This document shows, piece after piece, positions 1 through 64,000 of a stretch of DNA of 64,000 bases. A program made the translations under genes and the position numbers. How positions within the stretch are numbered: position 1 is the stretch's first letter; the number at the start of each line of letters is the position of its first letter. A model generated the notes under the pieces. That model was given only the letters and a program-made list of their open reading frames with translations, did not search any database and had not been told where the DNA came from. Source of the stretch: Diadophis punctatus similis. Taxonomy: Eukaryota; Chordata; Lepidosauria; Squamata; Dipsadidae. The stretch spans positions 4,908,501 to 4,972,500 of the forward strand of contig JALIGW010000029.1 of assembly GCA_023053685.1 (NCBI GenBank), written 5' to 3'.

Positions 1-478
1 GCATGCCGGAACACCGGAAACTCGAGGACCAGCTGGCCGGCGCACACATGCCTGTTTTTTGGCTGTTTTCAACGTGAAAACGGTCCAAAAAACAGTCTCT
101 GGAAAATGGCCTGAAGAAAGGCCCGGAAACAGCCCGAAAAATGGCCTGGTTTTTGGCTGTTTCCGGGCCTTTCTTCAGGCCGTTTTTTGGGGCCGTTTTT
201 GGATTGAAAACGGCCTGAAACAGCCTGAAAAATGGCTTTAAAGGGCCTGGAAAACTACCTGAAAAGGGCCCAGAAAATGTCCCGGAAAAAAGGCCCAGAA
301 ACATCCGGGTTTTTGGCTGTTTTCCGGCTATTTTCCGGCGCTCCAGCGCCCGCAAAAACCAGCTGGCTGGTGCGCATGTACGCGCCGGAAACAAGATTAG
401 TTGGCAACGGCGCGCATGCCCACAGAGAGGGCTCTGCATGCCACCTCTGGCATGCATGCCATAGGTTCGCCATCACGG
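1..478. mobile_element. hAT MITE, right part only (left end outside window)
   Basis: It ends GGTTCGCCATCACGG, the terminus shared with four other copies in the window. The interior 50-320 is a degenerate array of short units related to CCTGAAAAACGGCC and its complement. Confidence 0.75.
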
Positions 479-928
479 CAGTAGGGTATCACATTTTTTC
501 CAAAACTTGTTTAAACTTCCTTATTGTGAAAAGAAAACATTTTTATCGCAAACTCTTAAAGAATTTGTCTTGAGTTAAATTTAAGCCTCTATTAAATTCT
601 GACTGAAATGGGCAAGAGTGCCTTTACTGCTTTGTTCATATTGCTGTGGCTGGTTTTTTATTTATTCAGACAAATGCAAATCATTTTGAACATGAGTCTC
701 AAGCTTAAACAAGTTTTGCAAGTCCAACAGTCTATGAGGTCAATCATAAACTTTTACTAGTATGAGCTGTTTTCCTACTGCCCTTTGTTATGGTGATTCC
801 TTTGTAAGAACTCTAGACAACTTTGCTGCTTTGGCCTTCCTGATTTATTTTAGAACTTTGGGCTATTTTCCAGATTAATTTTTCTATAGATGCCCAAGAA
901 TTTCTTGTTTCTAACAAAATAAAGAGCA
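479..928. other. No feature seen
   Basis: AT-rich sequence between two hAT MITEs. No gene or repeat was recognised. Confidence 0.5.
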
Positions 929-936
929 GACTAGAG

Positions 937-1307
937 CAGTGATGGCGAACCTTTTTTGGTTCGCGTGCCAAAAAGGGGGGGGATGCGTGGGATCACGTGT
1001 GTGCGTGCCCACACCCATAATTCCATGCACATGCGCATGCACGTATGACCCCCCCCACTCCCAGCATGCAATGGCACGCCCATTTTTTGCTCTCTCCAGG
1101 CTTATAGGAGCCTGGGGAGGGCGAAAACGGCCTTCCCCATCCCCTCTGGAGGCTGGAAACAGCCTGTTTCCTGACTCCCAGTGGGCCCAGAAGGCCCAAA
1201 AATCAGCCGGCCGGTGCACACATGCGCGCCGGACCTGAGCTCGCGTGCCCACTGATATGGCTCCGCGTGCCACTTGTGGCACCCGTGCCATAGGTTCGCC
1301 ATCATGG
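937..1307. mobile_element. hAT MITE, 'GATGGCGAACC' family
   Basis: TIRs are CAGTGATGGCGAACC and GGTTCGCCATCATGG. The perfect 8-bp target duplication GACTAGAG lies at 929-936 and 1308-1315. The interior is GC- and CpG-rich. Confidence 0.9.
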
Positions 1308-1315
1308 GACTAGAG

Positions 1316-2031
1316 GGTGTGGAATATGTGAATCAGGATAATCATGAAAAAAGAGGAATTAAAACTCCGGTCCTAGAATTATAGATCAAACTTTAGAGCT
1401 CATGAGAAAACCGGAACATCATTATATTTCCAGTAAACAATTTTACTAATTCTGAGAATATACTGTATTTTTCAGCCACAGATAATTTCATGTTGGAATC
1501 ATTCTTGTTTCTGTTGTCATCCTGAAATTCTGGTTATTCCATGTTAAGTTTGCAGGGGTTGGTGGTTTCCCCATCTTTCAAGGAAAAAGAGAAGGCCTAT
1601 TAGTGAATAATTACATAGCGCAACTTTTACAGAATTTTATTTTTAATTTTCAAAGAGGGTTAAAATAAATGCAGAATGCATTGCCCCATTGAATTCTTAG
1701 TATGGTAATTATTTTTTGCTGATTTATTTCCTGACTTGATCCACTAGTTTATTTTGTAGAGAAAGATAACCTAATCCCTTTTTCAGTATTTTCAGCAAAC
1801 TTGAGAGGGATGCAAGCTACTTACTCCTGAACTAAAGCACAACCAGGGATATTAAGCTTTAGAAGAAGGGTTCTCAAACCAAGATATTGCAAACAACCTG
1901 AAGTTGGGAGACAAACAAACTTGTTTAAAACATTTGTGAAATGCACAAAGTTTCTGCTGAGTATAACAACTGCCATCTATTGATTTTGTGACAAACTATT
2001 ATAACATAATAGACAATCACTTGGAGGAAAG
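1316..2031. other. No feature seen
   Basis: AT-rich, presumably ZDHHC5 intron or upstream intergenic DNA. Confidence 0.5.
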
Positions 2032-2435
2032 CAGTGTTAGTCTGGGGGGGACAGTTTTATTAAGGCACATAAGCTTTCATGAGCTTCAGCTCACTTCATC
2101 AGATGCATCGAGTGGCTAGAGATTGATGCAGGATTTAAATTGGGATGAGATGGGGGAAGGGAAGGGAAGACAGGTTAGTTATGCAAGTATAGGTTACCTG
2201 GGAAACAGATTAAAAGCACCTTATTTAACAATCTACTGTGTTAAAAACTCTGTGACTTTTAACACATTATAATTGTTAATTGATAAAGTAATCTTTTTCT
2301 AACCTAGCTCTTCTTCCCCTCCCACAATTCCCCCCCCCTCATCTCTCCCCAATTTAAATCCTACATCAATCTAGCCACACTGTATCTGATGAACTGTAGC
2401 TCACAAAAGCTTATGCTGATAATCGGTTAGCGCTG
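2032..2435. mobile_element. Inverted-repeat DNA element
   Basis: Starts CAGTGTTAGTC and ends in the complement of CAGCGCTAACC. Arms of over 100 bp each carry an AAGCTTT...GAGCT module and are imperfect inverted copies, with T-rich and C-rich spacers between. No target duplication was identified. Confidence 0.65.
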
Positions 2436-2629
2436 ACCTCAAAAATCAGGTATGGATTCTCTCAAAAGTATTTCTTTGGCTCTGGCATTTTCTTGGCGTG
2501 GTTTCTAATGTCCATTTTTTTCTGGGGTGTCTGTAGAAGTATACATGTTAGTGAAGTTCATCATTTTTATCCATTTTATTTTTAAAGCTGTTAAAACAGC
2601 TCTATCCTTTTATTTGATTTAATACATTT

Positions 2630-3225
2630 CTAAGGCCAACCACTTGCCAAGCAATTCTGGGCAGCTTACAAAGTTAAAAGCAATTAAAATCAAATATTAC
2701 ATTTTAAAAAGTGACAGTGCTGAAAAGGAAAACCAATCAATCCCAAACAACCCCGCATACTCAATGATTCACAAGGAGGCTGTGGAAGAACCAGGTCTTA
2801 ATTGTCTTCCAAAAAGCCAGCAGAAAGAGGGCTGTAGAGATCTCAGGGAAAATACTGTTCTAAAGGGCAGGTAACAACAACAGAAAAAGCATGCCTCCTG
2901 AGGCCGATAGGATGACATTGCTTAATTGATGGAACTCAAGCATCCCATTCCCTGTCCGGTCTTGCAGGACAAATATAAACATTGGGCAGCTGTGTTTAGT
3001 TTAATTATTTACTGTACTGTAAGGAGCTTTAATGGATAACTACCAATACCCTGAAATGCACGCAGAAGCCAAATGGTAACCAGTGCTCCTTGTGCAACAA
3101 TATTACATAGGCTCTCTAGACCAGTCTTCAGGGTCAACCCGCATATTCAAACATGAAGCTAGTATATTAGGAGACAACACTGACCCAAGTGAAATCATGA
3201 GTTTTATTCATAGGGTAGGGAAGAT
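2630..3225. repeat. Degenerate interspersed repeat of unknown class
   Basis: Contains GATGACATTGCTTAATTGATGGAA and GCACGCAGAAGCCAAATGG-like blocks that I associate with an old squamate interspersed repeat, also represented at 45105-45700. The class cannot be assigned from sequence alone. Confidence 0.4.
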
Positions 3226-3229
3226 TATG

Positions 3230-3755
3230 CAGGTAGTCCTCGACTTAAGACCACAATTGAGCCCAAAATTTCTGTTGCTAAGTGAAACATTTGTTAAGTG
3301 AAATTTTCCCCATTTTACATTTTTCTTGCAGATTCACTTAACATGGTTGTTAAGTGAATCTGGCTTTTATTTATTTATTTTATTTTATTTGTGAGATTTA
3401 TATGCCGCCTCACAGTGCAAGCACTCTCTAAGCGGTTTACACCAGTAAGCAGTGTATATTTATATTGCCCCCAACAATCTGGGTCCTCATTTTACCTACC
3501 TCGGAAGAATGAAGGCTGAGTCAACCTTGAGCCTGTGAGATTTGAACCGCTGACCTGCAGATCACAGTCCGCTAAAGTGGCCTGCAGTACTGCGCTCTAA
3601 CCGCTGCGCCACCTCGGCTCTTAAGTCTTTTCCATTGACTTTGCTTGTCAGAAGCTTGCAACAGGTGAATTACATGACCCCCATGTGATATTATTGTCAG
3701 AATTGCTAACTGTTGCCACCAAATCAAATTCAATATGTGAAAAATCGGATGTACT
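3230..3755. mobile_element. 'GGTAGTCCT' MITE split by a SINE
   Basis: It begins CAGGTAGTCCTCGACTTAAG. The body is interrupted at 3364-3620 by a reverse-oriented SINE and resumes TTAAGTC...CCATTGACTTTGCTTG. The right end is worn. Confidence 0.7.
3364..3620 (-). mobile_element. Sauria-type tRNA-derived SINE, reverse orientation
   Basis: On the - strand it has a tRNA-like promoter with GCGCAGCGGTTAGAGCGCAG (A box) and GGTCAGCGGTTCAAATCTCA (B box), a conserved body with ATTGTTGGGGGCAATAT-like sequence, and an AAATAAAT tail. It interrupts a MITE. Confidence 0.88.
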
Positions 3756-3778
3756 TTTTCATTTTCAAGGCCTTAGAC

Positions 3779-3913
3779 CAGAGGTCTTCAAACTTGGCAA
3801 CTTTAAGACTTGTGGACTTCAACTCCCAGAATTCTCCAGCCAGCTATGCCGGCTGGAGAATTCTGGGAGTTGAAGTCCACAAGTCTTAAAGTTGCCAAGT
3901 TTGAAGACCTCTG
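3779..3913. mobile_element. 135-bp palindromic hAT MITE
   Basis: An almost perfect hairpin with ends CAGAGGTCTTCAAAC and GTTTGAAGACCTCTG. Flanks CCTTAGAC (3771-3778) and CCTTAGCC (3914-3921) match at 7 of 8. Confidence 0.88.
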
Positions 3914-4387
3914 CCTTAGCCACATAATTTTGTGTCAGATAAAAAACGATGAATTTTACAGTATAACCCAGAGAGGTAAAATATGTGGCATCATATGTGT
4001 TTCCCATTCAAGATAGTTGGCACTATAGATGATATGACCTGTACTGTCACTTCTCATTAAACAGTAAAAAGGTTTTCGATATTTAAGGGAGATCGGGAAA
4101 GATGTGCAAACCTGAAGAAAAATCTTCACACTTTCTTAAGGTGTTCAGAAGAAGCAAGAAAGGCACAAAATAAAGGAAAAAGAATGTGGACTGCTGTTTT
4201 TGAGCAAGGCACACAACACATTGAATATTCAGATAAAACTTTAGATGAAAAGAATGAAGGATAAACGAATGAGGGAGGGAAGATATGAAGAAAAAGCAAA
4301 TGGCGAAGATTAATGCCATGTGCATTTGCTCTGGTTTTACTAGAATATACATTGATAAGAATTCACAAAAATCCATTGGATCATACA

Positions 4388-4612
4388 TTAACAAAGATTG
4401 ATATAGTGGTTAAGGTTTTGGCATAGAAACCAATAGATTGTGAGTTATAATCTTGCCTTAGGCATGTAAAGCTGGCTGGGTGACTTTTGGGCCAGTCTTT
4501 TTCAGCCCAAATCACTTCACAGGATGCTGTGGAGAAAATAGGAGAAAGGAGTATTGGTATGTTCACTGCCTTGAGTTGTATATGAAAAAAAGGCAGGATA
4601 AAAGTTTAAACA
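4388..4612 (+). mobile_element. Second tRNA-derived SINE type, old copy
   Basis: ATAGTGGTTAAGGTTTTGGC (A-box-like) and GTGAGTTATAATCTTGCC (B-box-like), then GGCTGGGTGACTTTTGGGCC and a GGCAGGATAAAAG 3' end, as in a squamate SINE distinct from the one at 3364. Confidence 0.65.
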
Positions 4613-5858
4613 AATTGTTTACATTTGTCATACGTGTGAGGTTTATCAAGACACAAATATGTTCTATTGGGGTATCCATTTAGTAGAAATCTGTATTGAT
4701 AGTTGTTTAATTTTAGCTTTCATGGTTAGGCTGGCTAGTCAATCTAGAAAGTTGTTGGCTCAGGGATTTAATATTCAAATGAGCAGACTATTCAAATGAT
4801 GGAGTTGGCTAGTTAAAATAGTCAAAATTTCAAGAATTGATCAATTGGGAATGATTATACCATAATGAAAACTCTTGTTTTATATTATGTGTAAATTCTT
4901 TACACATAATATAAATTATATATATATAATTCTTTTATATTATGTGTAAAATAACCCTTCCATTAAAATATTAATATTGATAAATCTATCATTTCATAAT
5001 AGCAATTACATTTTTGTTAGATAAACCCCTTTACATTAAGCTCAAAATGAATAGTCTGAATTAATTTTGTCCCCAACACATGTTCTAAATAGAAATCAAT
5101 GGTAGTTTCCAAGAATAGATCTATGGAATGAAGCAGGATATACAGTAAATGGGAGTGAAAAATGTGTAATATCTACCTTTTGTTGATGTCTATACATTAA
5201 ACCAGTATATATGTAATTGAAATAAAACTCCATTAAGTTTTATGGATTGTTCCAGTATATCTTTTTAATTTCAGTTATACTGCGTGCAAATAGGCTTCAA
5301 AACTCCACAGTAATATTTATATCTAAACTTACTGTTACTTACAAAAAATTAGACATACGTTTATAGAGCTGCTTTGGGACTTCAGCTGTGTAATGATGTC
5401 ACTGCCGAATAGTGTTAAACTTTCCATTTATGCATTACAATGTAAGTTTTTTTAATGAGTTTCACTCCATTATAAAGGCCCAAGTCCGCAGTTAACAAAA
5501 AAAGGTCTGGTATTAAAAGATTAAACCTTTAGCTTAGAAGACTTACTTTCACTATTAACTTACTTTCACTATTATCTTGACTTTATTGGTTAGAGTTTAA
5601 CATAGCAGTGTTTGTGGCAGTGTTTGCATTTTGAACCAACTATCACTTGCATATATTATTATATTGCTTGCATATAAAACTGAACAGTGCTCTTAGATTA
5701 ATTGATAGTATTTTTTAAAATCCAGAGAGTATTTTTAAAATAGCTCACAAACGTTTTATTCAATGCAGCCATATAATCAATTGAAAACCAACTTTTTGAT
5801 GGCTTTACAACAAGAAGGAATTGCAAAAATATTACAAATTTCTATAAATAACTCCTTA
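4613..5858. other. AT-rich sequence, only the 4879 hairpin noted
   Basis: No open frame of note and no repeat recognised apart from the hairpin. Confidence 0.5.
4879..4950. repeat. AT-rich hairpin
   Basis: TTTATATTATGTGTAAA and TTTACACATAATATAAA form a perfect inverted pair at 4879-4916, and the first arm recurs at 4933-4950 after an alternating AT run. Confidence 0.7.
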
Positions 5859-6799
5859 CATATGTCCTCGATTTACGACCACTACTGAGGCCAATTTTTT
5901 TGTTGCTAAGCCAAGACAGTTAAGTGAGTTATGCCCCATTTTGCAACCTTTCTTGCCCCAGTTGCAAACAGCCATAAATGCAGTCATGCTGCCAAATGTC
6001 CAGAGTTTGGTCACATGACTCTGGTAGGAGTCTGACTGTTGGAACTTCAGATCCTGGTCATAAGTCCTGTTCTGACCCAGGCTTAACAGAATCACGAAAC
6101 AGACTCCTTGTCCCCCAAAACCCCTTTTTATTTGGTTAATGTGAATTCCTGGCATTCACATCCAGAAAAGTCCCGGCAAGAAGCCTTTCAAGGTTTAATT
6201 GCAAAAACAGACCTTATCAGTCCTTGGATAGTTGCCAGGCCAAGAGCTTCCCATCCCAACACTGTAAAATGAAATACCTGGCAAGGAGTCTCTGTGAGGC
6301 ACGAACTCAGATAAGCAAATCTTTACAATAATAAGCGAACTTATTGTCTCCTGCAAACACCCCTCCCCTTTTGCCTCTATTTATTCCCCAGCCAGGGAAG
6401 GGCCATTCAGCGTCCCCATGTGCCTTTCTTCCCGAGTTGGCACTTGGTCCTCAATTGTTCTCTTCTCCTGACAGCTCTGCGCATACGTGCATCTTTAACA
6501 GGCCTCTACTGTTCCTCTTCCCCGCTTATCTCCGACTCTGAAGGCAGCTGGGGAATGTCGGACGGCCCTGGCTCCATCTCTGCTTCCGACGCAGAGCATC
6601 CATCAGAGCCTTCCCCAGACTCCAGGACTGGCCCAAGTTCCTCCCCAACCTCCTCATCGTCCGAATCTGCCACCAGCTCCGCTGGCAGCTGGCGGGCCAC
6701 AACAAGTTCCCTTTTTTGGGGTCAGGCATAATAACTGATTGCTAAGTGATAACTTTGGTAACTTCAGTCACTAAGTCCTCCTAAACCAAGGACTACCTG
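5859..6799. mobile_element. Tc1/mariner-type MITE ('GGTAGTCCT' family) split by an LTR
   Basis: It lies between TA dinucleotides at 5857-5858 and 6800-6801. Left end CATATGTCCTCGATTTACGA, right end AAGGACTACCTG. The interior from about 6068 to 6728 is a separate LTR insertion. Confidence 0.75.
6068..6728 (-). mobile_element. Probable solo LTR, minus orientation
   Basis: On the - strand it runs TGCCTGACCCC...GGGTCAGAACA, with TG/CA ends, a TATA-like AATAAATAG region and AATAAA near the 3' end. These are LTR hallmarks. An acidic Ser/Glu-rich reading frame near the 5' end (6700-6506) is probably incidental. A clean target duplication was not found, so the edges are approximate. No internal gag or pol is attached. 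Confidence 0.6.
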
Positions 6800-7293
6800 T
6801 ACTTGTCAGCATTCTAAAGAAGTTGAATGCCAAGGTTGGCAAATGAATTTTTTCACATGTATTAGTAATCAATGCAAACATATTTCACTTGTTATTGGTA
6901 TACAGCTCACCCAAACAGTGCCTTTGCTCTCCTCGTCCCAAAAGTTATTTCACTAACGGCCACAGTTAGTTTAGACAGTAATTAATGTTTTTGGAAGGTT
7001 AGGTGCCATTATCATTTCTTATTTTTCTTCATTTTCTTTTATTTTTCTATGATTGAAAGCTTTATCATTAAATAGATCTGGAGATCTCTTGACTGGTGGA
7101 TAAAATAATAGTGGTTTTTTTGCACCCTGATTCTTGGAGTATTTTAAGTTTTATCTTTGTTTGATATATATTTTTTAAAAGAATACAACATGATTGATGA
7201 TTACATGTGGTACTCCTATCAAATTTTGCTGTTTATCTCACTTATCAAGATGGAAGTTTCTGTGGTCCTTTTCTGTCTCTTTTCTATTTAGAA

Positions 7294-7650
7294 CAGGGGT
7301 GTCAAACTCGATTTCATTGAGGGCCGCATCAGGGTTGTGTTTGACCTCATGGGCCGGGATGGGCATGGCCAGCTCTGCGTCACTCGTGTCGGGAGCACCG
7401 GTGGTGGCCTGAGCACTCTGCCAGTGAAAACTGGCTCCCGGGCTCCATTTTCGGCTGCAACGGCTTCCTGCAACCCTCTGCCAGTGAAAACAGAGCTTGG
7501 GAGGATAGTGTGCGATCCTCGCGAGCTCCGTTTTCGCTGGCAGAGGTACTGTGGGCTGGTCCTTCGCTGTTTCCAGGGTGGCTCTACTGGCCAGATCTAA
7601 GCACCCCACGGGCCGGATCCGGTCCACGAGCCTTGAGTTTGACACCCTTG
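7294..7650. mobile_element. hAT MITE, 'GGGGTGTCAAACTC' family
   Basis: TIRs are CAGGGGTGTCAAACTC and GAGTTTGACACCCTTG. The perfect 8-bp duplication ATTTAGAA lies at 7286-7293 and 7651-7658. Interior CCAGTGAAAAC units are repeated. Confidence 0.92.
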
Positions 7651-7658
7651 ATTTAGAA

Positions 7659-8610
7659 TGATACTCCAGGGATACTTCGGTACTTCAAGGAGAGGTATAC
7701 AAAGCACCTTGATCACACGTATCCAGAGTAATATATTATTACAATATCTAAATATTGTAGAAACTAAATATACTCAGTTTCTGCCATTGCTTCTGTTTTA
7801 CTTTCTGCCTCCCACTGACCCATACCAAAATAAAGATGGAATTGAATTAGCATTTGCCTTATAGATAGTTTGATCATGGGGAGAATTTAAAATATATGAG
7901 GAGGAGTGTTTCATCCCCCTTGCTAATGTAGTGACATATTGGACAGGTTTTTTGGGTTCTGATCCAACTCTCATACTATGTCACACTTTTGGTAGCTGCT
8001 TAAACTGATTTTTCCCAAGCAGAAGGTTCATCAAGCCCTCTTTAGCAAGCTATATGCGAGTGGCAATTGATAAGAATTCTGTCATATGAACTAATGTTTT
8101 TCAGAACCAGTATACATACATTAGGGCAGAAACCTTTTGAGTCTTTTTCACAATCTTATGATGCAAAGAAGTAGGAGTCTGCCGATTATTTAGGTAACGG
8201 TTGCTGATTCCCTATCAGTTTTAGAAGCAACTTTTAAAAATTACCTAGTTTGATACGTATGTCATTTTGTCAAGCTACCTATAAATTTATCTTCTTGGCT
8301 GTTGGCTCATGCTGTATAAATTTATTTGTTTATCATAGAATGCTCTGACTTGGGAAGGAGAGACAGATGCTGCCCTAAATCTGTGGGATTAAATTCTCAG
8401 CAACAAAGCAGATTAGGGTATTATACCATCAGCTTCAAGGAGAAAAACTGTTGGCCTTTGAGCCCAGGCTTTTCCACAGAAAGGACTCTTTAGTGAACTT
8501 TATCATCAATATTTAGAGTTGAAAGGTACCTGGGAAGTTTTCTCAGCAAATCTGTTTAACCTTTTCCTCCACTTCCCCTCTTACAACAGCATCATCCCTG
8601 TCAGATAATT
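7659..8610. other. No feature seen
   Basis: AT-rich non-repetitive sequence between two hAT MITEs. Confidence 0.5.
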
Positions 8611-8618
8611 GTCTAGCC

Positions 8619-8976
8619 CCGTGATGGCGAACCTATGGCACGTGTGCCACAAGTGGCACGCAGAGCCATATCAGTGGGCATGCGAGCTCAGGTCCGGCGT
8701 GCATGCGCATGCTGGCCAGCTGATTTTTGAGTCTTCTGTGCCCACTGGGAGTCGAGAAACAACCTGTTTTCAGCCTCCGGGGGGTGGGGAAGGCTGTTTT
8801 CGCCCTCCACAGGCTCCTAGAAAGGCTCTGAAGACCGGGGAGAGCGAAAAACAGGCGTGCCATCGCGTGCTGGGAGCGGGGAGTCATGCGCACATGGGAT
8901 TATGGGTGTGGGCATGTGTGCTCTCCCCGGCACCTCCCCTTTTGGCACGCAAACCAAAAAAGGTTCACCATCACTG
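8619..8976. mobile_element. hAT MITE, 'GATGGCGAACC' family
   Basis: TIRs contain GTGATGGCGAACC and GGTTCACCATCACTG. The perfect 8-bp duplication GTCTAGCC lies at 8611-8618 and 8977-8984. It is inserted opposite in orientation to the copy at 937. Confidence 0.9.
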
Positions 8977-9094
8977 GTCTAGCCCCTGTTTCTTTGTTTT
9001 GCTTTGTTCTATTCTCAGTTAAATCTCATTATTTCAGAAGGCAGCCTTAATTGACACCTCCCATCTTTTAATTAAGCTTTGTAGCCCAGATTCT

Positions 9095-9190
9095 ATCTAT
9101 ATTTTATTTATTATACAAATTTATATGGCTTTCCAATTCACAGGTGACTCCAGGTGGTTTACAACATTAAAAATCCACTATATAAATCCC
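9095..9190. mobile_element. Short SINE/LINE 3'-end-like fragment
   Basis: TTATTTATTATACAAATTTATATGGCT followed by GACTCCAGGTGGTTTACAAC resembles the 3' end shared by some squamate SINEs and L2-type LINEs. Similar pieces are at 31200-31260 and 58440-58490. Confidence 0.4.
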
Positions 9191-9569
9191 CACCCCTTCC
9201 CAATGCTTCCTTGTGACTTTGGTGCATCCTAATGGATGGTCTAAAAATAATAATGATAATCTTCAATCTAGTTTAGCTCTTTTGTTTATATCTGTGCAGT
9301 TTTCTTGGTAGTCTTAGAGAAGTGATTTGCCAATGTCTTCTGCAATGTTTCTACACTTTGCCAGACTAGCAATAGCTTTGGAATTCCCAGCTGAGCCTCC
9401 ATCCAAATGTGAGTTATAGTTGAGCCTGTTAATAGATTCCAAAATTGGCTATCTGCTGCCTTTTTTGAGGGTGAAAGAATGACATAACAAAATTAATTTT
9501 CTTTGGTGTAAATCTGGATTTGGCCCATAACAGTTAGATGCAAAGTTTAAAAAAAAAACTAAAGGGTTG

Positions 9570-10514
9570 TGTCATGCCCCTGTCGGAGTCCGAGATGGAA
9601 GATGAACAGCTGACAGATAGCGAGAGAGTGGCTCTGTTGGCTGTGGAGGAAACTGGAGTAGGGCAAAGTCAGGCTGGGCAGAGCAGCGGAGAGGTAGAAC
9701 AAGGGAGAGGGAGTTCTGATGAAGACCAAGGCCCACCCCCTCCTCATCCTAGGGCACGCAGGAAAGAACGGAGAAGAGAGCAATGTGGGTTGCGTGGCTT
9801 ATGAGGGAGGAAAGGGCCCTGATTCCCTTTACAAGGCACACCTGGGGATGGAGTTTAAAGAAGAGACAAATGGGGGGGGGGTTGTCGGGAACAAACGCCA
9901 AGTTCATGTTCGTGTTCACTGCTTTATCTGAGTTCCTGTCATCCTCCCAATTGGTTTGATTTACTGCCGTGCTACTGTGTTTCCCTGAAAATAAGACATC
10001 CCCGAAAATAAGCCCTCCTCCGAAAAGAAACCCTTCCCCCCAAAATAAGCCCTCCCCTGAAAATAAGCCCTCCCTGAAAATATTTAACCGCATGCGCAGC
10101 CGGTCCCCGCCATTTCCTCTGATTAGGGTTAGGGAGACAGAGCTGGAAATCAGGTAAGATGGCAAAAGGAGACCCATCTTGCTCCACACACCCCAAAATA
10201 ATAAGACCTCCCCAAAAATAAGGCCAAGCACTTATTTCAGGGTTCAAAAAAATATAAGACAGGGTCTTATTTTCGGGAAAACAGGGTACTTCAATTCTGG
10301 AACTCCTTATCTTGCTTGCCCTGCCGGATTAATTACCTTATCTTGCCTTGTTGGATTTATAGTTGGAAGTTTTTTCTGCTTACAGGTTTGTGGGAGAGTT
10401 TTTCTCCAGACCGGAGAGTAAAAGGGATGTTGGAGGCAAAGTTTGGAGTTAATAAAGGGACTCATACTTATTATCTGGCTGTGTTGCCTTTGTGCCATGC
10501 CCCGGGTCATCACA
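9570..10514 (+). mobile_element. Probable solo LTR, with nested MITE
   Basis: It starts TGTCATGCCCC, ends GGGTCATCACA, and has AATAAA at about 10450. Flanks GGTTG (9565-9569) and AGTTG (10515-10519) match at 4 of 5. An acidic Ser/Glu-rich frame near the 5' end resembles in composition that of the LTR at 6068, suggesting related families. A TA-flanked MITE occupies 9975-10286. Confidence 0.65.
9975..10286. mobile_element. Tc1/mariner-type MITE ('AAAATAAG' family)
   Basis: Inverted ends CTGTGTTTCCCTGAAAATAAG-like at left and CTTATTTTCGGGAAAACAGG at right lie between TA at 9973-9974 and 10287-10288. Subterminal AAAATAAGCCCTCC units repeat in tandem. Confidence 0.8.
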
Positions 10515-10608
10515 AGTTGTCCCGAAGTGCTTTTTTTTTTCAGTTGCCTTTTGAAAAAAAGCACCTTTGGGACAACCATGAGCTGGATGACTGATAATCT
10601 CCATAGAA
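10515..10608. mobile_element. Short palindromic repeat ('CTTTGGGACAACC' family)
   Basis: AGTTGTCCCGAAGTGC is followed by its inverted partner GCACCTTTGGGACAACC and the tail GATGACTGATAATCTCCATA. It is related to 29262-29425. Confidence 0.6.
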
Positions 10609-10673
10609 ACTAAATGTTTAGTGTCATATTATTTTGTAGAATTTTACTATGCTGTAATATAGAATTTAATATA

Positions 10674-11090
10674 CAGGTAGTCTTTGACTTACAACCATTA
10701 TTGAACCCACAATTACAGTCGTAAGTCATGGCAGTTTTTATGCAGGTCACCATGTGATTGCACCATTTTTGCAGTGTCAAAGCAAACATTGTGATTGTTA
10801 AATAAATTTCACAGTCATTAAGCAAATCCATTGTATCTAATAGCCACTTTTTGCCAGAAATCAGAAGTAGACACTAGTTTTTGGCAAAAAAAAGCATCAT
10901 AAAACACGGTCACATTACTGTGTGACATGGCAAACATTTGTAAATGCAAGCTGGCTGCACAGCTCCCAAAATATGATCACATGACCATAAAAGGGGGTGG
11001 CCATCGGAACTGGCTTGTAAGTAGCTCTGGGGAGATCCCTCATAACTTTGAATAGTTGCTAAACAATCAGTTGAAAGTCCAGGACTACCT
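10674..11090. mobile_element. 'GGTAGTCCT' palindromic MITE, complete
   Basis: TA-flanked, left CAGGTAGTCTTTGACTTACA, right CCAGGACTACCT. The body has the imperfectly palindromic GTGATCACATG-type motifs shared by the family. Confidence 0.8.
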
Positions 11091-11146
11091 ATATTGATAA
11101 ATACTTATTCTGAGCAAAGGGAGCAAGTGGACTGATAGTTTCAAAC

Positions 11147-12063
11147 TAGAGATGTAAAATTTCCGGAAATTTTGAAGCTCGGAAAAAAACGCGGGTTTTT
11201 TCTGGGGGGGGGAGAACGGAAATTTTCAGAAAAATTGAAAAAAATGCTACATTAGCACTTTTTTGTCTTTTTAAGATTGAAAGTCATTCTGTTACTTTAG
11301 GAACATAAAATATGACTATGGACAATTTGACTTGGCATAAAATTATCACAACTAGCATATTAAAAATATAGTGTAGCCAAACAATTATCAAAAACAGAAT
11401 TTACTTTTTTATAATATTTATTTGTAATTGTAACAAAGGGAGCAACAATCTCCTGAACTGCTTACTCGTTTATGTGGAACAGCCAAAAAGCCTCCACAAA
11501 ACACTTTTCAAAACCAAAAGTAACAATGTTTCATATTTCCTCTCCACAGTATTAAATAAAAATAAAAATAAAAACCCCATTCTCATAAGTCCCTTCATTC
11601 AGCACAGGTCCTTTTTGTTGCTCTGTATTTTCTTCCAATGCTTTTGAGGCCTAGTGAAGAGGACAGAACAAACCAAACACACTCACTAACATGCAAAAGC
11701 AAAACTGAAACCTTTTTCTTGTTACAATAGCAGCACCTCCTAAAGGAAGAAATGCATACTGTTCTTGCATTGGAGGGTTCAGTTTGTTACCTAGGACTTG
11801 CTTGTCCTCACTCAGTGCACAGAAATTAGAATAATATGATATCATACATTTTTTTAGAAATGATTTGGAAAATATTTGAACACCCTGTCTTAAAATATTT
11901 TATTCATCATGTTAAAATAAAATATTCCACAATGTTTTTTTTCTTTTTTCAATTTTTCCAATTTTTCAGATAAAAACAAAAAAGCCTTCAGGAAAAAAAT
12001 GGGAAAAAACCCTGTTTTTCCCCCGAATTTTTCCGTTTTTTTTTCCAGGCCTTCACATTTCTA
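11147..12063. mobile_element. 917-bp hAT-like element with TAGAGATG ends
   Basis: It ends TAGAGATGT and ACATTTCTA. The perfect 8-bp duplication TTTCAAAC lies at 11139-11146 and 12064-12071. Inverted subterminal tracts are rich in GGAAATTTT and AATTTTTCC. The interior is AT-rich with no transposase recognised. Confidence 0.85.
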
Positions 12064-12569
12064 TTTCAAACTGATAAATATGATTTCTTACTGATTCCCA
12101 GTCCATCATCCATTGTTTATAAAAAGTAAGTTGAAATAGTTGCACATTTTTATTTTCTGTATTGTCCCCTGCAGTTGGAAATATTTTATGTAATTCCCCT
12201 CCCCCCAGCCTGCTAGAAGAATCTGGCAGAATTTATTCTACCAGAGGAAACTGAGGGGATATTATAATATGATTTATATTGGTATAATTTCTGTTTGATG
12301 TAGCAATATGGCAATGTTTGGTATGATTTATTTAGGAAAAAATATGGTACAGTGAAAGAGCAGCATAAAAGGGAAGTTCATGAACTACAAATTAAATATT
12401 GTCATAAATTTTAAATGGCAATAGAAGCTACAAAATATTCTAAGCAATGAAAGAAACTTTTTAAAAGTACAGTATCATTGCCAAAATATTACCACATTGT
12501 AGAAAATTGATAAAGGGGAAGCCAATTTAAATTTGTAGAAAAGAAAATGCTAATATTAGCAGAGACCTA

Positions 12570-13810
12570 GAGATAGTTTAGTCAGTCAGTCATTTATTAT
12601 AAATGTCCTAACTGTCTTAAACCATTCAGTCAGATTCACTTGGAGCTGGATGCCAGCTAAACTAGTCCTATGGAGATGCCTCAGTGTAATATTATCCGAG
12701 ATGAGTTTGAAAATGTTGATTCTGAAAAAGTGGACAGGGTCCATGTGATAACAGTTCTGCCACCTATAGTCTTGATCTTGGTTTATAGTTGGTGCAAGTG
12801 AGGTAATGGGATTGGGTCATACCACGGTTTAATGCATTTTTTGGGGGGGCTACCTTTAACCCTGAAAGTGGCAATAGTGTGCTTCTTCCTTTTTAAAAAG
12901 CCATTGCTTAGTCCAGCAATGTTACAGAACTATTGTTCAATCTCAAATATTTTATTTTTAGGGAAGGTTGTTTAGAAGATTATTCATTTTGGACCAGCGG
13001 TAGCATCTGACTAGTTTTCAGAGTCAACCCCATGTAAAGCATATTCAACTATGAGATGTTTAATTGTTAAAACTGCTGGTATATTAAGGTGTAACCCCAG
13101 TGAAATCATTAGATTTATTCATAGTGCAGGGAGGGCTATATGTATTAATTTTTCTTTATAGGTGGTTGTGGTAGAAAAACTCAGAATCCCTGGTTTGGAG
13201 ACTGAAACGGAGATTTGACAAAAAGAGTTTGCATCTGTTCAAAGAGAATAGGCAAGATTCTGAATATGGCAGTTTTACAATAAACAAAAGGCCCTTAGCA
13301 AGCTCAAGAATCAGACATGGTTGCTACATCAGTTAAGACCTTATCTGGGCAGGAAAGCCTTATTCATGATCATTCCCATCTTGTGTCACTTCTTATTTGG
13401 AATGCTATAATGCACTCTACATGGAGCTCGCATTTGAAGATCACACAAAAACTTCAAATGGTCCAGAATACGGTAGCACAATAGCAACAGCTATCACTAA
13501 GCATCCTCATGTAACATCTTTGCTTTAGGAGCTGTACTGGTTACTAGTTAGTTTCAGATGAAATCAAGATGCTGCCTAGCATATATGCCGTAAAGCCCTA
13601 CATAGCTTGGGGCGGGGCCTGAATATTTTTTGGAGATCTCCGGCTCCCATTAATGGTTTCTTCTCATTCATAAGATCAGGAAGAATAGGCTCTAATCAGA
13701 ACCCTTCTTTCAGTGAATGTGATTTGTAGGAATCCTAGGGATGAGCCTTCTCAGACATCCCTCCTCCCCCTTTGGAACAGCTTCCAATTTGAGATTAGAA
13801 TAGCTTTGAC
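12570..13810 (+). mobile_element. Degenerate L2-type LINE relic
   Basis: Conceptual translation gives FKKPLLSPAMLQNYCSISNI and LFLGKVV around 12890-12975, the block just before reverse transcriptase domain 1 in L2-clade LINEs. Around 13390-13620 a worn C-terminal region reads NALYMEL...LQMVQN-like. Many stops and a probable insertion at 13000-13330 break it. Confidence 0.6.
13007..13150. repeat. Dispersed repeat shared with 3105-3225
   Basis: Both loci contain TTCAG(G/A)GTCAACCC, then ATTCAA, GTATATTA, CCAGTGAAATCAT and TTTATTCATAG in the same order. The family is not named. It may be part of the older repeat at 2630-3225. Confidence 0.5.
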
Positions 13811-13814
13811 TTGT

Positions 13815-14530
13815 TAATATTCTAAAAAGCTATCAAGACAATGTGTATCTGCTGTAAAGGGGGTCAACAGCATGTTAGGTTTTAATAAGAAATGGTATAG
13901 TAAAAAGTGCCAATATCTTAATGGCTTTATGTATAGTAAATAATTGATGCAACTGCATCTGGAAGATTGTATGCAGATCTGATTGCAGTACTTCAGAAAA
14001 AGATGTAGTAAAACTAGGGCAAGTTCAGAGGAAGGCAACTAAAATAAAGGGCTGGAGCAGCTTCCTTATGAGGAAAGGTTGTGATACTTGGGGCTTTTTA
14101 GTCTAGAAAGGGAAATGAGAAGGAACGTAATTGAGATGTACAAAATTATGCAAAGTGTGGATAAAATAGACAAGGAGAAACTTTTCCCTTTCCTAAAATG
14201 CTAAAAATAAGGATCATTCAATACTAAAAGAATCAGGATAGACAGGGGTTGTTTTTTTTTACATCATGTATAATTAAACTTGGGAATTTGCTTCCACAAG
14301 ATATGCTGGGCACCAGCTTGACTAGCTTCAAGAAAAGATTGGATCAATTCACAGATGTCACAGGAACAGTGGCTACTTGATGGTAGTGGGGCTGCCTCTG
14401 AAGGCCATCTTCTGGGAAACTAGAAAGCTTCCTTGTGCAGTTGGTTTGCTATTGTGAGAACAGACTTGTGGACTAAGTGGGCCAGAGGTTTCATCCAACA
14501 GAGCCCTGCTTGTGTCCTTATGTTCTTAAC
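13815..14530 (+). mobile_element. Old CR1-like interspersed repeat
   Basis: AGGGCAAGTTCAGAGGAAGGC, AAGGTTGTGATACTTGGGGC and GAGATGTACAAAATTATGCA, ending GCTTGTGTCCTTATGTTCTT. This is the order of blocks in a common amniote repeat that I assign tentatively to CR1-like LINE sequence. Heavily mutated. Confidence 0.5.
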
Positions 14531-15161
14531 ACCTGGATGTTTCAAAGGGGTTGTGCTGACGACTTGTGAGGATGGAGGCCTTCTGCTGTAGCATGTGTGA
14601 TGATTGTTTATCCCTCTGGTGCAAAATTTATTGTAATTGATTGTTTTCTTTCCTTTAATGTACAATATTGTTTTCCATTCCTCTTCACTGGAAAAAAATT
14701 AAGTTACCATCAGTCTCCATAGTGCTATCTCAGTGCTACCAAATTAGTAAATACACAGACTTGTCTCCTCTATCCTTAAAATCTTACTGTCTCTATAGCA
14801 TCTTAAAGAATAGAAGCTCATGGCATTTACTCTTTGTGCACTTCCAGATTAACTTCGGATCTGTGCATGTCTTTGATACTGGTTTGAAAGTTGAATTTAT
14901 TTTTGTTCAATACCGGCGCTGCTAAGCTATTTTTAAATTGACTTTGCTCTTGTTTCATCATACCTTCCAATTCTTGACCACGTAAGCTCTTATTCAGTGC
15001 CTACTGCAAGCTAATTGTCCAACAAAGGACTTCAAAAAAAAACTTACTAATGAAACTTGATTTTCTTGCTTATATAAGTAGTGTTGTAATCCTATCACAT
15101 TTCTTCTAGTCTGTTCCACAATTTACAAATTCAGTTGTTCAGCATGATTTTCCATGTTGTG

Positions 15162-15217
<56 letters not shown>

Positions 15218-16189
15218 TTCCTTCACTTAGTCTCTAGGCTCAAGTAAGCAAGCTGATACTCCTTTCCCTTTGCCCACTTCCATAGCCACATAAAAGGCCG
15301 TATACTGCAGCCTATAACTATGTTTACTATTGTGAAAAGCTGCAAAAATAGTGCCATGTATTCTTTCAGCAGCATTGCTAGTAGACTTTTATTAAAAGTA
15401 AAAGAAATGTTATCTTCACCACAGAATGGTTTCCTCATTACAGTTGCTCTTTTTTTTTCCCTTTTACAAATGGTCAGACAGATACTTTACAACACAGATT
15501 GAAAAACTGAAGCAGAGCACAATAAGCGATTTAGTATTTTTATGTATGATGGAGAATAAGTAATGTTTCTTACTTAGTAGCTGTGACTGCCAGCTCAGAG
15601 AGAGATGCTATTTGAGACCCATCTTATTGGTCAGCTAGAAAGAAAACTGGCTCATTAGCTGTTCCCTAACAGTTTCACAGTTTCAAGAACAACAGAATTG
15701 AAACAATTGAAGGTCAGCTTCAGACTGGTTTGTGTGGGATTTGGTGTGGAAATAAAGGGGAAATTGTGCTGTGTGAAAATGCTGTCAAAAATGCTGTGAA
15801 AAAGAGAACATTTAAGATGATAAAAAGAACCTGAAAATAAAGTGGAGGGCAATACAGCTAGACGAGAATTGTTCTTGTGTGCTTCCAAGATTACCAAGAT
15901 TCTTACCAAGATTCTTACTGTCATGTCTGGATATTTCTAAAATTTCTAGATACTTTTATGAGGCAACACCAAAGAGAACATTGAAAGAAGTGGTACAATT
16001 TCTAACTAAGATACATGTTGATTGACAAGGCTTGATCTTCCTAGAAGATATGCAACTAGCATATATCAATATATGCTGCATAAAACTTTTCCTGATCATA
16101 GCTACCTGGAAGTCCAGGATTTCACATAATTTTGTTTCAAGGAAAAGCTGTTCTCCATAGTGGTTGGAGCTATCATCCATGATGGGTTG
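14531..16189. other. No gene seen; holds the (CA)n tract
   Basis: AT-rich sequence between the CR1-like relic and the DIRS element. Confidence 0.5.
15164..15216. repeat. (CA)n microsatellite
   Basis: An uninterrupted run of CA dinucleotides. Confidence 0.98.
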
Positions 16190-19100
16190 ACCTCATCCAT
16201 CAGCCAATGAGGACTGAGTCTGTTAATTAGAAAAGTCCGCCTCCGTCTCTTACGCCTGCTTTTGACTCAGTCCTCAGACTGACAGGTCAAGTTCTCCCTT
16301 CTGGATTACAGCTCCACTCAGTTGGACAGTTAAAGGTCTTTTTCATCTGATCTTCTTACCGTGAGTCTTCCTCCCCCAGTGTGCTCTTCAATCACGCCGC
16401 GGAGTAGAGACAACGTGGCAAAGGGAGCCTTGGCTCCAGCCGCTAAGGCCGTAGCCTCCAGCCGGGCAAGGTCCGGATCTCCACGCAAACAGGAGATTCC
16501 CTTAATCTGACCCCAGGAGCCGGTGGGGTTCCCTTAATATCATAGCGGCTTGGTTTGGTGACGCAGCGGCAGTGGCCGAGAGAGTTTTCCTGCTCCCGAC
16601 ACTATTATAGCGAGAGGACTTGCTGGAATGGCGATTAGACATTCAAATCGACCAGCGACTTTCCCGCTTAGACTTTACCACTTGTTGCAGATCTCACGCA
16701 CGAGCGACCGCCGGCCACAGAGTCTGGAGCTTTAAATTGCCGCGCACGGCCAGGGGAGCAGCGTCCTTCCAGAATACCATCAGTCGCACAGATATTATAC
16801 TCATGGCTCACTGCTTCCCCATCGGTTAAGGAGTCTCCTATTGCCGACCGCAGGTCCTGACATATCGGAGCTCCTCCGCGCAGCCGATCTTAATTGATCC
16901 AAGGACTGCCTGACAATTGTGGGCCTCCCTTAGCCGTGATTGCCGCAACGTTTAAAACCACTGGCCTCTAGCAAACCTAACAGGTGTCGCCTGCCGGGAC
17001 GCCATTTTCCTCACTAGACAGCTTCGCGTTGGGGGTTTCGCACCTTCTGAGGTTCGACAAAATGGCGCCACAGCTTTCACTACCGAAAGCCTCCAAATCG
17101 AGGCAGCAGAATAAACAAGCTTCGGAGGCCCCTCTGTCCCTGCCTGATCCCTGCCCCAGTACATCAGGGCGCCACTTAAAGGAAAAGGATCATCGGCATT
17201 CTAGTAAAGGGCATTCTGAGAAGCCCAGGCTCTCCAAGGCTACAGAGCGGGATGAATCCCGCAGGGACAGAGCACTGCAAAAGCTCTGTGAAAAATCTAC
17301 CACAGCCACTCCTAACCCCAGGGCCTCTTCTCCTCTGTCAGGCCAGGGGTTCCCATTGACCTTGGCTCCTAGCCAGGGGCCCCTTCAGGCTGAGGACCAC
17401 AGGGACAACATCTCCCTGGATGCCCCGGGTCTCCCTCTGGCGGATTCAGATATCTGGGGACAGCATGAGCCTCCACCAACAGGGAGCGCCCTGCAGCACA
17501 GGCCTCAGCCAGAGCTACCGCCACCTTTACTCCAACTGCTGCCGACCTCTGGTCCTTGACAACAGAGGGCTCCCAGGATCCCACCAGTGTCCAGGCCATG
17601 ATATCTGTGGCTATAAATCAGGGCGTGGCTGAATGCCTACAACAGTTGAACAGACCTGCCACTGCCGCCCTCCCCAGGATGTCTTCGGTTGATCTGGACC
17701 AGGACTTCCCGGCTGGGGCGTTCCAGTCTCAGGAGTGGCAACATCTTTCTCCTGAGCGATCCATGGGCTCTCATTCTGTTCTTTCGGACGAGGAGGGCCG
17801 TCTTGATTTAGACCTATCTGAGGATGAGGGCATCCTACCTGATCCTCCAGTCTCATCGGGACTTTTCCACCAGAGCCTCTTCAAGTCACTCCTATTTAAG
17901 GCAAAAAATGTTGCAAATTTGAGACCCTCTGCCCTGGGTACTTCTGCTTCCTCTCAGAACCTCCCTGATCCTCTGTTCACAGAGCATAACCCGGAGTCCC
18001 AGGTCCTTCCCTGTCTGCAATTATTCGTGGACGCCGTCCTCAAGCAGTGGAGTGCTCCAGCTTCTGGACCCATTCCATCATCCAATGATCATCGTTATTT
18101 CAATATCGGGTCAGAGTTGGCGCCTTCCCTCCAAACTCCATCGGTGGATGCTCCGGTGGTGGCACTCCTCTCATCCACCCATTTACCGGGCGATCCCGCA
18201 GAACTGTTGCAACCAGAAGACAGACGGATGGAGCAAGCGCTCCAAAAAACCACCAGGCAGCAGCTTGGGTGGTCAGGGCTTCAACCTCCACCTCTTTCTT
18301 CACTCAAATGTCCCTCATTTGGCTCTGGGATCTCCAAGAAAGACTGCCCGCCTCCAACATCAGGGCTCATCAGGATATTAATAAACTTCTGGCTGCCGCC
18401 CAGTTCTCAGCAGACGCCACACTTCAATCGGCTAGGTTCGCCTCCAGAGCCATGGGATCATCAATAGTGGCACGCAGATTACACTGGCTTTGCAATTGGC
18501 AGGCAGACACTCGCGACAAATTGAGCCTGGCAATGGCCTCTTACAACGGCTGCCAGCTGTTCAGGGAAGCCTTGGACCCAATCCTGGTTGAGTCCAGGGA
18601 TAAGCGGAAGGTCCTTCGCTCCCTTTCCAGAAGGAGCTCCTTTCACTCTGGCCCCTATTCCAGGCGGCTATTTCGAGCTCCAGACCCTGTCCCCTCATAC
18701 CCCAGGCCTTCAGGTCAGTATGGGTCTAGACAGAGGCAATCCCAGGACAGGACAGGCAGAGGTAGGCAATTTAAACGGCCCTTTCAGGGTGGCGGGGGTC
18801 GCTCCTTTCGTCACACAAAGTGAGTCCCCGGACGGTCCTCCCATTGGCGGATGTCTGGTGCTTTTCACCAGCAGGTGGGAGGACCTTACATCTGATGCAT
18901 GGGTCAGGGAGATGGTTAAATTAGGCCTCTCCCTAGAGTTTCTCTTCCCCCCTCCCCCCGAGGTTTTTTATCAGGTGCCTTTGTCAAATAATCCCGACAA
19001 GCGGGTCTTCATGCAATCTGCCATCCAACACCTGCTGGCATCAGCAGGTGCCTGATGACCAAATTGGGCAGGAGTTTTAATCCATATTGTTTGTAGTTCT

Positions 19101-19600
19101 CAAATCCTCGGGAGGGTGGAGAGCTATTCTCAACTTAAAAAGGTTGAACCATCACATCAGATACAGATGGTTCAAAATGCACTCACTTCACTCCATCTTG
19201 GCCTGCATTCGAAAGAAGGATCTCCTCGCCTCGATCGACTTGACGGAAGCCTACCTCCACATTCCGATACTGCCCTTACATCGGCAGTATCTGAGATTCT
19301 GTTACGGTGGCGTCCACTACCAGTATCGGGCACTCCCGTTTGGCCTATTGTCCGCCCCAAGGGTGTTCACTAAGGTGCCGGTGGTGCTGGCGGGTCATCT
19401 CAGGAGCCTTCCCGTGCGTGTCAACTGTTACCTGGACGATATATTAATTTTATCATCCTCCATGCACCAAGCCGTGCAGGATCTCCAGGTAACCATTAAC
19501 ACCCTCAGACACCACAGGTTCTCGGTTAACCTTTTGCCCTTATCTTGCTTGGCGGGGGTGACAACGCACTCCACATGTAGTGTGGCAGTCACGGCAGCCT
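16190..19600 (+). mobile_element. DIRS-type retrotransposon, 3'-truncated (gag and reverse transcriptase)
   Basis: GC-richer than its surroundings. A 5' leader begins near short inverted motifs (GAGGACTGAGTC at 16210 and GACTCAGTCCTC at about 16264). A gag-like frame starts near 17062 and continues across frameshifts near 17556 and 18270. It contains the DIRS gag landmark region around 18400-18820, ending in an Arg/Gly/Gln-rich basic tail. An overlapping frame from about 18790 carries reverse transcriptase with the motifs DLTEAYLHIPI, LPFGLLSAPRVFTK and catalytic YLDD at about 19430-19441. The element stops near 19590, before RNase H and the tyrosine recombinase. It is a dead copy. Confidence 0.85.
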
Positions 19601-20076
19601 GGTCCAGGAGTCGGCAATCTGCGGCTCTTTGGGCCCCCTGCTGTAGCTCCCTATCCCATCACTGGCTGGCCTCGACCTCTCCTCACTCACCTGGCCTGAG
19701 AAGGTAAGGGTGACGGTGTGAATGGAGAAGTGGCTGGGGCTGATTCTCTGGCGCTGGTTGAGGAACATAGCCACCCTCGGCCGAAGCTTCTCTTCAGGCG
19801 ACTTCCTTCCCCTTTCACGACTCGCTGGCTGGCTGTGGTGGGGCCAGGAGTGTGCGCATGCGTGGGGAGACCCCCAAGCGAGCGCCAAAACACAGTGAAG
19901 GTGCGCTCGGAGGGCGGGCAGCTGCTCGCTTAAGGATGGTCTTTGGACATGGCTTCTCTCCTGCCCTAAGGATCTGGCCATTGCCTTGCTGTCCCGTTCC
20001 TCCCCCCACCCCGCAGCTCTTTGGCCGAGGGGGTGGGCGTAAGCTCCAGCCCGAAGCAGCAGGAAGCAAAGGGTAA
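19600..20076. mobile_element. Probable truncated hAT-type repeat abutting the DIRS break
   Basis: GC-rich sequence begins GGAGTCGGCAATCTGCGGCT, resembling the terminal sequence of a known vertebrate hAT-derived repeat. No matching right terminus or target duplication was found. The composition is unlike the AT-rich sequence that follows 20076. Confidence 0.45.
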
Positions 20077-22559
20077 TAAAATAGCTATTGAGTTCACCAG
20101 GTTGCCTGAAAATCTCTTTGACCCTTTGCTAGGATTGATCAGATTGTATTTAATATTTCCGTTTGCTGTCTTCTAAAAAGGCAGCATTTTAAAAAATGGT
20201 ACTTCTCTTGGCCTATTAGCTCAGCTTTTCTTCATCTGATGCAAAGTTGTAAAGTAATTACAATTTTGTTATATGGGCTTGAGAACAAGACTGGTGCTTA
20301 GAATTAGCTGCAGAACTATTTTGAGGTATAATTCCTGTAATTTTCTAGGCTAATCATTTAAAGTTTATCCTAAGTCTTGTCCATGTTCTGTGATGAAGCT
20401 CTGAGCCCAAGGAGGTCTAGTCCCTGTTATGATGCCGCTGATTAACATTAAATGCATTTCAGTCTTTGTCGTTATTTGTTCATCCTTGCTTGATATTTTG
20501 TACTCATTATCATTGACGATCATTATCATTGACAATCATACTCTTACTTTGAACCAGTTAAATTAGAATAATAACCTGTAGATCCTTTTTTTTATTGTTA
20601 AACCCAATTTATTATGCACTGGAAGGCTTGAAAAATTATACCCTTTTCATCCTTTCACTATAGAAGGTAGTAGTTATGCGCAACCATTCAGTGTTGAATC
20701 ATTTGTATCTTAGCTTCAAAAGCAGGTAGGTGTTCTTTATATTCAGTTATGAGGGAAGCAATGTTGAACTTAATTATTAATGATAAATCTGAAGTCATTG
20801 CCCATGATAAAAGTTCATTCTTCATTATATCTACATTCAGGTAGCTTGGATCCTAAGGCTATTCCCATATTTCATTAAAGCATAGAGAGTTTTTTTCTGT
20901 TCCATTAAAAATTAAAATGAGTTAGCTCTAATATAGTTTTATCTCTGTTCCATTAATATCTTCAGTACATTAGTAAACATTTAAGGATTATCTAGCTTGA
21001 CTCTAAGTGGGCTTTTGCTGTGCTTCTCTTCCAGTCATTAGCATTATATTTAGTGCAACACTCTTGTTGCTATCCATCTAGTCAGACTAGCTTGTCTTGT
21101 TTTCCTTTCTTGCTAAGTCCTCTTCCTTGACAAAGTAAGTTGCAGTTGCTTTTAGAAAGAAGAAATTGAAAAGAGACAAATAAAAAAATGAAGAATGAAG
21201 AATGACTTCTTTAATGATTGATTTCTGCTTCTATTCCTTCAGTCAGAATCACACAGGGACACTGTTCTGGAATGAAAACCACTATCAAACAATAGAATAA
21301 TCTGATCTACTTCTAGCTTTCATTATTCCTCATTTGTCTGAGGTTCTCAGCCTCTGATTTTTCTGAGGCTTCAATTGCCTCTGGCCACTGCCTGGATCGA
21401 CAGATCAGCTAATTTTTGCTCAACTGACAATGTCTGAACTTCTTTGCATGGGATTTATCTCATTCACTACAATTGCTAATGCTGTGTAATTGGAATGCAG
21501 CCCCTTTTGAAATGATCTGTAGTCTTCATCAGATGTTAGCCTAGTGGGTATGTACAGTATATAAGGTGTGGTCTCTTCTCTTAGAAGCACTCCTGAGATG
21601 GAACTCTCTTTTCGTGAAGGTCAGATTGGTTGGTTCAACATTTATTGTCTTCTAGACTTGCAGGGAAAAGTACACAGAGAAAAATGAGCAAATAGGGGGC
21701 CTGAGTTAATCAGTTATGGAAGAGCCCATCAGATGGGTTTTTATTTAAAAGGAGAATATTCATGGCTAATTGAAAAAGCTAGGTAAGAAAGGAAACCCCA
21801 ACCCGCAGAAATCCATGAAGAAGAATAGGGAATTATAGAACAGGTAAGGGATGAGTGAAGGGATGGTGACTGAAATCAACCTCTCTGGAAATCATTTTTT
21901 CCTTTCCTTTGCAGCTTTTACAATAAACCTTGTTCTAATTTTATACCTAGTTAAGACACTTATTTTGTGGGAAGCGTTTAGAATATCCCCCTTCCTGATG
22001 TAAATAGGTTGCTATTTTCCTCCTCCTGAGTAAACCAAGACAGAAAGGGATTTCTCCAGAAAAAAATGACTGGTGGCACTATTATCAGAGTGGCTCATCC
22101 CAGGAAAGGGGACAGTGGGGTATAATACCTTTATTATTGTTTGGAGCCCAATCCATCACATCCAAGGTGCACATTACTCTGTAGAAATTTATTGTCAATG
22201 ATGGCATGTAATTGCATTTAATAAAAAAATAAAAATAGATATTCCCTCTTTTGAGCTGAATGTAACATTTAGCATTATTGAGGAGCTTTTTTGTCAGTTG
22301 GAATAGAGAATCATTTCATTCTGTTATGCTCATCACTGAATGAATGCTAAGTTTAGCAATCTGGATATAAAGAACTATCTCAGTAGGTAATGTATTTCTG
22401 CATGAGATCTTCTCATGACTAAGGAATCTGAATCTGTAAGTGGGAAATTGTTACTTTATAGTGTTATGAAATATGAAAAGATACAGGTAGGAGGTTTTTA
22501 ATACTAAGAAGAGAACAGCTCAGGGTTGAACTGAGGAGTCCTTGGTGCTCTCTATGCTT
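20077..22559. other. No feature seen
   Basis: A 2.5-kb stretch without a recognisable repeat or exon. It was searched by eye for the first ZDHHC5 coding exon without success. Confidence 0.45.
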
Positions 22560-23539
22560 GGTTGTTTTTTTGCATACATTTTGTTACCCAGGCAAGCAAC
22601 ATCTTCAATGCTAAAAGTGGCTGTTGTTTACTGTTTGATTGTTTGTCTGAGTTGGTAATCCCTTGATTGGGGAATTGATTACCTCTTGACTGTTGGTCTG
22701 CTATTAATTTTGGTATTAATCCCTGCTTATCTGAGTGTTGCTGGTGAGGTGTTTTTGATCTTTTGTTTCCTTTGTAGCTTTTTGATTGTCTTTTTTGATT
22801 GATATGTAAATGTTGCTTATCTCTATGTGCCTGCTGATGGCTAATTTGTCTCAGTACCAGGCTTCCAGGAATTCTCTAGCATGGGCGGGGGGGGGGGGCG
22901 CTAGCTTGGTCTAGGATGCTCATAGTTTTCCAGTTGAAACTATGCTTAATGCTGTCCATGTGTTGTGCAATTAAGGAGTTTTCATCATGTCTTCTGACTA
23001 CTAGTTGGTGTGCATGGATGCAGTCTGCTAGTCTTCTGCTCGTCTGTCCTACATAGTGGTTGTATTACAGTCCTTACATTGTAGATTGTAGATGATTCCT
23101 GTTCTTCTGGCTACAGGGTCTTTTGATTTACTTAAAATATTTTGGAGGGCTTTAGTTGGATGGTGTGTTACTATGATGCCATGTGGTTGCAATAGTCTGT
23201 TGTTTGTTTCTCATATGTTTTTGATGTATAGCAGTGCTATCTTTTTCATAGCTTGTGTTGGTTGTGCTATAGAGGGTTGAATGGTTAGGCGCTTTTTGAT
23301 AAATTTACATGGGATCCATTTTGTTGCAAGATGTTGTATAAGGGTTCTGTTTCCTTTTCCTGATGTCCAGGGTTGCTGCAGTATGTTTGTGTTAATCTAA
23401 ATCAGTGTTTCTCAAATAGTGGGGCCCGCCCCCCTGGGGGGTGCGCGGAGCGATGCCAGGGGGCACGTGTGACCCCGGGGAACATGCGTGGTCCCTCTCG
23501 ATCGATTCCCCTGGATGGGGAGTGTTTTCCCAGTTGAAC

Positions 23540-23627
23540 GCTGCTCCGAGCCCGGAAGAGAAGGCAGCCGGGTGGGGCGGGGTAGTTGCGTGGGTTCTTG
23601 TTGTTCTCGGCGGGCGCTGCGGTAGCC
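23540..23627 (+). promoter_or_regulatory. EAF1: Probable captured EAF1 5'UTR or promoter-proximal DNA
   Basis: GC- and CpG-rich sequence lies immediately upstream of the captured EAF1 ATG (for example CGGCGGGCGCTGCGGTAGCC), unlike the AT-rich surroundings. It is inferred to be EAF1 5'UTR or promoter from its position. The exact left edge of the captured block is not determinable here. Confidence 0.45.
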
Positions 23628-23730
23628 ATGAATGGCATGGCGAACCTGCTGCTGGACAAGGAGGAGCATCCTCTGCAGCTGGGTGAAAGCTTCGAACGGC
23701 ACCCTAAAGCCTCCTTCCACACCATTCGCT
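23628..23730 (+). pseudogene. EAF1: Captured first coding exon of EAF1 (ELL-associated factor 1)
   Basis: From ATG at 23628 the frame reads [20 protein letters not shown] then [14 protein letters not shown]. This closely follows the N-terminus of vertebrate EAF1 (MNGTANPLLDREEHCLRLGE in human). The match stops at CGCT, directly before a perfect donor GTGAGT at 23731-23736. That is where EAF1 would split its next Tyr codon. Past the donor the frame runs into unrelated residues and stops. An exon plus intact donor means the copy came from genomic DNA, not from spliced mRNA. EAF1 normally partners ELL in transcription elongation complexes, but this 34-residue piece cannot make that protein. EAF1 rather than EAF2 was chosen by N-terminal resemblance. 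Confidence 0.85.
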
Positions 23731-24415
23731 GTGAGTGCCCGGCAGAGGCGGCGCTTATGGGCCAGGCCGGCGACCGCAAAACATCGGCTTGATTAAGCTG
23801 GCCTGGCCCCGTGTCAAAAGAGGGCCCTAACCACGGTTAGGTCACTAGGTGAACCTAAGGCTCAGATTCTCTCCATACAGTATTTGTGAAGTCCTTTCAA
23901 TTTTGTTATTCCACCCAGAGGAGTAAATTCCTCTGGTTTTGAGAAGATAAAGGCATGAAAAATACATAGACCATGTTGGTTTTTCAGATCCAGGCAAAGA
24001 CCAAATTATTTTTACTATTATTTTTAATAGAGGGGAGAAACAAAGAGATAGAGGGTAAATTAAAAAACAGACCAACATATGGAAAAATTGCTATACAGTT
24101 AATCCTTGTTTAGCAACTACAATTGGGGCCCAGATTGAAGAGTTGGGGGGGGGCGCAAAATTTTTACTTCTTCCGGGGGGGGGGGGGGTAACAGAAAATA
24201 ATTGAGAAGCACTGATCTAAATAATGTTCTTACACAGCTTCTCTTATGGGAGAACAATACTTCCCCACTGCTAAATGGTTCCATGAGCTTCTGAACAAAG
24301 TTGCAATGACAAAGTGCAAGTATATCGTTATTAAGGAAAATGTTTGAATATCAAATGCAGTTAATAAACTTGAGAGAGTGATTCTTTTTGTTTTGGATTG
24401 CTTTTCCTTGTACAG

Positions 24416-24537
24416 GTGTCCAGGACTCAGCTTTTACATCTCCCCAATCATACCCATTTACAATGTTGTGGTCTTCCTTTTTGTGCTGGCCAACTTCAGT
24501 ATGGCCACTTTCATGGATCCTGGCATATTCCCTAGAG
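24416..24537 (+). CDS. ZDHHC5: ZDHHC5 coding exon 2: TM2 and following loop
   Basis: Acceptor TTGTACAG and donor GTAAGC. It begins with the third base of a split codon and ends with the first base of the next. It encodes 40 residues from [10 protein letters not shown] to FMDPGIFPR: the extracellular loop and second membrane helix, ending in the D-P-G motif that follows TM2 in DHHC enzymes. Confidence 0.93.
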
Positions 24538-27500
24538 GTAAGCATGGTTCCGGTTTCTTGTAAATCATAAATCTAAAAATGGAGATTATGACTATGGTTA
24601 TTTCAGTTTTTCATCTGTGAGGCATTTTCTTTTTTACATCTGTATAAGATTTTTTTTTTCACAATGTAGGTAGTCTTCAACTTAACAACCATTCATTTAG
24701 CGATTGTTAGAAGTTATAATGGCACTGAAAAAAGTGATTTACAACCGTTCCTCAGATTTATGATTGTTGTGGCGTTCCCCACAGCCTCATGATCAAAATG
24801 TGGGTGCTTGGCAACTGGCATATATTTATGATGGCAGCAGTGTCCCAGGGTCACATGATCATCATTTGTGACTTTCACAGCTGACTTCTGACAAGCAAAG
24901 TCAGTGGGGGAAGCTGGGTTTGCTTAATGACCACACAATTTACAACTGCCATCATTCACTTAACAAATATGGCAAAAAGGTCATAAAATTGGCTGCAGTT
25001 CACCTAATAACTGCCTTGCTTAGCAACGGAAATTGTGTTACCTGTAACACAATTACTACCTGTAAAAATGCAAATATTTGCCTTTCTAGTATAGGTCCAA
25101 GAGTGAATATTAAGAATTTTAAATACTTGGTCAGTATTATTGGAAACCAGGACCATATTTGCCTAAGGCAGTAAATTGGAATTTCTCAGTTTTAGCAGTG
25201 AACACGTAGCATTGCTCTTTTCCTTTATTGCCTGGTTCCTTTTGCCAGGGAATCTGATTTAACAGGCTTGGTTATGATTATTGGTGTATTGCTTACATTA
25301 TATAATCCATGTTGTCTTGACTGCTTCAGTCAACAGCTTATAAAATTAGTCTTTGATGTATGACCACAAGGGAGCCAACATTTCCATTGCTAAGGAAGAC
25401 AGTTGTTAAGCGAGTTGCTCTCCATTTTACAACCTTTTTGCCACAGTTGTTCAGTGAATCGCGCAGTCCATAAACAAATTGACTTCACTTATTAGAAGCT
25501 GGCTGGGAAGGTTGCAAATTTTGGTCACATGACACCGGGACAGTGCAGTCATAAATACATGCCAGTTGCCAAGCGCCCAAATTTTGATCACGTGGCCATG
25601 GAGATGTTGCAATAGTCATAATAGCAATAGCAATAGCACTTAGACTTATATACCGCTTCATAGTGCTTTACAGCCCTCTCTAAGCGGTTCACAGAGTTCA
25701 GCATATTGCCCCCAACAATCTGGGTCCTCATTTTACCGACCTCAGAAGGATGGAAGGCTGAGTCAACCTTGAGCCAGTGAGATTTGAACAGCTGAACTGC
25801 TGAACTAGCAGTCAGCTGAAGTAGGTTGCAGTGCTGCTTTTAACCACTGCGCCACCTCGGTGTGAGAACCAGTCATGTCACTTTTTCAAGGCTGTTGTAA
25901 CTTTGAATGGTCATTAAACAAACAATTGTAAATAGAGGACTACCTGTAATCAATTTTGGTTTCAGCATTCTGAAAAAAATCTCGCTCGCCATCAGTATAA
26001 CTTATTTATCATTACAAATCTGGAAGGTGGAAATATATTGATTCTGGGGGTTGTTTTTTTCTTCCTCTCCTATTGCATTTGATGGCTTTCTTCTGCTTTA
26101 GCTGAAGAAGATGAGGACAAGGAGGATGATTTCCGAGCTCCCTTATACAAAACTGTGGAAATAAAGGGTATTCAAGTGCGCATGAAATGGTGTGCAACAT
26201 GCAGATTCTACCGGCCCCCACGCTGCTCTCATTGTAGCGTCTGTGACAACTGTGTGGAGGTAAGAAGATAAAATGAGAAAAGAGAGCCCGACTAAAGAGA
26301 TTGGAAATGCTTATTCTACATGGGATGTTGTTTGGCATAATCTGGGCTGCTTTTAATCAATTCCAGAACTTGAGTATTGAGTGTCAGGTTTTATAATGTA
26401 ATCTTGAGAAAGAAAAAGGGAAGGAGAAGGGAATAAGGGAACTCACAGGACTTTCAGAAGGGGTGGTGGTGTTAAATCTGCTGTTCCTTTTTTCCTTTTA
26501 TGTCACCTTTTTTCCTGAAATAAGCTTTTCAGATTCCTCCCACCCAGCGTTTGAACCAGAGGTGGGTTCCTGCCTCTGATTGCCGGTGCGGTTAATCGCT
26601 GAGTTCGGCGCAGAGCCGAAGACGGTGCTCCCGTTCACGGAGCGGGAGCTTTCCCCGGGCGCTTTCCCCGCCCGCATGGATGTCGCCAATTGCGTTCTTT
26701 TGCCCTCTGTGCATGCGGAACACTTTGGGCATGCGCAGAGGGCAGAAGAACGCAATTGGCGGCATCTATGCGGGCGGGGAAAGCGCCCGGGGAAAGCTCC
26801 CGCTCCGCGAACGGGAGCACCGTCTTCGGCTCTGCGCCGAACTCAGCGATTAACCGCACCGGCAATCAGAGGCAGGAACCCACCTCTGGTTTGAACGGCC
26901 CCAGACCTGCTTAGCTTCAGTAGGATTGGAGTTTCACCTGTTTTCAGATTAGACCTTAGTCACAGGATATATATAACCAGTCATTGAATGTAGGTTTATT
27001 TTTCTTGTCTTCGGGCAATACCAATTCATATAGGCCACCACTTAATTAATTATCCAAGCTCAACACCAAAGTTGTCAAATGCCACAAGATGCTCCTTCTA
27101 AAATACCGGGGCTACTCTAAAGATAGCACTGAGAATTTGTGGACGTTCAGAGTAGGGTTTAGACTGGCAGGGCCAAAAAAGGATTGTTTTAAACTTGTAT
27201 AGCAGGGTAGCTCTGCAGATTAAAAGCATCTTGGAAGGAAAGCTCTTCAGTTGCAAAAATCCGTTTGCCAAAATGATGGGGGGAGGAAATACAGAGATGG
27301 AAAATACAGAGATGGAAATACAGAGATGGAAAATGGGTTGGAAATACAGAGATGGAAAATGGGTTGCCTCAGATGTAAACCTAGGAAGACATTGATATTT
27401 TCACTGGCTAATATGGGGGTGGGAAGGGGAATGCAGTTCTTAAAACAGCGTCTGAAGGAAGTTATTCATCTGCCAAGGAGGGAAGCATTCCAAGAGTCTT

Positions 27501-30500
27501 TGACAAAAAGTGGGGTTACGCTTTCACGGTTGTTTCATCATAGTCAGTGTAGACAGAACATTGTTTTGCTTCAGAATTCCACTCTGGAGCTGAAGCAAGG
27601 AAAAGTTATCTGAGATGAAGCAAACTCTTTGAATCGGGTTTTCTCTGCTGAGCAATTCCACAGTAATGTTTGGGAACATGTTCAGTAACTTTGTTATTTC
27701 TGCTTGTGAGGCCTGGGAAATTGGCTAGATGTTACAAACTGTATACAGAGTGATTGTAGAAGAATGCATATGCTGACATTCTTTATGTCAAAACTCATCT
27801 GTCTGTCTATACACACATACACGCACAAACACACAGAATACATGAAAAAAGAGGAAAGGCATAAGGTCAATCAGATCAAAGGTCTACGAGTTCATTGTGG
27901 CTATACCATTCTTACGGGAGTTACATTTCCATTCTATCATGAATGGAAATAAATACTTGAATTGTTGTCAGATGTGCTGTAGTTTAAAAGGATTTTATTA
28001 ATAATGTAAAACTATAGCCTGGCTTTCTAGAGGGATTATTTTCCTAACCTTTTTTTTTAAATGGAAGGAATTTGACCATCACTGTCCATGGGTGAACAAC
28101 TGCATAGGAAGACGCAATTACCGCTACTTCTTCCTGTTCCTGCTCTCACTTACAGTACACATCATGGGTGTGTTTGGTTTCGGTTTACTGTATGTCCTAT
28201 ATCAAGTGGAAGAGCTCTCTGGAATCCGCATGGCTGTTACGTATCCTTTAATCTTTCCCCCTCCCCCCAAAAAATCCACCACTTTTGACAGCGCGTAAGT
28301 TGATGGCTGACCATCAGAACATCACAGAAAAGTGGATGGAGGCGTGGAATAGCTGCACCCCCCAAGATGTCTCTGGGCACATTAGCCCTAGTAGTATACC
28401 TCCAGGATTTGGCCTACCCCGATACATGTGGGTGACATATAATAGAATTAGAACAACTCATGGGGTGTGTGCTGACTCCTTGCATAAATGGGGAAAGACA
28501 CCTTCAGCACAATGTGATTGCGGGGCTCCTCGACAGACTATTCAGCATATAGTGAGGGAATGCCCTAACAGAAGATATCCAGGAGACTGTAGGGACTTCC
28601 TCTGCACAACAACGGCAGCTACTGACTGGATCTCCAAACTTGATATTAAGCTTTGCAATGTTATTTCTGTTTTCCTTTTTTTAGGTTTTTCTTACTGTTT
28701 TAACTGTTTTTAATTTGTAAAAATGATGTTTTTTAATATTGTGTGTGACCAGCCATACGCTAAATAAAATAAATTCCCCCCCCTTCAAAAAAAGGAGCTC
28801 CCTGGTAAAAATGAACCCTGGCGAGGAATTTTTAGATCTGCTTAAGACAGTGCCACCTATCAGGTGGGAAATGAATCTCCAGATAAGAAATGAATTGTGA
28901 TCCTTCAGTATTGTTCCTTGACTTTGCTGCAGTATGGCCGTGATGTGTGTGGCTGGTTTGTTCTTTATTCCTGTAGCTGGCCTTACAGGATTCCATGTGG
29001 TACTAGTAGCCAGAGGTCGCACTACCAATGAACAGGTATGTATTTCCCATTTTGTTTTGTTGTTCATTTCACTGAATGAACCACTGAACCGGTTTTTTGT
29101 CTTTGCAGGTTACAGGCAAGTTCCGAGGTGGGGTAAACCCATTTACCAATGGCTGCTGTAAGAATGTCAGTCGTGTCCTCTGCAGCTCTCCAGCTCCCAG
29201 GTAAATTCTTTTCCACCAAAGTAAGATGGAGAAGAGGAGAAATGAGAATTACTGTCTTCATTGTTAGTGTGAGAAGTGAGAGGAAGTTTCTCATGGCTAA
29301 CTGTCCCCAAGGTGCTTTATCAAGAGGCAACTGGACTTTCTGGACCAGAAAGCCTAGTTGCCTCTTGAAAAAGCACTTTGGGACAACCATGACCTGGATG
29401 ACTGAGAATCTCCATAGATACGGTTAACTGTATGAATGATTCAGCAAGGAGATGCTGGGTTGCAGAAAGCAATGGCTAACAAATCATTTTAGTTCTTAAT
29501 CATAGTCTCTTAGAATGGGAAACTCTAGGATTCATCAAAGTAATTCCCTTGCTTGGTACAGGAGGTATTAGAGTATCTCTGACAGATGACCATCCAGTCT
29601 TTGTCTGAAGACTTCTGAAGAAGGACTCACCATTCTATGTGGCAATGTGCTTCATTGGCTGATACCTTGTATGGGCAGAAAGTTTCCTCATGTTGTCTAG
29701 GTTGAACCTCCTTCCTTATAATTTAAACCTTCAGGTAGTCCTTGAGTTACAATGGCAATTGAGATTGGAATTTCTGTCACTAAGTGATGTGGTCATAAAG
29801 TGAAACCTCACGTTACCGTATTACTCAGCGACAGCAATTTCTTCAGTCTCTTGTTATCATAGTTAAGCAAGAATTATGGATTCTTAAGCTGTAACTTCAT
29901 CACAACTTCTTGTTGGCTTCCAGCAACCAAAATTAGTGGGGAAGCTGGCAGGAAGTTGCAAGTTTCAGGTGTCTTGTAAGCAAGTGGCAGGCAGGTAAGT
30001 AAGTGGCTGCTGCCAGGGAGAGAGGGAGCACACACAGTTGTGTAAGTTGGCCAGAAAGGCCCAATCTCAACAAGGCTTGGGAAGAGCGTGCAAGGACACA
30101 CAAGGGGACAGGGAGGTGTGGCACAAGCACAGTAAGGCTTGGTGAGCATGCGTGGGTGGTTGGAAGGCATAACTGCAGAAAGGCTGGGGGAAGGTGAATG
30201 GGTGGGGGAGTTACCCAATCAACTTCCAACTTTCTCTGCCCACTTCCCCATTGACTTTGCTTGTGGGAAACTGGCAGAGAAGGTTGCAATTTGCAATCAC
30301 ATTACCACAAGATGCTGTAAGCACCTAAGTGCTAAACCCTGAGAACCACTGGAACTTCAAAGACTGATTGTAACCACCACTCTTCAGTGCTGTGGTAACT
30401 TCAAACCATTGCTGAACAAGTAATTGTTAACCAAGGGCTACCTGTATTCTCCAGCTCGTAGCAACAGAAGAAATCTATCTGGCTTCTGTATGACAACTCT

Positions 30501-33500
30501 TCAGGTATTTGAAGACTAAAGTAACATCACATGTCCCCAACAGCTGCCTTTTAATAATCCTAGCTCCTTTAATATTCTTCATAGAGTTTTGTTTTCCACA
30601 TCCTTCACAATATGGATGGGAGAAAACAAACTAATCTTGAATTATAGCAAGACTAAAGTTACTGTTTATCCAGTGGGGTGCTCAGGCAATACCAGCGGTA
30701 TCGCTTATAGTTGGAAGAACTACTCCTGAAGGAAAAGATCTGTGATTTCTGTCTGAAGAGTAGGTGGAAGCCAGGAGAGTGTTTGGCTAGCTTTAGCTGG
30801 TACAGTTGCAGCATTAACTGGAGCAATAGGATCTTACTACAGTGATTCATGACATTGTCACTACTCACCCAGATTAGAACATGGGTTGCTTTTAAAGTTA
30901 CCACTTGAAAGCTTCAATTGATTCAGCCTGTGTATTATCCAGCTCCTGTTCCCTAATAGGAACACAATGCATCTTTGCTTTGAGTACTGCATTGGTTTTC
31001 TATTGGCTTCCATTCTATGTTGATAGCATTTCCCTGATCTTCTAAGGTGGTAACTCTGACAAGGAAGGATATGAGATTAGTCCAGAATGATCTGTTGTAA
31101 CAAAGCCATGCTGGCTTTGGTTAATTATTAACCTGCTCCCATAACATGCTATTTGATCATCTGCTTGAGAAACTTGCCTAGTATAGATGAAAATTTTTTT
31201 TGTTACATTTATTTGCCGCCTCTCCTGCCATGAGGCTACTCTAGGTGGCTTACAATAATAAAAAACATAAGCAGAAGAGAAGTAAAATAATAGAACAATA
31301 AGTAAACAGTGACAAAGGAACAAAATGAGAATAATACATCAATATGGTAAGTAAAAAAAAAAAGGATGGTAGAGAGAAAGAGAAAAGGAGGATGGAGTCT
31401 GCCATCAATCTAGCAGATACCTCCAGCCTGGAATACCCCCCATCTGGTCCCCAAGGCAACCAGCAGAGCTAAAATTGACAGGTTTGTCATTTTGTGAGTC
31501 TGCCTTCTTCCTCTTTTTTGAAGTTTGCTCTTTTCTGGAACTTCACTGGTCATCCAGGAGTTGAAAATGGTTTTGCAGTCATTGCACTACAGGTAATCCT
31601 TGACTTACAACACAACAATCAGTTTAGTGACCATTTGAAGTTACAACAGCACTGAAAAAAGTGACTTTATGACCATTTTTCACACTTACGACTGTTGCAG
31701 CGGTCATGTAATGAAAAGTCGGATGTTTGACAACTGGCATCTATTTATGACAGTTGCAGTGTCCCGGGTTCATGTGATCATCTTTTGTGACCTTTTGACA
31801 AGCAAAGTCAATGGGAAAGCCAGTTTCACTTAACTGTGTTACTAACTTAGCAAATGCAGTGATTCACTTAACAACCCTGGCGAGAAAGGTTGTAAAATGG
31901 GACAAAACTCACTTAACAGCGGTCTCGTTTAGCTACATACATTTTGGATTCAATTGTCATAAGTCAAGGACTACCTGTAATTTCTTTAATACCCTGGTAT
32001 AGTATGCAGTCTGACTCTTCTCAGTTCTTTCTTTTCTGACTATCACAAATAAAGGATAACACGTTCATTTTCCCAAGAGGTGCCAGCTACCTTCATCTTT
32101 TCAACCAATTATTCCTGTTGGTAATGATTTAATCCACAATAACAGAAAGAAGCTTGCTCTTTCTTCCAACTTTTTGACAAAGTTATCAGCAAGAGATAAC
32201 AAGAATTTATTAGACCTAATTGAAATCCCCTATTATTACCCAGGTGGTCTGTGAAAAACTCCCACAGTGGTAATCACTTTCCTTTCTCTTTCTCTTTGTA
32301 TTGTTACCCAGATACTTTTTATAGGATTTCCATTCTTTGCTGAATTTTTGTTCAGTATATATTTTTTTCTTCATGTACAGTGCAACGCCCCCACCCGTTC
32401 TATTCAGTCTGCTTCTTTTGAATAAATTACACCCTTCCAGTGTTGTGCATGAATCATGAGCATTATCCCACTAAGTTTCAGTGATGCCTATCACATCATG
32501 TTTGTTTTCCTGAATTAGGATCGCTGGTTCTCCCTGGGGAAACTGATGTTTGACAGAGCAGCTGTGTTTTTCCTCTCCCTTGTAGATTGTAAGGGGTGCA
32601 TGCTGATCAGTATCTAAAGATGTAGGAGTATTAATTTGGTATAAAGGCTGACTGAGTGATCTCTTTTAAAGTGCCTGTGGCCTGTTTTCCAAATTAATGA
32701 ATGCAATTAAATTCTGACTCTGGTCATCTAAACTAAGACTTTCCTGGAGCAGAAGATGAATGGCTGCTCCAAGCATTCTACTTCTTGGGGGTGGGGGGAA
32801 TACCTTTCTGATTTATATTAGTCTATTCAGTCATGTCTAGTTCTCAGGCTGTCTGGACAAGTCTCTGCAGTTTTCTTGGCAAGGGTTTTCAGAAGTGTTT
32901 GCCGTTTCTTCCTAGCAGTGGTGAAATCCAATTTTTTTTACTACCGGTTCTGTGGGCGTGGCTTGGTGGGCGTGGTGTGGCTTGGTGGGTGTGGCTTGGT
33001 GGGCATGGCAGGGGAAGGATACTGCAAAATCTCCATTCCCTCCCCACTCTGGGGCCAGCCAGAGGTGGTATTTGATGGTTCTCTGAACTACTCAAAATTT
33101 CCGCTACCGGTTCTCCAGAGCCTGTCAGAACCTGCTGGATTTCACCCCTGCTTCCTAGGGCTGAGAGAAGATGACCGGCCCAAGATCACCAAGCTAGCTT
33201 CGTGCCTAAGGTGGAACTAGAACTCAGTTTCCTAGTTTTTCACCTGATGCTTTAACCGCATTAACTAACTCTCACTTTAGATAATAAGGAACACTAATTA
33301 GCTCCAAATCAAAAATATGTGATATTATTACTGAGGCGTCCAGTTGCAACTTGCTTTTGTACTAGTTACATTTTTGTGCATGTTTTAAGAGGAAGAGTGT
33401 ATGAATTACCATAAAACCAAGCTTCCCTTTCAACCTCTGTCACTATCTAAAATATATTAGGACAGTGCAGCTTTCTGTAGGCATATGAATTTGTTGCTTA

Positions 33501-36500
33501 ACTGTGCAGCTGTATTTAGATTATTTTTCTGCACCCAACACATCTACTTTGTAATGAATCAGAATCTACAGGTACTACATTTCCCTGTCTAACAATACTA
33601 AAGTTCCATGTATTCATTTTTTTCACATTTATAAAATTATATTAAAATAAACTATTGTGCAGAAAAGCAATGTCTTTCCATAAGATCAATTACAAAAGGA
33701 AGGAAGGAAGGACAAAAGGTTAGAATACATTTCCTATTGTGTAATCCTGTTTTGTATGTTATTCCTTTATTGGAATTGCAAGGTAATTTTATATAGCAGC
33801 CATTTTATCTGTTACTTTCTTCATTCTCGTTACTTCTAGAAACTGCCAAGTTTAGTTTGGGGGGGGGGTGTTTGGCCACCTTGGTTCCTTTGTTTTTGTT
33901 GTTTTTGTGCTTTTGTACTATTCTTTGTTTCTAAAAAAAAATTAACAACTGTAAACCACTAGTATAACTAGGAATCTGGCAGCATATAAATTTAATAAAT
34001 TACTATCATTTTTCTACATCTTTAAAACAATATTAAGGTAATCCTCAAGTTACCACAGCAGTTGTACTGAAATTTCTGTCACTAAGTGATACGGTCATAA
34101 AGGCAATATCATGTGACCATATCACTTAGCAACAGCAATCCCTGCAGTTCTGTTGCCATCATTAATCATGGGATCATGGGTCTTTAAGTGAGTATCTTCT
34201 CACAACATGCTGCCAGCTTCAAACAATAAAGTCAGCGGGGAAGCCCAGAGGAAATTGCAAGTCCCAGGTGGCTTGCCAGCAGGTAGATAAGAGCTGCTAT
34301 TGGGTGGAAGAGGGAGCGAGGGTTTTCTGCAGGTGGCTGGTGAGGTGTGGAGTGTGCACAGCAGGGCTTGGGTAGCTGATGCCAAGTGTTCACTCATTCT
34401 GCCAAACAAGCAGTTTTTGCCAAGCACTGGGGCTGGACACATTTTATGGCAGCTGTTGTAACTCTGATAGTTGATAAATGACCGGTCTACCTATACACAA
34501 ATTCTTCAAATTGCAAAATGTATGTATTTCAAACCTTATTCTGACATTACACTGCCTTGCTAAGCCAGGTAAACAAATAATTTACTAAAAGCACTATCTT
34601 ACTATACTTTCCTTAAATCCTTTTTCACTATTCACTAGGTATCTTGGGCGGCCAAAGGGAGAACAGACTGTATTAGTGAGGCCTCCATTCTTACGGCCAG
34701 AAATATCAGACGGACAGGTTGCTATGAAGATAATGGATAATGGTATCCAGGCTGAACTGAAGAGAACAAAGGTGAGGAGGAAATGAAAATGCTGCACAAG
34801 CAGTGGCTTCAAATTATTCTCGGAGTTTCGGCAGTGTGAGTCGGTATCAAATGTTTACTTCAGGCATTGTTCCTTAGTAATGTCACTCTTTGTTTCTGCT
34901 TCTCCAGGAGTTGAACTTGAACTTACATTTCCCTCCTGTGCAACCAATACAACATAAAAGTTGTGTCTTAGATCATTTAGTTTTTGCTTTTCACTTCTCA
35001 TCCAGCAACAGATACATGTACAGTTTACAAAAACATTTGTGGAAATGCTGGAGGAGTAATTGGTCATTTTAAGAGCATTCCACCTTTATCCAATCAAGGA
35101 CAATATTCATAACATTGGTTCCTGCCATTTTTCCAATTGTACTAGTGTGTTTTACTTTTTTTCCCCCTCTGCAGTCCAAAGGAAGCCTTGAAGTAACAGA
35201 GAGTCAGTCTGCTGATGCTGAACCACCACCGCCACCCAAACCAGACCTCAGCCGCTACACAGGTCTGAGGACACATTTAACCCTGGCCACCAATGAGGGT
35301 AAGAGGGATTTGCTTGAGAGACATAGTCAGTTATGCGCCTGGGTGATTGTTTGTATCAGGGAAGTACCGTCTGTATCGCTGCAAAACCAGGCTATTGAAC
35401 TTAAACGTAATGATTAGTTTTGAAGTAATTAGTGGGTCAGCTGATAAGGCTGCTGAGGCAAGGTCTGATAAAACAAGACAAGCTTTATTGTCACTTTTCT
35501 GTGTACACAATGGCACACATGAAAATGAAAATCCAATGGCCGCTCTCAAAAGAAAAAGAATTAAGACCTCAAATGTCCTCAAAGCTGTGACTGTCGCACC
35601 ACCCTTGCAGTCTCATGATTGCATTGATGATTGAGATCAACCATCTCATTTATGGCAAGTTACAGGATCCCATGGTCACATTGCATTTTGTGACAATTTT
35701 TTGACATTTTCCATCAAAAAACACCCATTGGACAATCTGGATTCGTACTAGCGGCCACATGATTCGCTTAATAACCATTTACCATTTAATAATCATTTAA
35801 TTCATTTAGTGACTATTGGAAAACCAGCTGTAAAATCGAGTTCAGTCACATGGTGGCTTGATTTATGACAACAACAATTTACATTTACATTACATTACAT
35901 TACATTACATAACTTTAAAAAAAATTCCGGGCTCAATTGTTGTAGTAAATCGAATATATGATTTTAGTTGTTATTTGGCCTATATTATACATCTGTGTGT
36001 TTCATAATAATATATAGGAAAAAATGGGTGGATGTATTCGGCACTTTGTTTTGCAGGTTTTCATTTGAGTTCTCAGATCAGTATTACTGCCTCCCATCCA
36101 GCAGTGCTGAAAACTGAGGGAGAGACAGAGAGAAATATAATATTCAAGGGCATGATAGATAAACAAATAAATATTTCTAATACATGTATATAATCCGAAC
36201 TGTGTGTGTGTCTGTGTGTCTGTGTGTAAAACTTAGTTGTTATTATAGCCATACATTATTCTTTGGTTTTTTTCTTCTGTAATTTTTCACTTTTCAAGCA
36301 CTTTATGTGTAGTTTTTTTAAAAATGTATGCATTTGCATTATAATTACAATCTATGAGGTGATCTCATAGAAAGGAAAACGTTCCTGTTGCCCTGTTTTT
36401 ATCTCCACCCTTTGTGCACGTTTTAGTTCCTGGTTGATTCCTTAACCTTCGGGACAGATTACAGTAACTTGGTTCTCACAGTTCAGTCATTTGCTATCTA

Positions 36501-39500
36501 TGGCACTTGAGAAAAGGATTCAAGGAGACACGCAGGGCTACATTGAAACATCTAGGACATCCACACTGTTTTCCCTTTCTCTTTACAGATAGCAGTTTGC
36601 TAAGTAAGGACAGCCCTCCAACTCCAACCATGTATAAGTATCGACCTGGCTATACTAGCAGCAGTGCTTCAGCTGCAATGCCTCACTCCACCAGTGCCAA
36701 GGTAAATAAGCTTGCTTAGCAGGAAGAATAGACTGGTAGATGAACATACAGGGGGATTGAAAGGGAATTTGGTTTGAGACTATAACGCCTTAATTGGATT
36801 GATGTACATTTTACTAAAAGGTGGGGTGGGGTTGGCAGACTTCAGACTTGTTGGCTCTGCCTTAGTTTTTACTCGAGCTCTGAGACCTACTAATTGGAGC
36901 AGATGAAAAAATGATGGATCAAGGAATCGAAATAGTCATCTGTTGAATAATGTATAGGGGGAATATTTTACATATATAAATATAATTCTTATTTCAGAAC
37001 AGGACTGTTAATCTAATTAGAACTGAGAAGTAGACTTGTTTAATCATTTGATTTTGGAGAGCATTAATGAACATTTTCCAGAGATTTTTTTCGCTGATTG
37101 CTGCTCTGTAAAATACTTACTCTTATGCCAGAAATACAGAACTCTAAAAAGATATTTACAAATAGTCCTCAATTTAACAGCAGTTTATTTAATGATCATT
37201 CAAAGTTACAATGGCCCTGAAATAGCACTTGCAATAGCACTTAGATTTATATACCGCTTCACAGAGCTTTACAGGCCTCTCTAAGCGGTTTACAGAGTCA
37301 GCATATTGCCCCCAACAATCTGGGTCCTCAGTTTTTACCTCAAGCTTCTGAATGAAAGTGGGATAGAAATTCAACAAACAAATTAACAAAATTTCAGCTG
37401 TTGTCAACCATAGAATCATTGCCTGCTCATGTTTAAATTTATGTTAACCATAATTGCATCGGAAGCCAAATTAGGTAGTCGGGCTGCAGCAGCCAGAATG
37501 TATTCTATTTTCCCATCGTTTTGCTTCCCTAATTGTCCACTCATCCCTTTTCTTCCACCTTCTCCTCCACCCAAATGGTAATATAGGATGTCTCATCTTC
37601 AGACTAGCTATGTAAAACATTTGAAATATTTTAAGGTTTTGTATGATTTATTATGTATTTAACAGTTTTTTAAAATTTATTGTATTCTGGCTTACCATAC
37701 AATTTTGATGCCCTATGAATTGATTAAATAATTATAACAGACTCGGCTTAGAAATATAACCGAACCCATCTCATCCACAGCATTTATAGCTGAGGTCGAA
37801 TTTAAATATATATATCCTAGATCAGTGATGGCGAACCTATGGCACGGGTGCCACAGATGGCACGCGGAGCCATATCTGCCGGCACGCGAGCCATTGCCCT
37901 AGCTCAGCTCCAGCGCGCATGTGCTTGCCCGCCAGCTGATTTTTGGCTCGCACGGAGGCTCTAGGAGGGCGATTTCGACCTCTGGAGGGCCTCCGGGGTA
38001 ACAGGGAGAACATTTTCGCCCTCCCCAAGCTCCAAGAAAGCCTCTGGAGCCTGGGGAGGGCAAAAAACGGGCCTACCGGGCCCAGTGGAAGTCGGAAAAT
38101 GGGGGAGTGGGGGGGTCGCGCATGCATACGCAGGGGGGTGGGGTGAGTGGGGGGCTTTGAATTATGGGTGTGGGCACGCATGCACGTACAAAAGCGCGCG
38201 TGCGCACTATTTCGGCACCCGAGGAAAAAAAGGTTCGCCATCACTGTCCTAGATCCATATTCAAGATCGTGTTACATTATGCTGATTTTCAATAAGTGAA
38301 TTACTATAACATGTATTTGAATAACTTGCAAATTTTCAATCTCTATATTGAGAAAATCATTTTCCTTCTGATATGCCTATTGGATGCCTTGAAGAAGCAG
38401 ATAACATAATTTATTTTTCAGTTCTTATACAGAGCCTAAGAAGCTATTGAATGACTCCTGTATCTTTTATTCCCTATAACAGCTAAGTCGAGGTGACAGT
38501 TTGAAGGAGCCAACAACTATTGTTGAAAGCAGCCGAAACCCCAGCTATCGCTCAGAACCAAGTCTGGAACCAGAAAATTTTCGATCACCCACCTTTGGCA
38601 AGAGTTTCCATTTTGATCCTCTATCCAGTGGTTCCCGCTCTTCCAGCCTCAAGTCAGCTCAAGGCACAGGCTTTGAAATGGGCCATCTTCAGTCAATCCG
38701 CTCCGAAGGCACTACTTCCACATCTTACAAAAGCTTGGTGAACCAGACACGCAATGGGAGTTTGTCATATGACAGTCTTCTCACACCATCTGATAGCCTT
38801 GATTTTGAGTCGGTGCAGGCAGGTTCAGAGCCAGACCCACTCATGGGATACACTTCTCCTTTTCTTTCAGCCCGTATTGCTCAACAGCGGGAGGCTGACT
38901 TGCACAGTCGTTTTCCAAGCTCGGGTTCACCCAAGCACCAGCAACCTCGTGATTCTTCACCCGTCCGCTATGACAATCTTTCGCGCCATATTGTGGCTTC
39001 CATGCAGGAACGGGAGAAGTTGCTACAGCAGTCATCTATGCCACCACCCCTGGCCAAAGAGGAAGATATAGGCCTAGGGGACTCTGGGATACAGTCCACA
39101 CCAGGGTCCAGCAATGCCCCACGAACGAGTTCCTCTTCGGACGATTCAAAACGTTCACCTTTGGGCAAAAACCCACTCACCCGCCCAGTGGCACCTCGCT
39201 TCGGCAAACCAGAACCACCACATGCACTTAGAGTGCGCGCGCTGGGCTCACCAGACCAGCTTTCATCCTCCCACATGGGCAAATCTATGTCTTACAGCAG
39301 CCAAAAACAGTCGCCTCAGGCTGTCGTCCCAGAGACTGAGGAGGTGGCCTTGCAGCCTTTACTGGCACCAAAGTAAGTACAAGTGACACTTGTCTTGTTC
39401 TTTAAGTGTTCCTTGACTTAGTGGAGGATGAACCACATTTAGATCTGCCCCACCACTGCTCTGGCAAAGGATTCCAAGATAATTGTGATTCCTTCCAGCA

Positions 39501-40410
39501 AGATCTGAAAGAAACGGCTGGGAGTGATCTACAGATAGTGTCCGCCCTCGTCTGTCCCTTTCTTCCCTCCCTTTTCCTTCCCAATCTCCAGTGTGTGAAC
39601 CAATCCATTTCCTCACCCTTAGCTCTATAATGCAGGGTACATTGCATAGTATCACATTCCTTTTTGTGAGCTGTGTGGGTCTGTGAGATGGCCATTGGCT
39701 TTCATATGAGATGCTTGAATCTTTATATTGCCTGCCTGATTACTACCTCATATATAAAAACACTATAAGTGATACAATTCATCTTCCTATTTTTCTGTGT
39801 TCCTCTTCCCTATTTCTTGTGTATTCTTATGATACTTTTGAGGCCATACTCAATAAGCAGATGGAACAGGTTATAAGAAATAGTCCTTTTGATATATGTG
39901 CCCTTTCCTGCAACCCTTTCTTGGTCTGTAGTATACTTTCATTTATCCCTTCCATACAGTGCTGTATTTTGGCTAAAAGTGGAATTCCCAGTGTGTAAGA
40001 GTCCTATTCTCTTCTGTGTTTAGCTTCATCGTCCTAGGACGCTAAAATATTTCTTTTGCCTTGTCAGTTCTTTGTGGGCTGACAATCTGCTGCTGTTGTA
40101 TTTCCCTTTGCATCCCAGGCAATGCCAATACGTATTCCAAATTTTCCTTCCCTTAAGCTATCTGCGTGTGAGGCATCCTCCATTTCCATTGCCATTGAAT
40201 GAGTGCTCACTTCCTGATGCCCTTGTATCCTTCCTTTTTCCCAGAGACGAGGTGCAGATGAGACCCTCTTACAGCAAGTCTAATGGACAGCCCAGGACTC
40301 TGGGCTCAACCTCACCCATACCTGGCCAGCCACCTCTCAACAGTCCCACTCGAGGAGGAGTCAAGAAAGTCTCTGGAGTGGGGGGGACCACATATGAGAT
40401 TTCTGTATGA
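24416..40410 (+). CDS. ZDHHC5: ZDHHC5 palmitoyltransferase, exons 2-11 of the coding region (5' partial)
   Basis: Protein S-acyltransferase of the DHHC family, which transfers palmitate to cysteines of substrate proteins at the plasma membrane. Coding exons: 24416-24537, 26102-26259, 28068-28240, 28933-29035, 29109-29200, 34639-34771, 35175-35298, 36589-36701, 38483-39372 and 40245-40410. All junctions are GT/AG, phases agree across every intron, and the joined frame gives 690 residues plus a split first codon. In order it shows TM2, the Cys-rich zinc-binding domain, the DHHC catalytic motif, TM3 and TM4, a juxtamembrane Cys-Cys...Cys cluster, a long Ser/Pro-rich cytoplasmic tail, and the C-terminal PDZ ligand EISV. 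If the missing first exon has the usual 35 residues, the catalytic Cys falls at 134, as in human. The predicted total of about 725 residues is close to the human 715. I chose ZDHHC5 over its paralogue ZDHHC8 because the tail and the end [11 protein letters not shown] match ZDHHC5. The exon encoding the initiator Met and TM1 was not seen. Confidence 0.96.
24668..25062. mobile_element. 'GGTAGTCCT' MITE in a ZDHHC5 intron
   Basis: Left AGGTAGTCTTCAACTTAACA, right ACTACCTG before TA. It starts about 130 bp after a ZDHHC5 exon. Confidence 0.75.
25349..25946. mobile_element. 'GGTAGTCCT' MITE split by a SINE
   Basis: Left AGTCTTTGATGTATGACCAC, right AGAGGACTACCTG. A reverse SINE interrupts it at about 25621-25860. 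Confidence 0.75.
25621..25860 (-). mobile_element. Sauria-type SINE, reverse, nested in a MITE
   Basis: Reverse strand with an AGCAATAGCAATAGC 3' tail on the + strand, the body TTGCCCCCAACAATCTGGGT, and the promoter end CCACTGCGCCACCTCGG. Confidence 0.88.
26102..26259 (+). CDS. ZDHHC5: ZDHHC5 coding exon 3: Cys-rich domain
   Basis: Acceptor CTGCTTTAG and donor GTAAGA. It encodes an acidic stretch ([11 protein letters not shown]), then the first part of the zinc-binding Cys-rich domain with [20 protein letters not shown], and ends on a codon boundary at ...NCVE. Confidence 0.96.
26557..26888. mobile_element. 332-bp near-perfect palindromic hAT MITE in a ZDHHC5 intron
   Basis: TIRs are CAGAGGTGGGTTCC and GGAACCCACCTCTG. 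The perfect 8-bp duplication GTTTGAAC lies at 26549-26556 and 26889-26896. The two arms of about 160 bp differ at only a few positions, so both strands encode nearly the same peptide. It is very CpG-rich. Confidence 0.92.
26897..28067. other. ZDHHC5 intron remainder with one tandem repeat
   Basis: Apart from 27288-27365 nothing was recognised. Confidence 0.5.
27288..27365. repeat. Short tandem repeat, ACAGAGATGGAAAAT-type unit
   Basis: Units such as ATACAGAGATGGAAA recur four times, two of them followed by ATGGGTTG. ZDHHC5 intron. Confidence 0.85.
28068..28240 (+). CDS. ZDHHC5: ZDHHC5 coding exon 4: DHHC catalytic motif and TM3
   Basis: Acceptor AAATGGAAG and donor GTATCC. It encodes [20 protein letters not shown]: the catalytic Asp-His-His-Cys followed by TM3 ([20 protein letters not shown]). 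It ends in phase 2. The polypyrimidine tract before the acceptor is a run of T at 28051-28058. A LINE fragment lies about 50 bp beyond the donor. Confidence 0.97.
28288..28785 (+). mobile_element. 5'-truncated LINE fragment, ORF2 C-terminus, in ZDHHC5 intron
   Basis: An open frame at 28285-28713 reads [20 protein letters not shown], then a CDCG...H...C Zn-knuckle-like block ([20 protein letters not shown]). This is typical of the C-terminal end of several non-LTR retrotransposon ORF2 proteins. It ends near an A-rich tail (CTAAATAAAATAAA). It begins about 50 bp after a ZDHHC5 donor. Confidence 0.75.
28933..29035 (+). CDS. ZDHHC5: ZDHHC5 coding exon 5: TM4 and TTxE motif
   Basis: Acceptor TTGCTGCAG and donor GTATGT. 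It encodes the fourth membrane helix ([20 protein letters not shown]) and then GRTTNEQ, which contains the conserved Thr-Thr-x-Glu motif downstream of the last helix of DHHC enzymes. The intron after it is only 73 bp. Confidence 0.96.
29109..29200 (+). CDS. ZDHHC5: ZDHHC5 coding exon 6: juxtamembrane Cys cluster
   Basis: Acceptor CTTTGCAG and donor GTAAAT. It encodes [20 protein letters not shown] and [10 protein letters not shown]. The adjacent Cys pair and the later Cys match positions known to be palmitoylated in mammalian ZDHHC5. It ends with two bases of a split Arg codon. Confidence 0.95.
29262..29425. mobile_element. Palindromic repeat ('CTTTGGGACAACC' family)
   Basis: Inverted arms CCCCAAGGTGCTTTATCAAG and CTTGAAAAAGCACTTTGGGA, then the tail CTGGATGACTGAGAATCTCC shared with 10515-10608. 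Confidence 0.65.
29490..30640 (+). mobile_element. CR1-like LINE 3' region, split by a MITE
   Basis: GATGACCATCCAGTCTTTGT, GAAGACTTCTGAAGAAGGAC and GGTTGAACCTCCTTCC on the left, and GTATTTGAAGACTAAAGTAA with TTCATAGAGTTTTGTTTTCC on the right of the MITE at 29732-30444. These match the 3' region of CR1 elements in order. Confidence 0.6.
29732..30444. mobile_element. 'GGTAGTCCT' MITE, expanded, nested in a CR1-like relic
   Basis: Left CAGGTAGTCCTTGAGTTACA, right GGGCTACCTG. CR1-like sequence continues on both sides, so it inserted into that relic. Confidence 0.75.
31590..31977. mobile_element. 'GGTAGTCCT' MITE in a ZDHHC5 intron
   Basis: TA at 31588-31589 and 31978-31979. Left CAGGTAATCCTTGACTTACA, right CAAGGACTACCTG. 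Confidence 0.85.
32830..33278 (-). mobile_element. Reverse SINE of the 4388 type, split by a hAT MITE
   Basis: The left part ends TTTCTTCCTAG. The right part resumes GGCTGAGAGAAGATGACCGG and ends with reversed tRNA-like boxes. The MITE at 32916-33150 with its duplication CTTCCTAG accounts for the split. Confidence 0.7.
32916..33150. mobile_element. hAT MITE nested in a SINE, ZDHHC5 intron
   Basis: TIRs are CAGTGGTGAAATCCA and TGGATTTCACCCCTG. The perfect duplication CTTCCTAG lies at 32908-32915 and 33151-33158. Removing it rejoins a tRNA-type SINE. It holds a short GTGGGCGTGGCTTG tandem array. Confidence 0.92.
33279..34034. other. ZDHHC5 intron, no feature seen
   Basis: AT-rich, with a short AAGG run near 33700. 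Confidence 0.5.
34035..34492. mobile_element. 'GGTAGTCCT' MITE, diverged
   Basis: Left GGTAATCCTCAAGTTACCAC, right GACCGGTCTACCTATA. It ends about 150 bp before a ZDHHC5 exon. Confidence 0.65.
34639..34771 (+). CDS. ZDHHC5: ZDHHC5 coding exon 7
   Basis: Acceptor TTCACTAG and donor GTGAGG. It encodes [20 protein letters not shown] through [14 protein letters not shown], the start of the cytoplasmic tail. It follows a 5.4-kb intron filled with repeats. Confidence 0.94.
35175..35298 (+). CDS. ZDHHC5: ZDHHC5 coding exon 8
   Basis: Acceptor CCTCTGCAG and donor GTAAGA. It encodes [16 protein letters not shown], a run of five prolines, then [14 protein letters not shown]. It ends one base into the Asp codon completed by the next exon. 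Confidence 0.95.
35410..35635 (-). mobile_element. LINE 3'-end-like fragment, reverse
   Basis: AAGACAAGCTTTATTGTCAC and GTGTACACAATGGCACACAT read in reverse as the 3' end of a retroelement with an AATAAAG-like end. ZDHHC5 intron. Confidence 0.4.
35885..35912. repeat. (ATTAC)n short tandem repeat
   Basis: TTACATTACATTACATTACA in a ZDHHC5 intron. Confidence 0.9.
36589..36701 (+). CDS. ZDHHC5: ZDHHC5 coding exon 9
   Basis: Acceptor CTCTTTACAG and donor GTAAAT. It encodes [20 protein letters not shown] and a Ser-rich stretch ending HSTSAK, within the Ser/Thr/Pro-rich tail. It ends on a codon boundary. Confidence 0.95.
37215..37346 (-). mobile_element. Sauria-type SINE, reverse, truncated
   Basis: AGCACTTAGATTTATATACC, then CTCTAAGCGGTTTACAGAGT and CCCCCAACAATCTGGGTCC. 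It lacks the tRNA-like end. ZDHHC5 intron. Confidence 0.8.
37823..38246. mobile_element. hAT MITE, 'GATGGCGAACC' family, in a ZDHHC5 intron
   Basis: TIRs are CAGTGATGGCGAACC and GGTTCGCCATCACTG. The perfect duplication TCCTAGAT lies at 37815-37822 and 38247-38254. It sits about 240 bp upstream of the 890-bp ZDHHC5 exon. Confidence 0.92.
38483..39372 (+). CDS. ZDHHC5: ZDHHC5 coding exon 10: long Ser-rich tail exon
   Basis: Acceptor TATAACAG and donor GTAAGT. This 890-bp exon encodes 296 residues, [16 protein letters not shown] through VALQPLLAP, and holds much of the disordered cytoplasmic tail. Serine runs ([24 protein letters not shown]) are likely phosphorylation-rich. It is open throughout with no frameshift. 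Long antisense reading frames here are shadows. Confidence 0.97.
40245..40410 (+). CDS. ZDHHC5: ZDHHC5 last coding exon with PDZ ligand
   Basis: Acceptor TTTTTCCCAG. The codon split with the previous exon restores Lys, then [17 protein letters not shown], and the protein ends [10 protein letters not shown] followed by TGA at 40408-40410. The terminal I-S-V is the PDZ-binding motif through which mammalian ZDHHC5 binds scaffold proteins. Confidence 0.97.
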
Positions 40411-41870
40411 GGAGCTGATCTCCCCACTGTCTACTCCTCTTTGGCTGATTTCCAAGCGTCCTATCCCTGATGAGCAGGAGACAGGGATGTTGCTCGGCAA
40501 ATGGTTGCTCCATCACATGCATGGACTTTTAAAAATAAAGAAATAAATCCAGGTTTTGGTGGGTGGGGAGAACAGAGGGGACAATTACCTTTTAAAACTA
40601 AACTATCAAAGAGAGTTTCTAAACACTACAGTGGGATCTCGGCCTTGCTCACCTCCACAGCCTGCACTCTTCCCTCTCAGTCACCAAGAGACTGCAGTTT
40701 GTCGCACGCTGCCGAGAGAGTGAAGGGAAGGACTTGGTGTCAGCCTCCTCGCACAGAAGAGAGTGCAGGCTGTAGCCTGTCTTGCTACCAACAGAACAGT
40801 TAAATTTGTGGACCTTGTGCAATCGCTCACCTAGTGCGGTAGGGGTTGATCATTTTTAATTTTTTTTTTATTATTACTACGGATTCTATATTTTTCCTCT
40901 TCTGAGTTACTGGGTGTGTGTATATATAAATATCTATAAATATATAAATATAAAAAGAAAAAGAAATTATATCTACCCATAAGTAAGGGAGGCAAGCCTG
41001 GTCATAACTTCATCAGCTGGGCCTGAGGAAACCATGTATAAACCACGTTCAGGAGAATCTGGTGGGATAGAGCAGAACAGCCATTTGGTTCACTTTCAGT
41101 GAAAACCACTGCAAAACCACTACCCCAGTAGGGCTGGAAAAAAATGCCAATAGGACATTTGCTCTGGCCTGGTTTTCTCTGCCTCTGGCCAAGCATGAGC
41201 AGCCGTATTTGTTCCAAGAGGGAGCATACAAAGGCACCACTTCTATTATCTTTGGGTTTTGGTGTTGAAAATTTTCCCACAAACATTTTTTTTTCCTGAA
41301 GGTCTCGGAGGATTTAGGAAAACTAGGGGAGAATTTGGGTTCATACTTTTTTAATATCCAGACAGATCTCTTTCTGAATGATGCCCAGAGAGCAAACACT
41401 GTTCTCTCTAAACCAGGAAGCATGTGAAATACTCATTATGTATCATTACAGCCTTGGATTGAGGTGCTAAATGGAAAGGGTAGCAGTGGGCCTGAGTCCC
41501 TTGTGTGGAGATATTATTTGCATTTGGTAAATCCTCCCAAGTGGTTTCCTGTGTTTTTTACCTTGCTTTTATGAAATGCTCCATATGAATTTCTTGTGGT
41601 GTCACAGTTCTTTATTCCCAAACTGGGCAAGAGAAAGAAGAGAGAGAGAAAACTAACCAAAAAGCAATATTTTTTCATATGCCAAAAATCTCTCATCACG
41701 TGTAAAAGCCCATGTCAGTAGAAATCAGTAACCCAAGAATCCAACGGTCTAAGTCTCTACTGAATCTCTCTCTATGGCAATATCTAAACTGTGGCCTCCG
41801 TTAAGCCACACTTTTATTTTTATTATGACTAGCCATTTTAAAATGAGGAATAAAAGAATACAATGAGCCA
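40411..41870 (+). other. ZDHHC5: ZDHHC5 3' untranslated region (extent inferred)
   Basis: Repeat-poor sequence follows the stop. Two overlapping-region AATAAA hexamers at 40534-40539 and 40542-40547 could give a short 3'UTR, and a further AATAAA at 41849-41854 a 1.4-kb one. The longer form is more like the long 3'UTR of mammalian ZDHHC5. The boundary is inferred from hexamers only. Confidence 0.5.
41849..41854 (+). terminator. ZDHHC5: Candidate distal polyadenylation signal of ZDHHC5
   Basis: AATAAA on the sense strand with a T-rich stretch (TAGTTTTTATTTTATT) about 35 bases downstream. Possible proximal alternatives are at 40534-40547. Confidence 0.45.
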
Positions 41871-43089
41871 CTTCCTCTATTCTTGTGTAGTTTTTATTTT
41901 ATTAACTGGAACATTGTGGATGGTGGTCATCAGTGTTGCTTGCAGTAGGCCCAGAATTGTTCAGTAGATCAATAGCTTCTGGAGTTCTGCAACCATTCTG
42001 CTAATTCAGATGGTTTTCTTGAACAGGTAAGTGAGGACTATGCATTGTAACATTTACAACCCAAGAATTATACAATCAATTATGAAGTAACCTGGGATTT
42101 ATAACCCAGATTATAGATCTTGGTTCAGATAGTTTCTAATTGCCTCAGGGGTTAGGCCCCTAATGGGTATTTTTCAGGTAATAGGTTTTGCCAGCTTGGT
42201 GCTTCTAGATTTGTTACATCCATCCCTAGAGAGCATAGCACTTAATTATAATGATTAGGGATTTAGGTTGGGGGACGCAGTTCGGGTACCATTCACCCTC
42301 TACGCCTAAAAATGCCTTTCTAACTCCCAGTGAGGAAACCTGTCAAGCACTGATCAAGATGCTTCTCTAATTTATTATTAAATCTGGTTTCACCTCACTT
42401 CAGACTCTAATCCTATTTAGAGGTTATTTCTGTTAGGAAAATACAATGCTAATTTATATGTAGGAGAGGAACCTTGCTCACCCAAGTTAAGTTTTTGAGA
42501 CTTTAGAATACAAATGAGATAATACCAAAGAGTCTTATGGCACATTAAAATAACAAATCTCTTGTGACATAAGGTCTTAAAAGGCATTTTTCAAATCCAA
42601 GTTGAGGATAAAACTAAGCAATCCCAGTAGGAAAAGGGAGAAGCAAAACAAAGACACTGGAAGAATCTATAAATTCTCCAGTCTATTTTTTTAAAAATAA
42701 TATTTATTGAGTTTTCCTTTAAAAACATAATTAAATACACACAACAACAAAAATAAACACAACAGGAAAAAAAACAAATACAAAAACTGTAGAAAACACT
42801 ACAGTAAACAAATAACATACGCAATCAACTACAAACATAACGCCGACTAATACAAACCATAAAAGTGAAATCATGCTTCGCCAGTCTATTTTTTGGTGCC
42901 AGTGAAAATTTTCTTGCTTTAAGGCCTACCTTTTTTCCAGGAATTCAAGGTGATATGTATTATATTCCTCTGAATCCACACCAGCAAATTTGTGAATGTC
43001 CCAAAGTCACCCCACTGCAGCTCATGGATGGTGAACATGAATACATACTGTATGGAGTTCTCTGATCCTGTGGTGGCACTTTAACCACC
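41871..43089. other. Start of ZDHHC5-MED19 intergenic region, no feature seen
   Basis: AT-rich, with a CAACAA-rich stretch near 42740-42860. No exon. Confidence 0.5.
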
Positions 43090-43745
43090 ACAAGTAGTCC
43101 TCAGCCAGTCTGTAGAGTTCTGACTGTCAGTAGCACATCCATTTGGGCTCTTACAATAGTGATCTGGATGCTTGGCAACCCGTTCACACTTACAACTGGT
43201 TGTCAAGCGCGCCGTGATCACATAATTGCTATTTGTAAGCTGCCCTGCCGGTTTCCTTAGAAAGCCAGTTGGGAAGTTGGCAGGGAGGGTCACAACTCTG
43301 GGATATGTCTCCTCCTCCCATGTACCTTCCCTGACCCACAACACCTCTTCGCATTCTCTCACACCCTTGTGTGATTCTCATTGGATGCGCCCCATGCACC
43401 CTCCATGTTCAGCACTCTGCCTCTTGCACATCCAACCTGCGGGGTGCCTCTCACCCACTCATGCATTGTTTTCAACCCACACGTATGACTCTAGTGTACT
43501 TCCCCCAACCATTCCCCCCATCCTTGCACATACTCTTGCTCCTTCCTCCAGCCTTCAGGCCTGGGACTCGCAACTTCCTGCCAGATTTCCCACTGACTTT
43601 GGGAGTTGCCTCACTTAATGATCATGGGATTCAGTTAATAACATCAGCTGTGACTCTAGGGATTAGTATGATGTCATACTTTACAGCTGCATTGTTCAAC
43701 AGAAATTCTGGTCCCACTTGCCATCGTAAGACAAGGACTTAACTG
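43090..43745. mobile_element. 'GGTAGTCCT' MITE with expanded interior
   Basis: Left CAAGTAGTCCTCAGCCAGTC, right ACAAGGACTTAACTG. The interior has a C-rich stretch not shared with other copies. Confidence 0.65.
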
Positions 43746-44850
43746 TACACCACCTTGCCTTCCCACTGACACCAGTGAGATTTTACCTTCCAATTTAAAC
43801 AATGTGTGAGCTAAACTATTTATGTTGGAACCATAAACAAAAAATAATTAGGTTTCCTTACAGTGCAGCCGTATTGTGGATCCCACTGTGGCTGTTTACA
43901 CATGGAAAAACATGCAAATCTGTTGATTAGGAATTTCTGATTATTCATGTAATTTAACCTTAGTTCTGAACCAAGCGTTAACTAATTATACATTATGAAT
44001 GAAAAAATAGGTTTTGAAAGCACAATTTTTGTTGAGAGCAAAATTCACTCAGAATACTAAAAATGTGAACTTGAGTTAATCAAACGCCGTATAACCTCAT
44101 TCACCAGACATCTTTAAAAAGTGATTAACTAGGTAATGTGAGACAGAGAAAAGTGCTAAAATGGAATGAATTTTCCTTGAATGGTTTGGTGAATGATTGC
44201 AGAAACAGAGGAAGGGAATGTGCATGTATAATTTGATGGACCAAGAACCAATAAAAATGCTTCCACTCTGTTTAATGCACTGGACCATGTCACAGGCTAG
44301 AGAAACGGAACTATGAAAGTAGATGATGTTGTAAAAGCTATTAAATTTTTAAGAACATTAAAAATTCAATAAAATTGTTATATATTTTGTCTTCAAATAT
44401 AGCAGTTTGAACTGTCTTTCAGAACAATAAAGAATTACTAATTTATTATTTCATTGATATGACTGTCCACTTCCTAGGTGGCTGGGTGATCAGCAAGGGT
44501 TAAAGACATCTAACAAAGGAAAAAATAAAGCATATGATGGTGGGGCCAGATGCCCAACTCATATATTTACAATTGAGCCAGTGCCTCAGAGTGAATCGGA
44601 ACTTAAGGTCCTTTTTAAAGATTGTCAGGGTTTGAGGCAACTGAATTTCAGAGAAGGGGCTGCCATAGAAAGCATCGCCTCTGGATCCCATAATATTTTT
44701 TTTTATGGGATCTACAGAATGCCAGCCCTATTGGTTCTTACAGGAGAAGCAGTCCCATAAAAACTCATGGCCCATCCTGTGCCAATAGGTGACTATTTTA
44801 TAGGTGACTATTAATACCTTGAACTGAAGCCAGAAGCCCATTGGTAAATA

Positions 44851-45092
44851 CTGTGTTTCCCCAAAAATAAGACCCAACTGGAAAATAAGCCCTAGCATGA
44901 ATTTTCAAGATGCTCATAATATAAGCCCTACCCCAAAAATAAGCCCCAGCCCTACCCCAAAAATAAGCCCCAGAAGGATGCATTTAATACCGTATTTCCT
45001 GGAAAATAAGACCTAACCGGAAAATAAGCCCTAATGCATCTTTCGAAACAAAAATTAATATAAGACCCAGTCTTATTTTCAGGGAGACATGG
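44851..45092. mobile_element. Tandem pair of 'AAAATAAG' MITEs
   Basis: TA-flanked (44849-44850 and 45093-45094). Left end CTGTGTTTCCCCAAAAATAA. A second left end (CCGTATTTCCTGGAAAATAA) starts at 44990, so a second copy has replaced or joined the right half of the first. Internal CCCCAAAAATAAGCCC units repeat. Confidence 0.75.
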
Positions 45093-45104
45093 TAGTGCAG
45101 CTCT

Positions 45105-45700
45105 GTAGCAATGTTACATGAATGTACAGAGATGTACTCATAAATACCGGTAGTTGTTCTGCTGCATTCTGGACAGTCTTGTAGACAGCATGTTGAAGTA
45201 GACCAAATGAGAAATACTGAAGATATGAATGACTAAATAGAATCCCCCAGTCCAGGGACAGGGGCAATATTATTTTGCACAGAGGCCTACAAATGGGAGC
45301 TAGGCATATATAAGGACTCTTGAATTGTGTACAAATTCTGTCTTGGGTATTACATCTTCATCTAGAACTAACAAAATCTCTCTGAAGCCTTGTGGTAGCC
45401 CCCAATCCACAGTTACTTGGCCTTTCTAGTGTTGAGCCTAAGTCTGTTTGATTCTGTCAGACTCCCACTGCATCCATATACTGATAACTCACTTCACATT
45501 GGACTCTGGCTTTGGTGCAGACTTCATAGAGTTGAATTAAGGATATCCTAGCTAAGGGGCTGTAACTTTAGCCACCTTGATGCAACTTCTTGGAGCTGTA
45601 ACTTTAGTCACCTTGATATTAGATTAATATACATCTTGACTAGCCAAGGCTGTCCAGGAGATTTGCTTGAGTCTGGGTCTTGTGATTTCCTCCTTGGGGG
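45105..45700. repeat. Degenerate interspersed repeat of unknown class
   Basis: GCTGCATTCTGGACAGTCTTG and neighbouring blocks resemble a repeat also seen near 2630-3225. Related-looking worn sequence continues at 47510-47940, so the L2-type LINE may have inserted into it. Confidence 0.4.
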
Positions 45701-46214
45701 AGGGGGCAGTTCTGGCATTATTTTTTTCAGAAGCCACCCCTAAACGTTAGACTCATTTTCTGTCATTAACTTTCCCTTTTTAGGGAAAGTTGTTGAAAAG
45801 GTGGCTACCTTGCAGCTTCAGAGGTCAATGGATGAAGCAGATTATCCAAATCAGTTTCAGCTTGGTTTCAATCAAGACTATGAGAGTAAAATAGCATTTA
45901 TCACATGGATGACATATGGGGGTAGTGCAGCTGTCCTTGTTTTCCTTGATCTTGGTGTGTTTTGATACCAACAGACATCTTTCTGGCTCCAAGGGTTAGG
46001 AGTTGGGGGGCACAATTATGTTGCTTCTCCTTTGAAGTCTGTCCTGGCTGATGTTGATGGGGAGGACACATCTGCTCCATGGGTCTCTTGTGTTGGATGC
46101 TTTAGAGATCGACTCTCCCCTCACATCTACATGAAGGGTAGGTAAGGAATCATCAACATGTTGATAATGCTCTGATGTATCTCTGTCCTTTGCTAGTCAC
46201 AGTATGCTGTAAAG

Positions 46215-46320
46215 CAGGGGTGTCCAACGTCCGCAGCTTTAAGATTTGTGGATTTCAACTCCCAGAATTCTGGGAACTGAAGTCCATAATTCTGAAAGTT
46301 GCCACGTTTGGACACCTCTG
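46215..46320. mobile_element. 106-bp hAT MITE inside an L2-type LINE relic
   Basis: Same family as the copy at 3779. Ends are CAGGGGTGTCCAACG and CGTTTGGACACCTCTG. The perfect duplication CTGTAAAG lies at 46207-46214 and 46321-46328. Confidence 0.9.
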
Positions 46321-47265
46321 CTGTAAAGGTTCAGCTCCAGTAACTGGAGGCTATGGGGATCTGGAAGAACGGGCTTCAATTCAACCCTAGCAAAATGGAA
46401 TGGCTTTGTATTTTAGGGCCTCTTGAATTTGATCTATTGCTATATTTACAGTAGTTCTGGATAGGGTTGCAGTACTCCAGACAGAACCAGTATACAATTT
46501 TAGGTTGTCCTGGCCCACAATTCCTGTTTGAAGAGTAGGGATTAGTCATGGTTGGGGGGGGGGATTTGAACTACCTTAATTGCACCCCTCCTGAATCTGG
46601 GTCTAGTCACTCATACCCTGGTCACTTTCCAAGTGAATTACTGCAATGCAGTATACATGAATCTGCCCATGAAGAACATCCAGAGATTTCAATTGGTCCA
46701 AAATGTGGTTGCATGGACAATTATGAATGTGCCATGCTATGGCCATGTATCAAATCATTACACCATGTTATACCTTTTTTCTGCGAGCTGTGTTGACCCA
46801 ATATGCTTCTAAGGTACTGGTTACTACCTACAAAACCCTAGATGGCATGGGGCCAAGAGACTTGGAAGACTGCCTTGCTTCCAATGTTTCTACCCATCCC
46901 ATTAGTTCAGACAGGATAGGCATGCTCTGAATTCTTACGATCAGGGATTGTTGTATAGCTGGACCCTGGGAGCATGCCTTATCCATAACTGCTTCTGCCT
47001 TCTGGAACATACTGCCGGCACATAGGTTGGCCCTGACTCCAACAATTTGTTGGAAAACTTTGAAGATTTTGCTGTGTCCCAGGCATGGTGTCAGAACAGT
47101 AACTAGTGTTCTGTAGAGCAGCCTGTATTATTGGTATATAATATATTTGGCAGCTGGGTGCTTTAGTTGGTCATGATAGGTAATTTTATATTGTATTTTA
47201 AAACTTACTAGCCATTCACAGTTGCATTAGTGAGGTAAGTGGCGATGTAAATCATTTTAAACATA

Positions 47266-47335
47266 CATACAGTACGTACATACATACAGTACATACATAC
47301 ATGCATACATACATACATACATACATACATACATT
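47266..47335. repeat. (ACAT)n microsatellite
   Basis: A run of ACATACAT with a few CAGT interruptions. Confidence 0.95.
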
Positions 47336-47509
47336 GATGAGTTGAGATAAATAACTGGCAATCATCAGCATGGTGATGATACCTAATCTTTTAAATGTAT
47401 TTTAATGTTTATATTGTGTTTTTACTTGGCTGTTCACCACCCTGAGTCCCCTGGAGAAGGGTGGTATATAAATTTAATTAAACTAAACTAAACTAAACTA
47501 ACCCAATAC

Positions 47510-47940
47510 CTGACCTTGTCCAAAAGCTTCATATATGGCTCAATCTTTTCCCCGTTCCCCAGATTGGAAGTAGTCTTGAAGAAAGAAAGGAGACTCATTA
47601 AACACTATGCTCCTCATTCCCAACCCCTTGAGTTGGTCCAGAAGTGGTACAAAAACCCACCAACTCAAGAAAGGCCAGTCCAGCCCCCCCCAGAGGTCAC
47701 CCACAAGTACAGTCAATGCTATCTCAATATTGTGCCCAGGCCTGAAACCTGATTGAAAGAAATCCAGACAATTTCTTTCTTCCAGGGCCTTCTAAAGTTG
47801 TAGCCTGATTACCTTCTGTATAACTTTCCCTAAGATTTGGGACTGGTAAATAATGTCCAATACAATTCAGTTCAACATTGGTTTCTTGAGAAGGCAGACT
47901 ACTGCCTTATTAAAGTTCCACTGGAACTAACCCTTACACA
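47510..47940. repeat. Degenerate repeat flanking the L2 relic
   Basis: GGCCTGAAACCTGATTGAAAG, GACTGGTAAATAATGTCCAA and CTTGAGAAGGCAGACTACTG resemble blocks of the same old repeat as 45105-45700. No open frame. Confidence 0.35.
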
Positions 47941-49560
47941 ATGTGTCACATTATTTCAGCATCCTTATATATTTAATTTAGTTTCATCCTAGAATATCAT
48001 GTAATATGGGAACTTGAATTTGATTAAAGATTAATTTCATTAAATAACTAAACTTCAAGCTAGAGTGAATTTTTTTAATGATTTAAGGAATTCACTCCTA
48101 ATTAAAAATGTCTGATCTCAAAACTGAAAGTACTCCTTTGTTATGGTTTTAACATATGACGAACTCTTATTTGTGTTGCTATTAATTTACAAACTCTTCA
48201 CAGTAAACTGAAATTCCACTCTTTCATCTGAAATTCTGCTCTTAAACATTTACCAATTCAAAGTGATTAATAGAGCAGAATAATTCAACAGAATCAAATA
48301 TTTAAATGCCTTTAAGTGCAAAAGTTTATAAATACTTCTCAGTTCCATTTGCTACTTTTTAATGTATTTTCTACTTGATCAAACATTATGGCCATATAGA
48401 GAGCAGTATGTTTTCCACCTAAACAGAATGTAACTACAAATTATTTCAAATGGATTTTTTGCATTGCTGTGACTTATTACCAAGCATGCATGGTTCTCAT
48501 TTTATTTTCTGCATATTATGATGAAAATAGATTACATTATATATTATATAGAATGCTTTACAAGTGGTATGTAAAGGTAACCTATAATTAAAGTCAAACT
48601 GATTTTTAGAAAAGAGGATGTGTAAATTTCCAAATAATTTTGGATAATTAATAGGCAAAATTATGTTTATCTACTGATTCTACATTTTTCATTATGGATG
48701 CACCTTAATTTAAAAAAATGAAGCTGTCAGAAATTGGCATTATGATTTTTGTGCAAGCACACCTATGAAATTTATACATGTGCTGAGAAAAAATAATTTT
48801 AAAAAACGTTGAATGAGCAGATGAGAGATGATCAAAACAACCTAATAATGGAAGATTGCACTAAGAGAAAAAAATTGTGCTGTAGAAAAAAATAGACATC
48901 TGCAGAAAGTTTCATATTATCAGAAACCAATTGTAAGAGACGGCACTCCCTTGATTTTGAACGCTTTCATTGCTGATTCTAAACTACTTTGGGCAGGTAC
49001 AATTCCCACAGAATGGCTCCACAAACCATTTGTACACATTGGTTACTATAGTAGAGAAATCTACTACTTCTGAATCTATTTTTTTTGGATTCTTGGTTCA
49101 TTTTCCAATTTTTTTTCATAAAGCTTTGATGTCCTATAAAATTTGCACATTGTCACAAATGACTGTCATGTTGTGTGTATCTCGGACAGCTCCGTTCCCT
49201 TAGCTTTGACATAATAGCATTGCTCAAATGATTTAAGATTTCAATATAGCAGCCCAATAGGACAACATCCTCCATACATTATGGATCTTTAAAAAAAACT
49301 TTTAAAAGACCTGTGGTTCACCTAAACCCAGGAATTATTACCTAGGTTAATATAGTAGAATTTCTCAATCTAAAGGGTTGTGAGAAAGTAATTTAATAAT
49401 CTTTGTGGTAATATATAGCTATGGTATACAATACAGTATGTTGGATACAATCTAGCCAAATTTAAGCACTTTACAAGTGCCTTAAATTCAGAGGATTAAA
49501 ACATGCCTAATTTTAATTTATTTTAATTCTAACATTATTGATGGGCTATGTCCAATATTA
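47941..49560. other. Intergenic, no feature seen
   Basis: Very AT-rich sequence without a recognised repeat. Confidence 0.5.
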
Positions 49561-49735
49561 ATAAGGTTGACTCACCCTTCCATCCTTCCAATGTAGGTAA
49601 AATGAGGACCCAGATTGTTGGGGGCAATGTAAATATATGTAAATATATACATTGCTTAATGGTGTAAACTGCTTAGAGAGTGCTTGCACTGTGAGGCGGT
49701 AAATAAATGAATGAATGAATGAATGAATGAATGAA

Positions 49736-49798
<63 letters not shown>

Positions 49799-49800
49799 GG
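49561..49800 (+). mobile_element. Sauria-type SINE 3' half with long AAAT tail
   Basis: GGTTGACTCACCCTTCCATC through CAGATTGTTGGGGGCAAT and GTGCTTGCACTGTGAGGCGG, then GAATGAATGAAT and a run of about 15 AAAT units. The tRNA-like end is missing. Confidence 0.8.
49704..49798. repeat. (GAAT)n then (AAAT)n microsatellite
   Basis: It grows out of the 3' tail of the SINE at 49561. Confidence 0.95.
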
Positions 49801-50447
49801 TACTGCCAGTATGCAAGCAATTTAACAATCTCTGAATTTTGAAATGGAATGAAAATAATGTGCACATATGTCTATTTTGGCTTAATGCTTAACACAATAG
49901 CTGGAAAATCTTTATTGATATGTTAATGGGCAAGTCTTCATGAACAAAATACAAAAGTTCAGTGCTCCATCAATGTATACTAAAGCTTTGAAATGATGCT
50001 GGCATGTTGGGAAGAGCTCCAGTAAGCAAAGTGATGGAAAGGAAGAACAAGGACCTAGTAAGTGAAATAAATTATGGTAGACACTCCTTTCTAATGCTTT
50101 CATAAAAGCTGATATAAACCCATGGCAGCAATCTGCAAAGGGGAGGAAGGGGAAGAAGAAGATGATCTTATCCAGACTAACAGGATGGATAATGGAGCCA
50201 CTTAAGACGTGCATGAAATATTTAGAATTTTGAAATTCATTCATTATTGGCTTCCCTTCTTTGGCCAGTTTGAGGACAAGAATGGCTATATTTTTCTTGC
50301 TGTGGGAGGCATATGGCTAACTTACCTGGTTTCCTAGGTTGGAAAAAAAGCAGCCTATATCTAAATGAATACATTCTTGACCTAAATTGTTAATATGTGT
50401 GAAAACATGTACCAGTTCGATCTCAATAGAATGCATGTACTGTGGAT

Positions 50448-50903
50448 CAGAGGTGGGTTCCTCCCGGTTCGGACCATTTCATCCAAACCAGTAGTGACCC
50501 ACTGGTGATGTCACAATGATGTCACCAAACCAGATCGGTCAGTGCCGGTCCGTGGGCACCGGCATCTTTTTAATGAATTTTTAAAAATATTTTTTTGAAT
50601 TTTTTTTGAATTTTTTTATTTTTTATTTCCTTCTGAGCATATGCAGAAGCCGAGTCCCGGCACTGTGCATGCGGTCGCCATCTTGTTTTTGGCTTTATTT
50701 ATTTATTTATTTAGAATTATTATTTATTTTTTCTTCTGAGCATGTGCAGAAGCCAAGTTTCCGGCACTGTGCATGTGGTCGCCATCTTTTTTGGGGGGTT
50801 TTGGGTTGGGGTTTTGGGGGGGATTTTTCATTACTGTGCATGCGCGCCCACGCAGTGCGGGAGGGAGCGAACTGCCAGCTAGGTAAGTTGGAACCCATCC
50901 CTG
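50448..50903. mobile_element. hAT MITE, 'CAGAGGTGGGTTCC' family
   Basis: TIRs are CAGAGGTGGGTTCC and GGAACCCATCCCTG. The perfect duplication CTGTGGAT lies at 50440-50447 and 50904-50911. It contains an internal direct repeat: the block around 50630-50690 recurs at 50733-50790. Confidence 0.9.
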
Positions 50904-51959
50904 CTGTGGATACAATGTTGGTGTCAGGAAAGCAAAACATAAATGCTATTTCTTCCCAGATCAGCTAGGACAGGAGATGATGGTGAGTCCTTCCTGCAGA
51001 ATGTGCCTTCCTTTCATTGTTTAGAACTGTCATCTCTACTACTGGCTGACTGATTTGGTATATCTGATTTGGCTCTTCTTTCTAAGTCAAAGATGCTGGA
51101 AATTACAGCATATTCTTTCACATTTTTTCTTTACCTCCTTTCTGTTTTCCACATGTGTGCATTTGTGCAAACTGTAAGTCTCTTTGGGACAGAGGGCTGT
51201 TAAATCAATCCTTTGTTAAATGTATGTACATAACTGGTGCTATATAAATAAATTAATTTGCAATATTGTCACTCTTGAAGGTCCTACTTTATTTGGACCT
51301 GCTAGCCTTTGGGCTTGCACTTTCTTCTGTATAATATTTCCTTGACTATATTTAAGAATGTTCTCCAACTTTCTTGAACAGCTGGTTAAATTGCTCAATG
51401 GTTCTTCATCGTAAAGCAATTTCTCTTTACTTGTAAGTTTATTTCTTTGATAATGCCGGCTATACACCTGATACCATCAAGCATTACCAACGGCGTTTCC
51501 AGAAGTAGGCATTGTGGTGCCTGTGGGCACCAGTCTGTTTCCAGACACCACCTTTGGCGCCTGCTTTACCTGACAGTAGATTCTTTTAATTAAAATTAAC
51601 ATAAGAAGTGAGTAGTTGGCATGCTGTAAAGCAATGTGTATTTCTAGCATTTTCATTTACAAGAATGAATCTAAAACTCAGGAAAAAGTTTAAGAAATGC
51701 TCACTTAAACACAAATGGATGATTACAGCCCAACTGTCCTGTTTGGAAATGTGTCCACCTGTCCAAAAGACGGGCAAGAAATTCGGGGTCAGAGCGCCCT
51801 CGCAATTGATCATGGTAACTTTCTGCAACAAGCTATGCCTTGTTTTATGGCAATTATTTTTGAGAGCACCCATGTCATACCTTCAAAATAAAATGCCTCA
51901 ATTAGCCCAAAGAGATCTCTGCATATCCCTGCCTTACAGTTATTTGATGGGCTAAAGAT

Positions 51960-52110
51960 ACCCATATTGGATAGATTTACAGAGTTGGAAGGGACCTTGC
52001 AGGTCATCTAGTCCAACCCCCTGCCTAAGCAGGAGACCCTACATCTGCCTCTACCTAGGATCGAACTCACAACCTGATTGTGATGCAAGAGCTCCACCTC
52101 TTCTTCAGCT
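51960..52110 (+). mobile_element. CR1-type 3' fragment
   Basis: ACAGAGTTGGAAGGGACCTT, GCAGGTCATCTAGTCCAACC and CCCTGCCTAAGCAGGAGACC form the conserved 3' module of squamate CR1 elements. Confidence 0.75.
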
Positions 52111-54170
52111 GCTTTTTATATGACTTGTATTTTGTGTTTCATGTCTCTTCTTAATTCTTTAGTTTATCAGATAATTTCATAATTTGACTATTGTTTACCT
52201 TCTCTATTGGGCATAGTATTTACATAAAATATAGCTGAATGCTCTACAGGATTATAGTACAGTACTGAATCTTTGAAGGAGGGCACAGTAATGCTTAGTA
52301 GTAAAAACATTAAAGTTGAAAAGTGTTCCTATACATACTGCTAATATTTTCCTCTGGAACAGTATAAAAAGGCCATTCATGGTGTTAAAGAAAGATATAA
52401 ATAGTGAATAACTTGTATAGTTTTGATATATTATTTTAACCAAATGAAGAAATTAATATTGTTTCCCAGCATCAAGTCCTGATTCTGGGGAACCATATTA
52501 ATATCTTCATTTCATTAATTCATTCATTAGTTCATTTCATTGACTCATTCATAATTCATTTCATAATTCATAAATTCATTCTTCATGAATTACTCCCAAG
52601 CTTTTAATTATGGCTAGATGTCCAAGCTGTTACTGAATAAGTAAGGAGGTTAGGAGCTCCATAGGGACACTGAAACCAACACCTTCCGCTGATCTTATTT
52701 GAGAAATAGTTTCTGACTTCAGTTCTCCTTTTTAAAATTGAGTAGTATATTGTGATTTACCTCACAAGATGGTCACAAGACAATTGTCTTTTAAAGTGTT
52801 GTTTTTTATTGTTAGCATTTTCTGATACCTATCTGGACAACACAAGTACATTTTTACAAGCCAGTCAAGCCATATTTTCAGCATCTGGTAACTATTTGAC
52901 TTTGCTCATAAATTTTTCTGCTAACCTTCTTTCAGGTTTTTTTTAAGGGTCCTAGTTGGTTCAAATCATTTTAATGGACTAATCTGTAAATTTGAGGAAT
53001 TTTATAATACAGATTACACATCTTCAAAGATCAAAAAATTAAATACACCAGATGTAACAAAAGAACCAAAATCAGAATAGTTTATATTTTAAATACATAT
53101 AAGAGCTTCAAACAACTTTTGAAGCCACAGTCTCTTGCTTACTCCAAAACATCATAATAGAATTATAGAGCAGTTCATTAAAATATATATGGCTTAGAAT
53201 GGGAAGGTCTCTCCTTTCAATTAAAGGGTAGACCACAGAGAATATGATGTTTTTTTCTGCCTCATGTCAGCTTTAGTTCTGTCAAAAAAAATAATAACAA
53301 CCAACAAATTGACACCCCACTTCATAATGTTCTCTGATTTGAAAATACAGTACTAACTGTATTTTGGATGCATTACAAAAACATGTTTCTCATTAGAAAT
53401 TTCACTGAGTCTTCAATGAATATTTCCTTTCATTGTCATGAATGTCATGTCAAATTTACCTAAAAGTAAGTTGCAGCTAGAAGTGTTAACAAGAGCATGA
53501 TATAAAAATAATTTCCCACAACATAAAGCCTGTGGCATTCTGAAAACACTTCAATGACTCTTTATTCCTCATTTGATAGCCATTGCTTTGCTGATTCTTT
53601 CCTACAAGAAACTGTAAGATCATCATCAGAAGACGACATAGGAGAAATTATACATAATAATAACTTCATTGTACTTCTGTGGTAGAGATGAAATGAGCTT
53701 CCACAAAGAGTAGAGAATCTGCCTATGCAGCATCTATAGACGAGCATAGCTAGGCAGCATCTAATACATCCCGACATGGCTGAGGGAACAAAGCCTTCCG
53801 TCTGCGGCTGATGGTGCTACTGAGTTCAGAAGAAAGGAAAAAGTGCAAGCTGTCTAAACTGTTAAATGATCAAATGTAAACTTAAAATGACACATCATGA
53901 CATATATTCACTGATGATATATGAACCAATATATCACAAAGCGACAAGCAAAACTGGAAGTTTTGATTACAGCCTGAGTAAATTGATCAACCCAGAAAGG
54001 GATGAAAAAGGCAAAATCCATGACAAAAATAATTAGGAATGGGTTGGTAGAAAAATTGACCAATATCGTAATGCTTATGTAAAAATGGAAAAGGGCTATA
54101 TTTAAACTATTATGACTACATTCTGGTTGCTTTTACTTAAATTATTGCAGAACAGAGTTACCAAAGATAG
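52111..54170. other. Intergenic, no gene seen
   Basis: AT-rich, with one low-complexity tract at 52500. No exon or named repeat. Confidence 0.5.
52500..52595. repeat. ATTCATT-rich low-complexity tract
   Basis: Irregular repeats of TTCATT and ATTCAT. Confidence 0.8.
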
Positions 54171-54420
54171 CATCTAAGGTGGCACAGCGGTTAGAGTGGG
54201 GTACTGCAGGCCACTTTAGCTGACTGTGATCCGCAGGTCAGCGGTTAAAATCTCACCGGCTCAAGGTTGACTCAGCCTTCCATCCTTAGATAAAATGAGG
54301 ACCCAGATTGTTGGGGGCAATATAAATATACATTGCTTACTGGTGTAAACCGCTTAGAGAGTGCTTGCACTGTGAGGCGGTATATAAATGTCACTAATAA
54401 ATAAATAAATAAATAAATCT
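54171..54420 (+). mobile_element. Sauria-type SINE, near full length
   Basis: AAGGTGGCACAGCGGTTAGA (A box), GCAGGTCAGCGGTTAAAATC (B box), the body CCAGATTGTTGGGGGCAATA, and an AAATAAAT tail. Confidence 0.9.
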
Positions 54421-55140
54421 AAAATTATAAGCGGAAAGGATGAATTTCATAAAAGGAAAGCTCATCTAGTAGGGATTTAAAAAATATGAAAATGGGAAAA
54501 ATGCTTTGTTTCTGATAGTATATAGATTATGCATCATATTATGCATTGCTAATATGTTGTTCCAAGAAGTGACTATTTTAGATAGCGGACAGTAAATTTA
54601 TCAATACTGCTATGCAATTTATTTCCTCAGAGGCCTTCTGCTACTAAATGCCAGTTGCTGAGGAACAACAAGGAGAAAATGGCTGTTTGTCATTCCTTTC
54701 TGAAGGTTTGAGACAAATTATTGGTAATTAGTAGAGAAGATGCTAATTTAGAATGGTTCCTTGGCCCAATCAGCATGGCTCTGGCTGTTCTAAGAACTTA
54801 CCGGTAGGTTGCCTATGAGTCTGTGACACGTCAAGAAAAGATGGGTGCTAAGGAAATAGTCAAGTTACTCAATGGATTAAAGAGAAAAAGAAACACTTTT
54901 CTGAAATTAGCACAGCATTGCAACTCATGAAAATATGTTGATCTATATGTAAAATGCATAGCAGTACCTGTGTAAAATACAGTTGTATGGGGAATGTACA
55001 TTATAGTATACTTTAAGAGATGTTTACTACAATACTTGAGTATACTTAAAGGCACATGTACTGTAGCACACATTTTCATGAGCTAGAAGTAAGTTTGCTA
55101 GATAGTTCAGCACAGATAGCCTAGACGAGACAGTAATGGG

Positions 55141-55363
55141 TGTTATGTTCTGACTAGGAATAAATGGTTTTACCCAGGTCCAGCATTCTGGAGGGAAAAT
55201 GCTGGACCCCTATTGGTTGTTACGTTATAACTTGGTTACATTTGTTGCTGACAGCCCCTATAAAAAGGCAAGCTGTCAGAGGGAATTTGCTGGTTGTGCT
55301 TCTTATAAAAAATAAAGAGCTGTCGTCAAAGTCGGTCTCCTGTGTTGAATCCACGATCCAACA
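55141..55363 (+). mobile_element. Solo LTR with exact 5-bp target duplication
   Basis: The 223-bp unit starts TGTTATG, ends CCAACA, and is flanked by ATGGG at 55136-55140 and 55364-55368. It holds a TATA-like CTATAAAAAGGC near 55260 and AATAAA at 55311-55316, in the order expected of a retroviral-type LTR. No internal coding region remains, so it formed by LTR-LTR recombination. Confidence 0.88.
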
Positions 55364-55379
55364 ATGGGAATGAAAAGTA

Positions 55380-55763
55380 CAGGTAGTCCTCGACTTACAA
55401 TAGTTTGTTTAGTGACTGTTCAAAGTTGCAACGGCACTGAAAAAAGTGACTTATCGTTTTTTCACAGTTACAACCTTTGCAGCATCCCCATCATCATGTG
55501 ATCAAAATTCAGATGCTTGGCAACTGGTTCATATTTATGACTGCTGTTGTGTCCCAAGGTCATGTGATCACCCTTTGTGACCTTCTGACCAGCAAGGTCA
55601 ATGGGGAAGCCAGATTCACTTAACAACCGGCTTACTAACTTATCAACTGCAGTGATTCACTTAACAACTGAGTCAAGGTAGGTCGTAAAATAGGGCAAAA
55701 CTCACTTAACAAATGTCTCACTTAACAACAAAAAATTTGTGGTTGTAGGTCAAGGACTACCTG
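55380..55763. mobile_element. 'GGTAGTCCT' MITE, well-preserved copy
   Basis: TA at 55378-55379 and 55764-55765. Left CAGGTAGTCCTCGACTTACA, right CAAGGACTACCTG. It starts 12 bp after the right target duplication of a solo LTR. Confidence 0.88.
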
Positions 55764-56574
55764 TATAACACATCATAAAAAATGAAATTCAGCGGGTGAG
55801 AAAAATGGTTTCATTGCACTTGGTGTAACCAAGTTCTGCTTGCTAATGAAGTACAGTACAGCAACTTTTATGACTATCAAAGTATACCTGGTGAATAAGT
55901 CAGGCTATTTTGCAAGAGACATTGAAATCGTCATTACTTTAGCAAAGCCATTTCAAAGGGCAGTGCTGGTACCATGTTGCTGAGTTGGGAATCATTTGCA
56001 TATTTTACACTACTGTAAACTGCTGTTAGGCTTAATAAATTCGGGAGAGGATCTCCTTATAAAAAATAATTATAGCATTGCTAATATTTAGGTACACAGT
56101 TCTAGTACATTACACTTTGGTAACTGACAAATATCTCCATGCTTTTATAATAACCTTCAGAATTATTTTTTCTATTACCAGTCTATAGCTATGCATAACT
56201 TCATAGTGCATTCTTCAATTATAGCTTTCCCAACTATGTGAATTAACAGGAGAGTGAGCACATTTTTGCGGGTTTCTCAACAATAGCTCTAGTATAATAT
56301 TTTGAATAATAAAGCCTAATCTTTAGTTATTAGTTAAATCACTCTTATTTAGTTTACTTTGTGTTAAAAAAACTGAACTAAAGAAGATGGCTCTTTTTTA
56401 TATCCTATTTCCAATTGCTCATTTAGCCTGGGCCTGAGTGTTGAAATATAGTAATCCGAACTTGTGCCATATTGAAGGACACCAACCATCTGCATCTCTA
56501 TCTCTATCTCTTTATCTCTCAATGACTCAATCAATATTACATACATATACTGTATATACACAAACAGTGGATAC

Positions 56575-57734
56575 AGAAAGTCTATACACCCGTTAAAATG
56601 CTAGGTTTTTGAGATGTTAAAAAAAAACAGACCAAGTTAAATCATTTCAGATTTTTTTCCATCTTTAGTATAACATATAAGCTATGCATTATGCAATTCA
56701 ATTGAAAAACTGATCTTTTTTTAGGGAGAAAAATAAGAAGAAACTAGAATAATGTGGCTACATAAAGATGCACACCCTTAAACTTTGTTGAAACACCTTT
56801 TGGTTTATGACAGCATTCAGTCTTTGGGGGTAGGATAGGAGCCTATCAGCATGGTGCATCTTGCCTTGGGAATCTTTGTCCAGTATTCCTTGCAAAAGCA
56901 CCCCAAATCTCTCAGGTTGCAAAGGCATCTCCTATGTACAGCCCTTTTAAGGTGACCCCATATATTTTCAATTATTCAGGTCCAGGCTCTGGCTGGGCCA
57001 TTCCAAAACTTTGATCTTTTGGTGAAGCCATTCTTTTGTTGATTTGGAGGTGTGCTTTGGGTCATTGTGTTGTTGAAAGGTGAAATTCGTCATTTTCAGC
57101 ATTTTAGCAGAGGCCTGAAGGTTTTGTGCCTAAATAGACTGATATTTGGAACTATTCATAATTCCTGCACTTCCATTTCCAGTTGAAGAAAAGCAGTCCT
57201 AAAGTATAATGCTGCCACCACCTTGCTTCACTGTGGGTACATTGTACGTTTGGTGATGAAAGTTTTTGAGCCAAACATACTTTTGGAATGTAGTCACCAA
57301 ACCATAACACATTTTCCCACATGCTTTTATCAGGCTTGATGTTTTGCAAAATGTAACTAGGTTCAGATATTTATATTTATAAAAAATGGCTTCCATCTTC
57401 CCACCCTACCCCACAGACCAGACATGTGAAGAATATGTCACAGGTATTACACAGCCAGTATGTTCCAGAAATTCCTGCATCTCCTTTAATATTGCAGTTG
57501 GCCTCTTGGCAGCCTCTCAGACCATTTTTCTTCTTGTTTTTTCATCAATTTTGGAGGGGCAGTCAGTTCTTGGTAATATCACTGTTGTGCCATATTTTCT
57601 CTACTTGTTGAATGTCTTCACTGTGTTCCATGGTATATCCAATGCCTTGGAAATGTTCTTATACCCTTCTGACTGGCATGGCTTTTGCTCTAACAGGCAA
57701 CTGAGTAAATGTCAGAAAAACCCTACTGGAAGAG
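56575..57734 (-). mobile_element. Tc1-type transposon relic, transposase on minus strand
   Basis: Nucleotide sequence follows a Tc1-like element common in fishes: TTTGTTGAAACACCTTTTGG, CTGGCTGGGCCATTCCAAAA, GTGTGCTTTGGGTCATTGTG, AATGCTGCCACCACCTTGCT and TTCCATGGTATATCCAATGC, all complementary to transposase coding sequence. Stops and a small internal deletion near 57680 disable it. The end encoding the N-terminal DNA-binding region is missing, replaced by LINE sequence. Confidence 0.8.
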
Positions 57735-57737
57735 TTC

Positions 57738-58160
57738 AACTTGTTTCAACTCCTACCCTCAAAATGACGCTACAGAGCACTGCACACCAGAACAACTAGA
57801 CACAAGAATAGTTTTTTCCCAAACGCCATCACTCTGCTAAACAAATAATTCCCTCAACACTGTCAAACTATTTACTTCTGCACTACTATTAATCTTCTCA
57901 TCGTTCCCCACACCCATCTCCTCCCACTAATGACTGTATGACTGTAACTTTGTTGCTTGTATCCTTACAATTTATATTGACTGGTTCCTAATATGATTTG
58001 ATTGCTTATTTGTACCCGGACTATCATTAAGTGTTGTACCTTATGATTCTTGACAAACTTTTCTTTTATGTACACTGAGAGCATATGCACCAAGACAAAT
58101 TCTTTGTGTGTCCAATCACACTTGGCCAATAAAAAATTCTATTCTACTCTATTCTATATA
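57738..58160 (+). mobile_element. LINE 3' end with TTCTA-rich tail
   Basis: AATGACGCTACAGAGCACTGC, CCAAACGCCATCACTCTGCT, then the untranslated 3' end CAATCACACTTGGCCAATAA followed by TTCTATTCTACTCTATTCTA. I recognise this as a squamate non-LTR retrotransposon 3' end but cannot fix the clade. Confidence 0.65.
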
Positions 58161-58425
58161 TCAGAAGACAGTGGTAGTGATAGATGTAGCAATACCAAAT
58201 GACAGCAACATCAGAAGGAGTATGAGAAGCTGGAAAAGTACCAGGCCTTTAGAAGAAACTAGAGACAATGTGGAAAATAAGGGCCAGAAGTGGTCGCAGG
58301 GATGGTAAGAGCACTCAGGACTGGGACTCCTAAGGTCAGAGAATGGCTCCAACAGACCCCAGGAACAACATCAGAGCTCTCTGGTAGAGAACCTGAGATT
58401 GAGGAAGACATGCTATTCATAGGGG
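58160..58425 (+). mobile_element. Non-LTR retrotransposon ORF2 C-terminal fragment
   Basis: Conceptual translation VVVIDVAIPNDSNIRRS, then frameshifted blocks resembling KLEKYQ and LEKLR-type sequence, is typical of the last domain of some LINE ORF2 proteins. Confidence 0.55.
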
Positions 58426-58539
58426 CAAGAAGATAATTCTTAAAAAGATTTATATGGCCACCCATCTTAAGCAGATCTGGGTGGTTCACAGTACTGTAAA
58501 CTTTCCTATTGAAGCCTGGATTTAAAATTTTGTTACCAG

Positions 58540-59060
58540 TTGAGCCTTATGATATTACATGGATTGACCCTTCAAATCCTGGTCATAAAGATGACCCATG
58601 TTTCATCAACTGTAAAGAAATTATTTAGTTTTATTCTCATAATGTGATAATTGCCAGTAAATTACAACTCAAAGCTTTCATCTCTCCTTCAGCTTGCAAG
58701 GTATCTGTCATGCGCACACCTTTGATACTGGAAAACATAAATACAGCAATGTGATCCATACATTGTGAGAAATGCCAAGCTTGATAGCAATTTCCTTTGA
58801 GTGACCCAATAAGTTTATCAATATTTTGCACCTGAAACTCTTAGGTTGCTGACAGGTCATCTGCTTCATTCTGGATCACACAGATCAGCTATTCCCAGCA
58901 TTATCTCTACATTTGGGGGAGGGGGGTGTCAGTGATGGACAGTATTCACATCAACTTGCTGATTGCCATAAACAACCTAATTCGGCGGTGAATTTTAACT
59001 GGAGGGACTCTTTCGACAACTGAAAATTTAACCATGGTGTGTTGCTTAAATTCACTTACG
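58540..59060 (-). mobile_element. Mariner-type transposase relic
   Basis: On the - strand a worn frame includes YQRCAHDRYLAS and NNFFTVDETWVIFMTRI around 58640-58590. The V-D-E-T-W block is the first catalytic Asp motif of mariner transposases. Frameshifts and stops are present and no TIRs were recognised. Confidence 0.5.
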
Positions 59061-59529
59061 ATTGCCCACTTCAGGTTTTCATTTCATAAACAATGCCCAC
59101 TCCCTTTTTCCCCACAGCAACTTCTGACCAATTGAAATGAAATAACAGATGTTAAAGAACAGGCCAGAGTTTCTAGCATAGTGATACTGTCATCCATAAG
59201 TGCTTTATAACACTGAAGGCATTACGTTTCATTCAGCTTTTATAGTTCACCTAGCACAAACCCCTCCCTGCCCAAGCAGACTCTCAACAATTTCCAACAG
59301 TTGTTATAACAAGTATAGCAACTGCTGTTCACAATTCGCTATCACTGGTTTTGTGATTATAAGTTTCAATTAACCTTCTAGTTGCTTAAATAGCTTACTA
59401 TCAATTTAAGAGGGAACAGGAACTCCTCCTTTCTCCTCTGATATCCAGCAGTAAAGTATAATTCTATTATTTTCCTTCCTTCCTTCCTATCTGAATCAAT
59501 TAAGGATATAAGAATAAGCATAATAATTA

Positions 59530-60499
59530 CCGTATTTTTTGGAGTATAAGACGCACCTTTTTACCCCACAAAAGAGGGTGAAAACTTGGGTGCGTCTTAT
59601 ACACTGAATGTAGCCCACCACCACCACCCACCACCCTTTGGCCTCTGTCTTCCAGCAATTTACCTGCTTGCAGGAAAGAGGGAAGAGCCTGTAAAGCCAA
59701 GCAAGTCATTAGCAGCTTCCCGACCTACAGCTGACTTGCCACGTGCTAAAATGAAACTGAAACTAGCTGCAAAGAGGCAAATAGCTGGGAGAGACACACA
59801 GATTTTTATTTTCTGCTGAACTGGATGCAAGGGGGTAAGTGAATAACTATAAATGTCTGTAGAATGTTCAAATTATTAGACTTATTTTTTAAAGACTGCT
59901 TTATTATTGTTCTACCAGGGGTCTCCAACCTTGGTAATTTTAAGACTTGTGGACTTCAACTCCCAGAATTCCACAGCCAGCTTTGCTGGCTGTGGAATTC
60001 TGGGAGTTGAAGTCCACAAGTCTTAAAGTTGCCAAGGTTGGAGACCTCTAGACAACTTAACAAAATAAAACAGCTTTTTGAAATAAATGCTTGCTCAGAA
60101 GAGGCCCAGTGCTATTGTATCTTCTTTTAAATAATACAGAATAATATATACTTCCAGAAATTTTAATTAATTTTAACAGCTCTGTACAAGTATAGTCTGA
60201 AATGTAACAGTGTCCTGTTTAGTATTAGACTTAAATCCTGACTTACCTTGGAGTAGATCTATTTAAATAATTTGGAGGAGTTAGTGTGACTACATTTAAG
60301 AAAACTTTCTGGCATAATGTACATTTCTCCAATTCTTTGCTATTTCTATGGGTCAGGCACACATGCACAGAAATACACAGCAAACAGTGTGTATCATCTG
60401 TGCTGTTTGCTGTTTGGCAAATAGCTTGGAGGCAGAGGCCTTTTTTCCTTGTTTTCCTCCCCCAAAACTAAGGCGCGTCTTATACTCCGAAAAATACGG
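59530..60499. mobile_element. 970-bp TIR element with TA target sites
   Basis: Long TIRs: CCGTATTTTTTGGAGTATAA at left and TTATACTCCGAAAAATACGG at right, with TA at 59528-59529 and 60500-60501. The termini resemble a repeat widespread in vertebrates. No transposase was found. A palindromic MITE is nested at 59916-60050. Confidence 0.8.
59916..60050. mobile_element. Palindromic MITE nested in a longer TIR element
   Basis: Same family as the copy at 3779, with ends CAGGGGTCTCCAACC and GGTTGGAGACCTCTA and arms almost identical. No clear 8-bp duplication remains. It lies wholly within the element at 59530-60499. Confidence 0.8.
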
Positions 60500-61852
60500 T
60501 ATGTTTAAGGCTGTTGCATAAGATACATCAGTTGCCAAACCTACCCTTCTTTGACCCTTTAAGCCAATTAGTCAAGGAATAACAGTTTGCACACGAAATT
60601 GGTGTAACAATATCTCTACTTCATGGAACATATTTATTTTGGGATGAAGCAAGCTGCTCTGTACAAGCTAGGAGCATAAAAGTCACTTAGAATATCGAAT
60701 CAACCATTAGAAAACTTTTAAATATTGTAAACCCAAGCATCTCCATCTGCTTTTCAAGTGCTATAAAAGAAACTTTTTCAACAACCATTTTTTCAATAAC
60801 CAAATATGATAGGGAAGGACCCTGAAAGTATTTTCCAACCCTTTTCTTTGGTTAAAAATAGTTTTTTTAAAATCAAGGCCACAATATTGGGGGAAAAGTT
60901 AATCCCAGCTATTTTTATGATAGTTTTATGATTTATCTAAAACAAAATCAGCTATAGATGTGGAAAGAGATGAAAATGCCCACCTGTTTTTTTGCTCAAA
61001 ATAGAGGAGTCCTATGAAAAGCTGCTGCCTAGTTGCCCATATACAGTACTGTCCCTAAGTTAAATGCCCCCTCACAATTCTATTTGAATGAAATTGAAGG
61101 GGCTATTTAGTAGGGTTCTCCCATATTACACTAAAATGATCATAAGAGGCATTGCTGAAAGCCTTACTATTCTTTTGCAAGCAAGAAGCAGCAGCAAAGA
61201 GCAAATCTTTCCCAACCATGATCCTTTTGGCTTCATATTTCCCCCAGTTGTTTTAAAATGAAGCCAGATTATAATTCTCTGTGATGTTTAGAACCAAGAA
61301 AGAAGCAAATTAGATGGTTTTAAGTAACCATTTTTGCCAGCATATTTGTAATGAGGTAGTGAGGTCAAAGAGAGCAAAGGATGCTAACAGAAGGAAAGAA
61401 AAACGAGGTTCCTGGAAATGGCTTTATATATTCAATTTAAATCTCCAACATATTTCTCCTTCCTCCTGGCAAAAATTAAATCTAATTCTTTAATTAAACA
61501 AGAGAATGTGTAGAAAAATCTCTACCTAATAAGTGATTCTTGAAGAAAAGAGTTTTGTAACAATCTTGTCCTCTTAATTCACAGATGATCATTTCCTATT
61601 GACATCTTTTCCTGTTACATGTATTTTGGTCAATACTTTGTATTAGCTGTTCATGTTATTCTAAAGCAGATCTACTCCTCACAAAACTAACAACATGGAA
61701 GTGAAATCCAACCTTATATTGTCTCTCCTGCCAATTTAAATTTTTGTCTTTTCTTCTCTAGCCAAAATAGCTTAAGTCACATAAGGTGTTTTTTTAATCA
61801 GACTACTTACCCATCCTACATCTCAAACAACTTCTGGAATTTCTGCCCCCAA
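60500..61852. other. Intergenic, no feature seen
   Basis: AT-rich sequence up to the candidate MED19 polyadenylation signal. The 3'UTR could extend further here. Confidence 0.5.
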
Positions 61853-61858
61853 TTTATT
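61853..61858 (-). terminator. MED19: Candidate polyadenylation signal of MED19
   Basis: AATAAA on the - strand, 408 bases past the stop codon. It would give a 3'UTR of about 0.4 kb. It is assigned by hexamer and position only. Confidence 0.4.
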
Positions 61859-62265
61859 AAATGCAAAATAATTCAGAACTGATTGCAATACAACACAGGA
61901 AAAGTCCAGTATTCAGGATTCCTTCAAATCATTAGCATCTCCTCCAACAGAGATTTAATTAAAATATGAGACAAACATATCCCAACTTAGTCAGGATCAT
62001 TTTTTTTTACAAAACACAAAACAATACACATAATTTCCATATAAAGGCATCAGCCTCCATGTCCCAAGCAAAGGCTGTGTTCTTTGTAGAGAAAGCTATG
62101 AAGTCCTGAAGCTCCAATATAATCTTTTATATACTGCTCCAAAAGGTGAAAAGAAGATATACAAGGTAGCTGTGGCTTTGCCGTCCTTGTTCCTTCTCCA
62201 CCTCCTCTCAACATGTCTGTAGCATTTCATGGAGAACTCTCTTTAATATAATCTTCGGTAGGATC

Positions 62266-62334
62266 CTATCGGAGGCTGCTGCTGCTACTGGCTTGTGAGC
62301 TGCCCACACCTGGATGTTCAGGGCTATGGCGGTT
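62266..62334 (-). CDS. MED19: MED19 last coding exon
   Basis: The acceptor is TATAG preceded by a long T run on the - strand. It encodes 22 residues, NRHSPEHPGVGSSQASSSSS then LR, followed by TAG. Confidence 0.95.
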   Translation of the reverse strand, partial: NRHSPEHPGVGSSQASSSSSLR

Positions 62335-63451
62335 CTATAAAAAAAAAAACAAGACACAAATAAGAAATTCCAGAGGCAATAAAAACAGCCATGTAGATTT
62401 TCTTGGCCCAAAAAGCTATCTTAGATCTGACGCCAAACTTTAAGCAAAGTACTTAACTTTTTTGTTTTACAATGAACTTATAAATATCAAGATCAACAGC
62501 TGAAAACTATTTCCCAACTTACCTTCTTTTTCTTTTTCTCTTTTTTCTTTCTTTTCCGTTCAGGATCATCCTCTTTCTTTTTCTTCTTTTTCTTATGATC
62601 AGAATCTGAGGGCGTTTCTAGTAAAATAAGAGAGAGCAATTAAAGAAGGTATTTGCTCTAGAACAGGGCTGTCAAACTCCCGGCCCATGGGCTGGATGCG
62701 TCATGCGCTGGCCACGCCCACGCCCTGTTTAGCAAAGGAGAAAAAAGTCCCGATACGTCATGTGACGCTGCTGTGATGACGTGAGTTTGACACCCCTGCT
62801 CTAGAAGGAAGGAGTGACTTAATTTATGTCAGTGTTGGCGAAACTTTTCAGTACCAAGTGCCAAAACGGGAGTGTGCGCGCATGCAGGGGAGCGCCAGAA
62901 ACCGGAAGAGTAGCTCCCCGGTGTGCACGCGCGGGAGCACCAGAAACCGGAAGAGCAGTTCCCTGGCGAGCATATGAGCGCCAGGAAGCTGAGCTTCCGG
63001 TTTCCGGCGTGCGCATGCGCGCCCTGTCATCTGGTCTTCCGGTACACATGCGCCAGAAATCGGAAGCTCAGTTTCTCAGCGTGCGCATGCGTGCCAAGGA
63101 GCTGCTCTTCCGGTTTCCGGCACTCCCACACGCGAGAAGACCAGCTGGCTGGCGCACATCTGCACACCGGAACCCGGAAGAGCAACGGGCGATGGCTGAT
63201 GTGCCCGGAGAGATGGCTCTGTGTGCCACTTCCAGCACACATGCCATAGGTTCGCCATCACGGATTTAGGCTATCAGACTGAAAAATTCTATATCAGCCA
63301 GATGTTTGTGGGGACATTATTATTATTATATCTCCTAAGAAATAGACTTCTCACCTGGAGGGACAGGGTCTTGGGTTCGGCTCTGCTTATGTTTATGCTT
63401 ATTTTTTTTCTTAGGTGGCTGGATGTGCATTAAGCGACATTGTTCTGGCAA
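62266..63451 (-). CDS. MED19: MED19, Mediator subunit 19, last three coding exons (5' part outside window)
   Basis: Subunit of the Mediator head module, which links transcription factors to RNA polymerase II in the nucleus. Coding exons on the - strand: 63451-63355, 62617-62523 and 62334-62266, with stop TAG at 62268-62266. Junctions are GT/AG and phases agree. The 86 residues in the window run from LPEQCRLMHIQPPKKKNKHK through the Lys-rich nuclear tail (HKKKKKKKEDDPERKRKKKE) to NRHSPEHPGVGSS and the Ser-rich end SSSSSLR. This matches the C-terminus of vertebrate MED19 almost residue for residue. The conserved N-terminal region is beyond the right edge. Convergent placement with ZDHHC5 is the order known in human, which supports both identifications. 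Confidence 0.96.
62523..62617 (-). CDS. MED19: MED19 coding exon, Lys-rich segment
   Basis: Acceptor TTTTACTAG and donor GTAAGT on the - strand. It completes Glu and encodes TPSDSDHKKKKKKKEDDPER and KRKKKEKKKKK, a probable nuclear localisation region. It ends on a codon boundary. Confidence 0.95.
62664..62798. mobile_element. Short hAT MITE in a MED19 intron
   Basis: Same family as the copy at 7294: CAGGGCTGTCAAACTC and GAGTTTGACACCCCTG. The perfect duplication CTCTAGAA lies at 62656-62663 and 62799-62806. Together with the copy at 62830 it makes up most of the 737-bp MED19 intron. Confidence 0.92.
62830..63263. mobile_element. hAT MITE, 'GATGGCGAACC' family, in a MED19 intron
   Basis: Left end CAGTGTTGGCGAAAC and right end GGTTCGCCATCACGG. 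Flanks ATTTATGT and ATTTAGGC match at 6 of 8. The interior is an array of GC-rich units containing CGGAAG and GCGCATGCG. Confidence 0.8.
63355..63451 (-). CDS. MED19: MED19 coding exon, start of basic tail
   Basis: Acceptor TTTCTGTTACACCAG and donor GTGAGA, read on the - strand. It encodes 32 residues, LPEQCRLMHIQPPKKKNKHK then HKQSRTQDPVPP, and one base of the Glu codon finished by the next exon. Confidence 0.95.
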
Positions 63452-63603
63452 CTGGTGTAACAGAAACAGAAAGGCACATCAATACATGAACTTCCCAAGT
63501 ACCATTGAAGAAAACATATATAATAGACTTACAGGTCTATATTTTTTGCAAGCCAATCAAATAATATTCCCCATCAAAATTTCCATTAGAAAAAATTCTA
63601 CTA

Positions 63604-63980
63604 CAGGTAGTACAGAACAGTCCTCCCTTCACAATGGTAATTGGGACCACAATTTCCATTGCTAAGTGACGTGTTTGTAAAACATGACAACAGTTCTGGC
63701 ACTTCTGATTGCTGTTATGAAGGGCAACATCACATGGTCGCCATTTGCAACCTCCTGCCAGCTTCCCCATTGACTTTGCTTGTTGGAAGCTGGCGGTGAA
63801 GGTTGGAAATGGTAATCACGTACTGTGGGACATTGTGATGTCATAACTGTGAGCTGGGGGCCATGACTGGCCGGACACTGTAAACATAAGTATGAGGACC
63901 AGTTGTAAGTCGTACTCATTCAGCACCATCATAAATTTGAACTGTTGTTGAAGGAGTGGTCATTAAACAAGGACCACCTG
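63604..63980. mobile_element. 'GGTAGTCCT' MITE in a MED19 intron
   Basis: Left CAGGTAGTACAGAACAGTCC, right ACAAGGACCACCTG. It is near the right edge of the window. Confidence 0.7.
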
Positions 63981-64000
63981 TGTTTTCACTTAGCTTAGTG

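Follow-up and report, generated by a model that had tools for sequence, protein, structure and literature searches.

The window, by which we mean the whole 64,000-nucleotide stretch of Diadophis punctatus similis DNA that was analysed, holds a short transposon inside which lies the 5' end of EAF1, a host gene. We consider it very likely that a Buster-type hAT element captured this 5' end from the host lineage's own EAF1 at the DNA level and was afterwards spread in trans. The copy in the window sits in an intron of another gene, ZDHHC5, on the same strand as that gene; the element is followed after 201 bp by the exon for ZDHHC5 residues 36-75 (24416-24537, plus strand).

The window copy is a non-autonomous hAT element of 812 bp (23403-24214). 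As the earlier note had claimed, its borders are exact: it has terminal inverted repeats (TIRs) and a perfect 8-bp target-site duplication (TSD), ATCTAAAT, on both sides (23395-23402 and 24215-24222). The TIRs, CAGTGTTTCTCAAATA and TAATTGAGAAGCACTG (CAGTG...), are complementary at 14 of 16 positions and are short, as in the hAT superfamily. Helitrons have neither TSD nor TIR, and the presence of both excludes the element from that group. Read along the plus strand, the element begins with an 83-bp hAT 5' terminal part that includes the TIR and has no match to native EAF1 (23403-23485), followed by captured EAF1 upstream and 5' UTR DNA with a CCGGAAG motif and a GC box (23486-23627), the captured first coding exon of 34 codons and one nucleotide, ending in phase 1 (23628-23730), and the captured 5' splice site GTGAGT with the first bases of EAF1 intron 1 (23731-23752). 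The CpG-rich character that had been noted upstream of the exon is evident in a GC content of 0.63 and a CpG observed/expected ratio of 0.78 over element bases 136-435. Beyond the donor lie a stretch that is common to the long and short forms of the element and lacks a match in the native EAF1 locus (23753-23837), 284 bp found only in the long form, which is the minority (23838-24121), 14 bp, ATTGGGGCCCAGAT, identical to native EAF1 intron 1 (24122-24135), and the hAT 3' terminal part with its TIR, TTGAGAAGCACTG (24136-24214). The 14-bp match has an E value of 0.057 when taken alone in the window copy and is part of a 19/19 match in the consensus of the short form. The hAT ends are defined solely by their TIRs, by the TSDs and by their absence from EAF1. 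Directly left of the element, on the minus strand, is a segment (22940-23395) that by eye resembles a fragment of a Penelope-type element.

The coding part had been likened to the first exon of EAF1, and comparison with proteins and with the native gene bears this out. The 34-residue peptide of the consensus aligns with the first 34 residues of ELL-associated factor 1 in a PDB search (E = 1.2e-11), and a Pfam search with a 36-residue peptide, which is a short query, returned no match. Identity of the consensus peptide to EAF1 is 33/34 in Crotalus and Ahaetulla, 30-32 of 34 in six other squamates, 31/34 for the protein of the same genome and 25-26 of 34 in the two mammals compared (Castor and platypus). 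Chance similarity to EAF1 is rejected by the E value together with the match to the native locus.

This native locus, L079 on contig C386, aligns with consensus positions 84-350 over native positions 1879-2143, where 250 of 268 columns are identical and 4 are gaps; identity over these columns is 93% for the consensus and 90% for the window copy. The captured block consists of 139 native bases 5' of the ATG (1879-2017), the 103-nt exon 1 and the GTGAGT donor, which at 23731-23736 of the window falls exactly on the native exon 1/intron 1 junction, so that the donor is intact as previously described. On the 3' side of the donor are three non-adjacent pieces of EAF1 intron 1, namely consensus 471-523 (native 2159-2211, 52/53), 524-578 (native 2390-2444, 55/55) and 577-595 (native 2544-2562, 19/19, with two bases counted twice), the last of which includes the 14 bp seen in the window copy (native 2548-2561). 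All four native matches are collinear and on one strand. The locus has no hAT ends: in 7 kb of native sequence, on both strands, no TIR-like site with two or fewer mismatches was found, the single site with three mismatches equals the number expected by chance, and neither hAT end has a match in L052, the locus of native exon 1. The earlier claim that a hAT-like transposon had captured the 5' end of EAF1 is upheld by this comparison, and only the extent of the similarity needs correction, from 23540-24100 to 23486-23752 with the 14 bp at 24122-24135. Two outcomes that would speak against capture, dissimilarity of the native locus and a full EAF1 pseudogene running past the TIRs, were looked for and were absent.

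The consensus of the short form is 669 bp long and comprises 83 bp of hAT DNA, 512 bp of captured DNA and filler, and 74 bp of hAT DNA. Consensus positions 351-470 (120 bp, the first 85 bp of which occur in both forms) have no match in the native EAF1 locus. A few codons of this stretch are resembled by a Laticauda protein, P0122, that is apparently native exon 1 read into intron 1, which hints faintly that the native EAF1 intron may have lost the stretch in this genome; otherwise it would be filler from elsewhere. Although the consensus peptide is nearer to the EAF1 of colubroid snakes than to that of its own genome, the near-identical intron pieces argue for a source within the own lineage. 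Codon 4 of native exon 1 (L079 2018-2119) is L and codon 28 is S, the latter being A in the element and in all eight squamate proteins compared; the transposon seems to preserve the older state of this codon.

We searched the genome (1.78 Gb, 419 contigs) with the window interval 23403-24214 and with the EAF1 protein, and found a large family of element copies. With the window interval, the best 40 of 2,527 first-look candidates were scored and all 40 are elements, the weakest still matching at 92-93% over the first 435 bases. With the protein, the best 150 of 1,252 candidates were scored, and the matches listed comprise the first three native exons (C386), a single C1 locus, probably EAF2, where a different part of EAF1 is matched, and 146 scattered places that match EAF1 only from residue 1 to at most residue 47. 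The two lists share 5 places and give at least 181 distinct EAF1 exon-1 places on 38 contigs. A Chapman estimate from the two lists suggests that the family probably totals about 1,000 copies, a rough figure because both sets are top-scoring lists and not random samples. Of the 181 places we read 65 (the 40 matches to the window query and 26 of the 146, with one in common), and 65/65 are element copies; the remaining 116 are known only as exon-1 matches. The 26 fetched exon-1 places all contain the EAF1 core, with at least part of the hAT 5' end in 25, the 3' end in 24 and both ends in 23. That other copies might carry the same block had been put forward conditionally, and the places read do carry it between the same ends, the promoter activity of the block being putative.

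Evidence for transposition comes from the sequences flanking these copies. For a first batch, 39 other copies were fetched with flanks and both ends were placed in 37 of them (not in L011 and L016); L036, with a spurious far end, was dropped, which left 36 other copies with usable ends. The 8-bp TSD expected of a hAT element is perfect in 23 of these, matches at 7/8 positions in 9 and is without a match in 4 (L012, L027, L029 and L047). Counting the window copy, 37 copies have usable ends, and all 24 of the perfect TSDs among them have the form nnnTAnnn. The second batch consists of the 14 loci that lie on the plus strand and have both ends, to the exclusion of 9 minus-strand loci; with shifts of the ends by up to 3 bases permitted, it gave 9 perfect TSDs, 2 at 7/8, 2 at 6/8 and 1 at 3/8. 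TA occupies positions 4-5 in 7 of these 9 perfect TSDs; the two that are off the pattern, L063 and L069, may have misplaced ends. The pattern nnnTAnnn is described as the TSD of Buster-type hATs in the available part of the source (PMC3517528), and by its target site the element is Buster-type. A tree of 37 copies (without L011, L016 and L036) is star-like, with 1 of 34 inner branches well supported under bootstrap values that are unsettled. Divergence from the consensus at non-CpG sites is 0.8-4.6% by segment among 35 short copies, a slight overestimate since the table includes L036 with its far end set by hand. Separate TSDs, a star-like tree and low divergence fit a recent burst, and in the copies read the family is large and young. 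Segmental duplication was rejected as an origin of the copies, whose TSDs and flanks differ.

Two forms of the element make up the family. Among the best 40 matches, 5 are long and, as in the window copy, span almost the whole element, apart from one in which the first 44 bases are missing, and 35 are short, sharing bases 1-435 and differing in the middle. Within 720-812, 34 of the 35 short copies also match, one of them over 30 bases only; the short copy at C1:133573205 has no 3' match. The fetched exon-1 places include one long copy in 26 (L053), which is one of the same five. The 284 bp at 23838-24121 of the long form take the place of about 145 bp of the short form (consensus 436-580), largely EAF1 intron 1. 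This segment is 91-95% identical to that of the four other long copies but matches nothing in the native EAF1 locus. The window copy is a rarer, rearranged member of the family.

The relation between the forms bears on how the capture took place. The block of exon and upstream DNA differs from the native gene by substitutions in 14 of 264 ungapped columns and the intron pieces in 1 of 127, which may mean two captures; the short form may have visited the EAF1 locus twice. It is possible, though we think it the less probable course, that an older long Pack-hAT took up the promoter and exon-1 block and that a later element, primed by its homology to EAF1, copied the intron-1 pieces and so gave rise to the short form. 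Besides the unequal divergence, such an order would agree with end branches of 0.075, 0.076 and 0.12 in three of the four long copies on the tree, above the median of 0.048 (window copy 0.034), and with codon 7 of the long copy L012, which is CCA and thereby nearest to the native CCG, whereas the other four long copies have CTG and the 34 short copies have CTG (32), TTG (1) or a gap (1). However, the two forms are not separated on the tree (4 changes, with 500 of 500 shuffles as low), 7 of the 11 differences between the long and short consensus in their shared part are plain G/A or C/T, and the long form retains the 14-bp intron match by its 3' end, as would be expected if it had been derived from the short form.

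We therefore return to capture by a hAT element as the preferred reading, in which the element would have taken up promoter-proximal DNA, the first coding exon, the donor and discontinuous pieces of intron 1, the content and collinearity of which are seen in the alignment with the native gene. The intron pieces are joined with native segments skipped, and one join has a 2-bp TT overlap; because of this joining and skipping, we infer template switching or gap repair between a hAT copy and the EAF1 locus. The resulting Pack-hAT of about 670 bp would have been mobilised in trans, presumably by a hAT transposase, and would have reached what we estimate to be hundreds of sites in a recent burst, and a rearranged member would have landed in the ZDHHC5 intron as the window copy. 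Each copy could be a portable first exon with a donor and no known acceptor, and most copies would probably be methylated, silent passengers.

The state of the captured signals was read from 40 aligned copies, which are the best matches to the window copy and hence a biased sample. The donor GT is retained in 40/40 of them, GTGAGT in 38/40 and an open frame from ATG to donor in 38/40; the CCGGAAG motif survives in 26/40 and GGGGCGGGG in 21/40. Divergence at CpG sites reaches 10-22.5% in five CpG-rich segments, mostly through transitions, against the far lower values at other sites given above, and is 7.4% in a segment with a single CpG. This fast decay points to germline methylation. Change at codon positions 1, 2 and 3 is 1.4, 1.1 and 1.5% at non-CpG sites and 4.3, 1.9 and 3.5% at all sites, where position 2 is lower; this comparison, in which only the CpGs of the consensus were masked, reveals no clear selection on the captured 34 codons. 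Together with the CpG decay, this indicates that most copies are probably silent.

One predicted protein bears on possible use of the captured exon. P0126, a 548-aa prediction from the snake Erythrolamprus reginae named 'solute carrier family 2, facilitated glucose transporter member 5-like', matches consensus nucleotides 82-345 with its residues 1-88 (77%, 68/88, ungapped) and continues after residue 88 as a sugar transporter with a Sugar_tr domain. Its codon 7 is L, the mark of the element, where most EAF1 proteins compared have P, and so it belongs to the same element family and is not a new capture. It is the only chimera among the 19 matches of a search that covered proteins of about 215-685 aa; P0121, from a 1,165-base contig, is a read-through of the short form. 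We regard it as quite unlikely that many copies are active promoters, give nearby genes chimeric transcripts and have been retained on that account. An ATG and donor that are intact in most of the 40 copies sampled would suit such a role, as would a predicted protein that starts with the element read straight through, but P0126 is a gene prediction whose junction falls beyond the GTGAGT donor, where the site is non-standard, and both the CpG decay and the near-equal change across codon positions speak for methylated copies under no clear constraint. From sequence comparison we would suggest, tentatively and as a rather doubtful proposition, that some 1,000 copies of an EAF1 promoter, start codon and donor have been seeded and that some may now be new first exons in more than one species, with the SLC2A5-like gene of E. 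reginae as the first candidate.

The EAF1 exon of the window copy ends one nucleotide into a codon, whereas the ZDHHC5 exon that follows it most closely starts at a third codon position. Splicing the two directly would break the reading frame, which would be kept by a splice to the ZDHHC5 exon after that (near 26101). ZDHHC5 exons extend across 24416-29201 on the plus strand, with further exons presumably at 38480-39376 (plus strand), and within the window the upstream DNA yielded no exon for about residues 1-35. Other repeats on the plus strand include a GC-rich block with long ORFs (16981-19707), one of which matches reverse transcriptase PF00078 (E = 1.5e-15) and marks a retroelement that from its ORF layout we assume to be DIRS-like, and a 153-aa ORF (28252-28713) that by eye resembles the tail of a non-LTR retrotransposon protein and has no Pfam match.

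Insertion of a processed EAF1 transcript into a hAT element, for which only the presence of coding sequence could be cited, is ruled out by the intron-1 matches and may be put aside with near certainty, since upstream DNA, an intact donor and intron-1 sequence are all included, the consensus has no match to exon 2, and the earlier preference for genomic capture over retroposition is thereby sustained.

Elements of this kind are known in animals. Tan et al. 2021 (PMC8277862), in the part of their survey available, count 370 Pack-TIRs in 100 animal genomes, of which 208 are hAT and only four are multicopy; their multicopy hAT example has three copies and the polymorphic fly family Ssk-FB4 four. 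The parallel with the 'Pack' elements of plants drawn in the earlier note thus holds in that the element is a Pack-hAT; the animal class is already described there, as mostly single-copy. The EAF1 element shares with Pack-TIRs the TIRs and TSDs around a piece of a host gene and an identified parental locus free of the transposon. Both its ends flank 512 bp of non-TE DNA (100-5,000 bp in the survey), its parent matches at 93% in the core and 98-100% in the intron pieces (at least 90% in the survey), and its intron-1 and upstream DNA set it apart from a retrocopy. The captured length is 75% of the native span (512 versus 684 bp) because native intron segments were skipped, and lies outside the survey's 80-120%, a filter for recent, simple captures and not a structural feature of the class (PMC8277862). 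Template switching has been proposed there for multicopy Pack-TIRs such as Pack-hAT-N8_XT, which carries the CAPSL 5' UTR. What differs is the scale and the cargo, with at least 181 places and about 1,000 estimated copies here, bearing upstream DNA, a start codon and a donor; the copy number is far above the few copies that the survey, as available, reports for animal gene-carrying cut-and-paste transposons.

The survey found gene-carrying TIR transposons to be rare and nearly always single-copy (PMC8277862), so that the wide dissemination of promoters and first exons seemed a speciality of Helitrons. A Pack-hAT with a known parent, exact junctions and many young copies offers a test of cut-and-paste capture through its mosaic joins, and the family also allows the silencing of a captured CpG-rich 5' end and the frequency of chimeric genes to be tested. 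We found no report of an EAF1-carrying transposon in the open-licence literature. Among other systems, in each case from the available part of the source, Mar of Drosophila is likewise a short non-autonomous Buster-type hAT with nnnTAnnn TSDs, but is attributed to an internal deletion within the transposon, whereas the EAF1 element is largely host-gene DNA (PMC3517528). Turmoil-1 of C. elegans is also an animal transposon that has taken up protein-coding sequence, which in its case lies in inverted repeats (PMC2572040). A further counterpart is HelibatN3, a bat Helitron that amplifies the NUBPL promoter, six codons and a splice donor and traps downstream exons; fifteen captured promoters together have 4,690 copies in Myotis lucifugus (PMC4778049). 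Both are vertebrate transposons amplifying captured 5' DNA, N-terminal codons and a donor, although HelibatN3 is a rolling-circle element with 6 aa, while the EAF1 element is a cut-and-paste hAT with TIRs, 8-bp TSDs and 34 codons, known from DNA (PMC4778049). The element is a Pack-hAT of unusual copy number, one that may be regarded as analogous to HelibatN3 with NUBPL: it belongs to the Pack-TIR class and has the cargo layout, and perhaps the scale, of HelibatN3.
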